This document shows positions 1-64,000 of a DNA stretch of 64,000 nt, one piece after another. The stretch covers positions 1,469,001-1,533,000 of the forward strand of contig NZ_CP100647.1 of assembly GCF_024266585.1 (NCBI RefSeq), written 5' to 3'. This DNA is from Xanthomonas sacchari (GTDB taxonomy: Bacteria; Pseudomonadota; Gammaproteobacteria; Xanthomonadales; Xanthomonadaceae). The notes beneath the pieces are model-generated. The model did no database searches. It saw only the letters and a program-made list of their open reading frames with translations, and was not told the DNA's origin. The translations under genes and the position numbers were made by a program. Within the stretch, counting starts at the first letter, position 1. Each line of letters begins with the position of its first letter.

Positions 1-23
1 CCGGCCCGCATGGGCGCCACAAG

Positions 24-48
24 GCCTCCGGCGCGGCACGCCGGAGGC
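24..48 (-). terminator. Hairpin downstream of the TonB receptor gene
   Basis: A perfect 10-bp stem (GCCTCCGGCG / CGCCGGAGGC) with a 5-base loop lies 11 bases beyond the stop codon of the minus-strand receptor gene. There is no clear T-tract after it, so it may be a weak intrinsic terminator or a 3' mRNA stabiliser. Confidence 0.5.
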
Positions 49-58
49 AGGGACGGCG

Positions 59-2803
59 TCAGTAGGTGTAGCTCAGCGTGAGCATGTACACGCGCCCGGT
101 TTCCACGTAGGCGCCATCGGCACCGGGGTCGTAGGCCATGTAGCGCGTGGACTTGCCCTGGGTCTCGTAGAACGTGGCCGAGTTCAGCAGGTTCTTGGCG
201 GCGATGCCGACGTCGATACCGTGCGGCAGGTGGTAGGTGGCGGTGAAGTCCAGCGACTTGACCGGCTGCAGGTAGTAGTTGAGCCGGTCGCTGGTCAGGC
301 CGAGCAGTTGCAGGCCGGTGTAGTTGTAGCTGAGGTCGGCGCGCAGGCGGCTGTCGTCGTAGAACAGGTCCAGGTTGTAGATGCGCTCGGGCGCACGCGG
401 CAGCCAGGTCTTGCCGGGCTGGTCGGCGCGCTTGCTGTCGGCGGCGCTGTGCTGCAGGGTGAGGTTGGCGGCGATGCCGAGATTGCCCCAGAACCCCGGC
501 AGGTCCTGCAGGCGCTTGCTGCCGGCCAGCTCCACGCCGTACAGCTTGGCGGTGCCGCCGTTCTGCGGCATGGTCACCGGCACGCCGTCCTCGAAGGTGG
601 TGCCGGTCGGGACCAGGCCGCCGAGCGTGTTGTCGTTGCTGGTCGCCGACTGCGAGGTGTAGATGAAGCCGGTGATGCGCTTGTAGTAGGTCGAGGCGCT
701 GAGCACGCCGCCGTTGCGGTCGTAGAACTCGGCGGACAGGTCGGCGTTGTCGGCCTTGCTCGGCTGCAGGTCGGGGTTGGGCTTGGAGATGCCGATGATC
801 TTCTGGGTCGGATCGACCGTGTACACGGTCTCGCCGGAGATCAGGCCGAAGGCCGGACGGCTGAAGCTGCGCCGCAGCGAGGCGCGGTAGACGGTCAGCT
901 CGTCGGGACGGTAGTTGAGGCTGATGCCCGGCAGCACCTCGCCGTAGCTGCGGCCGCTGCCGACGAAGCGGCCATTGATGCCGTCGCCGTTGGATTGCCA
1001 GGCGTCGGCCGAATAGCGGGTCAGCTCGTAGCGCACGCCGGGCAGCACGGTCACCGCGCCGACATGCAGGGTCGCCATCGCATAGCCGGCGTAGATCGCC
1101 TCGGTGCTGGAGGTGGTGTTGGCGTTGTAGTCGTTGGCGGTGTAGACGCCGACGCCGGCGGGATCGTTGACGTACTTGTAGGGCACCGCCTGCGCGCGCA
1201 CCCAGTCGCGGTCCAGGATCTTGAACGGGCCGGCGTAGTGGCCATCGAAGGCGGCGTAGGTGAGGCGGCCGGGCAGTGCGCTCAGCGGCGGGCCGCCGGC
1301 GTTGGGGAACACGTAGTTGCTGCCGCCGAAGTAGGGGCCGTTGTAGATGAAGTTGCCGTCCTTGTGGAAGAACGGGTGGTCGTAGGAACCGCGGTCGGCG
1401 TGGTCCAGCGACAGGCCGGTCTTGACCTCGTCGAGCAGGTCGCCGTCCACGCGGTAGCTGATGTCGGCATGCGCGCTGGCGCGGTTGTCGTGGCTGCCGG
1501 CGTCGTGGCCCTGGGTCTTCCAGAACAGCGCCGAATCCAGGCTGTAGAAGAAGTTCTTCAGCGCGGGCGAGCTCGGGCCGATGCTGGGATAGGTGGGGTC
1601 GCTCAGGTCGAACGCGAAACTGCCCGGGGTGAAGCCGTACAGGCTGGCCGCGACGTAGTCCGGGCGGCTGCGCGTGCCGCGGCCGAACGAGCCGCCGTAG
1701 TCGAAGCGCAGGCGGTCCAGCGTGGTCTGCCCGCCCAGTTGCAGCGTGGCCAGGGTTTCCTTGATGTCGTGGGTGTTGAAGTAGCCGCCACGCACCGCGG
1801 TCGGCTGGTTGTTGACGGTTTCCAGGCGCGCGCTGGACTGGTCCTGCTGGCCGGTGACGGCGTAGCTGCCGTAGATGGCGCGGGCGAAGAAGGCGCTGTG
1901 CTCGCCCTGCCAGTCGAAGGCGAGGTTGCCGCCGTAGCGCTCGATCTGGCTGGTGTAGACGCTGTACTTGTAGCGGGCGCTGAGCAGCGGGCCGACGTCG
2001 CGCAGGTCCACCGCCTTGACCTGCGCCGGGTCCGCCGGGAAGTACGCGCTGTTGGGCGCGGGCGCCTGCGCCATGTTGTTGTTCTTGCCGTAGTACGCCG
2101 AGGCATAGAGACCGAACGCGCGGTCGTCGCCGAACTTCCAGGCGAGCTCCTGTTGCACCGTGCCGCCGGTGTGCTTGCCGCCGAGGTCGGAGGCGAGCGC
2201 GTTGAACTGGCCTTGCGCGGTGGTCTTGCCGTAAACGTCGCCGTCGAAGTCGAACGCGCTGGGCGTGCGCATGTCGATCGCGCCGCCGATCGCATCGCCC
2301 GGCAGGTCCGGGGTCGGCGACTTGGAGACCTTGACCGACTGGATGCCGAACGGCGCGAGCATGTTCAGCGAGATCGCGCGCGTGGACGAATCGGTCTCGG
2401 GCATGCCGAAGCCGTTGAGACGGTAGCTGTTGTAGCTGGCATCCAGGCCGCGGATGCTGACGTAGGCGTTCTCGCCGGTGGTGGCCTGGCCCAGGTGCAT
2501 GTCGCTGTAGGCCGACAGGCCGGGCAGGTGCGCGACCACGTCGGCGATGCCGGCCGAGGGAATCGCGTCGATCTGCTGCTTGCTCATCACGCTGGCGACG
2601 CCGTTGGACAGGCGCTGTTCGTCCAGCGAACCCGGGACGCTGGCCTGCGTGGCCTGCACGTTGACCGAGTCCAGGGTGGTGGTGGTGCGCGCGGTGGCGT
2701 CATCGACATCATCGACGCCGCTGGCGTGGGCGGCTGGCGAGAGCGCAAGCGCGAGGGCGATGGCGCAGCAGAGGGGACGGGGGCGGTGGAAGAACGGGGG
2801 CAT
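59..2803 (-). CDS. TonB-dependent receptor
   Basis: Outer-membrane TonB-dependent transporter of 914 residues, of the Xanthomonas/Caulobacter type. The start at 2803 opens with a signal peptide (MPPFFHRPRPLCCAIALALA, cleavage after AHA). It is followed by a TonB-box-like stretch (TLDSVNVQA), a plug domain at about residues 55-180 (SVMSKQQIDAIPSAGIADVV, then VSIRGLDASYNSYRLNGFG) and a beta-barrel ending in LTLSYTY. The frame stays open upstream to 3142, but that extension is low-complexity and precedes the signal peptide, so I reject it. The gene lies 133 bases downstream of the phospholipase-like gene on the same strand and may be cotranscribed with it. The ligand cannot be told from sequence; a phosphorylated or lipid-derived product of the neighbour is an inference. 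Confidence 0.93.
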   Translation of the reverse strand: MPPFFHRPRPLCCAIALALALSPAAHASGVDDVDDATARTTTTLDSVNVQATQASVPGSLDEQRLSNGVASVMSKQQIDAIPSAGIADVVAHLPGLSAYSDMHLGQATTGENAYVSIRGLDASYNSYRLNGFGMPETDSSTRAISLNMLAPFGIQSVKVSKSPTPDLPGDAIGGAIDMRTPSAFDFDGDVYGKTTAQGQFNALASDLGGKHTGGTVQQELAWKFGDDRAFGLYASAYYGKNNNMAQAPAPNSAYFPADPAQVKAVDLRDVGPLLSARYKYSVYTSQIERYGGNLAFDWQGEHSAFFARAIYGSYAVTGQQDQSSARLETVNNQPTAVRGGYFNTHDIKETLATLQLGGQTTLDRLRFDYGGSFGRGTRSRPDYVAASLYGFTPGSFAFDLSDPTYPSIGPSSPALKNFFYSLDSALFWKTQGHDAGSHDNRASAHADISYRVDGDLLDEVKTGLSLDHADRGSYDHPFFHKDGNFIYNGPYFGGSNYVFPNAGGPPLSALPGRLTYAAFDGHYAGPFKILDRDWVRAQAVPYKYVNDPAGVGVYTANDYNANTTSSTEAIYAGYAMATLHVGAVTVLPGVRYELTRYSADAWQSNGDGINGRFVGSGRSYGEVLPGISLNYRPDELTVYRASLRRSFSRPAFGLISGETVYTVDPTQKIIGISKPNPDLQPSKADNADLSAEFYDRNGGVLSASTYYKRITGFIYTSQSATSNDNTLGGLVPTGTTFEDGVPVTMPQNGGTAKLYGVELAGSKRLQDLPGFWGNLGIAANLTLQHSAADSKRADQPGKTWLPRAPERIYNLDLFYDDSRLRADLSYNYTGLQLLGLTSDRLNYYLQPVKSLDFTATYHLPHGIDVGIAAKNLLNSATFYETQGKSTRYMAYDPGADGAYVETGRVYMLTLSYTY

Positions 2804-2936
2804 GGGGGGGTGCTCGTTGGGGGAAACAGCGGTTGCGATCCGAGGTCCGGACACGCCGATGCCGGCGCGCGGATCGCCCAGGCCTTCCATTGCGCAGGTG
2901 TGGGAGCTGGCCGCGACGCAGCGCGGCCGCCGGCGA

Positions 2937-4079
2937 TCAGTGGCGCAGGTCGACGCCGTGGCAGTCGGCCTGCGGACGTTGCGGATTGCAGCGGGCGACG
3001 GCGTCGCCGGGGAAGCGCACCACGTAGCCGGAGGCGGCCGGCTCGTGATCGGGAAAGTCGGTGCTGAGCAGTTGCGCGCCGCTGGCGAGCATGGCATCGC
3101 GCCGCGTGGTGTCGGCGTGCGCGGCTTCCTTGAGGTCGGCATCGGTGCGCGTGCGCACCAGGTAACCTGCCTTCACGAGCCTAGCGATCTCGTCGGCGCT
3201 GCCGTCGTTGCGCTCGACGAAGGCGGCATCGTCGGCGCCGGGATCGGCATTGGTGAAACACACCCGGCCGCGCAGGGCCGGATGGCCGGCCAGGTAGGCC
3301 GGGCCGACGGCCCGCTGGTCGAGCAGGAACACCACCTTGCCGCGCGCCGCCGCCAGCGTCGGCCAGCCTTGCGCGCGCACGGCGGCGTTGAGCGTGGCCG
3401 CGCTGCCGCGCACCTGGTCGGGGCTGATGTACTCGTTGGCGGCGAACACCGAGCGCAGTTCGGCGTCCAGCGCATCCAGCGCCTTGCCGTCGAACGGCTC
3501 CGGCTGCACCGTCGGGAAGGCCGCTGGCACTGTCGATTGCTTGGTTTCCAGCAGGATGAAGATCGGCAGATGCCCGGGATGCCGCTGCGACCACGCCCGC
3601 ACCTCGCGCAGGCAGGCCAGCAGCGGTTGGCAGGTGCTGCGCTGGTCGAGATCCTGGATGTGCATGACCTTGAAGCCCGGTTGCTGCATCACCCCCGGCG
3701 CGGCGATCGGCGGGGCCGGCGGCAGCCCGGCCTTGGCGAGTTGGTCGATCATCGCCGGGTGCGCGTAGCGACCGCCCTTGGCGTCGGCGTAGATGTCCAG
3801 TTCGATCTGGCGCACGCCATCGTCCAGTTGCTGCGTCAACGGCGGATGCCGGTAGTCCAGCAACGCGAACGTCGCCGGATCCAGGCGCTTCCACAGCGCC
3901 GCTTCGCTGGGCGCGAAACCGGCGTGGTAGCTGTTGTGGCTGCCGATGTACTGCAGGTCGTTGAGCCTGGGCGCGGCGGACGCGACCAGCGGCAACAGCG
4001 CCAGCACCGCCAGCAGCACACGCAGCGCGGTGCGGCCGGAGAGCGACGAGGACATCGGAGCAGGAGCTTGGGAAGGCAT
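2937..4079 (-). CDS. Secreted PI-PLC-like phosphodiesterase
   Basis: Predicted secreted, Ca2+-dependent phosphoinositide-specific phospholipase C-like enzyme of 380 residues. A signal peptide is present (ALRVLLAVLALLPLVASA), and the mature protein begins RLNDLQYIGSHNSYH, the first catalytic His region of the TIM-barrel PLC fold. QIELDIYAD supplies acidic metal-ligand candidates and FKVMHIQDLDQRSTC lies near the second catalytic His. These motifs fit the bacterial PI-PLC-C1 family rather than the Bacillus PI-PLC. An alternative start is 4055 (MSSSLSGR); neither start has a convincing ribosome-binding site, so the first eight residues are uncertain. The gene is the first of a probable two-gene unit with the TonB receptor, suggesting that its product is taken up by that receptor. 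The actual substrate is unknown. Confidence 0.8.
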   Translation of the reverse strand: MPSQAPAPMSSSLSGRTALRVLLAVLALLPLVASAAPRLNDLQYIGSHNSYHAGFAPSEAALWKRLDPATFALLDYRHPPLTQQLDDGVRQIELDIYADAKGGRYAHPAMIDQLAKAGLPPAPPIAAPGVMQQPGFKVMHIQDLDQRSTCQPLLACLREVRAWSQRHPGHLPIFILLETKQSTVPAAFPTVQPEPFDGKALDALDAELRSVFAANEYISPDQVRGSAATLNAAVRAQGWPTLAAARGKVVFLLDQRAVGPAYLAGHPALRGRVCFTNADPGADDAAFVERNDGSADEIARLVKAGYLVRTRTDADLKEAAHADTTRRDAMLASGAQLLSTDFPDHEPAASGYVVRFPGDAVARCNPQRPQADCHGVDLRH

Positions 4080-4300
4080 CGCGGGCACGCTTGGTAACGA
4101 TATCCCGCCAGCATCCCAAGCAGAGTTGACGCGCTTCCTGCGTGCGTATTGCGGAATCGTGTCGTGGCCCGCGCCGTGCCGCGATCGTGCGCGGCGTCCC
4201 ATGCGCGTGCGGCCGTCGTCACGGTGTTGCGTCTGGTTGAAGGGCGCCGCTGCTACGTCGCTTTTTGCCGCCACTCGGCGCGAACCGTCATCGCGCTGGT

Positions 4301-4365
4301 GGGCGCGGCTTCCGCCGCGACGGGCATTCCCGGTAGCGCGCGTCGCGGCCGACGCCGCGCCTACA
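4301..4365. repeat. REP pair (REPIN-like inverted repeat)
   Basis: Two arms, GCGCGGCTTCCGCCGCGAC and GTCGCGGCCGACGCCGCGC, form a large imperfect hairpin. Each arm contains its own small palindrome. The layout matches the REP element at 14653-14716 and the unit of the tandem array at 61.8-62.8 kb. It sits in the 333-base gap 4080-4412 between the phospholipase-like gene and the 3' end of the acetyl-CoA hydrolase gene. I see nothing else in that gap. Confidence 0.65.
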
Positions 4366-4412
4366 CGTGACCCCGTGGCGTCAGGCGGCCCACGGAAGCC
4401 GCTGCGCGCGCG

Positions 4413-6368
4413 TCACTGCGGTACGCGCGTGCGCTGCAGGGCGAAGGCCAGCAACCGCGCCTCCAGGCGCTCGCCGACGCTGCGCGGCGCATCCAGCCCC
4501 ATGCGCTGCATGTAGGCGGCTTCCGCCGCGGGGCGTGCCAGCAACGCGCTGGCCACCGTCTTCAGCTTGGCAGCGGTGCCGGCGGTGTGTTGCTGCAGCC
4601 AGGCCAGTGCGCATAGCAGGCGCTGCTCGATCTCGGTGAAATCGCTGCCCAGTGGGTAGTCGGGCAGGGTGCCGTCGCGGCGGAACGGCGCCAATGCATC
4701 GCGCACGCGCCCGGCGCGGTTGCGCTGCCAGTGCGCCGGCGCGGTGAAGCCGGCGCTGAGCTTGCCGTTGGCCTTCGCCGTCTCCAGCAGTGCGGTCTGC
4801 GCTTGCACATCGGCAATGCCGGCCATGGCGACGATGCAATCCTCGTCGGTCAGGCCGCGCAGGTCGGCGATGCCGTACTCGTTGACGTAGAGGTCGCGCA
4901 GGTGCCGCGGAATGGTGGTGTGGCCGTAGTTCCAGCGCACGTTGGACTGCACGGCGCCGCCCTCGCTGCGCACGGCGCGGAACATCAGCACGCTGCGTGC
5001 GTCGTCCAGCGCGTGCGCCATCGCCACGAAGTTGTACTGGCCGCCGACGCCGGACACCACGCGGCCGTCGTCCAGTGCATCGGACACCGCCGCGCCGAGC
5101 GCGGTGGCCATCATGCAGGAATTGAAGAAACGCGCCTCGCGCCGCTGCAGCCGGCGCAGCGCCTCGCCGCCGTAGAGCTGGTTGATCTCGCTGATGCGGC
5201 GCATGCCGATCGCCGCGCGCGCCTGCGGATCCATGTCGCGCAGCCAGGCGTAGAACTCCGGCGAGCCCAGGTAGAACGCGCCCTGCAGGTACTCGCCTTC
5301 GCGCTCCAGACGCTGCAGGTCCTGCGCGTCGGCGCTGGCGTCGGCCACGCGCTGCAGCAGCGGCGCGTCGTCGAGCACCTTGCGCCGGATCACCCCGCAC
5401 TGGACCAGTTGCCGGAAGCCTTCGTTGAGCATCTCGCTGCAACCGAACAGGCCCACCGCGAATGGTTCCAAGCCGCCGCATTCGATGACCGCCGGATGCT
5501 GTTCCAGCTCCGGGTCCAGCGCCGCCAGCACCTGCCGGTAGCGCGCGTTGTCGGTATGCCGCAGCACCAGCGCGTGGCACAGCGCATCGGCCAGGGTGCC
5601 GATACCGATCTGCAGGGTGCCGCCGTCGCGCACCAGCGTGCTGGCGTACAGGCCGATGGCGTAATCGGCATCGGCGACCGGCTGCCGCGGCAGTCCGAAC
5701 AGGCGCGGATACGGACCCGGCGGGGTCACCACCACGTCGAAGAAGCTCGGTTCCACCGCCGCGCAGCCGCCGATCCACGGCAACTGCGGATCGACTTCGG
5801 CCACCAGCAGCGGCCGCGGCAGGCCGCGCCGTTGCACCGCGGCCAACGTGTCCTGGGTGATGTCGTTGTTGCACGAGAACGACAGCCGGGTGCCGCCGGG
5901 CTCGCGCGCCATCTTCTGCACGATCAGGTTCGGCGCGCGCTGCGCCACCGCGTCGGCGGCGTGGGTGTAGTTGAGGCTGGTGTAGCTGCGCTGGGCCTGG
6001 GTCGAGCGCAGCAGCGCGCCGGACTGCATGTAGAACTCCTCGACCTGGATATGCGCCGGCAGCGCATCGCGCTGCAGCGCCTGCACGTAGCGCAGGCGCG
6101 GGAAGTCCTCGCCGAAATGGCGTTGCACGAACGGCCGCGCGAAGCGGCCCTGCAGCCCGCCGCCGGGCGCCGGCGGATGCAGCGACAGCGCGGTGTAGAT
6201 CTGCATCGGCCGCGTCGGATCGCGTTCGACCCGCTCGTACAGCGCGTTGAGCAGGCGGTGCGGTTTGCCCAGGCCCAGCGGCGCGCCCACGCGCAGCGGG
6301 CCGGCGATGCGCTGCAGGATCAGGTCGGCAGCGGCGTCGAGGTCGTCGAGATGATCGGTCATCGGCAT
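4413..6368 (-). CDS. Acetyl-CoA hydrolase/transferase family protein
   Basis: Protein of 651 residues in the acetyl-CoA hydrolase / acyl-CoA:carboxylate CoA-transferase superfamily. The N-terminal half carries family-like segments such as LVAEVDPQLPWIGG and ASTLVRDGGTLQIGIGTLADAL. The C-terminal half has the conserved SGVGGQYNFVAMAHALDDAR stretch that shapes the CoA site. It is longer than typical 500-residue family members, with an extended N-terminus and insertions. Such enzymes move CoA between short-chain acids or hydrolyse acetyl-CoA in the cytosol. Start ATG at 6368; ATG at 6362 is also possible. It is a single gene, divergent from the BlaI operon and separated from it by 274 bases. Transferase and hydrolase activity cannot be told apart by eye. 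Confidence 0.85.
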   Translation of the reverse strand: MPMTDHLDDLDAAADLILQRIAGPLRVGAPLGLGKPHRLLNALYERVERDPTRPMQIYTALSLHPPAPGGGLQGRFARPFVQRHFGEDFPRLRYVQALQRDALPAHIQVEEFYMQSGALLRSTQAQRSYTSLNYTHAADAVAQRAPNLIVQKMAREPGGTRLSFSCNNDITQDTLAAVQRRGLPRPLLVAEVDPQLPWIGGCAAVEPSFFDVVVTPPGPYPRLFGLPRQPVADADYAIGLYASTLVRDGGTLQIGIGTLADALCHALVLRHTDNARYRQVLAALDPELEQHPAVIECGGLEPFAVGLFGCSEMLNEGFRQLVQCGVIRRKVLDDAPLLQRVADASADAQDLQRLEREGEYLQGAFYLGSPEFYAWLRDMDPQARAAIGMRRISEINQLYGGEALRRLQRREARFFNSCMMATALGAAVSDALDDGRVVSGVGGQYNFVAMAHALDDARSVLMFRAVRSEGGAVQSNVRWNYGHTTIPRHLRDLYVNEYGIADLRGLTDEDCIVAMAGIADVQAQTALLETAKANGKLSAGFTAPAHWQRNRAGRVRDALAPFRRDGTLPDYPLGSDFTEIEQRLLCALAWLQQHTAGTAAKLKTVASALLARPAAEAAYMQRMGLDAPRSVGERLEARLLAFALQRTRVPQ

Positions 6369-6587
6369 AGCTTAGAGCGTGTGCCGCCGATTGCAGTGCG
6401 TTCGGACGTGGCGTGGGGACGTCGGAGCAGGGGGAGACAGCATCCGATGAGCGCTTGCGGCCCATGCTGGCTGGCCGTCGATGCGCCCCGCGGTGGCCGC
6501 GGTGCCCAGGGTGCACGGCGCCGGCCGCGCGGCCTCGGCGTTCCGACGCAGGCCGAGGCGGCGGCCCAGGGAGGTGAAGAAAAGCGC

Positions 6588-6616
6588 TTGACAGCGGGTT
6601 TGTTTACTCGTGTAAT
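6588..6616 (+). promoter_or_regulatory. Promoter of the blaI-like operon
   Basis: TTGACA at 6588-6593, a 17-base spacer and TGTAAT at 6611-6616 form a near-consensus sigma-70 promoter. Transcription would start near 6622-6624, inside the first codons of the longest frame. This argues for the later ATG at 6643 and a leader of about 20 bases. Confidence 0.8.
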
Positions 6617-6641
6617 CGATGAAAATTTACGGGTGTAATCG
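6603..6641 (+). promoter_or_regulatory. Two BlaI/MecI/CopY-type operator half-palindromes
   Basis: TTTACTCGTGTAATCG (6603-6618) and TTTACGGGTGTAATCG (6626-6641) are 14/16 identical and spaced 23 bp start to start. Each holds the dyad TTAC-N4-GTAA. The first covers the -10 box and the second the predicted start of transcription. BlaI/MecI/CopY winged-helix repressors bind dyads containing TACA/TGTA, so autorepression of this operon is the natural reading. Confidence 0.75.
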
Positions 6642-6642
6642 A

Positions 6643-7011
6643 ATGTCGATCAGCGATGCGGAAGCCGTGGTCATGGCGGTGCTGTGGGAGCGGCATCCGC
6701 TCAGCGCCGAGGAGGTGTTCGCCGCCTTGTCCGGCCATGGCGGCTGGGCCGAACCCACGGTCAAGACCCTGCTCAACCGCTTGCTCAACAAGGGCGCGAT
6801 CCGCGCCGACAAACAAGGCCGCCGTTATCTGTACACGCCCCTGCTGCAGCGCGCGCAATGGGTGCAGCAACAGAGCGAAGGCCTGCTCGACCGCCTGTTC
6901 GGCGGCCGCATCGCGCCGCTGGTGGCGCACTTCAGCGAACGCGGCAAGCTCAGCGACGCCGATATCGCCGAACTCAAACGACTGATCCAGGAGCTGGACG
7001 ATGAGCATTGA
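6643..7011 (+). CDS. BlaI/MecI/CopY family repressor
   Basis: A 122-residue winged-helix repressor. The N-terminal half (ISDAEAVVMAVLWERHPLSAEEVFAAL, then PTVKTLLNRLLNKGAI and QGRRYLYTPLL) is the typical BlaI DNA-binding domain. The C-terminal half is a dimerisation helix region that in the family contains the proteolysis site. ATG 6643 is preferred over ATG 6619 because the promoter places the transcription start at about 6623. The gene overlaps the M56 peptidase gene by 11 bases, the classical blaI-blaR1 layout. It should repress its own operon until the membrane peptidase is activated. No beta-lactamase or copper gene lies next to it, so the inducer and the wider regulon are unknown. Confidence 0.92.
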   Translation: MSISDAEAVVMAVLWERHPLSAEEVFAALSGHGGWAEPTVKTLLNRLLNKGAIRADKQGRRYLYTPLLQRAQWVQQQSEGLLDRLFGGRIAPLVAHFSERGKLSDADIAELKRLIQELDDEH

Positions 7012-8443
7012 CGGGATCGTGAGGGACCTCGGAAGCACCACGCTGGTCGTCAGCGTGGCCACCGTGGCGGTGCTGGCGTTGCGCGTGCCGATGCGGCGCG
7101 CATTCGGCGCCAGCATCGCCTATGCCGTGTGGATGGCGGTGCCGTTGGCGCTGCTGGTGGCATTGTTGCCGAGCGGCTGGCGTCCAGCGTTGCCGGCGGG
7201 GTTGGTGCTGGACATGCCGACGGTGCTGGTCGGCGCGCCGCAGGCGCAAATGTCCACGGGCAGCGGCGGCGCGCCGGCGAGCGGCCTCGCCGCGGTCTGC
7301 TGGCTGGCGGTGTGGCTCGCGGGCGCAGTGGCCTCGGCGGCCGTGCTGTGGCGGCAACAGCGCCGCTATCGGCGCAGCCTGGGTCGCTTGCGGCCGGGCG
7401 CCGAGGGCGTGTTGGTCACCGAGCATGCGCTGCATGGACCCTTGGTGCTGGGCGCGTGGCGGCCGCAGGTGGTGGTGCCGATGGACTTCGCTGCGCGCTA
7501 CCCTCCGCCGCAGGCGCAGTTGGTGCTGGCGCACGAGCGCATGCACATCGCCCGCGGCGACACCCGCAGCAATCTGCTGCTCGCCGCGCTGCGCTGCGTG
7601 TACTGGTTCAATCCGCTGCTGCACTGGGCCGCCACGCGCTTCCGCCTGGATCAGGAACTGGCCTGCGATGCGGCGGTGCTGGCACGCCATCCCAATGCGC
7701 GCCGGCACTACGCCGAGGCGATGCTGCAGACCCAGCTGGATGCACTGGCCCTGCCGGTCGGTTGCCACTGGCAGGCGGGTAGCGTGTTGCGTCAGCGCAT
7801 TGCCCTGCTGCGGCGACCGGCGGTGCGTGGTTGGCGGCGTCGTTTGGGCATCGCGGTGGTGACGCTGGCCGCGTTGAGCGGGAGTGCAGGGGTGTTGGCG
7901 CTGCCCACCGCGGCGCCGGTCGGTGGGATGGCGCGCGCGTTGGTGGCGAGCGAGAGGGATAGTGCGCCCGCGCCCGCGCCGCAGCGCGGAGCTGCCACAG
8001 CGCGGGCGACGCGGCCGGCCAAGATGATCGTCATGACTCCGCCGACGTATCCCGAAGCGGCCGTGCGTGCGGGCATTTCCGGGAAGGTGATGCTGCTGGT
8101 CGAGCTTGACGCACACGGCACGCCCAGCGGTGTGCGCGTGCTCGACCATGGCAGCGGCAGTGCGGCATTGGACGCGGCGGCGGTCTCCGCCGCCTGGAAG
8201 TGGCGCTTCTCTCCGGCGACCGAACACGGCCGGCCGGTGCCCAGCCGCATGCGGATCCCGGTGGCGTTCGACGTGGAAATGGATCCTGTGGCGGCGCCAG
8301 CGGGCGTCGCCGAGGCCGCGGATTACCGTTGGTACCGCCTGGGCGAAGGCGCCGGCGATGCGGTGGCGAGCCTGTGCGACAAGACGTTCCCGGGCACGGG
8401 TGGCGCCGCGCCGCTGTGCGGCATGGTGCGGACTGTGCGATGA
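7001..8443 (+). CDS. M56 (BlaR1-type) membrane metallopeptidase with C-terminal TonB domain
   Basis: A 480-residue inner-membrane protein. N-terminal hydrophobic segments lie at about residues 12-28, 38-58 and 97-116. A zinc peptidase core follows, with HERMH (residues 178-182) and downstream QELACDAAVL giving the third ligand. Another membrane segment lies near 285-300. The C-terminal 120 residues (MTPPTYPEAAVRAGISGKVM through AAWKWRFSPATEHGRPVPSR) form a TonB C-terminal-like domain in place of the penicillin-binding sensor of BlaR1. In the family the peptidase relieves repression by its partner repressor. The domain swap suggests an envelope signal rather than a beta-lactam; that is inference. 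It overlaps the repressor gene and, by ATGA, the lipoprotein gene. Confidence 0.9.
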   Translation: MSIDGIVRDLGSTTLVVSVATVAVLALRVPMRRAFGASIAYAVWMAVPLALLVALLPSGWRPALPAGLVLDMPTVLVGAPQAQMSTGSGGAPASGLAAVCWLAVWLAGAVASAAVLWRQQRRYRRSLGRLRPGAEGVLVTEHALHGPLVLGAWRPQVVVPMDFAARYPPPQAQLVLAHERMHIARGDTRSNLLLAALRCVYWFNPLLHWAATRFRLDQELACDAAVLARHPNARRHYAEAMLQTQLDALALPVGCHWQAGSVLRQRIALLRRPAVRGWRRRLGIAVVTLAALSGSAGVLALPTAAPVGGMARALVASERDSAPAPAPQRGAATARATRPAKMIVMTPPTYPEAAVRAGISGKVMLLVELDAHGTPSGVRVLDHGSGSAALDAAAVSAAWKWRFSPATEHGRPVPSRMRIPVAFDVEMDPVAAPAGVAEAADYRWYRLGEGAGDAVASLCDKTFPGTGGAAPLCGMVRTVR

Positions 8444-9036
8444 GGCTGAACCGGTGGACCGGCATGTTGCTCGCGTTCGGCGTGACTGGCTGCGCCAGCC
8501 AGGCACCGAGAGAGGCCATGCAACCGACCCAGCGCATCGACTCGGTGGATCAGCGCATGCTGGAAACCGGGTTCGGTGCGGCGCCGGGTGCGGCGGCAGT
8601 GCCTTCGTATCGGATGCAGCCGCAGCAGGTGTTCCGCATGCCGCAACCGCTGCAGGCGCCGACGCCGCAGTTGCCGGCCGATTCGCCGCGCCGCAGTCTG
8701 GCCGCGACCACGGTCTGCGTGCGGGTGATCCTGTCCGCACAAGGTGCGGTGGAGCGCAGCGCGCTGCTGGACGATCGCCCGGACTGCAGCGCGGGCGCGC
8801 AGCCGCAGATGGCCGATCTGCTGCAGGCCGTACAGGAGGCGGTTGCGCAGTGGCAGTTCGTGCCGGCGGCGATCTGCACGTATGCCGATCCAGCGCAGCG
8901 GCCGGCGCAGGACGGGCGCTGCGACGGCGCGCAATCGGTGCAGGAGGTGCCGGTGACGTTGGCCTACGCGTTCACCTTCGAGGTCCGGCAGGGCAAGGCC
9001 AGTGTGCAGTCCGGGCGCGTGAGCGGCGCGCGTTGA
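8440..9036 (+). CDS. Lipoprotein with TonB C-terminal-like domain
   Basis: A 198-residue predicted lipoprotein. The short signal sequence MRLNRWTGMLLAFGVTGC ends in a lipobox-like VTGC. The C-terminal part (TTVCVRVILSAQGAVERSAL, AVAQWQFVPAAICTYADPAQ, VPVTLAYAFTFEV) resembles a TonB C-terminal beta-alpha-beta domain with extra cysteines. The start codon overlaps the stop of the M56 gene (ATGA), so translation is probably coupled. It is likely a partner, sensor or target of the peptidase; no established function is recognised. Confidence 0.75.
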   Translation: MRLNRWTGMLLAFGVTGCASQAPREAMQPTQRIDSVDQRMLETGFGAAPGAAAVPSYRMQPQQVFRMPQPLQAPTPQLPADSPRRSLAATTVCVRVILSAQGAVERSALLDDRPDCSAGAQPQMADLLQAVQEAVAQWQFVPAAICTYADPAQRPAQDGRCDGAQSVQEVPVTLAYAFTFEVRQGKASVQSGRVSGAR

Positions 9037-9106
9037 GCGCCGCGATCGCGATCCGTCCCGCGCCGTTGCCGCGACGCGCCGTCGGCGGTGCGCCAGCCGC
9101 TGCGGT

Positions 9107-9664
9107 CTACAGCATCTCCGGCTTGAACAGCCGGCGCCGCGAGATTTCAGGGCCGGACAGCATGAAGCGGCCGTCGCCGCGATAGTGCAGGGTGCGCGGC
9201 CGCTTCGGCGAGGTGGCGACATGCGCCTTGACCACCTCCCACACGAACAGGCCGTGCTTGCCGATCTGGCTGCCGTCGTGCAGGCGGCACTCGAAGCTGG
9301 CGTAGCACTCGGCGATCAGCGGCGCCGCCACGTGCGTGGCGGGCACCGCGGTGAGGCCGAAGTGCGCGAACTTGTCCAGGTCCGCGCCGCTGCTGTTGCC
9401 GATGCCGACCACGGTGTCGACCAGGTCGGCAGTGGGCAGGTTGATCACGCATTGCTTGCTGCGCCGGATCAGCGCGAAGCTGTGGTTGGCGCTGGAGATG
9501 CAGCAGGCCAGCAGCGACGGCGTGAACTCCAGCACCATGTGCCAGCCCAGGGTCATGATGTCGCGTTGCTGCTTCCAGGCCGAACTGACCAGCACCACCG
9601 GGCCTGGCTCGAGGAAGCGGCGGACGTCCTGCGTGGGGAAGTCGAGCTTGCGGTAGCGACGCAT
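9107..9664 (-). CDS. Flavin reductase family protein
   Basis: A 185-residue FMN-binding split-barrel protein of the flavin reductase/DIM6-NTAB family. FLEPGPVVLVSSAWKQQRDIMTLGW and CISSANHSFALIRRSKQCVINLP are the characteristic flavin-site strands, followed by LIAECYASFECRL. Family members reduce free flavin with NAD(P)H to supply a monooxygenase, or act as stand-alone reductases. No obvious oxygenase partner is adjacent. It stands alone on the minus strand between the lipoprotein gene and modC. Confidence 0.85.
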   Translation of the reverse strand: MRRYRKLDFPTQDVRRFLEPGPVVLVSSAWKQQRDIMTLGWHMVLEFTPSLLACCISSANHSFALIRRSKQCVINLPTADLVDTVVGIGNSSGADLDKFAHFGLTAVPATHVAAPLIAECYASFECRLHDGSQIGKHGLFVWEVVKAHVATSPKRPRTLHYRGDGRFMLSGPEISRRRLFKPEML

Positions 9665-9724
9665 GCGAGGTCTGCCGTGGCGGAGACATCAGTCTGCCCG
9701 GCCCTGGTGAACGTGATGTCGGCG

Positions 9725-10342
9725 TCAGTCCAGCCGATGCACCGTATCGGCGATGCGCGCCACTTCCTCGGCCTGGTGGCTGACGTAGAGCATCGGCAGG
9801 CGCACTTCGTCGCGCACCCGCTGCAGGTAGGGGATCAGCTCGCTGCGGCGGTCGGCGTCCAATGCCGACAACGGTTCGTCGAACAGCAGCAGCGATGGCT
9901 GCGACAGCAGCGCGCGGCCGATCGCCACGCGCTGCGCTTCGCCGCCGGAGAGCGTGTCGGGGCGCCGTCCCAGCAGGGCGCCGATGCCCAGCAGTTCGAC
10001 CACCGCATCCAATGCGAAACGCGCCGGCTGGCCGCGGCCGTGGCGGCCGTAGCCCAGGTTGCGGCGCACGTCCATGTGCGGGAACAGCCGTGCGTCCTGG
10101 AACACGTAGCCGATGCCGCGGCGGTGCGCCGGCAGGTCGATGCCGGCGGCGCTGTCGTACAGCACCCGGCCGTCGATGGCGATGTGGCCGCTGCGCGGCG
10201 GCAGCACGCCGGCGATGGCGTTGAGCAGGCTGGTCTTGCCGGCGCCGGACGGACCGACCAGGGCGACCACGCGCGCCTGTTCCTCGATGCGCACGTGGCG
10301 GGCGAAACGCCCACGCTGCAGGTGCAGGTCGATGCTCAGCAT
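9725..10342 (-). CDS. modC: Molybdate ABC transporter ATP-binding protein
   Basis: A 205-residue ABC ATPase with Walker A GPSGAGKTS, Q-loop FQDARLFPHM, signature LSGGEAQR, Walker B LLLFDEP and switch HQAEE. It energises molybdate uptake through ModB in the inner membrane. ATG at 10342 is chosen because GGAG lies 9 bases upstream; a GTG at 10363 is possible. The protein stops right after the ATPase domain and lacks the C-terminal TOBE/molybdate-binding region of roughly 350-residue ModC proteins, so it is a short form. It is the last gene of modABC, which should supply molybdenum for the XdhAB enzyme encoded at 57-60.7 kb. Confidence 0.92.
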   Translation of the reverse strand: MLSIDLHLQRGRFARHVRIEEQARVVALVGPSGAGKTSLLNAIAGVLPPRSGHIAIDGRVLYDSAAGIDLPAHRRGIGYVFQDARLFPHMDVRRNLGYGRHGRGQPARFALDAVVELLGIGALLGRRPDTLSGGEAQRVAIGRALLSQPSLLLFDEPLSALDADRRSELIPYLQRVRDEVRLPMLYVSHQAEEVARIADTVHRLD

Positions 10343-10370
10343 CGGTGCCGGCTCCGGGCGCACGCGCGGC

Positions 10371-11066
10371 TCATGCGTCCACCTCCGCGCCGCGCTGGCG
10401 CCGCACCAGCCACTCGGAGGCCAGCAGGGCGCCCAGCGAGATCGCCAGCGCCACCGCCGCCAGTCGCCAGATGCCGGCCTCGGCGCCGGGTACCTGCAGC
10501 AGGCTGTAGATCGCCGAGGCCAGGGTCTGGGTCTGTCCCGGGATGTTGGAGACGAAGGTGATGGTGGCGCCGAACTCGCCCAGCGCCTTGGCGAAGCCGA
10601 GCACGCCGCCAGCCACCACGCCCGGCCATGCCAGCGGCAGGGTGATGCTGAAGAACACCCGCCACGGGCCGGCGCCGAGGGTGGCGGCGGCCGCTTCCAG
10701 GCGGCGGTCGGTGGCTTCCAGGGCCAGGCGGATCGCCCGCACCATCAGCGGAAAGCCCATCACTGCGCTGGCCAGCGCCGCGCCGGTCCAGCGGAACGCG
10801 AACTGCACGCCGAGATGCTCGAACAGCCATCCGCCGATCGGGCCTTGCAGGCCGAACAGTTGCAGCAGCGCGTAGCCGGTGACGATCGGCGGCATCACCA
10901 GCGGCAGGTGCAGCAGCGCGTCCAGCAACGATTTGCCGAAGAAGCGGCGCCGCGCCAGCAGCCAGCCGCAGGCCACCGCGAAGGGCAGGCTGGCCAGCGC
11001 CGCGACCAGCGCGACCTTCACGCTCAGTGCGATCGCAGTCAGTTCCTGCGCGGTGAAGTCGAACAA
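10371..11066 (-). CDS. modB: Molybdate ABC transporter permease
   Basis: A 231-residue inner-membrane permease with about five hydrophobic segments and the EAA loop EAAAATLGAGPWRVFFSITLP-type cytoplasmic motif that docks with ModC. FAKALGEFGATITFVSNIPG is typical of ModB/CysT permeases. The start appears to be TTG at 11066, 7 bases after a GAGG site; no ATG or GTG fits better. It lies 9 bases downstream of modA and 28 bases upstream of modC, and is therefore in the same operon. Confidence 0.93.
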   Translation of the reverse strand: MFDFTAQELTAIALSVKVALVAALASLPFAVACGWLLARRRFFGKSLLDALLHLPLVMPPIVTGYALLQLFGLQGPIGGWLFEHLGVQFAFRWTGAALASAVMGFPLMVRAIRLALEATDRRLEAAAATLGAGPWRVFFSITLPLAWPGVVAGGVLGFAKALGEFGATITFVSNIPGQTQTLASAIYSLLQVPGAEAGIWRLAAVALAISLGALLASEWLVRRQRGAEVDA

Positions 11067-11075
11067 TGCCAGGCC

Positions 11076-11855
11076 TCAGCGGGCGAGCGAGAAACCGTGG
11101 CGACGGAAGATCGCCTGTGCCGGTGGCGTGCCCAGCCAGCGCACGAAATCGGCGGCGCTCTTCGCCTGCGCGCTCGCCCGCAGCGGCGCCACCGGATACA
11201 CGATCGGCGCATGGCTGTCGGTGGGGAAGGTCGCCACCACCCGCACCTTGGGCTCGGCCTGGGCGTCGGACCCGTAGACGATGCCCAGCGGCGCCTCGCC
11301 GCGCGCCACCAGCATCAGTGCGCTGCGCACGCTCTCGCTTTCGGCCAGGCGCGGCTGCACGCTGTTCCACTGTCCCAGTGCCTGCAGCGCCGCGCGCGCG
11401 TACTTGCCGGCCGGCACGCTGGCGGTCTGGCCGACCGCCAGGCGTCCCTGTGCGCCGAGCGCGGCGAGCAACGCACCGGGCTTGCGCAGATCGACCTGGA
11501 CGGTGCTGGCGGCTGGCGCCACCAGTACCAGGGTATTGCCGAGCAGGTCATGGCGCTGTGCCGGGTCGATCAGCTTCCGCTGCTGAAGGTAGTCCATCCA
11601 TTCCTGGTCGGCGGACACGAACACGTCCGCGGGCGCACCCTGTTCCACCTGTCGGGCCAGCGTCGAGCTGGCGGCATAGGACACCCGCACCGGGGTGCCG
11701 CGCGCTTGCTGGTAGGCGCTGGCGGCTTCGTCCAGCGATTCCTTGAGGCTGGCGGCGGCGAACACGGTCAGCGGCGTCTGCGCCGAGACCGGCGCGATCG
11801 CGGTGGCGACGATCAGCGTGCACAGGCACAGCAGGCGGTGCAGCGGTCGGGTCAT
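11076..11855 (-). CDS. modA: Molybdate-binding periplasmic protein
   Basis: A 259-residue periplasmic solute-binding protein with signal peptide ([19 protein letters not shown]). The mature start [20 protein letters not shown] is the ModA hallmark, where the Ser residues help bind the oxyanion. [26 protein letters not shown] follows. It delivers molybdate to ModBC. It is the first gene of the modABC operon. The 117 bases upstream to 11972 hold the promoter region, but no clear ModE box is visible. Confidence 0.95.
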
Positions 11856-11972
11856 GGAGCACTCCAGCGGGGCGGGGAAGGCGATGCGGCAGAGCGCGGC
11901 GGCGCGCGCGACCGCATTCGCGCAGCGCTGCCGCAGACCCGCATCCTAGCGCGCCGGCGGCGCGCTGCCTGC

Positions 11973-12803
11973 TCACGCCGCCGGCGGCGCCAGGTCGTCG
12001 GTGCGGCCAGCCTGGATGTTGGCGCGCACCGACGGCTGCATCAGCCGCGGCTCGGCCAGCGTCGCGTCGCGCGCCTGGCGCAAGGCGACGAAGGCGGCTT
12101 CGTCGATGCCGTCGCGCACGTGGATGTTGTCGCGGCGCTGTTCGCCGATGCTGGTCTGGCAGGCGACCGCGCGGCCGCCGGCGCCGTAATCGTGGCACAC
12201 GAACACGCGGGTGGCCTCCGGCAGCGCATACAGCCGCTGGATCGAGCGGTACAGCGTGGCCGCGTCGCCGCCGGGGAAGTCGCAGCGTGCGGTGCCGCTG
12301 TCGGGCATGAACAGCGAATCGCCCGGGAACAGCGCATCGCCGATCAGGTAGGCGACGCTGTCGCCGGTGTGGCCGGGCACGGCGATCACCTGCGCCTGCA
12401 CCCCGCCGATCGCGAAGCGCTCGCCGTCGGCGAACAGGTGATCGAAGCCGCAGCGCGCCTGCGCCTGCGCGTCCAGGCCGAACTGCGGCGCGAAGCGGGC
12501 GCGCACCTCGCGGATGCCGTCGCCGATCGCCAGCGTCGCCTGCGGCCAGCGCTGCTTGAACCATTGCGCGGCGGAGACATGATCGGCATGGGCGTGCGTC
12601 TCGAGGATCCAGCGCACTTCCAGCCCGCGTTCGCTCAGGCAGGCGGCCAACGCCTGTGCCGGTGCGTCGTCCAGTGTGCCGGTCTGCGGGTCGTAGCCGA
12701 CCACCGGGTCGATCACCGCGGCGTCGTGGCCGTCCTCCACCACATAGCTCCAGGTGCCGGACCCGGCATGGTGAAAGGGATGGACGTGTGGACGCTGGCT
12801 CAT
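11973..12803 (-). CDS. MBL-fold hydrolase, Blh/persulfide dioxygenase-like
   Basis: A 276-residue metallo-beta-lactamase-fold protein with the metal motif ETHAHADH (H70, H72, D74, H75), VPGHTGDSVAYLIGD, and the GTARCDFPGGDA and VFVCHDYG segments shared by Blh and ETHE1-type persulfide dioxygenases. In that family one iron oxidises glutathione persulfide to sulfite in sulfide detoxification. ATG at 12803 follows AGGAG and overlaps the stop of the upstream ArsR gene (ATGA). A longer frame to 13040 is only a shadow. Its linkage to a BigR-like repressor and a rhodanese reproduces the bigR-blh arrangement of Xylella and Agrobacterium. Confidence 0.88.
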   Translation of the reverse strand: MSQRPHVHPFHHAGSGTWSYVVEDGHDAAVIDPVVGYDPQTGTLDDAPAQALAACLSERGLEVRWILETHAHADHVSAAQWFKQRWPQATLAIGDGIREVRARFAPQFGLDAQAQARCGFDHLFADGERFAIGGVQAQVIAVPGHTGDSVAYLIGDALFPGDSLFMPDSGTARCDFPGGDAATLYRSIQRLYALPEATRVFVCHDYGAGGRAVACQTSIGEQRRDNIHVRDGIDEAAFVALRQARDATLAEPRLMQPSVRANIQAGRTDDLAPPAA

Positions 12804-13141
12804 CGATCGCTCCTGGTGGCGGCGGGCGGCGCGGCACTGCAGTAGATGCCGTGCAGCACCTCGAGGATGCGCTGCACCGGGCCGGGCACCAGCGAATAGT
12901 AGATGGTCTGGCCGTCGCGGCGGGTCTGCACCAGCCCATCCTCGCGCAGCAGCGCCAGATGTTGCGACAGCGCCGACTGGCTCAGGTCCACGCAGGCGTT
13001 GAGTTCGCCGACCGATTGCTCGCGTTCGGCCAGCAGGCACAACAGCTGCAGCCGTTTCTCGTTGCCGAGCCGCTTCAGCAGGCGCGCGGCGTCGCCGGCG
13101 TGCGCGCCGAATTTCGGCGCGTACGCGAAGGAGCGCAGCAC
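12800..13141 (-). CDS. ArsR-family repressor, BigR/SqrR-like
   Basis: A 113-residue winged-helix ArsR protein. RLGNEKRLQLLCLLAEREQS, LSQSALSQHLALLREDGLV and RRDGQTIYYSL form the DNA-binding core. It has no metal-binding ELCVCDL motif. Cys35 (LLCLL) and Cys101 (GIYC) match the two cysteines that form the sulfide/persulfide-sensing bond in BigR, SqrR and YgaV; Cys50 is an extra one. It lies between the rhodanese and MBL genes and is coupled to the latter by overlap. It is predicted to bind the palindrome at 13547-13568 and to release it when persulfides accumulate. Confidence 0.87.
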   Translation of the reverse strand: MLRSFAYAPKFGAHAGDAARLLKRLGNEKRLQLLCLLAEREQSVGELNACVDLSQSALSQHLALLREDGLVQTRRDGQTIYYSLVPGPVQRILEVLHGIYCSAAPPAATRSDR

Positions 13142-13145
13142 CGCC

Positions 13146-13514
13146 TCAAAAATCGACCGGGCCGCCGGACGCCGTCCAGCCGAGGAAGCCGCCGGTCAGC
13201 GAACGCACCGCGGTATAGCCCAGGTGCTGCAGGCTCAGCGCGGCCAGCGTGGAGCGGCCGCCGCTGGCGCAGTACAGCAGGATCGGCTGGTCGCGCCGGG
13301 CCAATGCCGGATCGGCATCGAGACGGAACTCGAGGATGCCGCGCGGAATGTTGATGGCATTGGGCAGGTGGCCCATGGCGAACTCGCCGGGCTCGCGCAC
13401 GTCGATGATCCATTCGCCGGGCAGTGGCGTGGTGGCGGCATCCGCATGGACGGGGGTTTCGTGGATCTGGGCGCGCGCGCGATCGACCAGGGCTTGGACG
13501 GAGGAGGCGGGCAT
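13146..13514 (-). CDS. Rhodanese-like sulfurtransferase
   Basis: A 122-residue single rhodanese domain. WIIDVREPGEFAMGHLPNAI is the CH2A region and LLYCASGGRST (Cys82) is the catalytic loop. Such proteins move sulfane sulfur between thiols and make or consume persulfides. It is the first gene of the operon with the BigR-like repressor (4 bases downstream) and the MBL enzyme. The operator lies 33 bases upstream of its start. Confidence 0.92.
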   Translation of the reverse strand: MPASSVQALVDRARAQIHETPVHADAATTPLPGEWIIDVREPGEFAMGHLPNAINIPRGILEFRLDADPALARRDQPILLYCASGGRSTLAALSLQHLGYTAVRSLTGGFLGWTASGGPVDF

Positions 13515-13546
13515 GGGAGCGCTCGAAGGGAAATGGTGCGGTGCAT

Positions 13547-13568
13547 CATATCAGCCGACGCTAATATG
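13547..13568. promoter_or_regulatory. Palindromic operator for the BigR-like repressor
   Basis: Two 9-base half-sites, CATATCAGC and GCTAATATG, are separated by CGAC. They are inverted copies of each other with one mismatch, giving an AT-rich dyad in otherwise very GC-rich DNA. It lies 33 bases upstream of the rhodanese start codon. ArsR-type dimers bind such dyads over their own promoters. Binding by the neighbour is inferred. Confidence 0.7.
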
Positions 13569-13707
13569 CGCGCAGGCGCATGCATCGCCTGGACAGCGCC
13601 GCGTCACCTTCGCCGTGCGCCAGTTGCGCGTGATGCAAACGGTGCGTCGACATGGCCTTGCTGGCGCGGGCGTAGAGTCGGTGGAGTCACTGGAGTGGAG
13701 TAAAACG

Positions 13708-14187
13708 ATGCCCATCGGCGATCCGATCCGCGTCACCCTGGAGCAGGACACGGACTTCGCGTTCCGCATCCGCTTCGACGAAACCGCGCTGGAGCCCTGG
13801 CTGAGCGACGAAACCCCGCCGCTGGGCCAGGAGCGCGGGCCCAATCCGTCGCGGATCCTGCTGGCCAGCATCGCCAATTGCCTGGCGGCGAGCCTGTTGT
13901 TTGCGATGCGCAAGTACAAGAACGATCCGGCCGGGGTGGTCGCGCACATCACCGCCACGCCGATGCGCAATCCGGAGGGCTTCTGGCGGATTCCGCAGGC
14001 CTCGGTGGAGCTGCAGTTGCCCGGGGCCAACCAGGACTATGCGCAGCTGGAGCGGATCCTCGCCCAGTTCGAGCAGTTCTGCGTGGTCACCCAGAGCGTG
14101 CGCCAGGGCATCGACGTGCAGGTCACGGTCAAGGATGCGCAGGGCACCGTGCTGCTCGGCGACAAGAGCATCGAGGCCGGGGCATGA
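13708..14187 (+). CDS. OsmC family protein
   Basis: A 159-residue OsmC/Ohr-fold protein with Cys58 (SIANCLAASLL) and Cys125 (FEQFCVVTQSVRQG), the two positions of the peroxidatic and resolving cysteines. Family members reduce organic hydroperoxides, and some act on persulfides. ATG 13708 has a strong upstream GGAGTGGAG. It is divergent from the rhodanese operon, with the palindromic operator between the two, and overlaps thioredoxin 2 by ATGA. A thioredoxin-like reductant encoded next to it fits a thiol peroxidase role. Confidence 0.87.
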   Translation: MPIGDPIRVTLEQDTDFAFRIRFDETALEPWLSDETPPLGQERGPNPSRILLASIANCLAASLLFAMRKYKNDPAGVVAHITATPMRNPEGFWRIPQASVELQLPGANQDYAQLERILAQFEQFCVVTQSVRQGIDVQVTVKDAQGTVLLGDKSIEAGA

Positions 14188-14621
14188 GCGAGCCGCTGCA
14201 CGTCGCCTGCCCGCATTGCGCGGCGCTCAACCGCGTGCCCGCGGCAAAGCTGGCCGCGGGGCCGCAGTGCGGGCGCTGCCATCGCGGCTTGTTCGAGGCC
14301 ACGCCGGTGACGCTGACCGCGGACACCTTCGCCGCGCATGCCGAGCGCAGCGACCTGCCGCTGCTGGTGGACGTCTGGGCGCCATGGTGCGGCCCGTGCC
14401 GGACCATGGCCCCGCACTTCGCGGCCGCGGCCGCGCAGCTCGAACCGCAGATGCGCCTGGGCAAGCTGGACAGCGAGGCGCAGCCGGCGCTGGCCGGGCG
14501 CTTCGGCATCCGCAGCATCCCGACCCTGCTCCTGCTGCGGCAGGGCCGCGAACTCGGCCGGCACAGCGGCGCCATCGGTGCGGCCGAGATCGTGCGCTGG
14601 GCGCGGGCGCATGCCGGCTGA
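14184..14621 (+). CDS. trxC: Thioredoxin 2 (zinc-type thioredoxin)
   Basis: A 145-residue TrxC-type thioredoxin. The N-terminal zinc knuckle has CPHC (Cys9, Cys12) and CGRC (Cys29, Cys32). The thioredoxin fold has the active site WAPWCGPCRTM (Cys69, Cys72) and the cis-proline stretch RSIPTLLLL. It is a cytosolic disulfide reductant. Its start overlaps the stop of the OsmC gene, so the two are probably translated together in response to thiol or persulfide stress. Confidence 0.93.
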   Translation: MSEPLHVACPHCAALNRVPAAKLAAGPQCGRCHRGLFEATPVTLTADTFAAHAERSDLPLLVDVWAPWCGPCRTMAPHFAAAAAQLEPQMRLGKLDSEAQPALAGRFGIRSIPTLLLLRQGRELGRHSGAIGAAEIVRWARAHAG

Positions 14622-14652
14622 CGATGATCCCGGGCCCGACCGCGATATTCCC

Positions 14653-14716
14653 GTAGAAGCGGCTTCAGCCGCGACAGGCGTGTCGGTAACGCCGTCGCGG
14701 CTGACGCCGCTCCTGC
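14653..14716. repeat. REP pair (REPIN-like inverted repeat)
   Basis: GTAGAAGCGGCTTCAGCCGC and, inverted, GCGGCTGACGCCGCTCCTGC flank a short loop. The core GCGGCTTCAGCCGC is identical to that of the 110-bp units at 61.8-62.8 kb, so this is a solo member of the same REP family. It lies between convergent genes (trxC and the nuclease) and could also act as a bidirectional mRNA end. Confidence 0.8.
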
Positions 14717-14776
14717 GCGGGTGACCAGGGCACGCGCGTCAGGGCACGCGGCACCGGCGCCAGCCGCCAGCCGCGA

Positions 14777-15589
14777 TTACTTGCCCAGCGCTGCGTTCAA
14801 GGTCGCCGCCAGGTCGGCACCGGCCTGGCGCAATTGCGCCTCGGCCACCGGCCGCCAGGTCGTCACGTAATCGGCCGGCAGCTTGGCGCTAGGCGGATAG
14901 AAGCCCGGGCGCATCATGATCCTGCAGGAGGCCTCGGCCCACGCGGCCGCCGGCGGCGGCAGCGCGCTGCCGGCCGGCGATGGCGGCGGTAGCGGCTGCT
15001 TTTCCAGCTCGGCCAGGTAGGCCTGCTCGTCCAGCCCGCGGCTGCGCAGCAGGCCGCTGTCCCACAGTGAGTGCAGATTGGTGCCCTTGCCCTCGAACTG
15101 GATCTGCACGGTGTTGGCGCCCTTGTCGCGGGCATAGCCGGCATGCAGCGGTTGCTGCACGTCGCCGGCGAAATGCACCACGAACTTCAGCGCCTGCGCG
15201 CGCGCGGCCTGCGGCTGGCTGCGGTCGGCGAGGATCGCGGCCTGGCGACGCAACGCCTCCACCACGCAGTTGCCGTCCGGGCAGTCGCGGGTCTGTTCGT
15301 AGTGGCAGTCGTTTTCGGCCAGGTTGACGTAGTGCCAGCGCGCGCTGCGCTTGCCCAGGTCGGGATCGTGTTCGCGGAGCTGGTCGGCCCAGTTGGCGAC
15401 GCCGGCCAGGGTCGGTTCGGGCTCGCCCTGCAGCAGGGTCTGGACCTGCGCGCGGGCTTGCGGGGTGAGCTGGGTGGCGGCGAGATCGGCGACCAGGCGG
15501 TGGCCCAGCGGGCCCCAGGCGAAGGCGGCGGACGGCGCGGCGGCGAGGGCCGCGGCGAGCGCGGCGCAAACGAGGGAAGAGGTTTTCAT
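14777..15589 (-). CDS. S1/P1-type secreted nuclease
   Basis: A 270-residue exported zinc nuclease. The signal peptide ends AFA before Trp25, which becomes the N-terminal zinc ligand. His30, Asp69 (ANWADQLR), His86 (RWHYVN), HFAGDVQQPLH (His139, Asp143, His149) and NLHSLWD (His173, Asp177) complete the trinuclear zinc site of S1/P1 nucleases. It should degrade single-stranded nucleic acids or 3'-nucleotides outside the cytoplasm. It is a single gene that could feed nucleosides to the salvage and purine degradation genes elsewhere in the window; that link is inference. Confidence 0.93.
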   Translation of the reverse strand: MKTSSLVCAALAAALAAAPSAAFAWGPLGHRLVADLAATQLTPQARAQVQTLLQGEPEPTLAGVANWADQLREHDPDLGKRSARWHYVNLAENDCHYEQTRDCPDGNCVVEALRRQAAILADRSQPQAARAQALKFVVHFAGDVQQPLHAGYARDKGANTVQIQFEGKGTNLHSLWDSGLLRSRGLDEQAYLAELEKQPLPPPSPAGSALPPPAAAWAEASCRIMMRPGFYPPSAKLPADYVTTWRPVAEAQLRQAGADLAATLNAALGK

Positions 15590-15733
15590 GCGCGGATTCT
15601 AGCCGGCGCCGGCGCCGCGGCCATGACGCGGCGCCAGGCGCGTTGCGCTGTCGCTCAGCGTGGCGCACAGCGCGGCGCCGCTACGTTGCTGGCCATGCCG
15701 GGCCTGGTCCGTTGACCAAGCCCGGGCGCTGGC

Positions 15734-16354
15734 TCAGAAATACATCAGGTAGGCGACGCCATAGCTGACCGGATCGAGTTTGGCCTTGCCGAGCTTGCTG
15801 CCGTCCACCTCCACGTCGCTGCGCATCCCGGTCCAGCGCGCGTCCACGCGGATCGCGCTGCGCTCGCCGACGGCGAAGTCCACGCCGGCATGCAGCGCCG
15901 GGCCGACGCTGTCCTTGAACTTCACGTCACTGGACGAAAACGCACCCTTGCCGTCGTTGCCGAGGAAGGCGGTGTAGTTCAGGCCGGCGCCGACGAACGG
16001 GGAGATGTCGCCGTTGCCGTTGAAGTGGTACTGCAGCGAGATCGTGGGCGACAGCATCCAGGCGCTGCCGATGTCGCCGCCGCGGTCCACGCCGATCTTC
16101 TGCTGGCCGACCAGGCCCTGGATCTCCACGCCGAGGTTGCCGCGGAAGAAGTATTCGTAGCTGAACGACACGGCCGGCGCGGTGTCGGCGTCGAAGTGCT
16201 GGTCGCTGCCGCGCAGCGTGCCGTTGGAGCCGCCCGGCACCATGTCGTGCAGGCCGTAGCTGGTGGTGAAGTGGCCGGCCGACTGCGCCGCGGCGGGCAG
16301 GGCGATGCTGGCGAGGGCGGCGACGGCAAGGCGACGGAACAGGCGTGGCGGCAT
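15734..16354 (-). CDS. OmpW family outer-membrane protein (copy 1)
   Basis: A 206-residue eight-stranded beta-barrel of the OmpW family. A signal peptide (LAVAALASIALPAAAQS) is followed by GHFTTSYGLHDMVPGGSNGTL. The family-like run SPTISLQYHFNGNGDISPFV and VGAGLNYTAF is present, and the protein ends in AYLMYF with a terminal Phe. OmpW forms a narrow hydrophobic channel. The frame is open much further upstream, but ATG 16354 gives the signal peptide. A second OmpW gene lies 248 bases upstream on the same strand. Confidence 0.9.
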   Translation of the reverse strand: MPPRLFRRLAVAALASIALPAAAQSAGHFTTSYGLHDMVPGGSNGTLRGSDQHFDADTAPAVSFSYEYFFRGNLGVEIQGLVGQQKIGVDRGGDIGSAWMLSPTISLQYHFNGNGDISPFVGAGLNYTAFLGNDGKGAFSSSDVKFKDSVGPALHAGVDFAVGERSAIRVDARWTGMRSDVEVDGSKLGKAKLDPVSYGVAYLMYF

Positions 16355-16602
16355 GGGAGACCCCGGTGGACGACGAGTGGGCGGATGCGAATCCCCGTGT
16401 CGGCCCGGTGGGCACCGATCCACATCCGTGTGGCGCGTAGTCTGCCAGAGAAGCGGGGCGGACGCGCCGCGATCCGGCTGGTCGCGTGCGCGGCATGCCG
16501 CGCGGAGCTGGCACGGCCGCGGCCAGGAGGGCGCCGCCGCGACGCGCGGCGGCGGTCCTGCTGCCACCGGCGCCGCGCAGCGCGGCGGCGCCGGTGCCCG
16601 GC

Positions 16603-17232
16603 TCAGAACTTCATCACGTAGGCCAGGCCGTACACCAGCGGGTCGATGTGCGCTGTACCCAGGTCGCTGCCGTTGACCTTGACCTTGCTGTCGATGTCGA
16701 TCCAGCGCATGTCCACGCGCAGCGCCGACCTGTCGGTGAGCGCGATGTCCACGCCGGCGTGCGCGGCCAGGCCCCAGGAGTCCTTCAGCCTGAGCTTGCT
16801 GCCGGCCAGCGCGCCGCTGGTCTTCTCGCTGAAGAACGTGGTGTAGTTGAGGCCGGCGCCGACGAACGGCGAGAGCTTGCCGGCGCTGTTGAAGTGGTAT
16901 TGCAGCGACACCACCGGCGGCAGGTGCTTGGTGCTGCCGACCTTGCCCACGCCCTTGACGCTGATGTCGTGCTCGAACGGCAGCGCGGCCAGCACTTCTA
17001 CGCCCAGGTCCTGGTGCACGAAGTACTCGAAGGTCACCGTCGGCCGGATGTCGCTGTCGATGCGCAGCGGTAGGGTGCCGCCGGCCAGCGTGCCGTTGTC
17101 GGACTTCGGGTTGACCTGGTGGGCGCCGAGGCCGAGGGTCCAGTCGCCTTGCGACTGCGCCAGCGCCGGCAGGGCGCACAGGGTCAGGGCGGCGGCCAGG
17201 CCGCTGAGCAGGAGGGAGGAGGTGGTACGCAT
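16603..17232 (-). CDS. ompW: OmpW family outer-membrane protein (copy 2)
   Basis: A 209-residue OmpW barrel with signal peptide (LLLSGLAAALTLCALPALAQ), GDWTLGLGAHQVNPKSDNGT, the LPPVVSLQYHFNSAGKLSPF / VGAGLNYTTFF block and C-terminal VYGLAYVMKF. It is clearly paralogous to copy 1 but diverged, so this is an old duplication. A perfect FNR-type box lies 56 bases upstream of the ATG. E. coli ompW is known to respond to FNR, which makes oxygen control plausible. The same open frame continues through gap on the opposite strand; that part is a shadow. Confidence 0.93.
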   Translation of the reverse strand: MRTTSSLLLSGLAAALTLCALPALAQSQGDWTLGLGAHQVNPKSDNGTLAGGTLPLRIDSDIRPTVTFEYFVHQDLGVEVLAALPFEHDISVKGVGKVGSTKHLPPVVSLQYHFNSAGKLSPFVGAGLNYTTFFSEKTSGALAGSKLRLKDSWGLAAHAGVDIALTDRSALRVDMRWIDIDSKVKVNGSDLGTAHIDPLVYGLAYVMKF

Positions 17233-17287
17233 GGTGGAGTCTCGGTTGGGTGTGGGCGCAGTGTCCGGCGCGCCGCCCCGCGCCGCC

Positions 17288-17301
17288 TTGATCCTGATCA
17301 A
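17288..17301. promoter_or_regulatory. FNR/Anr-type box
   Basis: TTGATCCTGATCAA matches the FNR consensus TTGAT-N4-ATCAA exactly. It sits between the divergent ompW (start 17232) and gap (start 17392) genes and could control either one. An FNR/Anr/Clp-like CRP-family regulator is inferred; none is encoded in the window. Confidence 0.65.
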
Positions 17302-17337
17302 ACCGGCGTGTCCGGCGTGGCGCGGCCGGCCTGCTAG

Positions 17338-18393
<1,056 letters not shown>

Positions 18394-18410
18394 GGCGGAT
18401 TCTGCCGCCC

Positions 18411-18442
18411 ACAAAAAAAGCGCCGCGAGGCGCTTTTTTTGT
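18411..18442. terminator. Bidirectional intrinsic terminator after gap
   Basis: A run of seven A, the stem AGCGCC/GGCGCT with a short GCGA-type loop, and a run of seven T form a textbook intrinsic terminator that works in both directions. It separates gap from the convergent small secreted-protein gene. Confidence 0.93.
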
Positions 18443-18487
18443 GGCTGATGAAACGGTGCGGGGTCGCGCGTGGCGCCGGTGTCGCGC

Positions 18488-18949
18488 TCACTCGGCGGCG
18501 ATTTGCATGTTCTCGCCGCTGCCGGTGACGGTGACCCGGCTGCCGACCGCCAGGCCGTGGATTTCGCTGCTGGCCTTGGGCACGACGACCTGCGACTTGT
18601 TGTCGAAACGGATCTTGACCATGTAGTGCGCCGCGTCGCCATTGCCTGCGATCTTGGCGCCGGCGCTTCTTCCCGCTTCGGTGCCGGCGGTCTTGGCAAC
18701 GTTCTGGACCATCGGCGACGCCTCGCTCTTGATGCCTAGAATGCTGCTGGCCGTGCTGCCCAGCGCCGCGCCGAGATTGGCGAATCTCTTGGTTTTTTCT
18801 GGAACGTCATCGCCCTTGTTCTCGATCGGCTCCAGTGCGGTGATGGTGCCATGGCGCGGTTCAGCGGCGAGTCCCGGCGCGGCCGCCGCCAACAGCGTCA
18901 ACGCGATCGCCGACCAGGCCAGACGGGCGAGAGGTTTCTTTGCGGTCAT
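18488..18949 (-). CDS. Small exported protein of unknown function
   Basis: A 153-residue protein with a signal peptide (LARLAWSAIALTLLAAAAPGLAAE). The mature part starts RHGTITALEPIENKGDD. It then has a Gly/Ala/Ser-rich segment (FANLGAALGSTASSILGIKS, EAGRSAGAKIAGNGD) reminiscent of the glycine-zipper region of SlyB-type proteins. It ends in a beta-rich MVKIRFDNKSQVVVPK and VGSRVTVTGSGENMQIAAE. A periplasmic or envelope-associated role is likely; I do not recognise a defined family with certainty. Confidence 0.7.
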   Translation of the reverse strand: MTAKKPLARLAWSAIALTLLAAAAPGLAAEPRHGTITALEPIENKGDDVPEKTKRFANLGAALGSTASSILGIKSEASPMVQNVAKTAGTEAGRSAGAKIAGNGDAAHYMVKIRFDNKSQVVVPKASSEIHGLAVGSRVTVTGSGENMQIAAE

Positions 18950-19002
18950 CGGAGATTGCCTTTGTCAAAGAGGGAGAGGACGCCGGACGGCAGGCCCGGC
19001 GC

Positions 19003-19485
19003 TTACTTTTTCTTCGGCCGGCCCCAGCTCTTGAAGTACGGATTGCATTTGCTGCCAGCGAAGTCGTAGCGGGTGATGATGCCTTCGGCATTGGCGACGA
19101 AGGTGACTTCGCAGTGGTACTGGGTCGGCACGAAGGTGGTCTGGCTGTGCAACTCCTGCTGGAAGACCGGCGTGGGGGCGACACCGTTGCCGCCGCCGAC
19201 CTGGCCGATCACGGCGCCCTGCGTCGTCCAGTAATCGGTCCGGTAATGCGCCTCGATGCCGAAGTTGTAGGTATAGGCGGTTTCGTTGGTCTCCGGGTTT
19301 TCCGAGACGTACAGGCCGCGGTCTACCGGCCACTGCAGCATCAATTCGCCGGCGTCGTGGCCGACCCAGCTGCGGGCGATTTCTTCGGGGCTGCCGAACA
19401 TGTCGGCCGAGACGAGAGGCGACGCGCCCAAGAGCGCGAAAGTGCACAGCAAGGGGAGGGCGCGGGAGCGACGAAACCGATGCAT
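19003..19485 (-). CDS. Small exported protein of unknown function
   Basis: A 160-residue protein with a signal peptide (ALPLLCTFALLGASPLVSA). The mature domain starts DMFGSPEEIARSWVGHDAGE and continues LMLQWPVDRGLYVSENPETN, CEVTFVANAEGIITRYDFAG and a lysine-rich end. Two cysteines (YHC and SKC) could form a disulfide. ATG 19485 is preferred because AAGG lies 9 bases upstream; ATG 19494 is too close to it. It is 53 bases upstream of the other small exported protein on the same strand. No function is recognised. Confidence 0.7.
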   Translation of the reverse strand: MHRFRRSRALPLLCTFALLGASPLVSADMFGSPEEIARSWVGHDAGELMLQWPVDRGLYVSENPETNETAYTYNFGIEAHYRTDYWTTQGAVIGQVGGGNGVAPTPVFQQELHSQTTFVPTQYHCEVTFVANAEGIITRYDFAGSKCNPYFKSWGRPKKK

Positions 19486-19615
19486 TGCTGACATCCTTGG
19501 TCTAGGCGGTGCTGGGTCCATGGGCGGGCGCATGAGCGCACGCTGGCGCGAGTTCTATCACGCTCGGCTGGTGCCGACAAGCGCCCTTGCGTGCTTGCCT
19601 TCAGGGGGCGATGGA

Positions 19616-19661
19616 ATCGCGGGCAACGACGCAGCCAGTGGTGCGTCGCCGCCCGCGCGAT
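19616..19661. other. Imperfect inverted repeat in the 19486-19785 gap
   Basis: ATCGCGGGC / GCCCGCGCGAT and inner GACGCA / TGCGTC can form a long interrupted hairpin. It lies beyond the 3' end of the chemoreceptor-like gene (stop at 19786) and may end its transcript. The rest of this 300-base gap holds nothing I can identify. Confidence 0.35.
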
Positions 19662-19785
19662 CCCCCGTCCGCGATTGCAGACGGTGGATGGTGGTTGCCT
19701 GGAAGTTGTCCGGCAGCCGGGACCTGCATTGGAACGTGGCGCAGTCGGCGGCGCGCCCTCCGTGGCTGGCCTCGCGACAGCGTCC

Positions 19786-20862
19786 CTACAGCGCCTGCAG
19801 GATCAGCGAGTGCCAGCCGGTGCGGTAGGTTTCGTAGCCGGGCGAGGCGGCATGCGCGATGCAGTGCGGCCGGCCGTCCAGGTCGATCAGGACGGCGCCG
19901 CGCGGCTGCTTGAACAAGGCGTCGCGGCCGTCGAAGTCGATACGGTCCTGCAGCATGCGTCCGGCCGAGTCGGCCAGCACCTGACCCTGGGCGTCGACGA
20001 TGCAGACCCGGCTGCGGCCCCATTCGGATTCGGACAGCGGCGTGCGCTGCACGATCGTCTGCGCCAGCGCGTCCCAGCGGAACACGATGCCCAGCACGCC
20101 CAGCACGCGGCCGTCGACGCGGCCGCCATCGCGCACCGTGCATGCGTACACCAGCACCCGCTCGCCATCGACCAGGGCACTGGCGTGCACGTCCTGAAAG
20201 CCGAAGTCCTCGCCGCTGCGGGTGCGCATCGCGTGCTCGAACCATGGCTGCGCGGAGACGTCGCTGCCGACCGAGGCGAACTGCCGTGGCCGGCCGTTGG
20301 CGCGGATGCGGCCATCGCTTCCGGCCAGGATCAGGTCGAAGTAGACCGTGTACGAATCCAGGATCTGGCCCATGCGCCGCGATGCGTAGGCCAGCGCCTC
20401 GGCATCGCTGTCGGCGCGCGCGGCCGCGACCACCGCGGCGTCGGTGGCCCACCAGCGCACGTCGCAACTGCGCTCGTAGAGGTTGCGGTCGATCAGGTCG
20501 ATGTTGCTCAGGGCCAGTTCGCTGAGCCGCGTGCGGCGCACGTCGTCCTGCAGGCGGCCCAGGGTCTGCCGCATCTCCGCGCTGGTGCGTGCGGCGACCT
20601 TGTCCAGGTCCTGGGTGGCCTCGGCCACGCGCCGCGACAGCCCGTCCATTTCCTGCGCGATGACGCTGAAGCCGCGTCCGGCGGCGCCGATCCGCGCCGA
20701 TTCGATGCGCGCGTTCATCGAGATCATGTGGGTGGTGCGGTTGATCGCGTCGATGCCCTGCAAGGAGCGGCGCAGCTGGCCGAGCAACTGGTCGGACAGG
20801 CCGACGACGGCGCGGATATGGTCATCGATCCCCGCTTCTGCGGGGTGGGCGGGTAGGTTCAT
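19786..20862 (-). CDS. Soluble chemoreceptor-like protein: N-terminal signalling hairpin, C-terminal sensor
   Basis: A 358-residue protein with no membrane segment. Residues about 20-110 resemble the conserved tip of methyl-accepting chemotaxis proteins (INRTTHMISMNARIESARIG, GRGFSVIAQEMDGLSRRVAE). Residues about 125-345 look like a Cache/PAS-type ligand-binding domain (DSYTVYFDLILAGSDGRI, PWFEHAMRTRSGEDFGFQDV, VLGVLGIVFRWDALAQTI). The order is the reverse of ordinary receptors. The hairpin seems too short for methylation helices, but its tip could contact CheA/CheW. A cytosolic energy or metabolite sensor is possible. It is a single gene. Confidence 0.78.
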   Translation of the reverse strand: MNLPAHPAEAGIDDHIRAVVGLSDQLLGQLRRSLQGIDAINRTTHMISMNARIESARIGAAGRGFSVIAQEMDGLSRRVAEATQDLDKVAARTSAEMRQTLGRLQDDVRRTRLSELALSNIDLIDRNLYERSCDVRWWATDAAVVAAARADSDAEALAYASRRMGQILDSYTVYFDLILAGSDGRIRANGRPRQFASVGSDVSAQPWFEHAMRTRSGEDFGFQDVHASALVDGERVLVYACTVRDGGRVDGRVLGVLGIVFRWDALAQTIVQRTPLSESEWGRSRVCIVDAQGQVLADSAGRMLQDRIDFDGRDALFKQPRGAVLIDLDGRPHCIAHAASPGYETYRTGWHSLILQAL

Positions 20863-21118
20863 GCATGCTGCCGGTGGGGTGGGAGGGAACAGCAGACGGA
20901 CGGCGCGATAAGGGGTGTAGCGGCCGTCGGTCTACCGCCTTGAGGGCGATGTGAAGACCGTTCGTCGGAACGTCGGGCCTTGCCCTGCCTGGCTTGCGGC
21001 CTGGCCAGTGGGCCGATGCCGGCACCGAACTCGTCTACCATCTGCGCCAGGCCCGGCGCCGCCGGGCGCCGGATGCGCGCCGCGGGCGCCGCGCCACCGC
21101 TATGGAGATGCGAGTCGA

Positions 21119-23845
21119 ATGGAGATGTTGATCGTGCTGGTGGTGTTGGCGGTGCTGGCGGTGCCGGTGCTGTTGATCGTGGCCCTGGTCGGGCAGGCGC
21201 GCCTGCGCCAGCGGCTCGCCGCGCTGGAGGCGCGGGTGGCAGGGATGGCTGCGTCGACGGCGGCGCCCGCGACGGGGTGGGCCGGGTCCGCGGCCACCGC
21301 CGGAGAGGCCGCCGCTGCAGGAGGCGAGGCCGAGGGCACGCGGACCGATGCGCCCCACGACGTCCCGCAGCCTCGCCAGGCCGTGGAGGATGCCGTCGCG
21401 CCACCGCCGTTGCCGCCGCCCTTGCCGGCGCAGCCGCAAGCGGAACGGTTCGCGGCGCTGGCGGCGACGGTCGCGCAGGCCGAGCAGCGGCAGGCGCAGG
21501 CACGCGCCGCCGAGCCGGTCGTGCCGGCCGTGCCGCGCGGGCCGGATCCGGTGGAGCGGCTGCTGGGCGGGATCAAGCGCTGGTTCACCGAAGGCAACGT
21601 GCCGGTCAAGATCGGCATGCTGGTGCTGCTGGCCGGCGTCGCCGCGCTGCTGAAGTACGCCGGCGACCAGGGCTGGTTGCGCATGCCGATCGAGCTGCGC
21701 TACGCCGGCATCGCCGCCGCGTCGCTGGCCGGCCTGGCCTTCGGCTGGCGCCAGCGCACGCGCAAGCGCAGCTTCGCGCTGGCCCTGCAGGGCGGGGCGA
21801 TCGGCGTGCTGCTGCTGACCGTGTTCGCCGCGTTCAAGCTGTCCGGGTTGATTCCGGCCGGCGCGGCGCTGGCGCTGAGCATCGCCCTGGTCGCGGGCAT
21901 GTGCGTGCTGGCGGTGGCGCAGGAGTCGCGCACGCTGGCGGTGCTGGGCACGCTGGCCGGCTTCCTCGCGCCGCTGTGGCTGTCCACCGGCAGCGGCAAC
22001 CATGTCGCGTTGTTCTCCTACTACGCGCTGCTCAACGCGGCGGTGTTCGCGATCGCCTGGTACCGGCCGTGGCGGGTGTTGAACCTGCTCGGATTCGGCT
22101 TCACCTTCGGCATCGGCACGCTGTGGGGCGTGCTGCAGTACCGGCCCGAGCAGTTCGCCAGCACCGAGCCGTTCCTGCTGCTGTTCTTCGCCTTCTACCT
22201 GCTGATCCCGATCCTGTACGCGCGGCGGCAGGCGGCGCGCGCCAACCTGATCGACGGCAGCCTGCTGTTCGGCACGCCGCTGATCGCGTTCTCGCTGCAG
22301 GCTGGGCTGCTGCGCGGCGCGGGTCTGCCGCTGGCCTTGTGCGCGCTGGGCCTGGCGGCGATCTACGCGCTGCTGGCGGCGGCGCTGATCCGGCGCGCGC
22401 GCTTCGCGCTGCTGGGGCAGGCGTATGCGGTGCTGGCGGCGGGGTTCGCCACGCTGGCGGTGCCGTTGGCGCTGTCCGCGCGTGCCACTGCCAGCGTGTT
22501 CGCGCTGGAGGGCGCGGCGCTGGTGTGGCTGGGCCTGCGCCAGCGGCGCTGGCTGCCGCAGCTCAGCGGCGCCGGGCTGCAACTGGCGGCCGCGTTCGGC
22601 TTCGCCCTGGGCCTGGACGCGGCGTCACAGGACAGCCAGGCCGTGGCCAATGCCACCTGCATGAGTGCGCTGCTACTGGCGCTGGCCGGCTTCGCCAGCG
22701 CCTGGTGCTACCGGCGTGGACGCGCCGTCCTGCCGGCGCTGGGCTACTACCTGTGGGGGCTGGCCTGGTGGTGCGGGATCGGCGTCGCCGAGATCCTGCG
22801 CTTCGTCGACGCCGACGCGCGGGCCGATGTGTTGCTGGCCTGGGCGGCGGTCAGCGGCTGGCTCGCCGCCGAAGCGCAGCGGCGCTGGCCGGCGCGCGCG
22901 CTGGCCGCGACCACGCTGGGCGCACTGGCGCTGGCGTTGCCGTTGGCGGCCTGGCAGGCCGAGGCGCACGGGCAGCCGTTCGCCGGGCACGGCGCCTGGG
23001 CCTGGGTGCTGTTCGCCGTGCTCGGCGTGCGCAGCCTGCTGTGCCTGCGCGACAGCGGTGGCGGCGTGGCGCGTGCGGCGCAGTTCGTGTGGTGGCTGGT
23101 GTGGCCGACCGCGACCACCTTGCTGTGCGCCTGGCTGGCGTTGCACGGTAGCCTGGCCGCCGGCTGGCGCTGGATGCTGCTGGTTGCGCCCTGGCTGCTG
23201 GTCGCGGCGCTGTCGCTGTGGCGCTGGACCTGGCTGGCGGCGCCATTGGGCGCGGCGTTCGCCCCGTGCCGCAGCGCGCTGCAGAGCACCTACTTCGGGC
23301 TGCTGGCGGTGGCCTGGCTGTACAGCCTGGGCCGGCCCGGCGGCAGCGCGCCGTTGCCGTGGGTGCCGGTGCTCAACCCGCTGGAACTGACGCAGCTGGC
23401 GCTGCTGGTGCTGGGCGTGCGTTGGACCCGCAGCCCGACGCTGCCGGCGCTGTTGTGTGCCTGGCGCACGCATCTGTTGGCTGGCGCCGGCTTCCTGTGG
23501 ATCACCAGCGTGACCCTGCATGCGGTGCACGACTGGGCGGCGGTGCCGTGGCCCGGCGTGCTGGGCGATGGCGTGGCGCAGACCAGCCTGACCGTGGTCT
23601 GGAGCGTGCTGGGCGTGCTCGGCTGGGTGCTGGGCTCGCGGCGCGGCCAGCGCGGCCTGTGGCTGGCCGGCGCGGTGCTGATGGCGGTGGTACTGGGCAA
23701 GCTGTTGCTGGTGGACCGCGGCAATCTGGGCAATGTCGCCGGCATCGCGTCGTTCATCGCCTACGGGCTGTTGTGTACCGTGGTCGGCTATCTGGCGCCG
23801 GCGCCGCCGCGCGCCGCCGAACCGGCCGAGGAGGCCCTGCGATGA
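21119..23845 (+). CDS. DUF2339 polytopic membrane protein
   Basis: A 908-residue inner-membrane protein. It has an N-terminal membrane helix (MLIVLVVLAVLAVPVLLIVALVG), a short coiled coil, a Pro/Ala-rich cytoplasmic or periplasmic linker to about residue 145, then about 20 hydrophobic helices to the end. GGIKRWFTEGNVPVKIGMLV and the following LLAGVAALLKYAGDQGWL are the typical DUF2339 entry. Function is unknown; the family is often found paired with DUF3999. ATG 21119 sets the membrane start. It overlaps the next gene by ATGA. Confidence 0.88.
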   Translation: MEMLIVLVVLAVLAVPVLLIVALVGQARLRQRLAALEARVAGMAASTAAPATGWAGSAATAGEAAAAGGEAEGTRTDAPHDVPQPRQAVEDAVAPPPLPPPLPAQPQAERFAALAATVAQAEQRQAQARAAEPVVPAVPRGPDPVERLLGGIKRWFTEGNVPVKIGMLVLLAGVAALLKYAGDQGWLRMPIELRYAGIAAASLAGLAFGWRQRTRKRSFALALQGGAIGVLLLTVFAAFKLSGLIPAGAALALSIALVAGMCVLAVAQESRTLAVLGTLAGFLAPLWLSTGSGNHVALFSYYALLNAAVFAIAWYRPWRVLNLLGFGFTFGIGTLWGVLQYRPEQFASTEPFLLLFFAFYLLIPILYARRQAARANLIDGSLLFGTPLIAFSLQAGLLRGAGLPLALCALGLAAIYALLAAALIRRARFALLGQAYAVLAAGFATLAVPLALSARATASVFALEGAALVWLGLRQRRWLPQLSGAGLQLAAAFGFALGLDAASQDSQAVANATCMSALLLALAGFASAWCYRRGRAVLPALGYYLWGLAWWCGIGVAEILRFVDADARADVLLAWAAVSGWLAAEAQRRWPARALAATTLGALALALPLAAWQAEAHGQPFAGHGAWAWVLFAVLGVRSLLCLRDSGGGVARAAQFVWWLVWPTATTLLCAWLALHGSLAAGWRWMLLVAPWLLVAALSLWRWTWLAAPLGAAFAPCRSALQSTYFGLLAVAWLYSLGRPGGSAPLPWVPVLNPLELTQLALLVLGVRWTRSPTLPALLCAWRTHLLAGAGFLWITSVTLHAVHDWAAVPWPGVLGDGVAQTSLTVVWSVLGVLGWVLGSRRGQRGLWLAGAVLMAVVLGKLLLVDRGNLGNVAGIASFIAYGLLCTVVGYLAPAPPRAAEPAEEALR

Positions 23846-25206
23846 TCCGACGTGCGCTGTTTCCGTTGTGGCTGGCCTGGCTGCCGTTGTGCGCGTTCGC
23901 CGCCAGCCAGCGCGACGACTATGCCCAGCAGTGGCCGCTGACCCTGCAGGACGTCGATGCCGGCGCCTATCGCGTGCAGCTCGACGATGCGGTCTACCGC
24001 AGCGCGCAGCGCGCCTCGCTGGGCGACGTGGAGGTGTTCAACGCGGCGGGCGATCCGCTGCCGGCCGCGCTGTTCGCCGCCGAACAGGCCGAGACCGCGC
24101 CGCGCCGGCAACCGTTGCCGTGGTTTGCGCTGCCGGCGGCGACCGACGGACGTGCGCCGGACCTGGAGCTGATCGCCGAACGCGACCGCGACGGCAGCGT
24201 GCGCCGGATCCAGACCCGCGTGGCCGGCGGTGGCCCCGACAGCGGCGCGGCCGGCTGGCTGGTCGATGCCAGCGCGCTGCATGCGCCGCTGCGCGCGCTG
24301 TCGCTGCAATGGGCCGCCGCCGCGCAGCCGCAGCAGGCCCGCTACCGGGTCGAAGGCAGCGACGATCTGCGCGACTGGGAGGTGCTGGTGGCGGATGCGA
24401 CCCTGGTCGACCTGGCCAACCAGGGGCACCGGCTGCAGCAGTTGCGCATCCCCATCGGTCGCGCGGTGCGCTATCTGCGCCTGTTGCCGCTGGCCGGCGC
24501 CAGCGCGCCGCCGCTGACCGGGGTGGAGGCCGAACTGGCGCCGGCGCCGGTCGCTGCCGATTGGCATTGGCAGCAACTGGATGCGACGAGCACCGATCCC
24601 GCGCAGCATGCCTATGCCTTCGTTTCGCCGGGGCGCTATCCGGTGACGCGCGTCGACGTCGCCTTACCCGGCAACAACGCCATCGAGTGGCGCGTGCAGA
24701 GCCGCGACAGCGCCGAGGCGCCGTGGCGGGACCGCGCCGGGCCGTGGCTGGCCTACCAGGTCGGTGGCGGCAGCCGCTCGCCGCCGCAGGCGCTGACCGC
24801 GCCGGTGCGCGATCGCTACTGGCGGCTGCTCGCGGCGCAGGACCCTGGCCGGCAGCGCCCGGCGCTGCGCCTGGGCTACCAGCCGGAGACGCTGGTGTTC
24901 CTCGCCCAGGGCGCGCCGCCCTATGCGCTGGCCGCCGGCAGTGCGCGCACCCAGCGGGCGCAGGCGCCGCTGGCCGCCGCCTTGCAGGCCCTGCACGCCC
25001 AGCGCGGGCCGCAGTGGGCGCCGGCCAGCGCCAGCCTCGGTGCGGCGCAGCCGCTGGCCGGCGCGGCGGCCTTGCAGGCGCCGCCGCCGCCGCGCGACTG
25101 GAAGACCTGGCTGCTGTGGGCGCTGCTGATCGGCGGCGCGCTGCTGGTGGTCGGGTTCGCGCTCAGCCTGCTGCGCAAACCCGGCGCCGCCGACGGCGCG
25201 AGCTGA
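23842..25206 (+). CDS. DUF3999 exported membrane-anchored protein
   Basis: A 454-residue protein with a signal peptide ([16 protein letters not shown]) and a C-terminal membrane helix ([20 protein letters not shown]) followed by a short basic tail. Between them is a beta-rich periplasmic domain with repeated discoidin-like segments ([32 protein letters not shown]). That resembles carbohydrate-binding folds, as described for DUF3999. Translational overlap with the DUF2339 gene suggests that the two form one membrane complex. Activity is unknown. Confidence 0.86.
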
Positions 25207-25399
25207 CCACGCACCCAGCCGATGGCGCGCGCACCGCGCGCCGATTTGCCGCTGTGCGGCCGACGCCGGACAATGGCGGTTTGGCCGACGCAGCGCGGCG
25301 AGCGGCCGGCGCCGCTGCACCTGGCGTTCCGATGCCGATGCCGAGACTGCACCGATGGCGCGGTTTTCCCTTTGCAACCCCACGAAAGCGAGCACTTAC

Positions 25400-26575
25400 A
25401 TGTCCATCCTGCGAATGACCGATCTCGACCTGTCCGGCAAGCGCGTGCTGATCCGGCAAGACCTGAATGTGCCGATCGACAATGGCCTGATCACCTCCGA
25501 GCAACGCATCCTGGCCTCGGTGCCGACGCTCAAGCACGCGCTGGCGCAGGGCGCGGCGGTGATGGTGACCTCGCACCTGGGCCGGCCCAAGGAAGGCGTG
25601 TGGACCCAGGAGGACTCGCTGGAGCCGGTGGCGATCCGCCTGGCCGCGCTGCTCGGCGTCGACGTGCCGCTGGTCCGCGACTGGGTCGACGGCGTGGAGG
25701 TGCAGCCGGGGCAGATCGTGCTGCTGGAGAACTGCCGCATGAACGTCGGCGAGGGCAAGGACGACGAGGCGCTGGCGAAGAAGTACGCGGCGCTGTGCGA
25801 CGTGTTCGTGATGGACGCCTTCGGCACCGCGCACCGCGCGCAGGCCTCCACTCACGGCGTGATCAAGTTCGCGCCAGTGGCCGCCGGCGGCCCGCTGCTG
25901 ATGGCCGAGCTGGACGCGCTGGCCAAGGCGCTGGAGCACCCGGCCAAGCCGTTGCTGGCGATCGTCGCCGGCAGCAAGGTCTCGACCAAGCTGGAGCTGC
26001 TGTCCAACCTGGTGAACAAGGTCGACCAGCTGATCGTCGGCGGCGGCATCGCCAATACCTTCATCGCCGCGGCCGGGCACGCGGTGGGCAAGTCGCTGTG
26101 CGAGCCGGACCTGCTGGAGACCGCGCGCAAGATCGTCGCCGACGCCAACGCGCGCGGCGCGGCGATTCCGCTGCCCAGCGACGTGGTGGTGGCCAAGCAG
26201 TTCATGCCCGATGCCGAGGCCACGGTGAAGGCGGTCACCGACGTCGCCGACGACGACCTGATCCTGGACATCGGCCCGCAGACCGCCGCGCACTACGCCG
26301 AGCTGATCGCCAAGGCCGGCACGGTGGTCTGGAACGGCCCGGTCGGCGTGTTCGAGTTCGACGCCTTCGGCAAGGGCACCGAGACCCTGGCGCGGGCGAT
26401 CGCCGCGTCGCCGGCGTTCTCCATCGCCGGCGGCGGCGACACCCTGGCGGCGGTCGACAAGTACGGCATCGCCGAGCAGGTCAGCTACATCTCGACCGGC
26501 GGTGGCGCGTTCCTGGAGTTCTTGGAAGGCAAGACCCTGCCGGCGGTGGCCGCACTGCAGGCGCGCGGCGCGTGA
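25400..26575 (+). CDS. pgk: Phosphoglycerate kinase
   Basis: A 391-residue Pgk that makes ATP from 1,3-bisphosphoglycerate. The N-domain has [20 protein letters not shown] and [12 protein letters not shown]. The hinge and nucleotide domain include [33 protein letters not shown] and a C-terminal [16 protein letters not shown] with [13 protein letters not shown]. The start at ATG 25400 is preferred over the extended frame from 25355. Its stop overlaps the GTG start of the following HAD phosphatase gene. Confidence 0.97.
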
Positions 26576-27222
26576 GCGCCGCCGACGTCCTGTTCTTCGA
26601 CCTGGACGGCACCCTGGTCGATTCCGAGGCCGGCATCGTCGGCAGCCTGCGCCATGCCTTCGCCAAGGTGGGGCGTCCCGAGCCGGATGCGCAGCAGTTG
26701 CGTGTCTGGATCGGGCCCCCGCTGCGCGACAGCTTCAACGCCCACTTCCACGGCGATGCAGCGCTGATCGAGCAGGTGCTGGCCGAGTACCGGATGCGCT
26801 ACGACCAGCAGGGCTGGCGCGAGCACACGGTGTTCCCGGACATCGGTGCGGCGGTGGACGCCCTGTCCGCGGCCGGCCACCGGCTGGCGGTGGTGACCTC
26901 GAAGAACGAACGCTTCGCGCGCCGCATCGTCGAGCACTTGCCGTTCGGCGGCCGCTTCGAGGAGGTGGTCGGCGCCAGCGACGACGGCGCGCGCCGGGCG
27001 AAGCCGGACCTGATCGCCGAGGCGCTGCGGCGGCTCGGCGTGGCGCCGGCGCAGTGCCGCATGATCGGCGACCGGCGCATGGACATCGACGGCGCCCGCC
27101 ACCACGGCATGCGCAGCATCGGCGTGCTGTGGGGCTTCGGCGACGCCGAGGAACTGCGCCAGGCCGGCGCCGATGTCCTGGCGCAGACACCGGCGCAGTT
27201 GCCGGCGCTCGTCGCGGCCTGA
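26572..27222 (+). CDS. HAD-family phosphatase, phosphoglycolate phosphatase-like
   Basis: A 216-residue HAD hydrolase with motif [15 protein letters not shown], a helical cap, motif II VVTSKNE, motif III lysine in RRAKPDL and motif [14 protein letters not shown]. The Gph/PpaX-like subfamily removes phosphate from small metabolites such as 2-phosphoglycolate. The start is GTG 26572, overlapping the pgk stop (GTGA). Coupling to pgk suggests a metabolite-repair role next to glycolysis; the exact substrate is unknown. Confidence 0.88.
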
Positions 27223-27447
27223 ACGGGCCCGTGCGCCGGTGCGTCCGGCGCAGGGGGCGTTGACCGCGCAGGGCGCGTCGCCGGAGGCGCCTGCCCCGCC
27301 GGCATCCGTGGGCAGGCGCGGCATGACCACATACTGTCCCGCATTGTCCGGTCGCTATGCCGGACTGCGCGTGCGTCTATGCCGAAATGCCATGCGGTGT
27401 GAGGGCCGCGTGTGCTAGCTTTGAGCGCTTTTTCCAAGGATGCCACC

Positions 27448-28914
27448 ATGATCGAACGCCAGCGCCGCACCAAGATTCTCGCCACCCTCGGTCCGGCCAC
27501 CGACCCGCCCGGCGTGCTCGAGGATCTGTTCCGCGCCGGCGTCAACGTGGTGCGGTTGAACTTCAGCCACGGCGATCCGTCCGGCCAGGCCAAGCGCGCC
27601 GCCGAAGTGCGCGCCGCCGCGGCCCGCGTCGGCGCCGAGATCGGCATCCTCGCCGACCTGCCGGGCCCGAAGATCCGCATCGAGCGCTTCGCCCAGGGCA
27701 AGGTCTCGCTCAAGCTCGGCGATCGCTTCGACCTGATTGCCGATCCCAATGCCGCGCCGGGCGACGCCAGCCAGGTCGGGGTCAGCTACCTGGGCCTGCC
27801 GCAGGACGTGGCGCCGGGCGACGTGCTGCTGCTGGACGACGGCCTGATGCAGCTGAAGGTGGTCGAGGTGCAGGGCGAGCGCATCGTCACCAGCGTGCTC
27901 AACGACGGCGTGCTGTCCGACCGCAAGGGCCTGAACAAGCAGGGCGGCGGCCTGTCGCTGGGCGCGCTGACCGAGCGCGACAAGGAACTGATCGGCATCG
28001 TCGCCAAGATCGGCGTCGACTTCATCGCGGTGTCGTTCTGCCGCAACGCCGAGGACATGAACGAGGCGCGGCGCATCGCCCGCGCGCACGGCTGCGACGC
28101 GGCGCTGGTGTCCAAGATCGAGCGCACCGAGGCGATCGAGAACCTGAGCGAGATCGTCGAGGCCTCCGACGTGGTGATGGTCGCGCGCGGCGACCTGGGC
28201 GTGGAGATCGGCGACGCCGAGCTGCCCGGCCTGCAGAAGAAGATCATAAAGGAATCGCTGGCGCAGAACAAAGTGGTGATCACCGCCACGCAGATGCTGC
28301 AGTCGATGGTGGAAAGCCCGATCCCGACCCGCGCCGAGGTGCTGGACGTGGCCAACTCGGTGATCGACGGCACCGACGCGGTGATGCTGTCGGCCGAGAG
28401 CGCCGCCGGCGCCTATCCGATCCGCGCGGTCGAGGCGATGGCGCGCATCTGCCTGGGCGCCGAACGCCAGTTCGAGACCGAGACCGACTTCGGCATGGCC
28501 CCGCGCAACCTCGAGCGCGCCGACCAGGCCATCGCCATGGCGACGATGTTCCTGTCCCAGCACGTGGGCGTGCGCGCGATCGTGGCGATGACCGAATCCG
28601 GCGGCACCCCGCGCTACCTGTCGCGCTTCCGCGCCAAGGCGCCGATCTTCGCGGTGACCCGCCACGACGGCGCGCGCCGGCACATGGCGATGATGCGCGA
28701 CGTGTTCCCGATCAACTTCGACAGCCGCGGCCTGACCCCGCGCGAGGCCGCGCGCGGCGCGATTCGCGTGCTGGTCGAGGCCGGCCTGCTGGCGCCGGGC
28801 GACCGCGTGGTGTTCACCAGCGGCGAGCACATGGAAACCCACGGCGCGACCAATACCCTGCGCCTGCTCGAGGTCGGCCCGGATGGCCGCGCCAGCGGCC
28901 TGGGCGAACTCTGA
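27448..28914 (+). CDS. pyk: Pyruvate kinase
   Basis: A 488-residue pyruvate kinase that turns phosphoenolpyruvate and ADP into pyruvate and ATP. RRTKILATLGPATDPP, VVRLNFSHGDP, ADLPGPKIRIERF, VMVARGDLGVEIGDAELPGL, VVITATQMLQSM and SPIPTRAEVLDVANSVIDGTD cover the active site. The C-terminal domain is complete. ATG 27448 follows AAGGA. It has its own 225-base upstream region and is a separate transcription unit from pgk. Confidence 0.97.
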   Translation: MIERQRRTKILATLGPATDPPGVLEDLFRAGVNVVRLNFSHGDPSGQAKRAAEVRAAAARVGAEIGILADLPGPKIRIERFAQGKVSLKLGDRFDLIADPNAAPGDASQVGVSYLGLPQDVAPGDVLLLDDGLMQLKVVEVQGERIVTSVLNDGVLSDRKGLNKQGGGLSLGALTERDKELIGIVAKIGVDFIAVSFCRNAEDMNEARRIARAHGCDAALVSKIERTEAIENLSEIVEASDVVMVARGDLGVEIGDAELPGLQKKIIKESLAQNKVVITATQMLQSMVESPIPTRAEVLDVANSVIDGTDAVMLSAESAAGAYPIRAVEAMARICLGAERQFETETDFGMAPRNLERADQAIAMATMFLSQHVGVRAIVAMTESGGTPRYLSRFRAKAPIFAVTRHDGARRHMAMMRDVFPINFDSRGLTPREAARGAIRVLVEAGLLAPGDRVVFTSGEHMETHGATNTLRLLEVGPDGRASGLGEL

Positions 28915-29022
28915 AGGACGCACGGCGCGGCGGCTGCAGCCGCCGCGCCGTCGGCAACACCTGTTCGATCGCGCATGGGACGGCGCGGCGCCCACCCGTT
29001 CCCTGATCGTGCGACCCCCCTC

Positions 29023-30432
29023 ATGACTTCCACGCGCGCGCACGCCGAACTCGGGCTTGAACTGCCCGAGCGCCCCGGCACGCATTGCCTTGAACACCTG
29101 ATCCAGGCCTCGGCCACGCGCGAGCTGGTGGTTACCGAGGACATCCGCGACCGCCGCGGCATCCTGCTCGTCGCCAAGGGCCAGCGCATCAATGCCGGGC
29201 TGCGCGAGCGGCTGATCGCGCGGCGGCTGCTGCGTCCGCTGGAATCCTCGCTGGCGTTCTGCGAGGAACTGCGCCCGAGCGAAGTGCAACTGGCCGCGCA
29301 GCGCGAACTGGACGAACACCCGCACCTGCGGCAGCTGCTGGGCGACGAACTGCCGCCGGTGATGGCTGCGCTGGCCCGCGCCCGCACGCTGGGAGCGCCG
29401 GGCACCTTGCTGACCACCCTCGGCCAGACCCGGCCGGTCGCGTTCTCGCATGCGGTGCGGGTGGCGATGCTGGTGGCGTGGCTGGCGGCGCTGCTGTCGC
29501 GGTCGGACGCGGCGATGCGCGAGGCCGCGGAAGTCGGCTTGCTGCACGATCTCGGCGAGATGTACGTGGATCCGGCGGTGCTGGAGATTCCGGAGGCGCA
29601 GCAGGACTTCGCGCAGTGGCGCATGCGCTGCGTGCATCCGGTGATCAGCGCCGCGCTGCTGGGCGAATCCGGCGTGTACTCGGCGCAGCAGGCCGCCGCC
29701 GCACGCGAGCACCACGAACGCATCGACGGCTCCGGCTATCCGGTCGGCGCGTCGGTCCTGTCGCCCTTGGGGCGGCTGATCTCCTGCGCCGAAGCGATGG
29801 ACGGGTTGTTCGAGCGCGAGCGCGGCCATGCGCAGGCGCTGGCGCGGATGCGCATCGCGCTGCGCGTGGTGCCCGGGCAGTTCCCGCGCGACGTGGTCGA
29901 CCTGATGACCGAGCGCCTGCGCGACTGCGCGCTGGAACAGGCGCCGGCGCACGATCCGCAGCACCTGCGCGAAGTGGTGGCGGCCTTGCTCGACGGCCTG
30001 GAGCGGGCGCGCGACGAAGCCTTGCGCCTGCAGCGCGACGGCGACCTGCGCGAGGACGAGCGCGCGGCCCTGCAGCATCTGTTGCTGCTGATCGTGGGCT
30101 ACATCATGGCCATCCACGATTCCGGCGCCGGCAAGATGGTCGAGCAATTGCCGTGGCTGATCGCCGCGCCGGAAGCGGCCGAGGAGGTCGATCGCATCTG
30201 CTGCGAGCTGCGCTGGCAGTTGCCGGGGTTGCGCCACCACGCCGCGTTGCTCGCGCATCGCCGCGCGCGCAGCGCCGAGGACTGGCGGTCCTTGCTCGAC
30301 GCGCTCGACATCGCCCTGCCGGCGGCGCCGGGCGCGCCGGCGCAGGCACCGGCGGCGGACGCTGCGCCGCTGCAGACGGCGCAGGTCGACGCGCCGGCGC
30401 AGTGTGACGCAGTGACGGAGACGCTTGGCTGA
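29023..30432 (+). CDS. HD-GYP domain protein, probable c-di-GMP phosphodiesterase
   Basis: A 469-residue cytosolic protein. The N-terminal 130 residues are unassigned (LVVTEDIRDRRGILLVAKGQ resembles a small beta domain found before HD-GYP modules). The HD-GYP core runs from about residue 135 to 300: SHAVRVAMLVAWLA, HD at 175-176 in GLLHDLGEMYVDP, CVHPVISAALL, and HHER-IDGSGYPVG at 230-240. The GYP signature is intact; the usual Lys after HDIGK is Glu here. Such enzymes cleave cyclic di-GMP and control biofilm and virulence in Xanthomonas. The gene lies alone between pyk and fba. Confidence 0.88.
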   Translation: MTSTRAHAELGLELPERPGTHCLEHLIQASATRELVVTEDIRDRRGILLVAKGQRINAGLRERLIARRLLRPLESSLAFCEELRPSEVQLAAQRELDEHPHLRQLLGDELPPVMAALARARTLGAPGTLLTTLGQTRPVAFSHAVRVAMLVAWLAALLSRSDAAMREAAEVGLLHDLGEMYVDPAVLEIPEAQQDFAQWRMRCVHPVISAALLGESGVYSAQQAAAAREHHERIDGSGYPVGASVLSPLGRLISCAEAMDGLFERERGHAQALARMRIALRVVPGQFPRDVVDLMTERLRDCALEQAPAHDPQHLREVVAALLDGLERARDEALRLQRDGDLREDERAALQHLLLLIVGYIMAIHDSGAGKMVEQLPWLIAAPEAAEEVDRICCELRWQLPGLRHHAALLAHRRARSAEDWRSLLDALDIALPAAPGAPAQAPAADAAPLQTAQVDAPAQCDAVTETLG

Positions 30433-30541
30433 GGTGTGCGCGGTCTACGCCTGTAACCGCTTGCAAGACCCGTGGTAACGGAATGCATGCAGGTCGGCCC
30501 GGTATACTGGGCGTTCCCCCGCTGCAGCCATCAGGAACCGT

Positions 30542-31546
30542 ATGAGCATCGAACAGCTTGCCGAAACCGCACAGGCAATGGTCGCCCCGGGCAAGGGCAT
30601 CATCGCGATCGACGAATCCACCAGCACGATCGCCAAGCGCTTCGCCGGCGTGGGCATCGAGAATGTCGAAGAGAACCGCCGTGCCTACCGCGAGCTGCTG
30701 CTGACCACGCCGAAGCTGAGCGACCACATCTCCGGCGCGATCCTGTACGACGAGACCATCCGCCAGAAGACCAAGGACGGCGTGCCGTTCGCCAAGTACA
30801 TGGCCGAGCACGGCATCATCCCCGGCATCAAGGTCGACAAGGGCACGCATCCGCTGGCCGGCATGCCGGGCGAGCTGATCACCGAGGGCCTGGACGGCCT
30901 GCGCGCGCGCCTGGAGGAGTATTACAAGCTCGGCGCGCGCTTCGCCAAGTGGCGCGCGGTCATCACCATCGGCGAGGACATCCCGTCCGGCGTGTGCATC
31001 GAGACCAACGCGCATGCGCTGGCCCGCTACGCCGCGCTGTGCCAGGAACAGGGCCTGGTGCCGATGGTTGAGCCGGAAGTGCTGATGGACGGCGACCACG
31101 ACATCGAGACCTGCTACGAGGTCACCGAAGCCACGCTGCGTTCGCTGTTCGGCGCGCTGTACGAGCAGAACGTGGTCCTGGAAGGCACCATCCTCAAGGC
31201 CTCGATGGTCATCGCCGGCAAGGACTGCGACGAGCAGGCCAGCGTCGAGGAAGTGGCCGAGTCCACCGTGATGTGCCTCAAGAGCACCGTGCCGGCGATC
31301 CTGCCGGGCATCGTGTTCCTGTCCGGCGGCCAGACCGACGAGCAGTCCACCGCGCACCTCAACGCGATGAACCAGCTCGGCAACCTGCCGTGGCCGCTGA
31401 GCTTCTCCTACGGCCGCGCCATGCAGCAGGCCGCACTGAAGCTGTGGGCGCAGGACATGAAGGGCAATTTCGCCAAGGCGCAGCAGGTGGTGTACGAGCG
31501 CGCCAAGGAAAACGGCCTGGCCGCGCTGGGCAAGTGGCAGGGCTGA
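30542..31546 (+). CDS. fba: Class I fructose-bisphosphate aldolase
   Basis: A 334-residue class I aldolase of the animal/plant-like type. AIDESTSTIAKRFA, LYDETIRQK, FAKWRAVITIG, VEPEVLMDGDH and the Schiff-base lysine Lys219 in LEGTILKASMVIAG are present, and IVFLSGGQTDEQSTAHLNAM follows. It interconverts fructose 1,6-bisphosphate with the two triose phosphates and needs no metal. A terminator follows. TATACT at 30503-30508 may be its -10 box, but I see no good -35. Confidence 0.97.
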   Translation: MSIEQLAETAQAMVAPGKGIIAIDESTSTIAKRFAGVGIENVEENRRAYRELLLTTPKLSDHISGAILYDETIRQKTKDGVPFAKYMAEHGIIPGIKVDKGTHPLAGMPGELITEGLDGLRARLEEYYKLGARFAKWRAVITIGEDIPSGVCIETNAHALARYAALCQEQGLVPMVEPEVLMDGDHDIETCYEVTEATLRSLFGALYEQNVVLEGTILKASMVIAGKDCDEQASVEEVAESTVMCLKSTVPAILPGIVFLSGGQTDEQSTAHLNAMNQLGNLPWPLSFSYGRAMQQAALKLWAQDMKGNFAKAQQVVYERAKENGLAALGKWQG

Positions 31547-31578
31547 GCGCTCCCGACACCGCCGATGAGCAACGAAGA

Positions 31579-31601
31579 ACGCCGGCATCGCCGGCGTTTT
31601 T
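31579..31601 (+). terminator. Intrinsic terminator after fba
   Basis: ACGCCGGC / GCCGGCGT form an 8-bp stem with a 3-base loop followed by a T-run (GTTTTTCG). It is positioned 32 bases after the fba stop. Confidence 0.9.
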
Positions 31602-31703
31602 CGTTTGTGGTGCGGCGTCTTGCCAGAGCCCTGGAGGCACGCCCGCAGCGATGGCCAAGGCACTGGGCAAGCGGGGGGCGAGATCGGCAACGACGCGTCG
31701 TGC

Positions 31704-32387
31704 TCAGGGCGCCAGCGCGGCGGGCGCGTGGAAGCGATAGCCGCTGTTGCGCAGGGTCTTGACCGGTAGCGGGCGTCCGCTGATCTCTTCCACGCGGCGC
31801 CGCAGCCGGTACATCTGCGTGTCCAGCCGGCGCCGGTCGTACTCGAGGAAGTTCACCCCCAGGGCCTCGGCGATCTCGCGGTGGCCCACGCTCTCGCCGG
31901 CCTGGCGCATCAGGCAGGCCAGCACCAGCAGATCCTGGTGCGAGAGCGGCACCGGCGGCGCGTTGGGAACGTTCAGGCGTGCGGCGGCCAGTTCCAGGAC
32001 CCAGCGCGCGGCCGGCGGCGGCAGCGCCAAACGGCGGCCGAGCGCGGCCAGGGTCGCGGCCAGTTCGTCCAGGTCGATGCCCTTGCCCAGGTAGTGGTCC
32101 GCGCCGACTTCCAGGCCGCCGATGCGGTCGCTGGCGGTATTGCGCGCGCTGAACACCACGATGCCCAGGCGATGGCCGGCGCGTCGCAGGTCGCGGACCA
32201 GGTCCAGACCGCTGCCGTCGGGAAGGCCCACGTCGATCACGGCCATGGCGTGGCGCGCCGGGTCGAACCGCGCCCGGAAGCCCGCGATGCTGTCCACGCA
32301 GACGGCGACGTAACCCAGATCCTGCAGGAATTCGCCGAGTTCCTCGCGCAGCACCGGTTCGTCCTCGAGCAGGATCACCTCGGACAT
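31704..32387 (-). CDS. OmpR-family response regulator
   Basis: A 227-residue two-component regulator. The receiver domain has the acidic pocket LLEDE, phospho-acceptor Asp52 in AVIDVGLPDGSG, VVFSARN and the conserved lysine in HYLGKGID. The C-terminal winged helix (LSHQDLLVLACLMRQAGESV, DRRRLDTQMYRLRRRVEE, VKTLRNSGYRF) is OmpR-like. ATG 32387 is used; the longer frame to 32438 would run into the promoter shared with the divergent kinase. It is predicted to be phosphorylated by that kinase, 67 bases away. Confidence 0.92.
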   Translation of the reverse strand: MSEVILLEDEPVLREELGEFLQDLGYVAVCVDSIAGFRARFDPARHAMAVIDVGLPDGSGLDLVRDLRRAGHRLGIVVFSARNTASDRIGGLEVGADHYLGKGIDLDELAATLAALGRRLALPPPAARWVLELAAARLNVPNAPPVPLSHQDLLVLACLMRQAGESVGHREIAEALGVNFLEYDRRRLDTQMYRLRRRVEEISGRPLPVKTLRNSGYRFHAPAALAP

Positions 32388-32454
32388 CGCGGCGCATCCT
32401 CGCGTCGTGCGGTTTGCTGTAACGTCATCGGCTGGCAACGGTGCGGTATGGCGA

Positions 32455-34527
32455 ATGATGGCGCAATGGTGGCGCTGGCTGGTGGGCGCATGGCTGGTGG
32501 CGGCGCTTGGCGTGGGCCTGGCCGCCGCCGCGGCGGAATCCCCGGCCGCGGCGCTGCCGTTGAGCGCCGCGCATCACGATGCGAGCGGGTACCTGCAGCG
32601 CCTGGACGATCCGCACGGCCGACTGGATGCCGCGCAGGTCGCCGCCGCGGCCGGCTGGACCCGGCTGCCCGCCGGCGTCAACGCGGGATTCGCCGACGGT
32701 CCCGTATGGCTGCGCCTGCCTGTTCATGTCGAAAGTGTACCGCCCGGTGGCTGGATGTTGCGATTGAGCAACGCCTTGCTCGACGACGTGCAGGCCTACG
32801 TGCGCCCCGACGGCGGTGCCTGGCGCGCGCTGGGACACAGCGGCGAACGCGTTCCGCGGCGCGACTGGCCGGTGGACTACCGCAGTCCGGTCTTCCAGTT
32901 CGCGCCCGCGCATCCGGGCGACTACGAGGTGCTGATCCGGTTGCGCAGCAAGAACGCGCTGGTCACTCGCGTGGACGTCTGGCAACGGCTGCCGTTCGAC
33001 AATCAGTCGCGGCGGGAGGGCCTGCAGTTCGGCCTGTATTTCGGCTTCTATCTGCTGCTGCTGTGCCTGCACGTGGTGTTCTGGCTGGCCACGCGCGCGC
33101 GCATGAGCGGCCTGTTCGTGGCCTATCTCGGCGGCTGCGTGTTCAACGAAGCGATGTCGATCGGCCTGGTGCAGCAGGTCACCGGCATGCCGATGGCCTG
33201 GAGCGACAGTCTGCTGGGCATCAGCATCGCCTGCAGTCTGCCGGTGGGGTTCCAGGTCGCCAGCCGGCAGTTGAACCTGCGCGCCTTTTATCCGCGTCTG
33301 GTGCGTTGGGGCACGCGGCTGCTGTGGTCGGTCGCGCTCGCTTGCGCCGTGTTCGTACTCGCCGGCCACTATGCCTGGGGCATGCAGCCGGTGCAGTCGC
33401 TGGGCCTGCTGGAGATCCTGCTGCTGGCGGGACTGGGGCTGCGCCTGCTGTGGCGCCGCTATCGGCCGGCGCGGTTCTTCGTGCTCGCGTTCTTTCCGTT
33501 CTATTTCGGCGTGATGCTGGGATTCCTGCGCAACCTCGGCTTCGTCCCGGTCAATGCGTGGACCCAGTACGTCACCACGTTCGGCACCATGCTGCACATG
33601 ATGCTGCTGAGCGTCTTCCTCATCGGCCGGTACGAGCGGCAGCGCCGCCAGCGCGAACGGCGGCACGCCGCTGCCGCGGTGGAACTGGCGCGCAGGCATG
33701 GCCTGGCGCTGGAGCGCGAGGTGGCGCTGCGCACGGCAGAGCTGCGCAACGAAATCGCCAGGCGGCAGGCGCTGGAAAACGACCTGCGCGCTTCGCTGCA
33801 GACCGAGCGCAAGGTCAGGCAGGAACAACGCGATTTCGTGGCGATGGTGTCGCACGAGTTCCGTACGCCATTGGCCGTGATCATGGCTTCGGCGCAACAG
33901 CTGGCGCGCAAGCTGGACGCGCCGCCGGAACGCAATCGCGTGCGCTGCGGCAACATCCGCGACGCGGCGCAGCGGCTGCTGGCGTTGGTGGACGAGTATC
34001 TCGCCGACGACCGCATGGGCGAGGCGGCCTCGGAACTGCGATTGCAGCCGTGTGCCCTGCGCGTGCTGCTTGACGACCTGTGCCGGGACTTCCCGCCGCA
34101 GCGCGTGGTTTGCGAGAGTTTCGTCGACGACGACGGCCTGCTCACCGACATCGGCCTGTTGCGCGTGGCCGTGCGCAACCTGCTCGCCAATGCCGACCGC
34201 CATTGCCCGGCGGACATGTCGATCCGCGTGCGCGTGCGCGGCAGCGCCGAAGGCCTGCGCCTGGAGGTCGCCAATCCGGGCGAACGCATCGCGCCGGCCG
34301 AGCGCGAACGCCTGTTCCAGAAGTACTACCGTGGCGAGAACGCGCGGCATGCGCCGGGCGCGGGGCTGGGCCTGTATCTGGTCCGGCGGATCGCCGAGCG
34401 TCTCGGTGGCTGGGTGGGGCTGGCCAGGCAGGCGCCGGACGAATCGGTCTGCTTCGTGTTGCTGCTGCCGCGGCACCCGGATGGACAGCGCGCGTTGTCG
34501 CGCCGGCCGCCGCCAGCGGATGCCTGA
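32455..34527 (+). CDS. 7TM-DISM sensor histidine kinase
   Basis: A 690-residue membrane kinase. A signal sequence (WWRWLVGAWLVAALGVGLAA) is followed by a periplasmic 7TMR-DISM extracellular domain to about residue 170 (DGPVWLRLPVHVES, LSNALLDDVQAYVR). Seven membrane helices lie at about 185-390 (GLYFGFYLLLLCLHVVFWLA and others), then a coiled coil, HisKA with His467 in VSHEFRTPLAVI, and a HATPase domain (LRVAVRNLLANADRH, GAGLGLYLVRRIAERLGG). DISM domains are thought to bind carbohydrates or similar ligands. ATG 32455 is preferred over GTG 32407. It is divergent from its presumed regulator. Confidence 0.92.
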   Translation: MMAQWWRWLVGAWLVAALGVGLAAAAAESPAAALPLSAAHHDASGYLQRLDDPHGRLDAAQVAAAAGWTRLPAGVNAGFADGPVWLRLPVHVESVPPGGWMLRLSNALLDDVQAYVRPDGGAWRALGHSGERVPRRDWPVDYRSPVFQFAPAHPGDYEVLIRLRSKNALVTRVDVWQRLPFDNQSRREGLQFGLYFGFYLLLLCLHVVFWLATRARMSGLFVAYLGGCVFNEAMSIGLVQQVTGMPMAWSDSLLGISIACSLPVGFQVASRQLNLRAFYPRLVRWGTRLLWSVALACAVFVLAGHYAWGMQPVQSLGLLEILLLAGLGLRLLWRRYRPARFFVLAFFPFYFGVMLGFLRNLGFVPVNAWTQYVTTFGTMLHMMLLSVFLIGRYERQRRQRERRHAAAAVELARRHGLALEREVALRTAELRNEIARRQALENDLRASLQTERKVRQEQRDFVAMVSHEFRTPLAVIMASAQQLARKLDAPPERNRVRCGNIRDAAQRLLALVDEYLADDRMGEAASELRLQPCALRVLLDDLCRDFPPQRVVCESFVDDDGLLTDIGLLRVAVRNLLANADRHCPADMSIRVRVRGSAEGLRLEVANPGERIAPAERERLFQKYYRGENARHAPGAGLGLYLVRRIAERLGGWVGLARQAPDESVCFVLLLPRHPDGQRALSRRPPPADA

Positions 34528-34666
34528 GCGTGTGCGGCCGTGTGCATCGACGCGCGGCCTGCGTCGTCGGCGAAAGCGACCGGGCGCGGCTGCGCCCGAT
34601 CGCGGGTTCGTGGATGAGCGATGCGGCCTCGGCTTGCCGGCGAAGGCCGCGATGAAGCGGCGCCGT

Positions 34667-34701
34667 GACCTGACGACACCGTGCGGCGGTGTCGTCAGGT
34701 C
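34667..34701. terminator. Long perfect hairpin between convergent genes
   Basis: GACCTGACGACACC and its exact inverse GGTGTCGTCAGGTC flank a 7-base loop, giving a 14-bp perfect stem. It lies 9 bases beyond the adhesin stop and 140 bases after the kinase stop. There is no T-tract, so it is a likely transcript end or barrier for both strands but not a standard intrinsic terminator. Confidence 0.55.
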
Positions 34702-34709
34702 GTCCCCGG

Positions 34710-37700
34710 TTATTGCCGGATGATGCAGCTGTCCGCCGATCCGTTGGACGCGCCGCTCGGGTTGCAGGCGACCGCCGGGGCGCGGATGCCGCCGTCGACG
34801 ACCAGGATCGCGTCGGTGGCGGCCGTCACGGTCCCGCTGCTGCCGGCGTGTGCCGCGGCGGCCAGTTCCCTGGCCGTTTCGTCGGCCTTTTGCGGGCTCG
34901 TCTCGGTCGTGCTGCCGGTATCGCTGGTCACGGTGGCGGCGGCGACGACCGAGCTGTTGATCGCCTGCACGGTCGTGGTCGGCAACTGGACACCGTCACT
35001 GGCGACCACGTTCAACAGACCATCGACGTAGGTGATGGCGTAGTTGGACAGCCCCGCGCCGGTGGCGCCGGACGCGGTGATGGCGTAGTTGCCGACCGCG
35101 GCGCCGGCGCCGGCGCCTTCGCTGCCCAGGGCGACGCCGGAGACGGTGTCGTTATTGAGCAGGCCGGAGACACGGTAGCCGGTCAGCGTGGCGGTGCTGC
35201 CCACGGTCTTGCTGGCGTCGCTGGCGACGATGCGCAGGCTGGCCGGATCGACGCGCAGGCTGCCATCGACGTAGCCGACGACGTAGTTGGACAGCCCTGC
35301 GCCGCTGGCGCCGGAGGCGGTGATGGCATAGGTGCCGACCGCGGCGCCGGCGCCGGCCCCTGCGCTGCCCAGGGCCACGCTGGAGACGGTATCGCCGTTG
35401 AGCAGGCCGGAGACGCTGTAGCCGCTGAGGGGGGCGGTGCTGCCGTAGGTCTTGCTGGCATCGGTGGCGACGATGCGCAGGCTGGCCGGATCGACGCGCA
35501 GGCTGCCATCGACGTAGCCGACGACGTAGTTGGACAGCCCTGCGCCGCTGGCGCCGGAGGCGGTGATGGCATAGGTGCCGACCGCGGCGCCGGCGCCGGC
35601 ACCGGCGCTGCCCAGGGCCACGCTGGAGACGGTGTCGCCGTTGAGCAGGCCGGAGACGCTGTAGCCGCTGAGCAGGGCGGTGCTGCCGTAGGTCTTGGTG
35701 GCATCGGTGGCGACGATGCGCAGGGTGGCCGGATCGACGCGCAGGCTGCCATCGACGTAGCTGACGACGTAGTTGGACAGCCCTGTGCCAGCGGCGCCGG
35801 AGGCGGTGATGGCGTAGCTGCCGACCGCGGCGCCGGCACCGGCGCCGGCGCTGCCCAGGGCCACGCTGGAGACGGTGTCGCCGTTGAGCAGGCCGGAGAC
35901 GCTGTAGCCGCTGAGGTTGGCCGTGCCGCCGTAGGTCTTGGAGCCCGAGGTCGCCGTCACCGTCAGCGCCGCCGGGGTGATGGCGATGCCGCCGGAGACC
36001 ACGTAGGCGATGTCGTAGCCCTGTTGCGACGAGAACAGGCCGCCGAGTTGCAGCGTGCCGTTGCCGGTGGTGTAGCTGCCGGCGCCAGTGCCGGCGGTCG
36101 CGTAGTGCAGCGACGAGCCGAACAGCAGGTTGGGATCGAAAGCGCCGCCGACCGTGTAGGACGCGAGCGTGCCGTTGGCGCCGCTGCCGTCGTAGACCTT
36201 GTCGAGGCCGGAGAGGCTGGTGCTGACCGTGAGCGGGGTCAGGAAGCTGCGCAGCAGCGGCGTACCCATGTGTTCGTATAGCCGCCAGGTCAGGCCGGTG
36301 CCGCCGCGGTCGTCGATCGCCCAGCCGGCGTCGGTGAAGGTGGAGAGCGTGTTCAGCGCGCTCCACGACCGGCCGCCGCTGATCGCGTCGATGGTGCCGC
36401 CACTGTTGCCTACGGTGTTCAGGCCCACGTTCCGCGGATTGCCGCCGATGTCGGTGGCGAAGAAACTGGCGACGATGCTGCCGTTGGAATTGGAGCCGAC
36501 CAGGCCGCCGACCGCGCCGCTGCCGGAGACGTTGCCGGTGGCATAGGAGTTGCGCACGGTGTTGTTGTAGTTGACGCCGACCAGTCCGCCGACATAGGCC
36601 GTGCCGGTGGCATTGCCATTGGCGTACGTGTTGGCGATGGTCCCGTCGTCGTTGTAGCCGGCCAGCCCGGCGACATACATGCCGCCGGAGACGTTGCCGG
36701 TGGCGTAGGCGTTGCCGATGCTGCCGCCGTCGTTGTAGCCCACCAGTCCGCCGAGATAGTCGGTTCCGGACACGGTGCCGGTGGCGTAGGACGCGCCCAC
36801 GCTGCCGGTGTTGCTGTAGCCGACCAGTCCGCCGGCAAAGCGGCCGCCGGAGACGTTGCCGGTGGCGTGGGCCGACGCGATGCTGCCATGGTCCATCGTG
36901 CCCACCAGCCCGCCGAGTTCGGACGAGGTGCCGTTCGCCGCACCGTTCACCGCGCCGGTCGCGTACGCCGTGTCGATCGCGGCGGAACTGCGTCCGACCA
37001 ATCCGCCGACGCTCCGGGTTCCCGACACGTTGCCGCTGGCATACGCGTTCTGGATGGTGCCGGCGCCGGCCATGCCGACCAGGCCGCCGGCGCTGGAGGT
37101 GGTCGCGGTGACGTTACCGGTGGCGTGGACGTTCTGCAGGGTGCTCTGGATGGCATTGCCGATCAGTCCGCCCACGTTGTTGCCGGTGGTCGTGCTGGTG
37201 CTGCTGACGTTGCCGGTGGCGAAGGCGTCGGTGTAGGTGCCCTGGTAGTCGTTGCCGACCAGGCCGCCGGCGCTGCTGCCGCCGGACACCGTGCTCGACG
37301 AGGACGAGGCGCTGATCGTGCCGTTGGTGTTGCTGCCGATCAGCCCGCCGACATAGTTGCCGCTGTAGGGGCCGCCGCTGCCGATCACGCTGCCGCTGGT
37401 TTGCACGCCGCTGATCGTCCCGGCGTTGTTGTAGCCGGCGAGGCCGCCGACGAAGTTGCCGGAGCCGCTCATGTTGCCGTTGACGCGGATGCCGCTGAGG
37501 GTGCCGGCATTGAAGCCGGCGATGCCGCCCACGTAGGCGGTGCCCGTGACGGTGGCGCCGGTCAGCGCCAGGTTGCCGATCTGGCTGGTGAGGCCGGTGT
37601 TTCCGAACAGGCCGACATAGGACGCGCTGCCGCGTGCGATGGTCAGCCCGGCGATCGTGTGGTTTGCGCCGTTGAGGCTGCCGGTGAAGGCATTGTTGCT

Positions 37701-40700
37701 GTCGCCGACCGGGCTGAAGCCGGCGCTGCTCCACATACCGCTGGCAGTGCTGCCGGCCGTCTGGCTGGCATCGATGTCGGCGGACAGGCTGTAGTTGGCC
37801 GCCAGGTTGTACGCCATCAACTGCAACTGGTGCGCGTTGCCGACGCTGGTGCTGTACTCGCTGGACAGGAACGGACGCGTCTGCCCCTCGATCATGATCC
37901 AGGCCGGGTTGCCGACGCCATCGCTGGCGACGTAGACATTGGTGGTGCCGGCGAGCAGCGACCAGGCGCCGAGATTGCCGTACGTGGCGTGGTTGTAGCG
38001 GTTGCCGCTGCCGAAGCTGGTCAGATTGGTGACGCTGCCGCTGCTGCCGCTGCTGATGGCATTGGCCTGGCCGGTGCTGCCGACGTCCCAGGACGCATTG
38101 CTGACGCTGCCTTGATTGGCGCCGATCAGCCCGCCGACGTTGTTGGTTCCGCTGACCGCGCCGGTGGCGTAGCTGTTGCCGACGCTGGCGGAGGTGGCGG
38201 CCGCGCTACCCGGGTTGTTGATGCCCACCAGCCCGCCCACCGAGGTCGGTGCGGTGACGCTGCCGGTCGCGTAGGTGTTGGCGATGGCGCTCCGGTAGTT
38301 CATGCCGACCAGCCCGCCGACGCCGTAGTTGGTGCCGGTCACGCTGCCGCTGGCATAGCTGTTCTTGATTGTGCCGGCGTTCTGGCTCGCTCCGACCAGG
38401 CCGCCGACGGAACTGGTGCCGCTCACGTTGCTGGTGGAATACGCGTTGGTGACGCTGCCGCCGTCGTTGTAGCCGACCAGGCCGCCGATGTAGTCGCTGC
38501 TGCCGGTCACGCTGCCCGTGCTGTGGGAATTGCGGATCGTGGCGCCGACGTTGTTGCCGACCAGGCCGCCGACCGCGCTCTGCCCGCTGACGTTGCCGTT
38601 GAACACGCCGTTGTCGATCAAGCCCAGGTTGTAGCCGGCCAATCCGCCGACGCCGCCCGAGGCGCCGGTCACGGTGCCGTCGACGGTGACGTTCCTGATC
38701 GCGCCCTGGCCGTAGCCGACCAGGCCGCCGACGTAGAAGCCGCCGGAGATGGAGACGTTGCCCAGGTGCAGATCGCGGATGAGGCTGTTGCTGCTTGTCG
38801 TGCCGAACAGGCCGACGTAGCCGCTGGAGTCGGAGATCGTCAGGTTGTTGAGGCTGTGGCCCATGCCGGCCAGCTGGCTCTGGAAGGAGGACACCAGGGC
38901 GCTGCTGTGGGTGACGCCGCCCAGGTCGATGTCCTGGGCCAGCGCATAGGCGCCGGGGCTGTTGAAATAGGTGGCCGCGTCGGCCAGCGAATGGATCAGC
39001 CTGTACGCCTGGCCGTTGATGGCCATGCTGGCGTGCGCGCCGCCGAGAGAGACGGGGGTGTTGACGTAGTAGTCGCCCGTGCCGCCGACGGTGCCGTTGT
39101 CGGTGTAGCCGCCATAGTTCAGCACCAGGCCGGCCGTGTCGCCGGTTGCGGTGACGGCCGCATTGAGGTGGATGCTGTGGTACGCGTCCAGGGTCAGCGT
39201 GGAGTTGCCGCTCCAGCCGATCGCCGCATTGACGTTGATGTCGCCGCTGCCGTTGCTCACGTTGCCGGGGCCGCTGGCGTTGTTGAGGCTGGCGAGCAGG
39301 GTGACGTTGGTGCCGCCGTTCAATGCGCCGCTGATGGTGCTGGCGGCCGCGCTGTCCACGGTCAGGTCTTCCGGGTCGACCAGCCAGGTGCCGGCGTTGC
39401 CGGGGCCGGCGCCCTTGGCGCTGACGGCGATGCCGGTAAAGTCGACGGTGTGGCCGCTGGTTTCGAGCAGGCCGCCGTCGCCGTGGCCGGCGGCGTTGGC
39501 GCGCAGCGCGCCATGCACCGCGGTGTGGCCATCGGACCAGACCACGATCGAGCCGCCGTGGCCCTGGCCGGTCGCGCTGGCATCGAGCAGCGCGCCGCCG
39601 GCGACCGTGGCCGCGCTGGCGTGTTGCAGTTGTTCGCCGCCCTGGTAGCCGCCGCCGATGCGGATGCGGCCACCGGCCGCGCTGCCGCTGGCGTCGATGC
39701 GGCCAGCGACGTTCACCGCCGCGTCGGACAGTAGCTCCACGTTGCCGCCACGGGGGCCGGAGACGTCGATGCGGCCGCTGCTGGCCACGTCGCCGCCGCT
39801 GCCGACCAGGCGCACGCTGCCGCCGGAGGTGTCGATGCCGGTGGCTTCGAGCGTGCCGGTATTGTTGACCAGCAACTGCGACAGCCCGCTGCTGCCGGCC
39901 TGCAACAGGATCTGCCCGCCATTGGCGCGCAGGCTGCCGCTGTTCTCCACCGCCGCCGCGGTGCCGTCCACCGACTGGCTGGCGGCCGCGACCAGTTGCA
40001 TGCCGATGGCGCCGGCCGCGTCCATGGTCACCTTGACCTTATCGGCGGAGAGCAGGCGGATGGCGCCGCCGTCGGCGGTAATGGTGCCGCGGTTGGCGAC
40101 ATGGTTGCCGACCAGGTTGACCGAGCCGCCGTTGCCGGCGCGGATGCTGCCCTGGTTGACCACGCTGGCGGCGCCATGCTCGCCGCGGGCGAGCAGGTAG
40201 CCGTGCTCGTCGTCGCCGGCCAGGCCCAGCGAACTGGCGACCAGGCCGCCGACGTTCACCTGCGCGTGGTTGCCGAACAGGATGCCGGCGGAGTTGATCA
40301 GGAACACGTTGCCGTTGGCGCGCAGGCTGCCGTCGATGACGCTGGCGCCGCGGCTGGCATCGATCAGGTTCAGCGCCACCGCCGAGCTGGACGGCTGCAC
40401 AAACACCACGCTGGCGTCCTTGCCGACGTTGAAGCTGTTCCAGTTCAGCACCGCCTTGGCGGCGTTCTGGTCGATCTGCAGGGTGCCGCCGTTCTGCGAC
40501 ACGGTGGCGCCGGTGGCGCTGGACAGCGACGGCACGCCGCTGGCGTGGGCCGGCGCGGCCAGCGCGCAGGCCAGGGCGAAGGGCAGCAGCGGCGCGGCCA
40601 GGCGGGCGGCGCCGGCGCCAGCACCGGTGCCGCCGGCGTGGCCGGCGGCGACTTCGGAGGCGACCTGGAGCACGCCGAGATGGCGGTTGAAGACGAGGCG

Positions 40701-40715
40701 GTAGATGCGGTTCAT
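34710..40715 (-). CDS. Two-partner secretion adhesin (filamentous-haemagglutinin type)
   Basis: A 2001-residue TpsA exoprotein. MNRIYRLVFNRHLGVLQVAS is an extended signal-peptide region, followed by a hydrophobic core and cleavage after AHA (58). The TPS secretion domain covers about 59-330 (QNGGTLQIDQNAAKAVLNWN, NGNVFLINSAGILFG). Residues about 620-1430 are a long run of GLUG-type repeats (GGLVGYNDGGS, NVSGTSSVGGLVG). Residues about 1580-1905 are MBG-type repeats encoded by a 243-bp DNA repeat. The tail is Thr/Ala/Ser-rich. It is exported through the adjacent TpsB and likely mediates attachment to surfaces, plant tissue or other cells. The gene is intact. Several long frames on the other strand are shadows. 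Confidence 0.93.
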   Translation of the reverse strand: MNRIYRLVFNRHLGVLQVASEVAAGHAGGTGAGAGAARLAAPLLPFALACALAAPAHASGVPSLSSATGATVSQNGGTLQIDQNAAKAVLNWNSFNVGKDASVVFVQPSSSAVALNLIDASRGASVIDGSLRANGNVFLINSAGILFGNHAQVNVGGLVASSLGLAGDDEHGYLLARGEHGAASVVNQGSIRAGNGGSVNLVGNHVANRGTITADGGAIRLLSADKVKVTMDAAGAIGMQLVAAASQSVDGTAAAVENSGSLRANGGQILLQAGSSGLSQLLVNNTGTLEATGIDTSGGSVRLVGSGGDVASSGRIDVSGPRGGNVELLSDAAVNVAGRIDASGSAAGGRIRIGGGYQGGEQLQHASAATVAGGALLDASATGQGHGGSIVVWSDGHTAVHGALRANAAGHGDGGLLETSGHTVDFTGIAVSAKGAGPGNAGTWLVDPEDLTVDSAAASTISGALNGGTNVTLLASLNNASGPGNVSNGSGDINVNAAIGWSGNSTLTLDAYHSIHLNAAVTATGDTAGLVLNYGGYTDNGTVGGTGDYYVNTPVSLGGAHASMAINGQAYRLIHSLADAATYFNSPGAYALAQDIDLGGVTHSSALVSSFQSQLAGMGHSLNNLTISDSSGYVGLFGTTSSNSLIRDLHLGNVSISGGFYVGGLVGYGQGAIRNVTVDGTVTGASGGVGGLAGYNLGLIDNGVFNGNVSGQSAVGGLVGNNVGATIRNSHSTGSVTGSSDYIGGLVGYNDGGSVTNAYSTSNVSGTSSVGGLVGASQNAGTIKNSYASGSVTGTNYGVGGLVGMNYRSAIANTYATGSVTAPTSVGGLVGINNPGSAAATSASVGNSYATGAVSGTNNVGGLIGANQGSVSNASWDVGSTGQANAISSGSSGSVTNLTSFGSGNRYNHATYGNLGAWSLLAGTTNVYVASDGVGNPAWIMIEGQTRPFLSSEYSTSVGNAHQLQLMAYNLAANYSLSADIDASQTAGSTASGMWSSAGFSPVGDSNNAFTGSLNGANHTIAGLTIARGSASYVGLFGNTGLTSQIGNLALTGATVTGTAYVGGIAGFNAGTLSGIRVNGNMSGSGNFVGGLAGYNNAGTISGVQTSGSVIGSGGPYSGNYVGGLIGSNTNGTISASSSSSTVSGGSSAGGLVGNDYQGTYTDAFATGNVSSTSTTTGNNVGGLIGNAIQSTLQNVHATGNVTATTSSAGGLVGMAGAGTIQNAYASGNVSGTRSVGGLVGRSSAAIDTAYATGAVNGAANGTSSELGGLVGTMDHGSIASAHATGNVSGGRFAGGLVGYSNTGSVGASYATGTVSGTDYLGGLVGYNDGGSIGNAYATGNVSGGMYVAGLAGYNDDGTIANTYANGNATGTAYVGGLVGVNYNNTVRNSYATGNVSGSGAVGGLVGSNSNGSIVASFFATDIGGNPRNVGLNTVGNSGGTIDAISGGRSWSALNTLSTFTDAGWAIDDRGGTGLTWRLYEHMGTPLLRSFLTPLTVSTSLSGLDKVYDGSGANGTLASYTVGGAFDPNLLFGSSLHYATAGTGAGSYTTGNGTLQLGGLFSSQQGYDIAYVVSGGIAITPAALTVTATSGSKTYGGTANLSGYSVSGLLNGDTVSSVALGSAGAGAGAAVGSYAITASGAAGTGLSNYVVSYVDGSLRVDPATLRIVATDATKTYGSTALLSGYSVSGLLNGDTVSSVALGSAGAGAGAAVGTYAITASGASGAGLSNYVVGYVDGSLRVDPASLRIVATDASKTYGSTAPLSGYSVSGLLNGDTVSSVALGSAGAGAGAAVGTYAITASGASGAGLSNYVVGYVDGSLRVDPASLRIVASDASKTVGSTATLTGYRVSGLLNNDTVSGVALGSEGAGAGAAVGNYAITASGATGAGLSNYAITYVDGLLNVVASDGVQLPTTTVQAINSSVVAAATVTSDTGSTTETSPQKADETARELAAAAHAGSSGTVTAATDAILVVDGGIRAPAVACNPSGASNGSADSCIIRQ
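34990..35960. repeat. 243-bp tandem repeat within the adhesin gene (MBG repeats)
   Basis: Four consecutive units with an 81-codon period encode KTYGSTA...LSGYSVSGLLNG-type MBG repeats. Matching positions fall at 35226, 35469 and 35712, exactly 243 bases apart. The middle two units are almost identical at the DNA level, while the outer ones are more diverged. The period is in frame, so copy-number change would lengthen or shorten the stalk without breaking the gene. Confidence 0.9.
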
Positions 40716-40728
40716 GGGGATCCCCAGG

Positions 40729-42426
40729 TCAGAAGGTCAGGCCGAAGCGGGCCCAGTAGCGCACGTCCTTGCCGTCGCCCGGCTTGGTGGTGCCGGTGGG
40801 CTTGGCCGCGGCCAGATCGAACGAGAGCCCGTGCCAGTCGGGCAGCCGGAAGCCGAGGCCGACGCCGGCGCCCTCGAAGGTGGTCACCGCGTCGTACACC
40901 GCGCGGTTGGCGCCGTTGGGGTAGACCCGGCCGTAGTCGTAGAACACGCTGGCGGTCAGCAACTGGCCCCAGGCGCGGCCGCCGAACGGCGAGGCGGCGG
41001 TGGCGAAGCCCGGCGCGTCCACCTGGTACTCCAGGCCCGAATCGAAGCCGCGGTCGCCCAGCGCGGCGCCGAGCGGGAAGGCGCGCACGCTGGTCGGTCC
41101 GCCCAGCGAGAACTGTTCCAGCGGGGTCAGGGTGTCGTCGCTGTACTGGCCGTTGACGCGCAGTTGCAGGCGCTGCGTGGCGGTCAGCCCCTGCAGCCGG
41201 GTGTAGCTCAGGCGCGCGACCGTGAAGTGGCGGTCGTGGCGGGCGTACAGGTAGTCGGTCTGCGGCGAGTCGTCGTCGAGCGCGCCGCGCACGCTGAGCT
41301 GCAGCAGATCGATGGCGTGGCGCTGGCGGTCGTCGTGGCGCACGCTGGTGCCGAGCTCGGCCACGTCGAATTTTTGCTTGGACAACAGCACGCCCAGGCC
41401 CTGCAGGCGCGAACTCTCCTTGACCAGGTGCAGCCAGCTCTGCACGCGCCAGGCGTCGGAATTGACGAACTTCCAGTCCAGGCCCAGCGCCGTCTGCTGG
41501 GTCGGACCCTGGATGTCGAGCGCGGCGAACGCACCGTTGTCGAGGTTGACCACACTGCGCGTGTAGGACGCGCTGGCGCTGAGGCCGTCGACGCCGGCGA
41601 TCGGCACCTGGTAGGCGAGGCTGCCCTGCCAGGTGTTGGCCGGATCCAGCGCATAGGCGTAGCTGGCGGACAGGTGGTCGCCCAGGCCAAGCGGGTTGTT
41701 CCAGTCCACGCCGAGCTGGGCGCGGTAGCGGCCGATGCTCGGGGTGCCGTAGTTGCTGGCGCCCAGGCTGACCTGCAGCGGGCGTTCTTCGCGGGCCTGG
41801 ATCACCACGTCGGTCTCGCCGGGGTTGGCGCCGGGTTTGAGCACGGACATGGCGGAGACGCCCGGCAGGTCGCGGGCGTACAGCAGCGCCGATTGCAGGT
41901 CCTGCTGGCGCAGGATCTGGCCCTGCAGGGCCAGGGCGGGGCTGGCGATCAGGCGGTCGTCGTAGCGGCGCGTGCCCTCGACGGTGATCTTGCCGACCCG
42001 GCCTTCGACCACGCGGATCTCGACCACCTGGTCCGGTCCCAGGGTCTGCACCGGCAGATAGGCGCGCGCGACCAGGAAGCCGGCCTGGCGATAGGCCTGG
42101 GTCAGCGCGTCGGCGATCTGCTGCAGTTGCGCGAAGCTGAGCTGGGCCGGCAGCGTGCCGCCGCCGAGTTCGCGCAGGCGGGCGTCGGCCAGCGACTGCA
42201 GGCGCGCCGGATCGATGTGCTCGCGCGGATGCGTGCCGACGCCGGTGACGCGGATCGCCTGCACCGCGATCGGTGCCGCCGCATCGGTGGACGCGCTGGC
42301 GGCCGGTGCGGCCTCCTGGGCAAGCGCCGGCAAGCAGGTCAGGGTCAAGGCCAGGCCGGCGGCCCACGGGAGCGCAAACAGTGCATTCGCCAGCGTGCTC
42401 GGACGCGGACGGCAGGAGATCGTCAT
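40729..42426 (-). CDS. TpsB/ShlB-type outer-membrane transporter of the adhesin
   Basis: A 565-residue Omp85-superfamily secretion protein. After the signal peptide (LALTLTCLPALAQE) comes a ShlB-type POTRA domain at about 55-130 (QLSFAQLQQIADALTQAYRQ, GFLVARAYLPVQTLG, VVEIRVVEGRVGKITVEG). A second POTRA-like region and a 16-strand barrel follow, with the TSVRAFPLGAALGDRG loop corresponding to the conserved VRGY/F motif. It secretes the adjacent adhesin, whose gene begins 13 bases downstream. ATG 42426 is chosen for the signal peptide; the longer frame to 42477 is unlikely. Confidence 0.93.
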   Translation of the reverse strand: MTISCRPRPSTLANALFALPWAAGLALTLTCLPALAQEAAPAASASTDAAAPIAVQAIRVTGVGTHPREHIDPARLQSLADARLRELGGGTLPAQLSFAQLQQIADALTQAYRQAGFLVARAYLPVQTLGPDQVVEIRVVEGRVGKITVEGTRRYDDRLIASPALALQGQILRQQDLQSALLYARDLPGVSAMSVLKPGANPGETDVVIQAREERPLQVSLGASNYGTPSIGRYRAQLGVDWNNPLGLGDHLSASYAYALDPANTWQGSLAYQVPIAGVDGLSASASYTRSVVNLDNGAFAALDIQGPTQQTALGLDWKFVNSDAWRVQSWLHLVKESSRLQGLGVLLSKQKFDVAELGTSVRHDDRQRHAIDLLQLSVRGALDDDSPQTDYLYARHDRHFTVARLSYTRLQGLTATQRLQLRVNGQYSDDTLTPLEQFSLGGPTSVRAFPLGAALGDRGFDSGLEYQVDAPGFATAASPFGGRAWGQLLTASVFYDYGRVYPNGANRAVYDAVTTFEGAGVGLGFRLPDWHGLSFDLAAAKPTGTTKPGDGKDVRYWARFGLTF

Positions 42427-42665
42427 GATATTAAGGCGGCGTTTAGTGTTGAGGCTCGCGCAATGTAGCCGTCGCACCGCGGGTCAATCTGAGCAAATCT
42501 GAGCGCGCGGTCACTCTCTGTGCCGTGCCCCCGACATGGTGTCAGGGAAATACCGACAGCGCGCTGCTGCCGTACCCCGCCAGGCGGTCGGCCGCTGCTT
42601 GGGTTGGCGTGCGGCGCAGGCCGCGCTGCATGGGAGCTTGGCCGGCCCTGCGACCGGTCGCTGAC

Positions 42666-43208
42666 TCAGGCCGCGGTGGCGCACTGCGCGTCGCGCAGCG
42701 CCTGCCGGTAGGCCTTGGCGGTGGCGTCGTTGTAGGCGACCAGGAGGATCCGCTTGGGCACCGCGTGCGCGCGCTGCCAGGCGTCGGTCTCGGTGACCGC
42801 GATGCGCGCGGCCTGCTGCAGCGGGTAGCCGTAGACGCCGCAACTGATCGCCGGGAACGCCACCGAGTGCAGGCCCATCTGCTCGGCCAGGCGCAGCGTC
42901 CGCCAGTAGCAGTTGGCGAGCAGCGCCGGTTCGTTGTGGGCGCCGTCGCGCCACACCGGGCCGACCGTATGCAGCACATGCCGTGCCTTGAGTCGGTGGC
43001 CCGCGGTCGCGCGGACCTCGCCGACCGGGCAGCGCACGCCCGGCTTGAGTTCCGGCAGGCGCCGGCATTCGTCCAGCAGTTCCGGGCCGGCGGCCCGGTG
43101 GATGGCGCCGTCCACGCCGCCGCCGCCGAGCAGGGACTCGTTGGCGGCGTTGACGATCGCGTCCACGTCGAGCTGGGTGATGTCGCCTTGCCAGATTTCG
43201 ATGTTCAT
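42666..43208 (-). CDS. Macrodomain protein, O-acetyl-ADP-ribose deacetylase-like
   Basis: A 180-residue stand-alone macrodomain. [37 protein letters not shown] is the ADP-ribose pocket with the catalytic Asn/Asp region (longer than shown as a single motif: [19 protein letters not shown]). [13 protein letters not shown] and [20 protein letters not shown] complete the fold. This is the YmdB/MacroD type, which removes O-acetyl-ADP-ribose or protein mono-ADP-ribose. It is a single gene, 239 bases from the TpsB start; I see nothing definite in that gap. Confidence 0.94.
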
Positions 43209-43334
43209 GGGCCGATCTTTAGGGGAGCCGAATGATGGACACGTGAGGGCGGGGCGAACGCCGTCGCCGCGTTGCTACAGCCGCTTAACCGGCCAGCGGC
43301 AAGACTGGCGCGTCCCCATCTCAGCACTTGCGAC

Positions 43335-43847
43335 ATGAACCCGAACCCGCCGCCTCCGCAGGTCGCCGCTGCCCTCGCGCAGGGCCAGATCGTCAAGGCG
43401 ATCAAGCTGCTGCGGACGCACAGCGGCATGGACTTGCGCAGCGCCAGGGAGCAGGTCGACGCCTGGCTGCTGGCCGGCGCGGCGCGGACGGTGGCGGAGA
43501 TGCTCGACCGGCACGCCGCCGGCGCGGTGTCGGCGGCGCCGGTCACCGCGGTCCAGTCGCTCGTGCCGCCGGCCGTGGCCGAGGAACGACGCCTGCCGCC
43601 GGCGGCGGAACTGGCGCTGCGCCGGGGCGAGCGGCGCAAGGCCGCCGAGGCGGTGTTCGAGCACTATCCGGGCATTTCGCTGCGCGAGGCACTGGACCTG
43701 GTGCAACGTCATCTGCAGGCCGCGCCGACGCCGGGCATGGCCGCGACGGTGACCGCCGGCGACCACGGCGGGCGCTGGCGCTGGCGCTGGGCGCTGCTGG
43801 TGCTGCTGCCGGCCGCGGCGGCGGTGGCCTGGTGGCTGGCGCGCTGA
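43335..43847 (+). CDS. Small tail-anchored protein with two L7/L12-like repeats
   Basis: A 170-residue protein. Residues 11-46 (ALAQGQIVKAIKLLRTHSGM, DLRSAREQVDAWL) and 93-127 (LALRRGERRKAAEAVFEHYP, GISLREALDLVQRHL) are two copies of a helix-turn-helix unit. It looks like the C-terminal domain of ribosomal protein L7/L12, in which Lys-rich helices contact translation factors. A C-terminal membrane helix lies at 152-168 (ALLVLLPAAAAVAWWLA), preceded by RWRWRW. It is not the ribosomal protein. Function is unknown; a membrane-anchored protein-protein interaction module is plausible. Confidence 0.75.
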   Translation: MNPNPPPPQVAAALAQGQIVKAIKLLRTHSGMDLRSAREQVDAWLLAGAARTVAEMLDRHAAGAVSAAPVTAVQSLVPPAVAEERRLPPAAELALRRGERRKAAEAVFEHYPGISLREALDLVQRHLQAAPTPGMAATVTAGDHGGRWRWRWALLVLLPAAAAVAWWLAR

Positions 43848-43869
43848 GGCGCGCCGGCCAGGCCGGCGG

Positions 43870-44376
43870 CTACAGCCAGCGCGCGACCTGCGCGCAGTAG
43901 CGCGCATAGGCGCTGCCGAAGCGTTCGCGCAGGCGCGCTTCCTCGTAGGGGATCACCACCCACTGCAGGGCCAGCAGCGGCAACGGCAGCAACAGCGCCG
44001 ACCAGGGCCAGCCGATCTGCACGCTCAGGCCGAGGTAGCTCAGGGTCAGGCTGACGTACATCGGGTTGCGGGTGAACCGGTAGGGCCCGTGGCAGACCAA
44101 CTGCGACGGCGCGCGTTCGGGCAGCAGGGTGGTGCGCCCGCGCGCGAACAGCACGAAGCACCAGCACGCCAGCAGCAGGCCGGCCAGCGCGACCACGCCG
44201 CCGCCCAGTTGCAGCCAGGCCAGTGCGGCGCCCTGCGGCAGCGGCAACGGCAGCGCGCGCTGCAGGCTGGCGCCGAGCAGCAGCGCCAGCAGGAAATGCA
44301 CCGGCGAGGTCGTGCGCACCAGCAACGGCACGCGCGCCTGCGCGCGCACTGGCGGTCGGTCGGTTCGGTCGTGCAT
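43870..44376 (-). CDS. Isoprenylcysteine/phospholipid methyltransferase-like membrane protein
   Basis: A 168-residue integral membrane protein with about four hydrophobic helices. The diagnostic C-terminal half has LVCHGPYRFTRNPMYVSLTL and VIPYEEARLRERFGSAYARY, the SAM- and substrate-binding motifs of the ICMT/PEMT-like family. It probably methylates a small or lipid substrate in the inner membrane; bacterial members have varied or unknown targets. It converges with the L7/L12-like gene, with 22 bases between stops. Confidence 0.85.
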   Translation of the reverse strand: MHDRTDRPPVRAQARVPLLVRTTSPVHFLLALLLGASLQRALPLPLPQGAALAWLQLGGGVVALAGLLLACWCFVLFARGRTTLLPERAPSQLVCHGPYRFTRNPMYVSLTLSYLGLSVQIGWPWSALLLPLPLLALQWVVIPYEEARLRERFGSAYARYCAQVARWL

Positions 44377-44672
44377 GGCGTCCTTTCCTGGTTCGGGTGC
44401 GGCCGCGGCAAGTGTACGCGGCGGCCCACGGCGTCGGCGCGGGCGGCGCCACGCCGATGCTCCGCCGCTGCGACAGCGCGCGCGGCGCGACAACGCACCA
44501 CAGCGCGGCGCAGCGTCACGCGTGGCGGTACCTGCAAACCCGATTACCCTACCGCCTACGCGGCACGTCGCAGGAGCGCCCGTTCGACGCACCGCGCCCG
44601 TCCCGCGTCGACCGGCCGACCTTGCGCGCCGATCGTGTGCCGTTCCCCCTTCGCAACCGACTGACCAGCCCC

Positions 44673-45779
44673 ATGCCGATCGCTTCCGCCAGCACCGCCA
44701 CCGCCACCGCACCGCGCCGCCGGGTCATCCTCGAGGACGACATCGACGGCTTCACCCCTGCGCAGTTGCTGCTGCTGCAATCGCCCGAGGTGGAGGTGCT
44801 GGGCATCTCGGTGGTCAGCGGCAACATCTGGCGCGACGAGGCGCTGGCGCACACCCGGCGCCTGCTGGAGATCGCCGGGCGCGGCGAGGTGCCGGTGCTG
44901 CCTGGGCCGGTGTTCCCGCTGCTCAACAGCGAACTGGCCACCGAGCGCTGGGAGGCGCTGTACGGCAAGTTGCTGTGGAAGGGCGCCTGGACCCGGCAGT
45001 GGATCGAACACGACACCGTGCAGAGCGCGCCGCGCTACCACGCCCACGACGTGGTGCCGGACCTGCCGCTGGGCAATCCGACGGTGGTGCAGGCGGCCAG
45101 CGAGCCGGCCGCCTTGTTCATGATCCGCAAGGTGCGCGAATTCCCGGGCGAGGTCAGCATCGTCGCCACCGGCCCGCTGACCAACCTGGCCCTGGCGCAG
45201 CGGCTCGACCCCGAGTTCGCGGCGCTGGCCAAGGAACTGGTCTACATGGGCGGCAGCCTCAATCCGCGGCAGCGCCGCGACAGCGTCTCGGCGGCGCAGT
45301 TCGCCCGCGAGTTCGTCAATTCGCCGCGGCGCGAGTTCAACATCCGCTGGGATCCGGAGGCGGCCAGCATCGTGATGCGCGCGCCGTGGCGGCGCATGGT
45401 GATGGTGCCGGTGGATCCGTCCACCGCCACCGAACTGACCCCGCAGCTGCTGGCGCGGATGAGCGCCGCCGACACGCCGATCGGCCATGCGCTGCGCCGG
45501 CGCGAGCCGGGCTTCCCGATGTGGGACGAACTGGCCACCGCGGTGTGGTTGCGCCCGGAACTGGCCACCGTCAGCGAGACCCTGTACGTGGACACCAACA
45601 CCGAGTTCGGCGCCGGCTACGGCGACATCCTGTCGTGGGCGCCGGGCTACCAGCCGGGCCTGGGCGAGCAGGCGCAGCAGGTGGTGCGCGAGGTCGACGT
45701 GGACGCGATCGAACAGTTGCTGGTGGAGCGTTTGACCGCGCCGCAGCCGCCGGCATTGGGCGTGCCGCTGCCGGCGTAG
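44673..45779 (+). CDS. Nucleoside hydrolase-like protein
   Basis: A 368-residue member of the inosine-uridine nucleoside hydrolase family, which splits nucleosides into base and ribose. VILEDDIDGFTPAQLLLLQS stands in place of the usual DxDxxxDD calcium motif. VLGISVVSGNIWRDEALAHT, VSIVATGPLTNLALAQRLDP, LVYMGGSL and MWDELATAVWLRPEL complete the family pattern. The altered acidic motif may change substrate or activity. No ribosome-binding site stands out at ATG 44673. It is followed by a GCGGGCC/GGCCCGC hairpin and lies at the head of the purine locus, so purine nucleosides are the likely substrates. The 296 bases upstream hold no feature I can support. Confidence 0.83.
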   Translation: MPIASASTATATAPRRRVILEDDIDGFTPAQLLLLQSPEVEVLGISVVSGNIWRDEALAHTRRLLEIAGRGEVPVLPGPVFPLLNSELATERWEALYGKLLWKGAWTRQWIEHDTVQSAPRYHAHDVVPDLPLGNPTVVQAASEPAALFMIRKVREFPGEVSIVATGPLTNLALAQRLDPEFAALAKELVYMGGSLNPRQRRDSVSAAQFAREFVNSPRREFNIRWDPEAASIVMRAPWRRMVMVPVDPSTATELTPQLLARMSAADTPIGHALRRREPGFPMWDELATAVWLRPELATVSETLYVDTNTEFGAGYGDILSWAPGYQPGLGEQAQQVVREVDVDAIEQLLVERLTAPQPPALGVPLPA

Positions 45780-45956
45780 GGCGGGCCATCGGCCCGCGGC
45801 CGGTCGGGCGCTGCGCCCCGGACCATCGGCAGGCCCGACGCGGCGAACGCGTGGCGGCAGCATACGTCCTGGCCGGCCCGGTTGCGCGAAGTGCGCGTTG
45901 CAGGCGACGCTGGCGATCGACAGCGTGCACCGTTCCCCCTCCATCGAGACGAGCTC

Positions 45957-47414
45957 ATGCAGATCCCCGCAACCTGGCAGGCCGGTATCCAGCGCAACGC
46001 CGAGCTGCTGCGCGGCTATGCGCAACTGCTGCAGGACTTCGCGCCGCCGCCGCCAGCGCCAGCGCCGCAGGAAGGCGGGGTGATCGCCCCGCTGGTGGCG
46101 GCCACGCGCGCCGACGGCAGCGCCGCCGGGCGGCACGCGCAGCAGGCGCTGGCGCAGATCGAACGCGGCAATCGGCAGCTGTGCGCGGTGACGCGGCCGC
46201 TGCCGGCGCGGGCCGAGGCCGATGCGGCGCGCGTGCAGGCGGCGCTGGCCGGCGGCGGCGACGGCGGTGCGCTGGCCGGGGTGCCATTCGTGGTCAAGGA
46301 CCTGTTCGATGTCGCCGGCCTGGCGACCACCGCCGGCGCCGCGCTGCGCGCCGACGCGGCGCCGGCCACGCGCGATGCGGCGGTGGTGCGGCACCTGGCC
46401 GAGGCCGGCGCGGTGCTGGTCGGCACCGCCAACATGGACGAGTTCGCCTACGGCTTCGCCACGGTCAACGCGCACTACGGCACCACCGCCAATCCGCACG
46501 ATCCGCAGCGCCTGGCCGGCGGGTCCTCCGGCGGCTCGGCGGCGGCAGTGGCGGCGCGCTGGGTGCCGTTCGCGCTGGGCTCGGACACCAACGGTTCGAT
46601 CCGCGTGCCGGCGGCGCTGTGCGGCGTCTATGGGCTGCGTCCGAGCCACGGCAGCCTGGCGGTGGACGGCGTGTTCCCGTTCGTCGAGGCCTTCGACGTG
46701 GTCGGGCCGTTCGCGACCACGGTCGCCGACCTGCGCGTGGTGTACGACGCCATGCGCGGGCAGCCGCTGCCGTCGCTGGACGCCGCCGGCTTGCGCGTGG
46801 CGCGCCTGGACGGCTGGTTCCGGCGCAATCTCGATCCGGAACTGGACGCCGGCCTGGCCGCGCTGCACGCCGCGCTGGGCGGCAACGCCTGGCGCGAACT
46901 GCCACAGGCCGAACGCGCCCGCGCGGCCGCGTTCGTGATGACCGCGGCCGAGGGCGGCTATCGCCATCGCCAGGCGCTGGCCACGCACGGCGACCGCTTC
47001 GATCCGGCGACGCGCGATCGCCTGCTTGCCGGCCTGCAACTGCCCGCCGCGGCCATCGCCGACGCGCAGCGCTTCGGCGCGTGGTTCGCCGAGGCGATGC
47101 AGCGCCTGTGGGACGAGGTCGATGTGCTGCTGGCGCCGGCCACGCCGTGCGCGGCGCCGCGCATCGACCAGGAGACGATCCAACTCGACGGGGCGGCGGT
47201 GTCGGCGCGCGCCAATCTCGGCGTGTTCACCCAGCCGCTGGGCCTGGCGCGCTGCCCGGTGCTGGCCGCGCCGCTGTACCGTCCTGGGCAGTTGCCGCTG
47301 GGCGTGCAACTGATCGCCGCGCCGGGACGCGAGGACCGCCTGTTCGCGCTCGCCGCGCAGCTGGAACGCGCCGGCCTGATCGGCTCGACCCCGCCGTCGC
47401 GGGAGCCGCGCTGA
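45957..47414 (+). CDS. hpxY: AtzE/HpxY-type amidase with N-terminal AtzG/HpxX-like segment
   Basis: A 485-residue amidase-signature hydrolase. The Ser-cisSer-Lys triad is Lys114 (VPFVVKDLFD), Ser190 (AGGSSGGS) and Ser214 (GSDTNGSIR). It is closest in pattern to AtzE and HpxY, which act in cyanuric-acid and oxalurate breakdown. Residues 1-40 (IPATWQAGIQRNAELLRGYA, then QLLQDFAPPPPAP) resemble the C-terminal half of the small AtzG/HpxX partner, normally a separate protein; here they appear fused and shortened. It precedes the HpxW-type gene with a 1-base stop/start overlap (TGATG). In this locus it probably hydrolyses an oxalurate-derived amide. The substrate is inferred. Confidence 0.85.
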   Translation: MQIPATWQAGIQRNAELLRGYAQLLQDFAPPPPAPAPQEGGVIAPLVAATRADGSAAGRHAQQALAQIERGNRQLCAVTRPLPARAEADAARVQAALAGGGDGGALAGVPFVVKDLFDVAGLATTAGAALRADAAPATRDAAVVRHLAEAGAVLVGTANMDEFAYGFATVNAHYGTTANPHDPQRLAGGSSGGSAAAVAARWVPFALGSDTNGSIRVPAALCGVYGLRPSHGSLAVDGVFPFVEAFDVVGPFATTVADLRVVYDAMRGQPLPSLDAAGLRVARLDGWFRRNLDPELDAGLAALHAALGGNAWRELPQAERARAAAFVMTAAEGGYRHRQALATHGDRFDPATRDRLLAGLQLPAAAIADAQRFGAWFAEAMQRLWDEVDVLLAPATPCAAPRIDQETIQLDGAAVSARANLGVFTQPLGLARCPVLAAPLYRPGQLPLGVQLIAAPGREDRLFALAAQLERAGLIGSTPPSREPR

Positions 47415-48994
47415 TGCTGCACACCTTGCGTTCGCGGCGCGGCATGGTGGTCGCCCCGCATCATCTCGCCGCGCAGGCCGGGCGCGACGTGCTGCGCGAC
47501 GGCGGCACCGCGGTGGAGGCGGCGGTGGCGACCGCGGCCTGCCTGGCGGTGGTCTATCCGCACATGACCGGGATCGGTGGCGACGGCTTCTGGCTGATCG
47601 CCGAACCCGACGGCCGCGTGCATGCGATCGACGCCTGCGGCCGCGCCGCGCAGGGCGCCACGCTGCAGCACTACGCCGGGCAGGCGGCGATTCCCTGGCG
47701 CGGGCCGGGCGCGGCCAACACCGTCGCCGGCACCGTGTCCGGCTGGGCGCTGGCCTTGCGCCAGAGCGGGGCGCGGCTGTCGCTGGCGCGCCTGCTCGAC
47801 GACGCCATCCAGCATGCCGCGGCCGGCGTGCCGGTCACCCTCGGCGGCAGCGTCATCGCCGCGGCCAAGGGCGCCGAACTGCGCGCCCAGCCCGGCGCCT
47901 ACGCGGCGATCTTCGAACCCGCCGGGCGGCCGCTGCGCGAGGGCGAACTGCTGCGCCAGCCGCAACTGGCCGCCACCCTGCAGCGCCTGGCCGCGGCCGG
48001 CCTGGACGATTTCTACCGCGGCGCGCTGGCCGCCGACCTCGCCGCCGACCTGCAGGCGCTGGGCAGCCCGCTGCGCGCCGGCGATCTGGCCGCGCACCAG
48101 GCCGAGGCCAGCGTGCCGCTGTCGGTGGCGATCGCCGGCGCGCGCCTGTACAACCATGCGCCGCCGACCCAGGGCCTGGCCTCGCTGCTGATCCTGGCGC
48201 TGTTCGACCGCCTGGCCGCGGACCAGGCCGATGGCTACGCGCACCTGCACGGCCTGGTCGAAGCGACCAAGCAAGCGTTCCTGGTCCGCGATGCGCATGT
48301 CGGCGACCCGGCCTGGATGACCCTGGACGCGCAGGCGCTGCTCGACGACGCCGGCGCGCTCGACGCGATGGCCGCCCGCATCGATCCGGCGCGCGCGCTG
48401 CCGTGGCCGCAGCCGTCGCAGGCCGGCGACACCGTCTGGTTCGGCGCGATCGACGGCGCCGGCCGTGCGGTCAGCTGCATCCAGTCCACTTATTTCGAAT
48501 TCGGCTCCGGACTGGTGCTGCCGCGCAGCGGCATCGTCTGGCAGAACCGCGGCTGCAGTTTCCGTCTGGCCGCCGACGGCTGGAACGCGCTGGCGCCCGG
48601 GCGCAAGCCCTTCCATACGCTCAATCCGGCGCTGGCGCGCTTCGACGACGGCCGGCTGATGGCCTACGGCACCATGGGCGGCGAGGGCCAGCCGCAGACC
48701 CAGGCGGCGCTGTTCAGCCGCTACGCCCGGTTCGGCGTGCCGCTGCAGCAGGCGGTGAGCGCGCCGCGCTGGTTGCTCGGCCGCACCTGGGGCGAGGACA
48801 GCACCACGCTGAAGCTGGAGGACCGCTTCGACCCTGCCGTGGTGCAGGCCCTGCGCGCGGCCGGGCACGTGGTCGAACTGCTGCCGCCGTTCACCGCGGT
48901 GATGGGCCACGCCGGCGCGCTGGTGCGCGAGGCCGACGGCACCTTGAGCGGTGCCAGCGACCCGCGCAGCGATGGGGCGGTGGCGGGGTGGTAG
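47414..48994 (+). CDS. hpxW: Oxamate amidohydrolase, gamma-glutamyltransferase fold
   Basis: A 526-residue Ntn-hydrolase of the gamma-glutamyltransferase superfamily. MVVAPHHLAAQAGRDVLRDG, GGTAVEAAVATAACLAVVYP and MTGIGGDGFWLI are the family N-terminus. The predicted nucleophile and self-cleavage point is Thr340 in QAGDTVWFG. GTMGGEGQPQTQAALF follows. There is no export signal, unlike periplasmic GGT. HpxW of Klebsiella converts oxamate to oxalate and ammonia. Position beside the HpxY-type amidase and an HpxZ-like gene in a purine cluster strongly favours that role over glutathione metabolism. Confidence 0.85.
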   Translation: MLHTLRSRRGMVVAPHHLAAQAGRDVLRDGGTAVEAAVATAACLAVVYPHMTGIGGDGFWLIAEPDGRVHAIDACGRAAQGATLQHYAGQAAIPWRGPGAANTVAGTVSGWALALRQSGARLSLARLLDDAIQHAAAGVPVTLGGSVIAAAKGAELRAQPGAYAAIFEPAGRPLREGELLRQPQLAATLQRLAAAGLDDFYRGALAADLAADLQALGSPLRAGDLAAHQAEASVPLSVAIAGARLYNHAPPTQGLASLLILALFDRLAADQADGYAHLHGLVEATKQAFLVRDAHVGDPAWMTLDAQALLDDAGALDAMAARIDPARALPWPQPSQAGDTVWFGAIDGAGRAVSCIQSTYFEFGSGLVLPRSGIVWQNRGCSFRLAADGWNALAPGRKPFHTLNPALARFDDGRLMAYGTMGGEGQPQTQAALFSRYARFGVPLQQAVSAPRWLLGRTWGEDSTTLKLEDRFDPAVVQALRAAGHVVELLPPFTAVMGHAGALVREADGTLSGASDPRSDGAVAGW

Positions 48995-49401
48995 GCGCGT
49001 TGCCTGCGGACTGCGCCGGCGGGCAGCACGGCCGCGACGCCCTGGTGCGCGCCAGGGCGCTGGTGGCGGCGGCGATGACCGATCCGCAGGGCGGGGCCGC
49101 GCCCCTGGCGCAGGCCGAGGCGCTGCTGCTGGCCGCGTTGGCGGCGGCACCGGACGACCCCGCGCTGCTCACCGGCCTGGGCGCGGTGCGGTGCGACCTG
49201 GGGCAGTACGACGCGGCCGTCGAGGTCCTGCAGCGTGCCTTGCGGCTGCGCTCGGACGACCGCCACACCTACTTCAATCTCGGCGTCGCGCTGCTCAACA
49301 GCGGCGCAGGCGAGCAGGCGATGCAGCGGTTCCGGCAAGCGGCCACGCGGGCGGGATCGGCGGCGACCTGGGAAGCCTATTTCGATGCCCATGCGCACTG
49401 A
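48988..49401 (+). CDS. Small TPR-repeat protein
   Basis: A 137-residue protein, mostly helical. The segments DDPALLTGLGAVRCDLGQYD / AAVEVLQRALRLRSDD and RHTYFNLGVALLNSGAGEQA / MQRFRQAATRAG are two tetratricopeptide repeats, preceded by an Ala-rich helix. GTG 48988 overlaps the hpxW stop by 7 bases, so it is probably the real start; ATG 49075 would leave only the repeats. It has no signal peptide. Likely a cytosolic adaptor; its role in the purine locus is unknown. Confidence 0.65.
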   Translation: MVGALPADCAGGQHGRDALVRARALVAAAMTDPQGGAAPLAQAEALLLAALAAAPDDPALLTGLGAVRCDLGQYDAAVEVLQRALRLRSDDRHTYFNLGVALLNSGAGEQAMQRFRQAATRAGSAATWEAYFDAHAH

Positions 49402-49543
49402 CGCGCGCCGCGCGCCAGGCCATCCGCGCCTGCGTCGCGGCACCGCGCACGCCACGCCGGCGGCAGCGCTTCCGTACCATGGCCCTGGCGCGACGCCGCC
49501 GCGTCCGCGCCGCGTGTTGGGCACCTAGGACCTTCGAGCCGCC

Positions 49544-50458
49544 ATGCTGACCTTCTCCCGCTTCACCCGCTATTTCATGGAAGTGGCGCATTGGCGCAGC
49601 ATCCGCCGCGCCTCCGAAGCGCTGCACGTGTCGGCGTCGGCGATCGACCGGCAGATCCTCAAGGCCGAGCAGGAACTGGGCGTGCAGCTGTTCGAGCGCT
49701 TGCCGGGCGGCCTGCGCCTGACCAGCGCCGGCGAACTGCTGCTGGTGGACATGCGGCGCTGGGAGAAGGGCTACCAGCGCACGCTGGAACTGTTCGACGA
49801 ACTGAAGGGGCTGCGCCGCGGCCACGTCGAGATCGCGATGATCGATGCGTTGAGCGAGGGCATCGTGGTCGATGCGCTGGCGCACCTGATCGACGAGCAC
49901 CCGGGCCTGACCTTCAGCCTGCAGACCGAGGACAACCAGAAGGTGGCCGACAAGGTGGTCGCGGCGGAGGTGGATGTCGGCCTGCTGCTGGACCCGGTCA
50001 GCGGCATCGACCTGGAGGTGGTCGCCTTCGCCGAGATCCCGCTGGGCCTGTGCATGCCGGTCGGGCATCCGCTCAGCGGCAGGGCCAGCCTGCAGTTGAA
50101 CGACCTGCTCGGCGAGCATCGCCTGCTGCTGCCGGCGGCGCCGCTGATCGTCAACGAACACGCCAAGGCGGTGTACCAGCGCCAGCACATCGACACGCGC
50201 CGCTGCATCCGCTGCAACGACGTGCGCACGCTGCGCGCGCTGGTGCGCCAGGGCGTCGGCGTGGGCCTGCTGTCGCAACTGGACGTGCTCGCCGACCTGG
50301 CCGAGGGGCGGCTGGCGTTCGTGCCCTTGCGCGAAGGCCTGGCCAGGCCGATGACGCTGGCGCTGTGCGTGGCGCCGCAGCGGCAACTGTCCCGGGCCGC
50401 GCAGACCATGCTCAAGGCGCTGGCGCCGCGCGTGGAAGCGATCCTGGAGCCGCGCTAG
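49544..50458 (+). CDS. LysR-type regulator of the purine locus
   Basis: A 304-residue LysR regulator. The winged helix-turn-helix is at residues 1-62 (RRASEALHVSASAIDRQILK, AEQELGVQLFERLPGGLRLT). A linker helix and a two-lobed effector domain follow (VEIAMIDALSEGIVVDALAH, EVDVGLLLDPVSGIDLEVVA, VRQGVGVGLLSQLDVLADLA). It lies between the hpxY-hpxW genes and the allantoate amidohydrolase operon, in the same direction as both. A T-N11-A palindrome 182 bases after its stop, upstream of the operon promoter, is its likely binding site. A purine breakdown product is the expected inducer. Confidence 0.92.
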   Translation: MLTFSRFTRYFMEVAHWRSIRRASEALHVSASAIDRQILKAEQELGVQLFERLPGGLRLTSAGELLLVDMRRWEKGYQRTLELFDELKGLRRGHVEIAMIDALSEGIVVDALAHLIDEHPGLTFSLQTEDNQKVADKVVAAEVDVGLLLDPVSGIDLEVVAFAEIPLGLCMPVGHPLSGRASLQLNDLLGEHRLLLPAAPLIVNEHAKAVYQRQHIDTRRCIRCNDVRTLRALVRQGVGVGLLSQLDVLADLAEGRLAFVPLREGLARPMTLALCVAPQRQLSRAAQTMLKALAPRVEAILEPR

Positions 50459-50639
50459 CGGCGGGCCGGCCGGTCGCGCGGCTTACCGCGAGGCCGTGTT
50501 CGTCGCCCTTTCTGGATGCGGCCGACGCCGACCGCCGTCGCCCCTGTCGAGATGCCGTGCCCGGTCCAGCCTCCGACCGGGCGTCGCGTGTCGGCGCGCG
50601 CGGCGTCGCGTACGAAATGGGACGTGTGCGGGGATCGCG

Positions 50640-50654
50640 TTGCATTTTTTGCAA
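50640..50654. promoter_or_regulatory. Palindromic LysR-type binding site
   Basis: TTGCATTTTTTGCAA has perfect TTGCA/TGCAA arms around five T, and its core TGCA-N5-TGCA satisfies the LysR T-N11-A rule. Its centre lies about 65 bases upstream of the start of transcription predicted from the promoter at 50677-50706. That is the usual activation distance for LysR proteins. Confidence 0.65.
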
Positions 50655-50676
50655 TGGCTTCCCGCGAAAACGGTGT

Positions 50677-50706
50677 TTGCGGTGCATCGGAGCGGGTTCG
50701 TATAGT
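50677..50706 (+). promoter_or_regulatory. Promoter of the purine degradation operon
   Basis: TTGCGG (50677-50682), an 18-base spacer and TATAGT (50701-50706) make a moderate sigma-70 promoter. It lies in the 450-base gap 50459-50908 before the allantoate amidohydrolase gene, leaving a leader of about 195 bases. The weak -35 fits an activator-dependent promoter. Apart from the palindrome, this promoter and the small frame at 50848-50895, the gap holds nothing I recognise. Confidence 0.6.
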
Positions 50707-50847
50707 GCGGTGAACCCCGGTCGAGGCCTGGATTCCTCTGTCAAGCGATTGATTTGGAAGAAGTTCCAGGCGTTCGCGCGGCATCCCAAGCCGCGCCCGT
50801 CCGACCGGCCCCATTGCCTTGCCGTTTGTCCCGAAGCGAGACCCGCC

Positions 50848-50895
50848 ATGCGCCACCCCCATCCCCATCGCGCCCGCCCGGGCCGCCGCGGCTGA
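50848..50895 (+). CDS. Possible leader peptide upstream of the purine operon
   Basis: A 15-codon frame, MRHPHPHRARPGRRG then TGA, ends 13 bases before the first structural gene. It is rich in His, Arg and Pro and sits within the predicted leader transcript. It could be a translated leader that affects initiation downstream, but a frame this short in GC-rich DNA can easily arise by chance. Confidence 0.25.
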   Translation: MRHPHPHRARPGRRG

Positions 50896-50908
50896 GCCGG
50901 CAGCGGCC

Positions 50909-52165
50909 ATGCTGATGCCGGCCTCGACGCCAGGCCTGCGCGCGGTCGCGCGCTGCGACGCGCTCGGCGTGGCGCCCTACAGCGACACCGCCGACGGCCT
51001 GTTCCGCGGCTGGCTCAGCCCGGCGCATCGCGCCACCGTGGCGGCGGTGGCGGCGTGGATGGGCGAGGCCGGCCTGCATCCCCGCATCGACCCGGCCGGC
51101 AACCTGCTCGGCCGCTACGAAGGCGCCGTCGCGAACGCGCCGGCGCTGCTGATCGGCAGCCACCTGGACAGCGTGCGCGACGCCGGCCGCTACGACGGCC
51201 CGCTCGGGGTCATGCTCGGCATCGAATGCGTGGCCGCGCTGCATGCGCAGGGCCGGCGGCTGCCGTTCGCGATCGAGGTGATCGGCTTCGGCGACGAGGA
51301 GGGCTCGCGCTTCCCGGCGTCGATGCTGAGCAGCCGCGCGGTGGCCGGCACGCTGGATCCGGCGGCCTTGCAGGTGCACGACGGCGACGGCATCGCCCTG
51401 GCCGAGGCGCTGGCCGCCTGGGGCCTGGACATCGCGCTGCTGCCGCGTGCGGCGCGCGCGCCGCAGGAGGTGCTGGCCTACCTGGAAGCGCATATCGAAC
51501 AAGGGCCGGTGCTGGAGGCCGAGGGGCTGGCGTTGGGGGCGGTCAGCGGCATCGCCGCGCAGCGGCGCTACCGCGCGCTGCTGCGCGGCCGCGCCGGCCA
51601 TGCCGGCACCACGCGCATGGACCTGCGCGCCGATGCGCTGGCCGCCGCCGCCGAGTGCGTGCTGGCGGTGGAGCAGGTGGCGCGTAGCGGCCCGGCGGAC
51701 CTGGTGGCCACGGTCGGGCGCCTGCAGGTGGCGCCGGGCGCGGTCAACGTGGTGCCGGGGCGGGTCGAGTTCTCGATCGACGTGCGCGCCGGCACCGACG
51801 CCGTGCGCGATGCCGCGGCCGCCGCGATCGCGCAGCGCCTGCACGCGATCGCCGCCGCGCGCGGCGTGCAGTTGGACCTGCAGTGCGTGCAGGACCTGCC
51901 GGCCAGTCCCTGCGCTCCGCGCCTGGTCGCGGCGCTGGAAACGGCGATCGCCGCGCAGGGCATCGCGCCGCGGCGGCTGGTGTCCGGTGCCGGCCACGAC
52001 GCGATGGTGATGGCCGCGCTGTGCCCGACCGCGATGCTGTTCCTGCGCTGCGCCGGCGGCGTCAGCCACCACCCCGCCGAACGGGTGGATCCCGCCGATG
52101 CCGACCTGGCGGTGGCGGCGATGCTGCATTTCCTCGATTCCCTGGGAGACACCCTTGTCCGTTGA
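50909..52165 (+). CDS. allC: Allantoate amidohydrolase
   Basis: A 418-residue M20-family amidohydrolase of the allantoate/ureidoglycolate/N-carbamoyl type. Metal and active-site motifs are LIGSHLDSVRDAGRYDGPLG (His85, Asp96), GFGDEEGSRFP (Glu130/131), LEAHIEQGPVLE and a dimerisation segment RGRAGHAGTTRMDLRADA, then SGAGHDAMVMA and SHHPAERV. It turns allantoate into ureidoglycine with release of ammonia and CO2. ATG 50909 is used; a TTG at 50819 would add a low-complexity tail. It is the first gene of an operon in which every later gene overlaps or abuts its neighbour. Confidence 0.9.
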   Translation: MLMPASTPGLRAVARCDALGVAPYSDTADGLFRGWLSPAHRATVAAVAAWMGEAGLHPRIDPAGNLLGRYEGAVANAPALLIGSHLDSVRDAGRYDGPLGVMLGIECVAALHAQGRRLPFAIEVIGFGDEEGSRFPASMLSSRAVAGTLDPAALQVHDGDGIALAEALAAWGLDIALLPRAARAPQEVLAYLEAHIEQGPVLEAEGLALGAVSGIAAQRRYRALLRGRAGHAGTTRMDLRADALAAAAECVLAVEQVARSGPADLVATVGRLQVAPGAVNVVPGRVEFSIDVRAGTDAVRDAAAAAIAQRLHAIAAARGVQLDLQCVQDLPASPCAPRLVAALETAIAAQGIAPRRLVSGAGHDAMVMAALCPTAMLFLRCAGGVSHHPAERVDPADADLAVAAMLHFLDSLGDTLVR

Positions 52166-53414
52166 ACCGCTGCCCGCCGACCTGTTCGGCGAGATCGATC
52201 CGCCGCAACGCCTGCTGATGGGCCCGGGCCCGGTCAATGCGCATCCGCGCGTGCTGCGCGCGATGTCCGCGGACCTGCTCGGCCAGTTCGATCCGGAAAT
52301 GACCGGCTACATGAACCAGGTGATGGCGCTGTACCGGCCGCTGTTCGGCACCAAGAACCACTGGACCTTCCTGGTCGACGGCACCGCGCGCGCCGGCATC
52401 GAGGCGGCGCTGGTGTCGCTGGTGGCGCCGGGCGAGCGCGTGCTGGTGCTGAACTTCGGCCGCTTCGGCCTGCTGCTGGGCGAGATCCTCGGCCGCATCG
52501 GCGCGGTGGTGGAGACCGTGGAGGCGCCGTGGGGCGAGGTGGTGCCGATGGCGGCGGTAGCCGACGCGATCGAACGCTTCGCGCCGAAGCTGGTGGCCTG
52601 CGTGCATGGCGACACCTCGACCACGATGGCGCAGCCGCTGGACGGCCTCGGCGCGCTGTGCCGCGCCGCCGGCGCGCTGTCCTACGTCGATGCCACCGCG
52701 ACCATCGGCGGCATGCCGATCGCCAGCGACGCCTGGGGCGTGGACGTGGTCACCGGCGGCCTGCAGAAGTGCCTGGGCGGGCCGTCCGGCTCGGCGCCGA
52801 TCACCGTCTCCGCGCAGGCCGCCGAGGCGATCTTCGCGCGCCGCCACGTCGAGTGCGGCATCGTCCGCGACGACATCGCCAACGGCCGCGGCGTGCGCAT
52901 CGGCTCGAACTACTTCGACCTGGCGATGGTGATGGACTACTGGTCCGACAAGCGCCTGAACCACCACACCGAGGCCACCAGCATGCTGTACGCGGCGCGC
53001 GAATGCGCACGCGTGGCGCTGCAGGAAGGCCTGCCGGCGCGCTTCGCGCGGCACGCCGCGGCCGGCCGCGCGGTCGCCGCCGGCGTGCGCGCGCTGGGGC
53101 TGCAGGTGTTCGGCGACGACCGCTACCGCATGGCCAACGTCACCGGCGTGGTGATTCCGCCCGGCATCGACGGCGAGGCGGTGCGGCGGCGCCTGCGCGA
53201 GGATTTCGAGATCGAGATCGGCACCGCGTTCGGGCCGCTGCAGGGCAAGCTGTGGCGGATCGGCGCGATGGGCTACAACGCGATGAAGCACAAGGTGCTG
53301 ATCACCCTGGGTGCGCTGGAGGCGGTGCTGCGCGCCGAAGGCCACGCCTGCGCGGCGGGCGCGGCGGTGGAGGCGGCGCTGGCCGCCTGGCATGCCGACG
53401 GAGCGCGGCGATGA
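52155..53414 (+). CDS. Ureidoglycine-glyoxylate aminotransferase
   Basis: A 419-residue class V PLP aminotransferase. PQRLLMGPGPVNAHPRVLRA is the substrate loop of the alanine/serine-glyoxylate aminotransferase family. VDGTARAGIEAALVSL, SYVDATATIGGMPIASDAWG and TGGLQKCLGGPSG (PLP lysine Lys205) follow. Next to allantoate amidohydrolase this is most likely the PucG/HpxJ type, which passes the amino group of ureidoglycine to glyoxylate and yields oxalurate and glycine. The start is TTG 52155, preceded by GGGAG and overlapping allC by 11 bases; no ATG fits before the conserved N-terminus. Confidence 0.88.
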   Translation: MSVEPLPADLFGEIDPPQRLLMGPGPVNAHPRVLRAMSADLLGQFDPEMTGYMNQVMALYRPLFGTKNHWTFLVDGTARAGIEAALVSLVAPGERVLVLNFGRFGLLLGEILGRIGAVVETVEAPWGEVVPMAAVADAIERFAPKLVACVHGDTSTTMAQPLDGLGALCRAAGALSYVDATATIGGMPIASDAWGVDVVTGGLQKCLGGPSGSAPITVSAQAAEAIFARRHVECGIVRDDIANGRGVRIGSNYFDLAMVMDYWSDKRLNHHTEATSMLYAARECARVALQEGLPARFARHAAAGRAVAAGVRALGLQVFGDDRYRMANVTGVVIPPGIDGEAVRRRLREDFEIEIGTAFGPLQGKLWRIGAMGYNAMKHKVLITLGALEAVLRAEGHACAAGAAVEAALAAWHADGARR

Positions 53415-54301
53415 GCGCGGCGCGCGACCTGGTCGGCTATGGCGCGCAGCCGCCGGATCCGCAGTGGCCGGGCGGCGCGCGGGTGGCGCTGCAGTTCGTA
53501 CTCAACTACGAGGAAGGCGCCGAGAACAGCGTGCTCAACGGCGATGCCGGCTCGGAGGCATTCCTGTCGGAGATGGTCGGCGCGCACAGCCATGCCGGTG
53601 CGCGCGCGATGGCGATGGAGAGCCTGTACGAATACGGCAGCCGCGCCGGTTTCTGGCGGCTGCAGCGGCTGTTCGCCGCGCGCGGCGTGCCGGTCACGGT
53701 GTTCGGCGTGGCGCAGGCGCTGGCGGCCAATCCCGCGGCGGTGCAGGCGATGCGCGACGCCGACTGGGAGATTGCCAGCCACGGCCTGCGCTGGATCGAC
53801 TACCAGCAGGTGCCGGAGGCGACCGAGCGTGCGCACATCGCCGCGGCGATCGCCTTGCACACGCAAGTGGCCGGTGCGCGTCCGCTGGGCTGGTACCAGG
53901 GGCGCACCAGTCCCAACACCGCACGGCTGGTGGCCGAGGAGGGCGGTTTCGTCTACGACGCCGACAGCTATGCCGACGACCTGCCGTACTACGACCGCCG
54001 CCACGGCCGCGCGCAGCTGGTGGTGCCGTACACGCTGGACGCCAACGACATGAAGTTCGTCGCCTATAACGGCTTCGCCGACGGCGAACCGTTCTTCCGC
54101 TACCTGCGCGATAGCTTCGAGCAGTTACGCGCCGAGGGTGGGCGGATGATGTCGGTGGGCCTGCATGGGCGCATCGCCGGGCGCCCGGCGCGCGCCCTGG
54201 CGCTGGCCCGCTTCGTCGACCACGTCCTGGCCAGCGGCCAGGCCTGGATCGCGCGGCGCATCGACATCGCCCGCCACTGGCAGCGGGTGCACCCGGCATG
54301 A
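53411..54301 (+). CDS. puuE: Allantoinase PuuE
   Basis: A 296-residue polysaccharide-deacetylase-fold protein of the cofactor-independent allantoinase (PuuE) family. RVALQFVLNYEEGAENSVLN, LSEMVGAHSHAGARAMAMES, YEYGSRAGFWRLQRLF, EIASHGLRWIDYQ, GWYQGRTSPNTARLV and YDADSYADDLPYY are the PuuE signature regions. It opens the hydantoin ring of allantoin to give allantoate. The start overlaps the aminotransferase stop (ATGA). Confidence 0.93.
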   Translation: MSAARDLVGYGAQPPDPQWPGGARVALQFVLNYEEGAENSVLNGDAGSEAFLSEMVGAHSHAGARAMAMESLYEYGSRAGFWRLQRLFAARGVPVTVFGVAQALAANPAAVQAMRDADWEIASHGLRWIDYQQVPEATERAHIAAAIALHTQVAGARPLGWYQGRTSPNTARLVAEEGGFVYDADSYADDLPYYDRRHGRAQLVVPYTLDANDMKFVAYNGFADGEPFFRYLRDSFEQLRAEGGRMMSVGLHGRIAGRPARALALARFVDHVLASGQAWIARRIDIARHWQRVHPA

Positions 54302-54678
54302 TCCTCAACGCGCCCGAGGTGCTGGCCGAAGTGCAGGCGGCGTTCGCCGCCTACGAACGCGCGCTGATGGACGACGACGTCGCCGCGCTGGACCGGCTGT
54401 TCCACGATGCGCCGACCACGGTGCGCTACGGCGTCGGCGAGGCCTTGTACGGCGCCGACGCGATCCGCGCGTTTCGCCGTAGCCGCGGCGGCTCGCCGCA
54501 ACGGCGGCTGTTGCGCGTGCAGATCGTCGCCTACGGGCGTGACTTCGCCACCGCCGATGCCGAATTCCAGCGCGACGGCAGTCCGCGCCGCGGCCGCCAG
54601 AGCCAGAGCTGGGTGCGCTTCGCCGATGGCTGGAAGGTGGTGTCGGCGCACGTGTCGCTGCAGGGGGACCACGCATGA
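54298..54678 (+). CDS. hpxZ: AtzH/HpxZ-like SnoaL-fold protein
   Basis: A 126-residue protein of the AtzH/HpxZ (DUF3225, SnoaL-like) family: PEVLAEVQAAFAAYERALMD, DDVAALDRLFHDAPTTVRYG, GEALYGADAIRAFRRSRGG and RQSQSWVRFADGWKVVSAHV. AtzH is reported to decarboxylate the product of AtzE; HpxZ is its purine-pathway counterpart. It probably finishes the reaction of the amidase encoded at 45957-47414. It is coupled by ATGA overlap on both sides. Confidence 0.85.
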   Translation: MILNAPEVLAEVQAAFAAYERALMDDDVAALDRLFHDAPTTVRYGVGEALYGADAIRAFRRSRGGSPQRRLLRVQIVAYGRDFATADAEFQRDGSPRRGRQSQSWVRFADGWKVVSAHVSLQGDHA

Positions 54679-55166
54679 GCGGCGTCGACTGGAATGCGCT
54701 GCCCGAGGCGGAGTTCGTCGCGCGCCTGCATGCGCTGTTCGAGCATTCGCCCTGGGTGGTGCAGCGCGCCGCGGCGCGGCGTCCGTTCGCCGACCTGCAT
54801 GCCGGCCTGCTGCAGGTGCTGCACGAGGCCAGCGCCGAGGAGCAGCTGGCGCTGATCCGCGCGCATCCGGAACTGGCCGGCAAGGCCGCGATCGACGGCA
54901 ACCTGACCACCGCCTCGGCCGCCGAGCAGGCGCAGGCCGGGCTGGACCGCCTGACCGCGGAGGAGTTCGCCCGGTTCCACGCGCTCAACGCCGCCTACCG
55001 CGCGCGCTTCGACTTCCCGTTCGTGGTCTGCGTGCGCCTGACCGACAAGGCCGGCATCCTCGCCGCGATGCAGGCGCGGCTGGCGAATACGCGCGAGGCC
55101 GAGATCGCCACCGCCCTCGACGAGATCGGCAAGATCGCGCGGCTGCGCCTGGAGGCGCTGTCGTGA
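54675..55166 (+). CDS. uraD: OHCU decarboxylase
   Basis: A 163-residue 2-oxo-4-hydroxy-4-carboxy-5-ureidoimidazoline decarboxylase that gives (S)-allantoin. It is all-helical, with catalytic His64 in IRAHPELAGKA, GLDRLTAEEFARFHALNAAY and the substrate-binding stretch RFDFPFVVCVR. EIATALDEIGKIARLRLEAL ends the protein. It acts after 5-hydroxyisourate hydrolase, encoded two genes downstream. Overlapping starts and stops on both sides suggest coupled translation. Confidence 0.94.
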   Translation: MSGVDWNALPEAEFVARLHALFEHSPWVVQRAAARRPFADLHAGLLQVLHEASAEEQLALIRAHPELAGKAAIDGNLTTASAAEQAQAGLDRLTAEEFARFHALNAAYRARFDFPFVVCVRLTDKAGILAAMQARLANTREAEIATALDEIGKIARLRLEALS

Positions 55167-56605
55167 GCGCCGCCGAGGACGGGCTGCAGGCGCTGTCGGC
55201 GCAGGTCGCGCGCGAACTGCAGTGGCTCGGCCATGGCGGGCCCGACTGGACCCGCGCGCAGCCGCACGATGGCGAGCACGTCTACGACGTGGTCATCGTC
55301 GGCGGCGGCCAGAGCGGGCTGGGCGCGGCCTTCGGCCTGCTGCGCGAGCGCATCTCCAACCTGCTGGTGATCGACGAGAATCCCGCTGGCCAGGAAGGGC
55401 CGTGGGTCACCTACGCGCGGATGGTCACCCTGCGCACGCCCAAGGAACTGAGCGCGCTGGACTTCGGCATGCCGTCGCTCACTTTCCGCGCCTACTGGGA
55501 AGCCCGCCACGGCGCCGCGGCCTGGGACGCGCTGGGCAAGATCCCGCGCGCGGACTGGATGGACTACCTGCGCTGGTACCGCCAGGTGCTCGGCCTGCCG
55601 GTGCGCAACCGGGCGCGGCTGCTGCGCATCGAACCGCTGCCGACGCAGCGCCTGCAACGCCTGCACCTGGACGGCGGCGACACGCTGCTGGCGCGCAAGG
55701 TGGTGCTGGCCACCGGCATCCAGGGCGGCGGGCAATGGCACGTGCCGTCGCTGGTGGCCGGCAAGCTGACCCGCGCGCGCTACGCGCACACCTCCGAGGC
55801 GATCGACTACGCGGCGCTGGCCGGGCGCCGCATCGGCATCCTCGGCGGCGGCGCCTCGGCCTTCGACAACGCCCAGCACGCGCTGGCCGCCGGCGTCGGC
55901 GAGGTGCACGTGTTCGTGCGCCGCAACGCGCTGCCGCGGGTCAATCCGATCCGGCACATGGAACGCAGCGGCATCATCCCGCGCTTCGCCGCGCTGGCGG
56001 ATGCCGACAAGTACGCGATGATGGCCAGCTTCTTCCGCCGCAACCAGCCGCCGACCAACGACACCTTCGAACGCGCCGCGGCCTGGCCCAATTTCCACCT
56101 GCACCTGGGCAGCCCGTGGCAGGACGTGGCCGAGACCGCCGACGGGGTGCTGGTGACCACGCCGCACGGGCGCCTGCCGTTCGACTTCGTGGTGCTGTCC
56201 ACCGGCCTGGTCACCGACCCGGCGCTGCGCCCGGAACTGGCGGCGGTGGCCGACGGCATCGCGCGCTGGCGCGACCGCTACCGCCCGCCGCCGGGACAGG
56301 AACTGCCGCTGCTCGACGCGCATCCCTACCTGGGCCCGGGCTTCGAGTTGCTGCCGCGCACGCCGGCGCACGCGGCGGCGCTGCACGGCCTGTTCGCGTT
56401 CAACTACTCGGCGCTGCTGAGCCTGGGCCTGTCGGCGGCGGCGCTGTCCGGGCTCAAGCACGCATTGCCGCGGCTGGTGAAGGCGGTCGCCGACCAACTG
56501 TTCCTGGACGAGCGCGAGGCGATGCTCGCCGCGTACATGGACTACGCCGAACCCGAATTCGTCGGCCAATGGCCGATGCCGCACCTGGAGGAATCCGTCG
56601 GATGA
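55163..56605 (+). CDS. Two-Rossmann flavoprotein, candidate urate-oxidising monooxygenase
   Basis: A 480-residue FAD/NAD(P)-binding protein. The FAD site is YDVVIVGGGQSGLGAAFGLL (Gly-rich loop 47-52), with DENPAGQEGPWVTYARMVTLRTPKELSALDFG-type substrate loops (seen as WVTYARMVTLRTPKELSAL). The NADPH Rossmann motif is GRRIGILGGGASAFDNAQHA (228-233), and VVLSTGLVTDP gives the late ATG-type strand. The layout is like flavin-containing monooxygenases, not the single-Rossmann HpxO. It is encoded between OHCU decarboxylase and HIU hydrolase, just where a urate hydroxylase is needed and otherwise missing. The start is GTG 55163, overlapping uraD. The reaction is inferred from context. Confidence 0.75.
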   Translation: MSAAEDGLQALSAQVARELQWLGHGGPDWTRAQPHDGEHVYDVVIVGGGQSGLGAAFGLLRERISNLLVIDENPAGQEGPWVTYARMVTLRTPKELSALDFGMPSLTFRAYWEARHGAAAWDALGKIPRADWMDYLRWYRQVLGLPVRNRARLLRIEPLPTQRLQRLHLDGGDTLLARKVVLATGIQGGGQWHVPSLVAGKLTRARYAHTSEAIDYAALAGRRIGILGGGASAFDNAQHALAAGVGEVHVFVRRNALPRVNPIRHMERSGIIPRFAALADADKYAMMASFFRRNQPPTNDTFERAAAWPNFHLHLGSPWQDVAETADGVLVTTPHGRLPFDFVVLSTGLVTDPALRPELAAVADGIARWRDRYRPPPGQELPLLDAHPYLGPGFELLPRTPAHAAALHGLFAFNYSALLSLGLSAAALSGLKHALPRLVKAVADQLFLDEREAMLAAYMDYAEPEFVGQWPMPHLEESVG

Positions 56606-56934
56606 GCAGCCTGTCGACCCATGTGCTGGACCTGAGCCGCGGGCTGCCCGCCGCCGGCGTGGCGCTGCGCCTGTTCGCCGGCGAAGCGTTGCTGCATGAG
56701 GACGTCACCGATGCCGACGGCCGCTGTCCGGCGCTGCGCGCGCTGACCCTGGCGGCGGGGCGCTATCGCTTGGAATTCGCCGTGGCCGACTACTTCCGCG
56801 GCGGCGGCGTGGCCTTGCCCGAGCCGCCGTTCCTGGACGTGGTGCCGATCGCCTTCGGCCTGGCCGAGACGGGGCACTGCCACGTGCCGCTGCTGGTCTC
56901 GCCGTTCGGCTACTCCACCTACCGGGGCAGCTGA
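56602..56934 (+). CDS. uraH: 5-Hydroxyisourate hydrolase
   Basis: A 110-residue transthyretin-related protein. LSTHVLDLSRGLPAAGV carries catalytic His7. GRYRLEFAVADYF, FLDVVPIAFGLAETGHCHVP and LLVSPFGYSTYRGS with the diagnostic C-terminal YRGS follow. It converts 5-hydroxyisourate, the product of urate oxidation, to OHCU. There is no export signal, so it is cytosolic. ATG overlaps the stop of the flavoprotein gene. Confidence 0.96.
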   Translation: MSSLSTHVLDLSRGLPAAGVALRLFAGEALLHEDVTDADGRCPALRALTLAAGRYRLEFAVADYFRGGGVALPEPPFLDVVPIAFGLAETGHCHVPLLVSPFGYSTYRGS

Positions 56935-56935
56935 G

Positions 56936-58408
56936 ATGGACACGGTGCGCTTCCTGCTCGATGGACAGGTGATGGAACTGGACGCGGGCGACCCGACCGC
57001 CAGCGTGCTCGACCTGCTGCGCTACCGGCTCGGCCGCACCGGCAGCAAGGAAGGCTGCGCCGAAGGCGATTGCGGCGCGTGCACGGTCCTGGTCGGCGAA
57101 CTGGCCGATGGCGATGGCGCCGATGCTGGCGAGCAGGTGCGCTGGCGCGCGCTCAATGCCTGCATCCTGTTCGTGCCGATGCTCGACGGCAAGGCGCTGC
57201 TGACGGTGGAAAGCCTGGCGGTCGGCGGCGCGCTGCATGCCGTGCAGCAGGAACTGGTGCAGCGCCACGGCTCGCAGTGCGGCTTCTGCACGCCCGGCTT
57301 CGTGATGTCGCTGTACGCGCGCAGCATCGGCGCGCTGGGCACCGGCCAGGCGGCCGTGGCCGACGTGCTCGCCGGCAACCTGTGCCGCTGCACCGGCTAT
57401 GGCCCGATCCTGGACGCCGGCGCGGCGGTGCCGCCGGCGCCGCGCGACGATGCGGCCACGCTGGCCGGCCTGCGCGCGCTGCGCCGCACCGCCGCGCTGG
57501 CGCAGCCCCAGGCCGATGCCGCCACCGGGCGCGCGCGTCGCGCCAGCACGCCACGCAGCGCCGACGCGCTTGCCGCCTTGCTGCTGCAGCGCCCCGACGC
57601 GCGCCTGGTCGCGGGCGCGACCGACGTCGGCCTGTGGGTGACCAAGCAGCAGCGCGTGCTCGAGGACGTGGTGTTCATCGGCGACATCCCCGAGCTGCGC
57701 CGGCTGCAGGACACGGCGGACGGGCTGCGCATCGGCGCCTGCGTGCGCTACAGCGAGGCGCAGGCCGCGCTGGCGGCGCTGCACCCGGCGCTGGGCGAGC
57801 TGCTGCGGCGCATCGGCGGGACCCAGGTGCGCAATGCCGGCACCATCGGCGGCAACATCGCCAACGGCTCGCCGATCGGCGACATGCCGCCGGCGCTGAT
57901 CGCGCTCGGCGCCCGCCTGACCCTGCGCCGCGGCGACGTGCGGCGCACGTTGCCGCTGGAGGACTTCTTCCTGGCCTACGGCCGCCAGGCGCTGCAGCCG
58001 GGCGAGTTCGTCGAGCACGTGGACGTGCCGCGGCCGCCCGCGGACCTGCTGTACCGCGTGGACAAGCTGAGCAAGCGCTTCGACAGCGACATCTCCGCGG
58101 TCTGCGGCGCGTTCGCGCTGCGCATCGGCGACGGCACGGTGCGCCAGGCGCGCATCGCCTTCGGCGGCATGGCCGGCACGCCGCAACGCGCGCGCGGCGC
58201 CGAGCAGGCCCTGCTCGGGCAGCCATGGAACGCGGCCACGGTCGAGGCCGCCGCCGCGGCATTGGCGCAGGACTTCCAACCGCTCAGCGATGTGCGTGGT
58301 TCGGCCGGGTACCGCCTGGGGGTCGCGGCGAACCTGCTGCGGCGGCTGTGGATCGGCCACGCGCATCCGCACGAGCCGCTGTCGGTGCTGGAGCTGGCCG
58401 ATGGCTGA
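56936..58408 (+). CDS. xdhA: Xanthine dehydrogenase small subunit (2Fe-2S, FAD)
   Basis: A 490-residue subunit. The first [2Fe-2S] cluster uses Cys41, Cys46, Cys49 (EGCAEGDCGACTV) and Cys76; the second uses Cys115, Cys118 (QCGFCTPGFVMS), Cys150 and Cys152 (LCRCTGYGPI). The FAD domain from about 195 has TDVGLWVTKQ, GGTQVRNAGTIGGNIANGSP and IGDMPPALIAL, and a C-terminal CODH-FAD-like domain follows. It passes electrons from the molybdenum site to NAD+. It starts 1 base after the uraH stop and overlaps xdhB by 8 bases. Confidence 0.97.
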   Translation: MDTVRFLLDGQVMELDAGDPTASVLDLLRYRLGRTGSKEGCAEGDCGACTVLVGELADGDGADAGEQVRWRALNACILFVPMLDGKALLTVESLAVGGALHAVQQELVQRHGSQCGFCTPGFVMSLYARSIGALGTGQAAVADVLAGNLCRCTGYGPILDAGAAVPPAPRDDAATLAGLRALRRTAALAQPQADAATGRARRASTPRSADALAALLLQRPDARLVAGATDVGLWVTKQQRVLEDVVFIGDIPELRRLQDTADGLRIGACVRYSEAQAALAALHPALGELLRRIGGTQVRNAGTIGGNIANGSPIGDMPPALIALGARLTLRRGDVRRTLPLEDFFLAYGRQALQPGEFVEHVDVPRPPADLLYRVDKLSKRFDSDISAVCGAFALRIGDGTVRQARIAFGGMAGTPQRARGAEQALLGQPWNAATVEAAAAALAQDFQPLSDVRGSAGYRLGVAANLLRRLWIGHAHPHEPLSVLELADG

Positions 58409-60734
58409 CGGTCCGACCGCCGCTCCCGCCGCCGCGTCCTTGCAGGTGCACCGCGCGCTGCGCCACGACAGCGCGCCGGCGCATGTCAGCGGCCAGGCGC
58501 GCTACATCGACGACCTGCCCGAACCGCCCGGGCTGCTGCACCTGGCGTTCGGCCTGAGCGACCACCCGCATGCGCGGCTGCTGCGCCTGGACCTGGCGCC
58601 GGTGCGCGCGGCGCCGGGCGTGGTGGCGGTGTTCGCCGCCGCCGACATTCCCGGCGAGAACAATGTCGCCCCGGTCGCGCACGACGACCCGCTGTTCGCT
58701 CGCGACACGGTGCTCTACCACGGCCAGCCGCTGTTCGTGGTCGCCGCCGACAGCCATGCCGCGGCGCGGCGCGCGGCGCGCCTGGCGCGGGTCGAGTACG
58801 CGCCGCTGCCGGCGCTGCTGAGCATCGCCGCGGCGCGCGCGGCCGGCGCGGTGCTGGAGCCGGCGCAGCGCATGGCCCGCGGCGGCGACGTCGATGCGGC
58901 CCTGGCCGCGGCGCCGCGGCGCTGCAGCGGCGCGCTGGAGATCGGCGGGCAGGAGCATTTCTACCTGGAAGGCCAGATCGCCGTGGCCCTGCCCGGTGAA
59001 CAGGGCCAACTGCACGTGCTGTCCTCGACCCAGCATCCGAGCGAGGTGCAGCACCTGATCGCGGCGCTGCTCGGCCTGGACAGCGCCGACGTGACCGTGG
59101 AAGTGCGGCGCATGGGCGGTGCGTTCGGCGGCAAGGAGACCCAGGCGGCGGCGCCGGCGGCGGCCTGCGCGCTGGTCGCCGCGCTGACCGGCCGCCCGGC
59201 CAAGCTGCGCTACGACCGCGACGACGACATGCGCATCACCGGCAAGCGCCACGACTTCCAGGTCGACTACCAGGTCGGCTTCGACGACGACGGTCGTATC
59301 CTGGCGCTGCGCCTGGAGCTGGCCTCGCGCTGCGGCGCCACCACCGACCTGTCGCTGGCGATCAACGACCGCGCGATGTTCCATGCCGACAACTGCTACT
59401 GGCTGCCGGTGGTGGAGATCGTCTCGCACCGCTTGCGCACGCACACCGTGTCCAACACCGCGTTCCGCGGCTTCGGCGGGCCGCAGGGCATGCTGGCGAT
59501 CGAACGCGTGCTGGACGCGGTCGCCGCCGCGCTGGGCCGCGATGCGCTGGCGGTGCGCCGGGCAAACCTGTACGCGGCGCCGCACCGCAACGTCACCCCG
59601 TACGGCATGACCGTGGAGGACAACGTCGCGCCGGCGCTGATCGAGGAACTGGCCGCGCGCGCCGACTACCCCGCGCGGCAGGCGGCGGTGGCGGCGTTCA
59701 ACGCGCGCCACCGGGTGCTGAAGAAGGGCCTGGCGCTGACCCCGGTGAAATTCGGCATCAGCTTCACCACCACCCATCTCAACCAGGCCGGCGCGCTGGT
59801 GCTGGTCTATGCCGACGGCTCGGTGCAGCTCAACCACGGCGGCACCGAGATGGGCCAGGGGCTGATGATCAAGGTCGCGCAGATCGTCGCCGACGTGTTC
59901 GGCCTCGACACCGCGCGCGTGCGCATCACCGCCACGCGCACCGACAAGGTGCCCAACACCTCGGCCACTGCGGCGTCCTCGGGCACCGACCTCAACGGCA
60001 TGGCCGCCTACAACGCGGCCAGCGAGATCCGCGCGCGGCTGGCCGCGCTGGCCGCCGAGCGCGGCGGCGTGGCGCCGGCGCAGGTGCGCTTCGCCGACGG
60101 CAGGGTCGTGGCCGGTCGCTTCGAGCTGGATTTCGGCGCGCTGTGCCGGCAGGCGCACATGGCGCGCATCTCGCTGGCCGCCAGCGGCTACTACGCCACG
60201 CCGAAGATCCACTACGACCGCGCCAGCCACCGTGGTCGCCCGTTCTACTACTTCGCCTACGGCGCGGCGCTGAGCGAAGTGGTGATCGACACGCTGACCG
60301 GCGAGCACAAGGTGCTGGCGGTGGACGTGCTGCACGACGTCGGCCGCTCGCTGAACCCGGCGATCGACCTGGGCCAGATCGAGGGCGGTTTCGTCCAGGG
60401 CATGGGTTGGCTGACCACCGAGGAACTGGTCTACGACGCGGATGGCCGGCTGCTGACCCATGCGCCCTCGACCTACAAGATCCCCACCGCCGGCGACCGC
60501 CCGGCGCGGATGGACATCCGCCTGTGGCAGGCCGGGCGCAACCAGGAGCCGAGCATCCATCGCTCCAAGGCGGTCGGCGAGCCGCCGCTGATGCTGGCGA
60601 TCTCGGTGTTCTCGGCGCTGACCCAGGCGGTGGCCGCGGCGGCACCGGGCGCCGGCGTGCCGGCCCTGGACGCGCCGGCCACGCCGGAGCGGATCCTGGC
60701 TGCGATCGCGAGGCGTGCGGCCGATGCGCGCTGA
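58401..60734 (+). CDS. xdhB: Xanthine dehydrogenase molybdenum-binding subunit
   Basis: A 777-residue molybdopterin subunit that oxidises hypoxanthine and xanthine to urate. GQEHFYLEGQIAVALPGEQG, RRMGGAFGGKETQAAAPAAA, NTAFRGFGGPQGMLAIERVL, NHGGTEMGQGLMIKVAQIVA, TAASSGTDLNGMAAYNA and the catalytic Glu in HRSKAVGEPPLMLAIS are all in place. ATG 58401 is chosen over the shadow extension upstream. It overlaps xdhA and, by 11 bases, xdhC. It needs molybdenum cofactor, for which modABC at 10 kb could supply molybdate. Confidence 0.97.
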   Translation: MADGPTAAPAAASLQVHRALRHDSAPAHVSGQARYIDDLPEPPGLLHLAFGLSDHPHARLLRLDLAPVRAAPGVVAVFAAADIPGENNVAPVAHDDPLFARDTVLYHGQPLFVVAADSHAAARRAARLARVEYAPLPALLSIAAARAAGAVLEPAQRMARGGDVDAALAAAPRRCSGALEIGGQEHFYLEGQIAVALPGEQGQLHVLSSTQHPSEVQHLIAALLGLDSADVTVEVRRMGGAFGGKETQAAAPAAACALVAALTGRPAKLRYDRDDDMRITGKRHDFQVDYQVGFDDDGRILALRLELASRCGATTDLSLAINDRAMFHADNCYWLPVVEIVSHRLRTHTVSNTAFRGFGGPQGMLAIERVLDAVAAALGRDALAVRRANLYAAPHRNVTPYGMTVEDNVAPALIEELAARADYPARQAAVAAFNARHRVLKKGLALTPVKFGISFTTTHLNQAGALVLVYADGSVQLNHGGTEMGQGLMIKVAQIVADVFGLDTARVRITATRTDKVPNTSATAASSGTDLNGMAAYNAASEIRARLAALAAERGGVAPAQVRFADGRVVAGRFELDFGALCRQAHMARISLAASGYYATPKIHYDRASHRGRPFYYFAYGAALSEVVIDTLTGEHKVLAVDVLHDVGRSLNPAIDLGQIEGGFVQGMGWLTTEELVYDADGRLLTHAPSTYKIPTAGDRPARMDIRLWQAGRNQEPSIHRSKAVGEPPLMLAISVFSALTQAVAAAAPGAGVPALDAPATPERILAAIARRAADAR

Positions 60735-61782
60735 CTGGAGCCTGCATGCCGAAGCGGCGCTGGCGCGCGGCCCGGCCGCGCTGGTCACGGTGCTGGCCAC
60801 GGCCGGCTCGACCCCGCGCGAGGCCGGCACGCGCATGCTGGTGAGCGCCGACGGCAGCATCGGCACCATCGGCGGCGGCGTGCTCGAGTGGCGCGCCTGC
60901 GCGCTGGCGCGCGACCTGCTGGCGCAGCCGCCGGGCAGCTGGCAGGTGCAGGACTACACGCTGGGTGCGGCGGCGCCGGCGCGCGCGGCGCGTTGCAGCG
61001 GCAGTTGCCGCGACTGCGCCACGCACGCCGCGGCCGACGATCTGCTCGGCCAGTGCTGCGGCGGCCGCGTGCGCCTGTTGCTGGAGCGGCTGGATCCGGC
61101 GCGCAGCGACTGGCTGCGGCAGGCGACGCTGGGGCGCACGTTGTCGACCCGCTTGCAGGCGGACGGCATCGCGCACGCCATCGACGACGCGCCGCCGCAG
61201 GCGCTGTCGCTGCGTGCGCCGGCGCCCACCGCCGGGACCCTGTTGCGGCAGGCGATCGGCCCGCGGCGCACGCCGCTGCTGCTGTTCGGCGCCGGCCATG
61301 TCGGCATCGCCATCGCGCATGCGTTGCACGGGTTGCCGTTCGCGCTGGACTGGGTCGATTCGCGCGCGGAACTGGCCGCTGCCGCCGGCGCCGCGCACTT
61401 GGATGACGCTGCCTTGCTTGCGCGTGCCCGCAGCGCACCGGCCGAGGCGATGCTGCTGATCCTGACCCACGACCATGCCCTGGACTACCGGCTCACCGCC
61501 GCGGCGCTGGCCGGCCGTGCCGGTTTCGTCGGCCTGATCGGCTCGGCGTCCAAGCGCGCGCGGTTCCTGTCGCGGCTGCGCCACGACGGCCTGGGCGAGG
61601 CCGCGCAGGCGCGGCTGACCTGTCCGATCGGCCTGCCGGGGATCGAGGGCAAGGCCCCGGCGGTGATCGCGGTGGCGGTGGCCGCGCAGCTGTTGCTGCG
61701 CGCATCGGCACTGGACGCGCAGCGTCCGCTGGCGGAGGACGCCACGTCGCTGCCACTGCAATCCGCGCTCGCTGCGCGATGA
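60724..61782 (+). CDS. xdhC: Xanthine dehydrogenase accessory protein XdhC
   Basis: A 352-residue molybdenum-cofactor chaperone that inserts sulfurated cofactor into XdhB. The N-terminal domain has VTVLATAGSTPREAGTRMLV, IGTIGGGVLEW and the family's LGQCCGGRV (Cys111, Cys112). The C-terminal Rossmann domain has LLLFGAGHVGIAIAHAL, LTHDHALDYRLTAAAL, GFVGLIGSASKRARFL and CPIGLPGIEGKAPAVIAVAV. A small extra cysteine group (Cys91, Cys95, Cys98) precedes the conserved pair and is not a feature I know from the family. It is the last gene of the operon; GTG 60715 is an alternative start. Confidence 0.94.
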   Translation: MRADWSLHAEAALARGPAALVTVLATAGSTPREAGTRMLVSADGSIGTIGGGVLEWRACALARDLLAQPPGSWQVQDYTLGAAAPARAARCSGSCRDCATHAAADDLLGQCCGGRVRLLLERLDPARSDWLRQATLGRTLSTRLQADGIAHAIDDAPPQALSLRAPAPTAGTLLRQAIGPRRTPLLLFGAGHVGIAIAHALHGLPFALDWVDSRAELAAAAGAAHLDDAALLARARSAPAEAMLLILTHDHALDYRLTAAALAGRAGFVGLIGSASKRARFLSRLRHDGLGEAAQARLTCPIGLPGIEGKAPAVIAVAVAAQLLLRASALDAQRPLAEDATSLPLQSALAAR

Positions 61783-61840
61783 CATCGCACTGTGGAAGCG
61801 TCGCTGCGCGGCCCGGGGCGATCGGTCGCGACGAATGGAG

Positions 61841-62775
61841 TGGGGGTGGCTTTAGCGTTGGCGAGCGAAGCGGTGCGCGCACCGATGGCGCACTGCGTCG
61901 GGACTGAAGTCCCTCCCACAGTGCCCCAGCCAGCTCGCCGCAAGCCCCTGTGGGAGCGGCTTCAGCCGCGGCGAGCGAAGCGGTGTAATTTCCGATGGCG
62001 CACTGCGTCTGGACTGAAGTCCCTCCCACAGTGCCCCAGCCAGCTCGCCGCAAGCCCCTGTGGGAGCGGCTTCAGCCGCGACGAGCGAAGCGGTGCGCTC
62101 GCCGATGGCGTACTGCGTCGGGACTGAAGTCCCTCCCACAGTGCCTCGGGCAACTCGCCGCAAGCCCCTGTGGGAGCGGCTTCAGCCGCGACGAGCGAAG
62201 CGGTGCGCTCGCCGATGGCGTACTGCGTCGGGACTGAAGTCCCTCCCACAGTGCCTCAGGCAACTCGCCGCAAGCCCCTGTGGGACCGGCTTCAGCCGCG
62301 ACGAGCGAAGCGGTGCGCTCACCGATGGTGCACTGCGTCGGGACTGAAGTCCCTCCCACAGTGCCTCAGCCAGCTCGCCACAAGCCCCTGTGGGAGCGGC
62401 TTTAGCCGCGACGAGCGAAGCGGTGCGCTCACCGATGGCGCACTGCGTCGGGACTGAAGTCCCTCCCACAGTGCCCCAGGCAGCTCGCCGCAAGCCCCTG
62501 TGGGAGCGGCTTCAGCCGCGACGAGCGAAGCGGTCCGCTCGCCGATGGCGCACTGCGTCGGGACTGAAGTCCCTCCCACAGTGCCTCAGGCAACTCGCCG
62601 CAAGCCCCTGTGGGAGCGGCTTCAGCCGCGACGAGCGAAGCGGTCCGCTCGCCGATGACGCACTGCGTCGGGACTGAAGTCCCTCCCACAGTGCCCCAGG
62701 CAGCTCGCCGCAAGCCCCTGTGGGAGCGGCTTCAGCCGCGACGAACGCAGCGCTGTGCTTTCCGACGACGCGATG
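61841..62775. repeat. Tandem array of a 110-bp REPIN-like unit, about 8.5 copies
   Basis: Eight units repeat with an exact 110-bp period; the CAAGCCCCTG anchor occurs at 61941, 62051, 62161, 62271, 62381, 62491, 62601 and 62711. The upstream half-unit and the last unit are degenerate. Each unit holds two small palindromes, GCGGCTTCAGCCGC and GGGACTGAAGTCCC, inside outer arms CTGTGGGAG and CTCCCACAG, so every unit can fold into a long hairpin. Units differ by only a few bases (for example GTGCGCTC/GTCCGCTC). The period is not a multiple of three, and the 95-codon frames on both strands are not genes. The array fills most of the 1084-base gap 61783-62866; the flanks hold nothing else I recognise. 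Confidence 0.95.
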
Positions 62776-62866
62776 GGTCGGGCCGAAGCCTCCTTGTCGT
62801 GCATCCGGCTGACGCGCCGCCATGGCGTGACGACGCGGCTGCATCCCCGCGTCGCCACGACGACGC

Positions 62867-63826
62867 TTACGGCAGCCCGGCCAGCCAGTCGTCGTCGCTG
62901 CCTTCGTTGATGTCGGCGAACAGCGGCGTGGAGAAGTAGCGCTCGCCGGTGTCCGGCAGCATTGCCAGGATCACCGCACCGGGCGCGGCGGTCTCGGCCA
63001 CGCGCAGCGCGGTGGCGACCGTGCCGCCGCCGGAGATGCCGGTGAAGATGCCTTCCTCGGCGGCGAGGCGGCGCGACACCGCGATGGCGTCGGCGTCGTC
63101 CACGCTCAGCACTTCGTCGTAGACCTCGCGGTTGAGCACTTCGGGCACGAAGTCCGGGGTCCAGCCCTGGATCTTGTGCGGCTTCCACTCCTGGCCCTGC
63201 AGCAGGGCCGCGCCGGCCGGCTCGGTGGCGGTGATGCGCACCTCCGGGCGGGCCAGCCGCAGCACTTCGCCGACGCCGGTAAGGGTGCCGCCGGTGCCCC
63301 AGCCGCTGACGAAATGGTCGAGCCGGCGGCCGGCGAAGTCGCGCAGGATCTCCGCGGCGGTGGTGCTGCGGTGATAGGCCGGGTTGGCCGGGTTGGCGAA
63401 CTGCCGGGCCAGGAACCAGCCGTGCTGCTTGGCCAGTTCCTCGGCCTTGCGCACCATGCCGCTGCCGCGCTCGGCAGCCGGGGTCAGGATCACCTTGGCG
63501 CCGTAGGCGCGCATCAGCTTGCGGCGCTCGATCGAGAAGGTCTCCACCATCGTCGCCACGAACTTGTAGCCGCGCGCGGCGGCGACCATCGCCAGCGCCA
63601 CGCCGGTGTTGCCCGAGGTCGCCTCGACGATGGTGTCGCCGGGCTTGAGCAGGCCGCGCGCCTCGGCGTCGAGCACGATCGCCAGGGCCAGGCGGTCCTT
63701 GACCGAGCCGCCGGGATTGAAAGCCTCGACCTTGACGTACAGGTCCACGTGCGCCGGGGCCAGGCGCTGCAGCTTGACGATCGGGGTGTGGCCGATGGTG
63801 TCGAGGATGTTGTCGTAGATGGCCAT
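62867..63826 (-). CDS. cysK: Cysteine synthase A
   Basis: A 319-residue O-acetylserine sulfhydrylase that makes cysteine from O-acetylserine and sulfide. PLP lysine Lys43 is in NPGGSVKDRLA. The substrate loop is EATSGNTGVALAMVAAARG, phosphate binding is at VSGWGTGGTLTGVGEVL, and GIFTGISGGGTVATAL with a C-terminal LPDTGERYFSTPLF is typical of CysK. ATG 63826 has GGAG 9 bases upstream. The gene upstream on the same strand is a siroheme synthase (28 bases between), so sulfite reduction and cysteine synthesis are linked here. Confidence 0.97.
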   Translation of the reverse strand: MAIYDNILDTIGHTPIVKLQRLAPAHVDLYVKVEAFNPGGSVKDRLALAIVLDAEARGLLKPGDTIVEATSGNTGVALAMVAAARGYKFVATMVETFSIERRKLMRAYGAKVILTPAAERGSGMVRKAEELAKQHGWFLARQFANPANPAYHRSTTAAEILRDFAGRRLDHFVSGWGTGGTLTGVGEVLRLARPEVRITATEPAGAALLQGQEWKPHKIQGWTPDFVPEVLNREVYDEVLSVDDADAIAVSRRLAAEEGIFTGISGGGTVATALRVAETAAPGAVILAMLPDTGERYFSTPLFADINEGSDDDWLAGLP

Positions 63827-63853
63827 GCGCAATGTCTCCGGGAAGAAGGCGGG

Positions 63854-64000
63854 TCAGGCGGCGTGGGCCAGGGTAGGCGCCGCCGGCGTCGGGGAAGGTG
63901 AGGACGGCGCGCGCAGCGGCGCGGCGCCGAACCAGTGCAGGGTGTCGGCCAGCGCGGCCACCTCGCCGAGGATCAGCAGCGCCGGCGCACGTACCGCATG
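63854..64000 (-). CDS. cysG: Siroheme synthase / uroporphyrinogen-III methyltransferase, 3' end only
   Basis: The last 48 codons of a minus-strand gene that runs out of the window. The peptide [20 protein letters not shown] followed by FGA matches the C-terminal end of uroporphyrinogen-III C-methyltransferases, and a Pro/Ala-rich tail ends in TLAHAA. The position 28 bases upstream of cysK supports CysG. The product would make siroheme for sulfite reductase. Whether it is the full multidomain CysG or a stand-alone methyltransferase cannot be seen. Confidence 0.82.

What the first reader, a model, noticed from the sequence alone, without database searches (positions are those of the whole stretch)
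55163..56605. Candidate new urate-oxidising enzyme in an otherwise complete purine degradation operon
The operon encodes XdhABC (making urate), 5-hydroxyisourate hydrolase and OHCU decarboxylase (which need oxidised urate), then allantoinase, allantoate amidohydrolase and the ureidoglycine aminotransferase. No uricase (UOX), membrane PuuD or single-Rossmann HpxO is present in the window. The only oxidoreductase left is a two-Rossmann FMO-like flavoprotein placed exactly between uraD and uraH, with overlapping start and stop codons. Established: HpxO shows that a flavoprotein can do this step. Inference: this structurally different family does it here.
Basis: partly seen in the sequence, partly recalled or inferred. 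Interest (0 to 1): 0.72.

Follow-up and report, generated by a model that had tools for sequence, protein, structure and literature searches.

The report
Known urate hydroxylase HpyO in Xanthomonas

Summary
A 480-aa two-Rossmann flavoprotein gene (55163-56605, +) lies between uraD and uraH, with 4-base overlaps at both ends. The inferred function is very probably right too: the gene does urate oxidation. The novelty claim fails. An FAD- and NAD(P)H-using urate hydroxylase not homologous to HpxO was reported from Xanthomonas in 2012 as HpyO (Michiel et al.; known here only through passages of PMC4562309). The closest named relative found is X. bonasiae, 90% identical with the same operon. The own genome has no UOX or PuuD match and nothing near the HpxO cut-off. 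Of 200 genomes of the order, 42 carry uraD: 8 have this protein and no PuuD, 34 have full-length PuuD and no protein of this clade, 0 both, 0 neither. Of 44 named genomes carrying this clade, 44 have uraD, 0 UOX, 0 full-length PuuD. The clade is separated from 34-46% homologues with 100/100 support. A modest extra: the clade also occurs in Bacillales whose genomes gave no UOX match.

The parts
55163..56605 (+). hpyO, urate hydroxylase (FAD, NAD(P)H), 480 aa
   Evidence: name by literature
54675..55166 (+). uraD, OHCU decarboxylase
   Evidence: TIGR03164, 196.3 bits over cut-off 96.25
56602..56934 (+). uraH, 5-hydroxyisourate hydrolase
   Evidence: TIGR02962, 105.3 bits over cut-off 87.45
54298..54678 (+). 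hpxZ, oxalurate catabolism protein (AtzH-like)
   Evidence: NF033625, 167.7 bits over cut-off 135; PF11533
53411..54301 (+). puuE, allantoinase
   Evidence: TIGR03212, 511.5 bits over cut-off 424.6
52098..53414 (+). class V aminotransferase, probably ureidoglycine-glyoxylate aminotransferase (true start uncertain, the ORF overlaps the gene before)
   Evidence: family hits below cut-off; name from context and recall
50819..52165 (+). allantoate amidohydrolase
   Evidence: NF006775, 627 bits over cut-off 479
49544..50458 (+). LysR-type regulator, possible operon regulator (inference)
   Evidence: PF00126 and PF03466
47414..48994 (+). gamma-glutamyltransferase-like protein, HpxW-type (oxamate amidohydrolase by recall)
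   Evidence: PF01019, 414.8 bits; below the TIGR00066 cut-off
45957..47414 (+). AtzE-family amidase (HpxY-type by recall)
   Evidence: TIGR02715, 606.5 bits over cut-off 425.75
44817..45779 (+). inosine-uridine nucleoside hydrolase (start not determined)
   Evidence: PF01156
56936..58408 (+). xdhA, xanthine dehydrogenase FeS/FAD subunit
   Evidence: PF00111, PF01799, PF00941, PF03450
58401..60734 (+). xdhB, xanthine dehydrogenase molybdenum subunit (start approximate)
   Evidence: ORF; found in the flank of 18 of 45 related non-Bacillales loci; name from position and recall, no family search run on it
60715..61782 (+). xdhC, xanthine dehydrogenase maturation factor
   Evidence: PF02625, PF13478

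Best explanation
The gene is hpyO of a Xanthomonas-clade bacterium. Its product binds FAD in the first Rossmann fold and NAD(P)H in the second. It would reduce the flavin with NAD(P)H, form a C4a-hydroperoxyflavin with O2, and hydroxylate urate to 5-hydroxyisourate, releasing water. UraH and UraD, whose genes overlap it on either side, then turn this unstable product into allantoin, and PuuE, allantoate amidohydrolase and the oxalurate genes take it further. Shown here: operon order, domains, orthology to the gene at this place in other Xanthomonas, absence of the other urate oxidases, and the either/or pattern. Reported elsewhere: HpyO uses FAD and NAD(P)H (PMC4562309). Inferred: that this copy has that activity, and the flavin chemistry.
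For: Gene between uraD and uraH with overlaps. uraD and uraH both found in the flank in 44 of 45 non-Bacillales loci of the clade; L057 has uraH but no uraD match in the flank. Own genome: no UOX, no PuuD, no HpxO over cut-off. Order sample of 200 genomes: uraD in 42; 8 with this protein at 67% identity or more and no PuuD; 34 with full-length PuuD and none of this clade; 0 both, 0 neither; no uraD-free genome has either; UOX 0 of 200 (tallied in 49). Of 44 named genomes of the clade: uraD 44, UOX 0, full-length PuuD 0. Clade support 100/100, with the window beside X. bonasiae and near other Xanthomonas. HpyO of Xanthomonas described as an FAD- and NAD(P)H-dependent urate oxidase not homologous to HpxO.
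Against: No activity data for this protein. The sequence of the assayed HpyO was not available: Michiel et al. 2012 is not held, so the match to it goes through genus, context and family description. 15 of 16 Bacillales members lack uraD/uraH matches within the fetched flank. 34-46% homologues exist in genomes that have PuuD, so the wider family is not urate-specific. The HpxO search of the 49 genomes had no positive control. Fifteen further genomes of the order sample and four of the 44 clade genomes have partial PF06181 matches that pass the Pfam cut-off; I did not count them as PuuD. No structure prediction was possible.
Confidence: 0.94

Rival explanations
1. The flavoprotein acts elsewhere in purine or ureide catabolism (for example on another purine or as an oxidase of a side product) and urate is oxidised by an unrecognised enzyme elsewhere in the genome.
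For: Homologues of 34-46% identity occur in genomes that have PuuD, without uraD/uraH in the fetched flank. Most Bacillales copies are not next to uraD/uraH.
Against: Exact either/or with PuuD across 42 uraD-bearing genomes of the order; 44 of 44 tested genomes of the clade gave no UOX and no full-length PuuD match; an FAD/NAD(P)H urate hydroxylase is already reported from Xanthomonas.
Confidence: 0.04
2. It is a urate-oxidising enzyme of a family not described before.
For: NCBIfam release 20.0 returned no urate-oxidase match for it at E <= 1e-5, and related plasmid genes carry generic or no names. It is not related to HpxO by family search.
Against: HpyO of Xanthomonas fits it in genus, cofactors, lack of homology to HpxO and co-occurrence with urah/urad.
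Confidence: 0.02

Closest known systems
HpyO, FAD-dependent urate hydroxylase of Xanthomonas spp. (Michiel et al. 2012, Environ Microbiol Rep 4:642; known here only through passages of PMC4562309)
   Same: Genus, FAD and NAD(P)H use (predicted here), unrelated to HpxO, with urah/urad and without the other urate oxidases
   Different: Nothing found. This copy is from a lineage with 66-72% identity to the gene of the fetched Xanthomonas loci other than X. bonasiae, and with xdhABC directly downstream, which those loci lack in the fetched flank
HpxO, FAD-dependent urate hydroxylase of Klebsiella
   Same: Same reaction and cofactors by report
   Different: Different flavoprotein family; the window protein gave no HpxO match in NCBIfam at E <= 1e-5
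PuuD, membrane cytochrome c urate oxidase
   Same: Fills the same pathway step
   Different: Unrelated membrane protein; in the order sample the full-length form occurs only where this clade is absent
UOX (uricase)
   Same: Same pathway step
   Different: Cofactor-free T-fold enzyme; 0 of 200 in the order sample
ArsO-type and bacterial FMO-like flavoproteins (PDB 4usr, 4c5o, 4a9w)
   Same: Sequence match over residues 40/41-233; two-Rossmann layout by recall
   Different: Weak match far below the ArsO cut-off (52.7 against 425 bits); other substrates

Membership tests
HpyO | Urate- and NAD(P)H-dependent O2 use giving 5-hydroxyisourate | not testable with these tools
   Needs an assay
HpyO | FAD site and NAD(P)H site (two Rossmann motifs), family other than HpxO | tested here: met
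   GGGQSG at 47, GGGASAFDN at 228; Pfam NAD_binding_9, Pyr_redox_3; no HpxO match at E <= 1e-5
HpyO | Orthologue of the Xanthomonas gene at the uraD-uraH junction | tested here: met
   90% to X. bonasiae, 66-72% to the other fetched Xanthomonas; one clade, 100/100
HpyO | Sequence identity to the assayed HpyO protein | not tested
HpyO | Co-occurs with urah/urad in genomes without uox, hpxO, puuD | tested here: met
   uraH was looked for in the flanks only. The HpxO part covers the own genome and 49 genomes without a positive control, not the order sample
HpxO | Match to NCBIfam NF033623 over 500 bits | tested here: not met
   Window protein: no hit at E <= 1e-5; own genome: best 140.6 bits
UOX | Uricase domain PF01014 | tested here: not met
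   0 in own genome, control rang in 2 of 14
PuuD | Urate_ox_N PF06181, full length | tested here: not met
   0 in own genome, control rang in 1 of 14
ArsO | NF040505 over 425 bits | tested here: not met
   52.7 bits

The most novel reading that the evidence does not exclude
HpyO is not confined to Proteobacteria. A well-supported branch of the clade (59-66% identity) is the urate oxidase of Bacillales (Paenibacillus, Cohnella, Niallia, Metabacillus and others) that have uraD but no detected uricase, and the gene moved between the phyla, ending up away from the purine cluster in 15 of the 16 fetched loci.
Probability: 0.7. Interest if true: 0.25.

Novelty: already known. Interest (0 to 1): 0.12.

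Why it matters
It closes the gap in this operon with an enzyme already in print. Practically, NCBIfam release 20.0 returned no urate-hydroxylase match for it, so such a gene can look like a missing urate oxidase to a reader; several plasmid homologues bear only the name NAD(P)/FAD-dependent oxidoreductase. The 27 clade-marking residues and the PuuD exclusion pattern could help build a model that separates HpyO from its 34-46% relatives.

Tried and rejected
Alignment A1 was made with several relatives on the wrong strand; it was discarded and replaced by A2. The two 34-37% homologues in G018 were considered as HpyO and rejected: L017 lies beside transporter genes, I saw no uraD/uraH among the ORFs of either locus, they fall outside the clade, and G018 has full-length PuuD. 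HpxO-like hits in the own genome were considered as a hidden urate oxidase; six of the ten were classified, from the matched stretch only. L002 passes the salicylate monooxygenase cut-off; L006 and L008 pass cut-offs of ubiquinone-hydroxylase families; L005 passes only a hypothetical-protein subfamily; L003 and L004 pass no cut-off and remain unnamed FAD monooxygenases. L007, L009 and two hits without a locus were not classified. Partial PF06181 hits in G203, G211, G218 and G233 (27.5-39.1 bits, over the Pfam cut-off) and in 15 genomes of the order sample were not counted as PuuD: PMC4562309 describes short DUF989 proteins with a partial match and no cytochrome. Rows dropped before counts: in the handle searches 44 of 61 clade loci were searched (50-handle limit and my choice; L064 not held); the tree used 45 rows, 35 of the clade, and warns of long branches among the distant rows. 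A Bacillus paramycoides paper naming an FAD-dependent urate hydroxylase was checked (passages): it cites HpxO, does not mention HpyO, and gives no sequence in what I saw, so it neither supports nor weakens the Bacillales reading.

Full report
What is there. The gene at 55163-56605 (+) encodes 480 aa from a GTG start and has one match in its genome. It overlaps uraD by 4 bases (GTGA) and uraH by 4 bases (ATGA). Around it, on the same strand, are a nucleoside hydrolase, an AtzE-type amidase, an HpxW-type gamma-glutamyltransferase-like protein, a LysR regulator, allantoate amidohydrolase, a class V aminotransferase, PuuE, HpxZ, UraD, UraH and xdhABC. The aminotransferase and XdhB names rest partly on context and recall. 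The protein has only general FAD/NAD(P) oxidoreductase matches in Pfam and only distant solved relatives: four distinct PDB sequences of bacterial monooxygenase/oxidoreductase type, matching residues 40-233 at most.

Other urate oxidases. The whole genome (one contig of 4,889,028 bases) has no UOX and no PuuD; both searches rang in control genomes. The best of ten HpxO-model hits is 140.6 bits against a cut-off of 500; it is a salicylate monooxygenase by NCBIfam (644 bits over a cut-off of 446). L003 and L004 are HpxO-like FAD monooxygenases that could not be named, and four hits were not classified, but none of the ten reaches the HpxO cut-off.

Distribution in the order. In 200 genomes of the order, 9 have a homologue at E <= 1e-30. 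Eight of these, the window's own genome included, are the window's clade (67-100% identity); the ninth, G018, has two homologues at 35 and 37%. UraD is found in 42 of 200 (31 over the curated cut-off). PF06181 matches 49 of 200, all over the Pfam cut-off, but only 34 have a near full-length match (344-449 bits); the other 15 have only short partial ones. UOX is in 0 of 200. Cross-tabulated by handle: uraD with HpyO only 8, uraD with full-length PuuD only 34, both 0, uraD with neither 0, PuuD without uraD 0, HpyO without uraD 0. HpxO was not searched in this sample. Two of the six listed genomes of the window's genus (G155, G159) lack both uraD and HpyO. G082, of the same family, has uraD without HpyO and has PuuD instead.

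Wider relatives. By context (tblastn at E <= 1e-8 in flanks of up to 8 kb, some cut by contig ends), of 45 clade loci of Xanthomonas, sphingomonads and other non-Bacillales, 44 have both uraD and uraH, 45 have uraH, and 18 have xdhB. The exception, L057, has uraD elsewhere in its genome. Of 16 Bacillales loci, 1 (L072) has both. Of 19 loci at 42-46% identity, none has either. Whole-genome checks on 49 genomes (44 of the 61 clade loci, four of the 42-46% group, and G082) gave UOX 0 of 49; uraD 48 of 49, the miss being G246 of the 42-46% group; and near full-length PuuD in G082 and all four of the 42-46% group but in 0 of 44 of the clade, four of which have partial matches of 27.5-39.1 bits. At least one of the 44 (L036/G212) is also in the order sample as G173, judging by the same contig and coordinates. 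HpxO gave 0 of 49 at E <= 1e-100, but that search had no positive control. Of the 44, 14 are Bacillales; all 14 have uraD and none has UOX or a PuuD match. In some of them uraD and uraH sit side by side elsewhere: uraH was found beside uraD in 7 of 8 Bacillales uraD loci looked at, the eighth (L124) being part of the L072 stretch.

Phylogeny. In a tree of 45 proteins the 35 clade members lie on one side of a branch (100/100, length 0.78) and the 10 distant ones on the other; the root is by midpoint only, and the program warns of long branches among distant rows. The window groups with X. bonasiae and L012 (100/100). The 11 Bacillales rows form one branch (100/100). The direction of any transfer is not shown. 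27 residues mark the clade: present in at least 34 of 35 members and at most 2 of 10 distant ones.

Literature. PMC4562309 (passages read) says that a urate oxidase not homologous to HpxO was identified in Xanthomonas spp., named HpyO, belonging to a distinct family of hydroxylases and using NAD(P)H and FAD, citing Michiel et al. 2012. It counts hpyO among the four known urate oxidation genes and says Uox is prevalent in monoderm prokaryotes; the passages do not say whether any monoderm has HpyO. The primary paper is not held and was not read; my recollection that the assayed protein came from X. campestris comes from no call. The term HpyO is in 9 papers of the library: PMC10117892 and PMC5270733 hold it only in a reference; PMC5138847 and PMC9067508 hold it once each and were not opened; the remaining four besides PMC4562309 were not opened, of which the rhenium complex paper uses it for a hydroxypyridine. 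Urate hydroxylase with Xanthomonas is in one paper, PMC4562309. HpyO with Paenibacillus is in none, so in this library I found no report of a Bacillales HpyO; subscription papers, the primary one included, may hold it.

Verdict. What remains open is the assay, the direct alignment with the reference sequence, and the status of the Bacillales branch.

Noticed in passing
61862-62759: Tandem array of about 8 copies of a 110-base unit (94% matches) just after xdhC, before a PLP-dependent enzyme gene on the other strand (62867-63832).
   Followed up: no
L046, L047, L050, L052-L054, L056, L060, L062-L065, L067, L069, L072, L073: Bacillales carry clade members at 59-66% identity, in 15 of 16 loci without uraD/uraH in the flank; the 14 genomes checked have uraD but gave no UOX or PuuD match.
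   Followed up: partly
L062 and L063, about 10.9-13.7 kb: In two Paenibacillus loci the HpyO gene lies near HpxW-like and AtzE-like genes (35-42% identity), hinting at a link with oxalurate use.
   Followed up: partly
L078, L080, L081, L083-L098, L017, L018: Homologues of 34-46% identity without uraD/uraH in the flank and, in the five genomes checked (G018, G244-G247), together with PuuD: sister proteins of unknown substrate. In L086 the gene is followed by an oxygenase-like gene (by eye) and an amidase.
   Followed up: partly
H1 (NC_015583) and H2 (NZ_CP081002): Large sphingomonad plasmids (1.16 and 1.25 Mb) carry 67-68% homologues, so the gene can be plasmid-borne.
   Followed up: no
L104-L106: Short proteins matching part of the PuuD membrane domain in genomes that have HpyO; they fit the short DUF989 proteins mentioned in PMC4562309 (Pfam run on L104 only).
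   Followed up: partly
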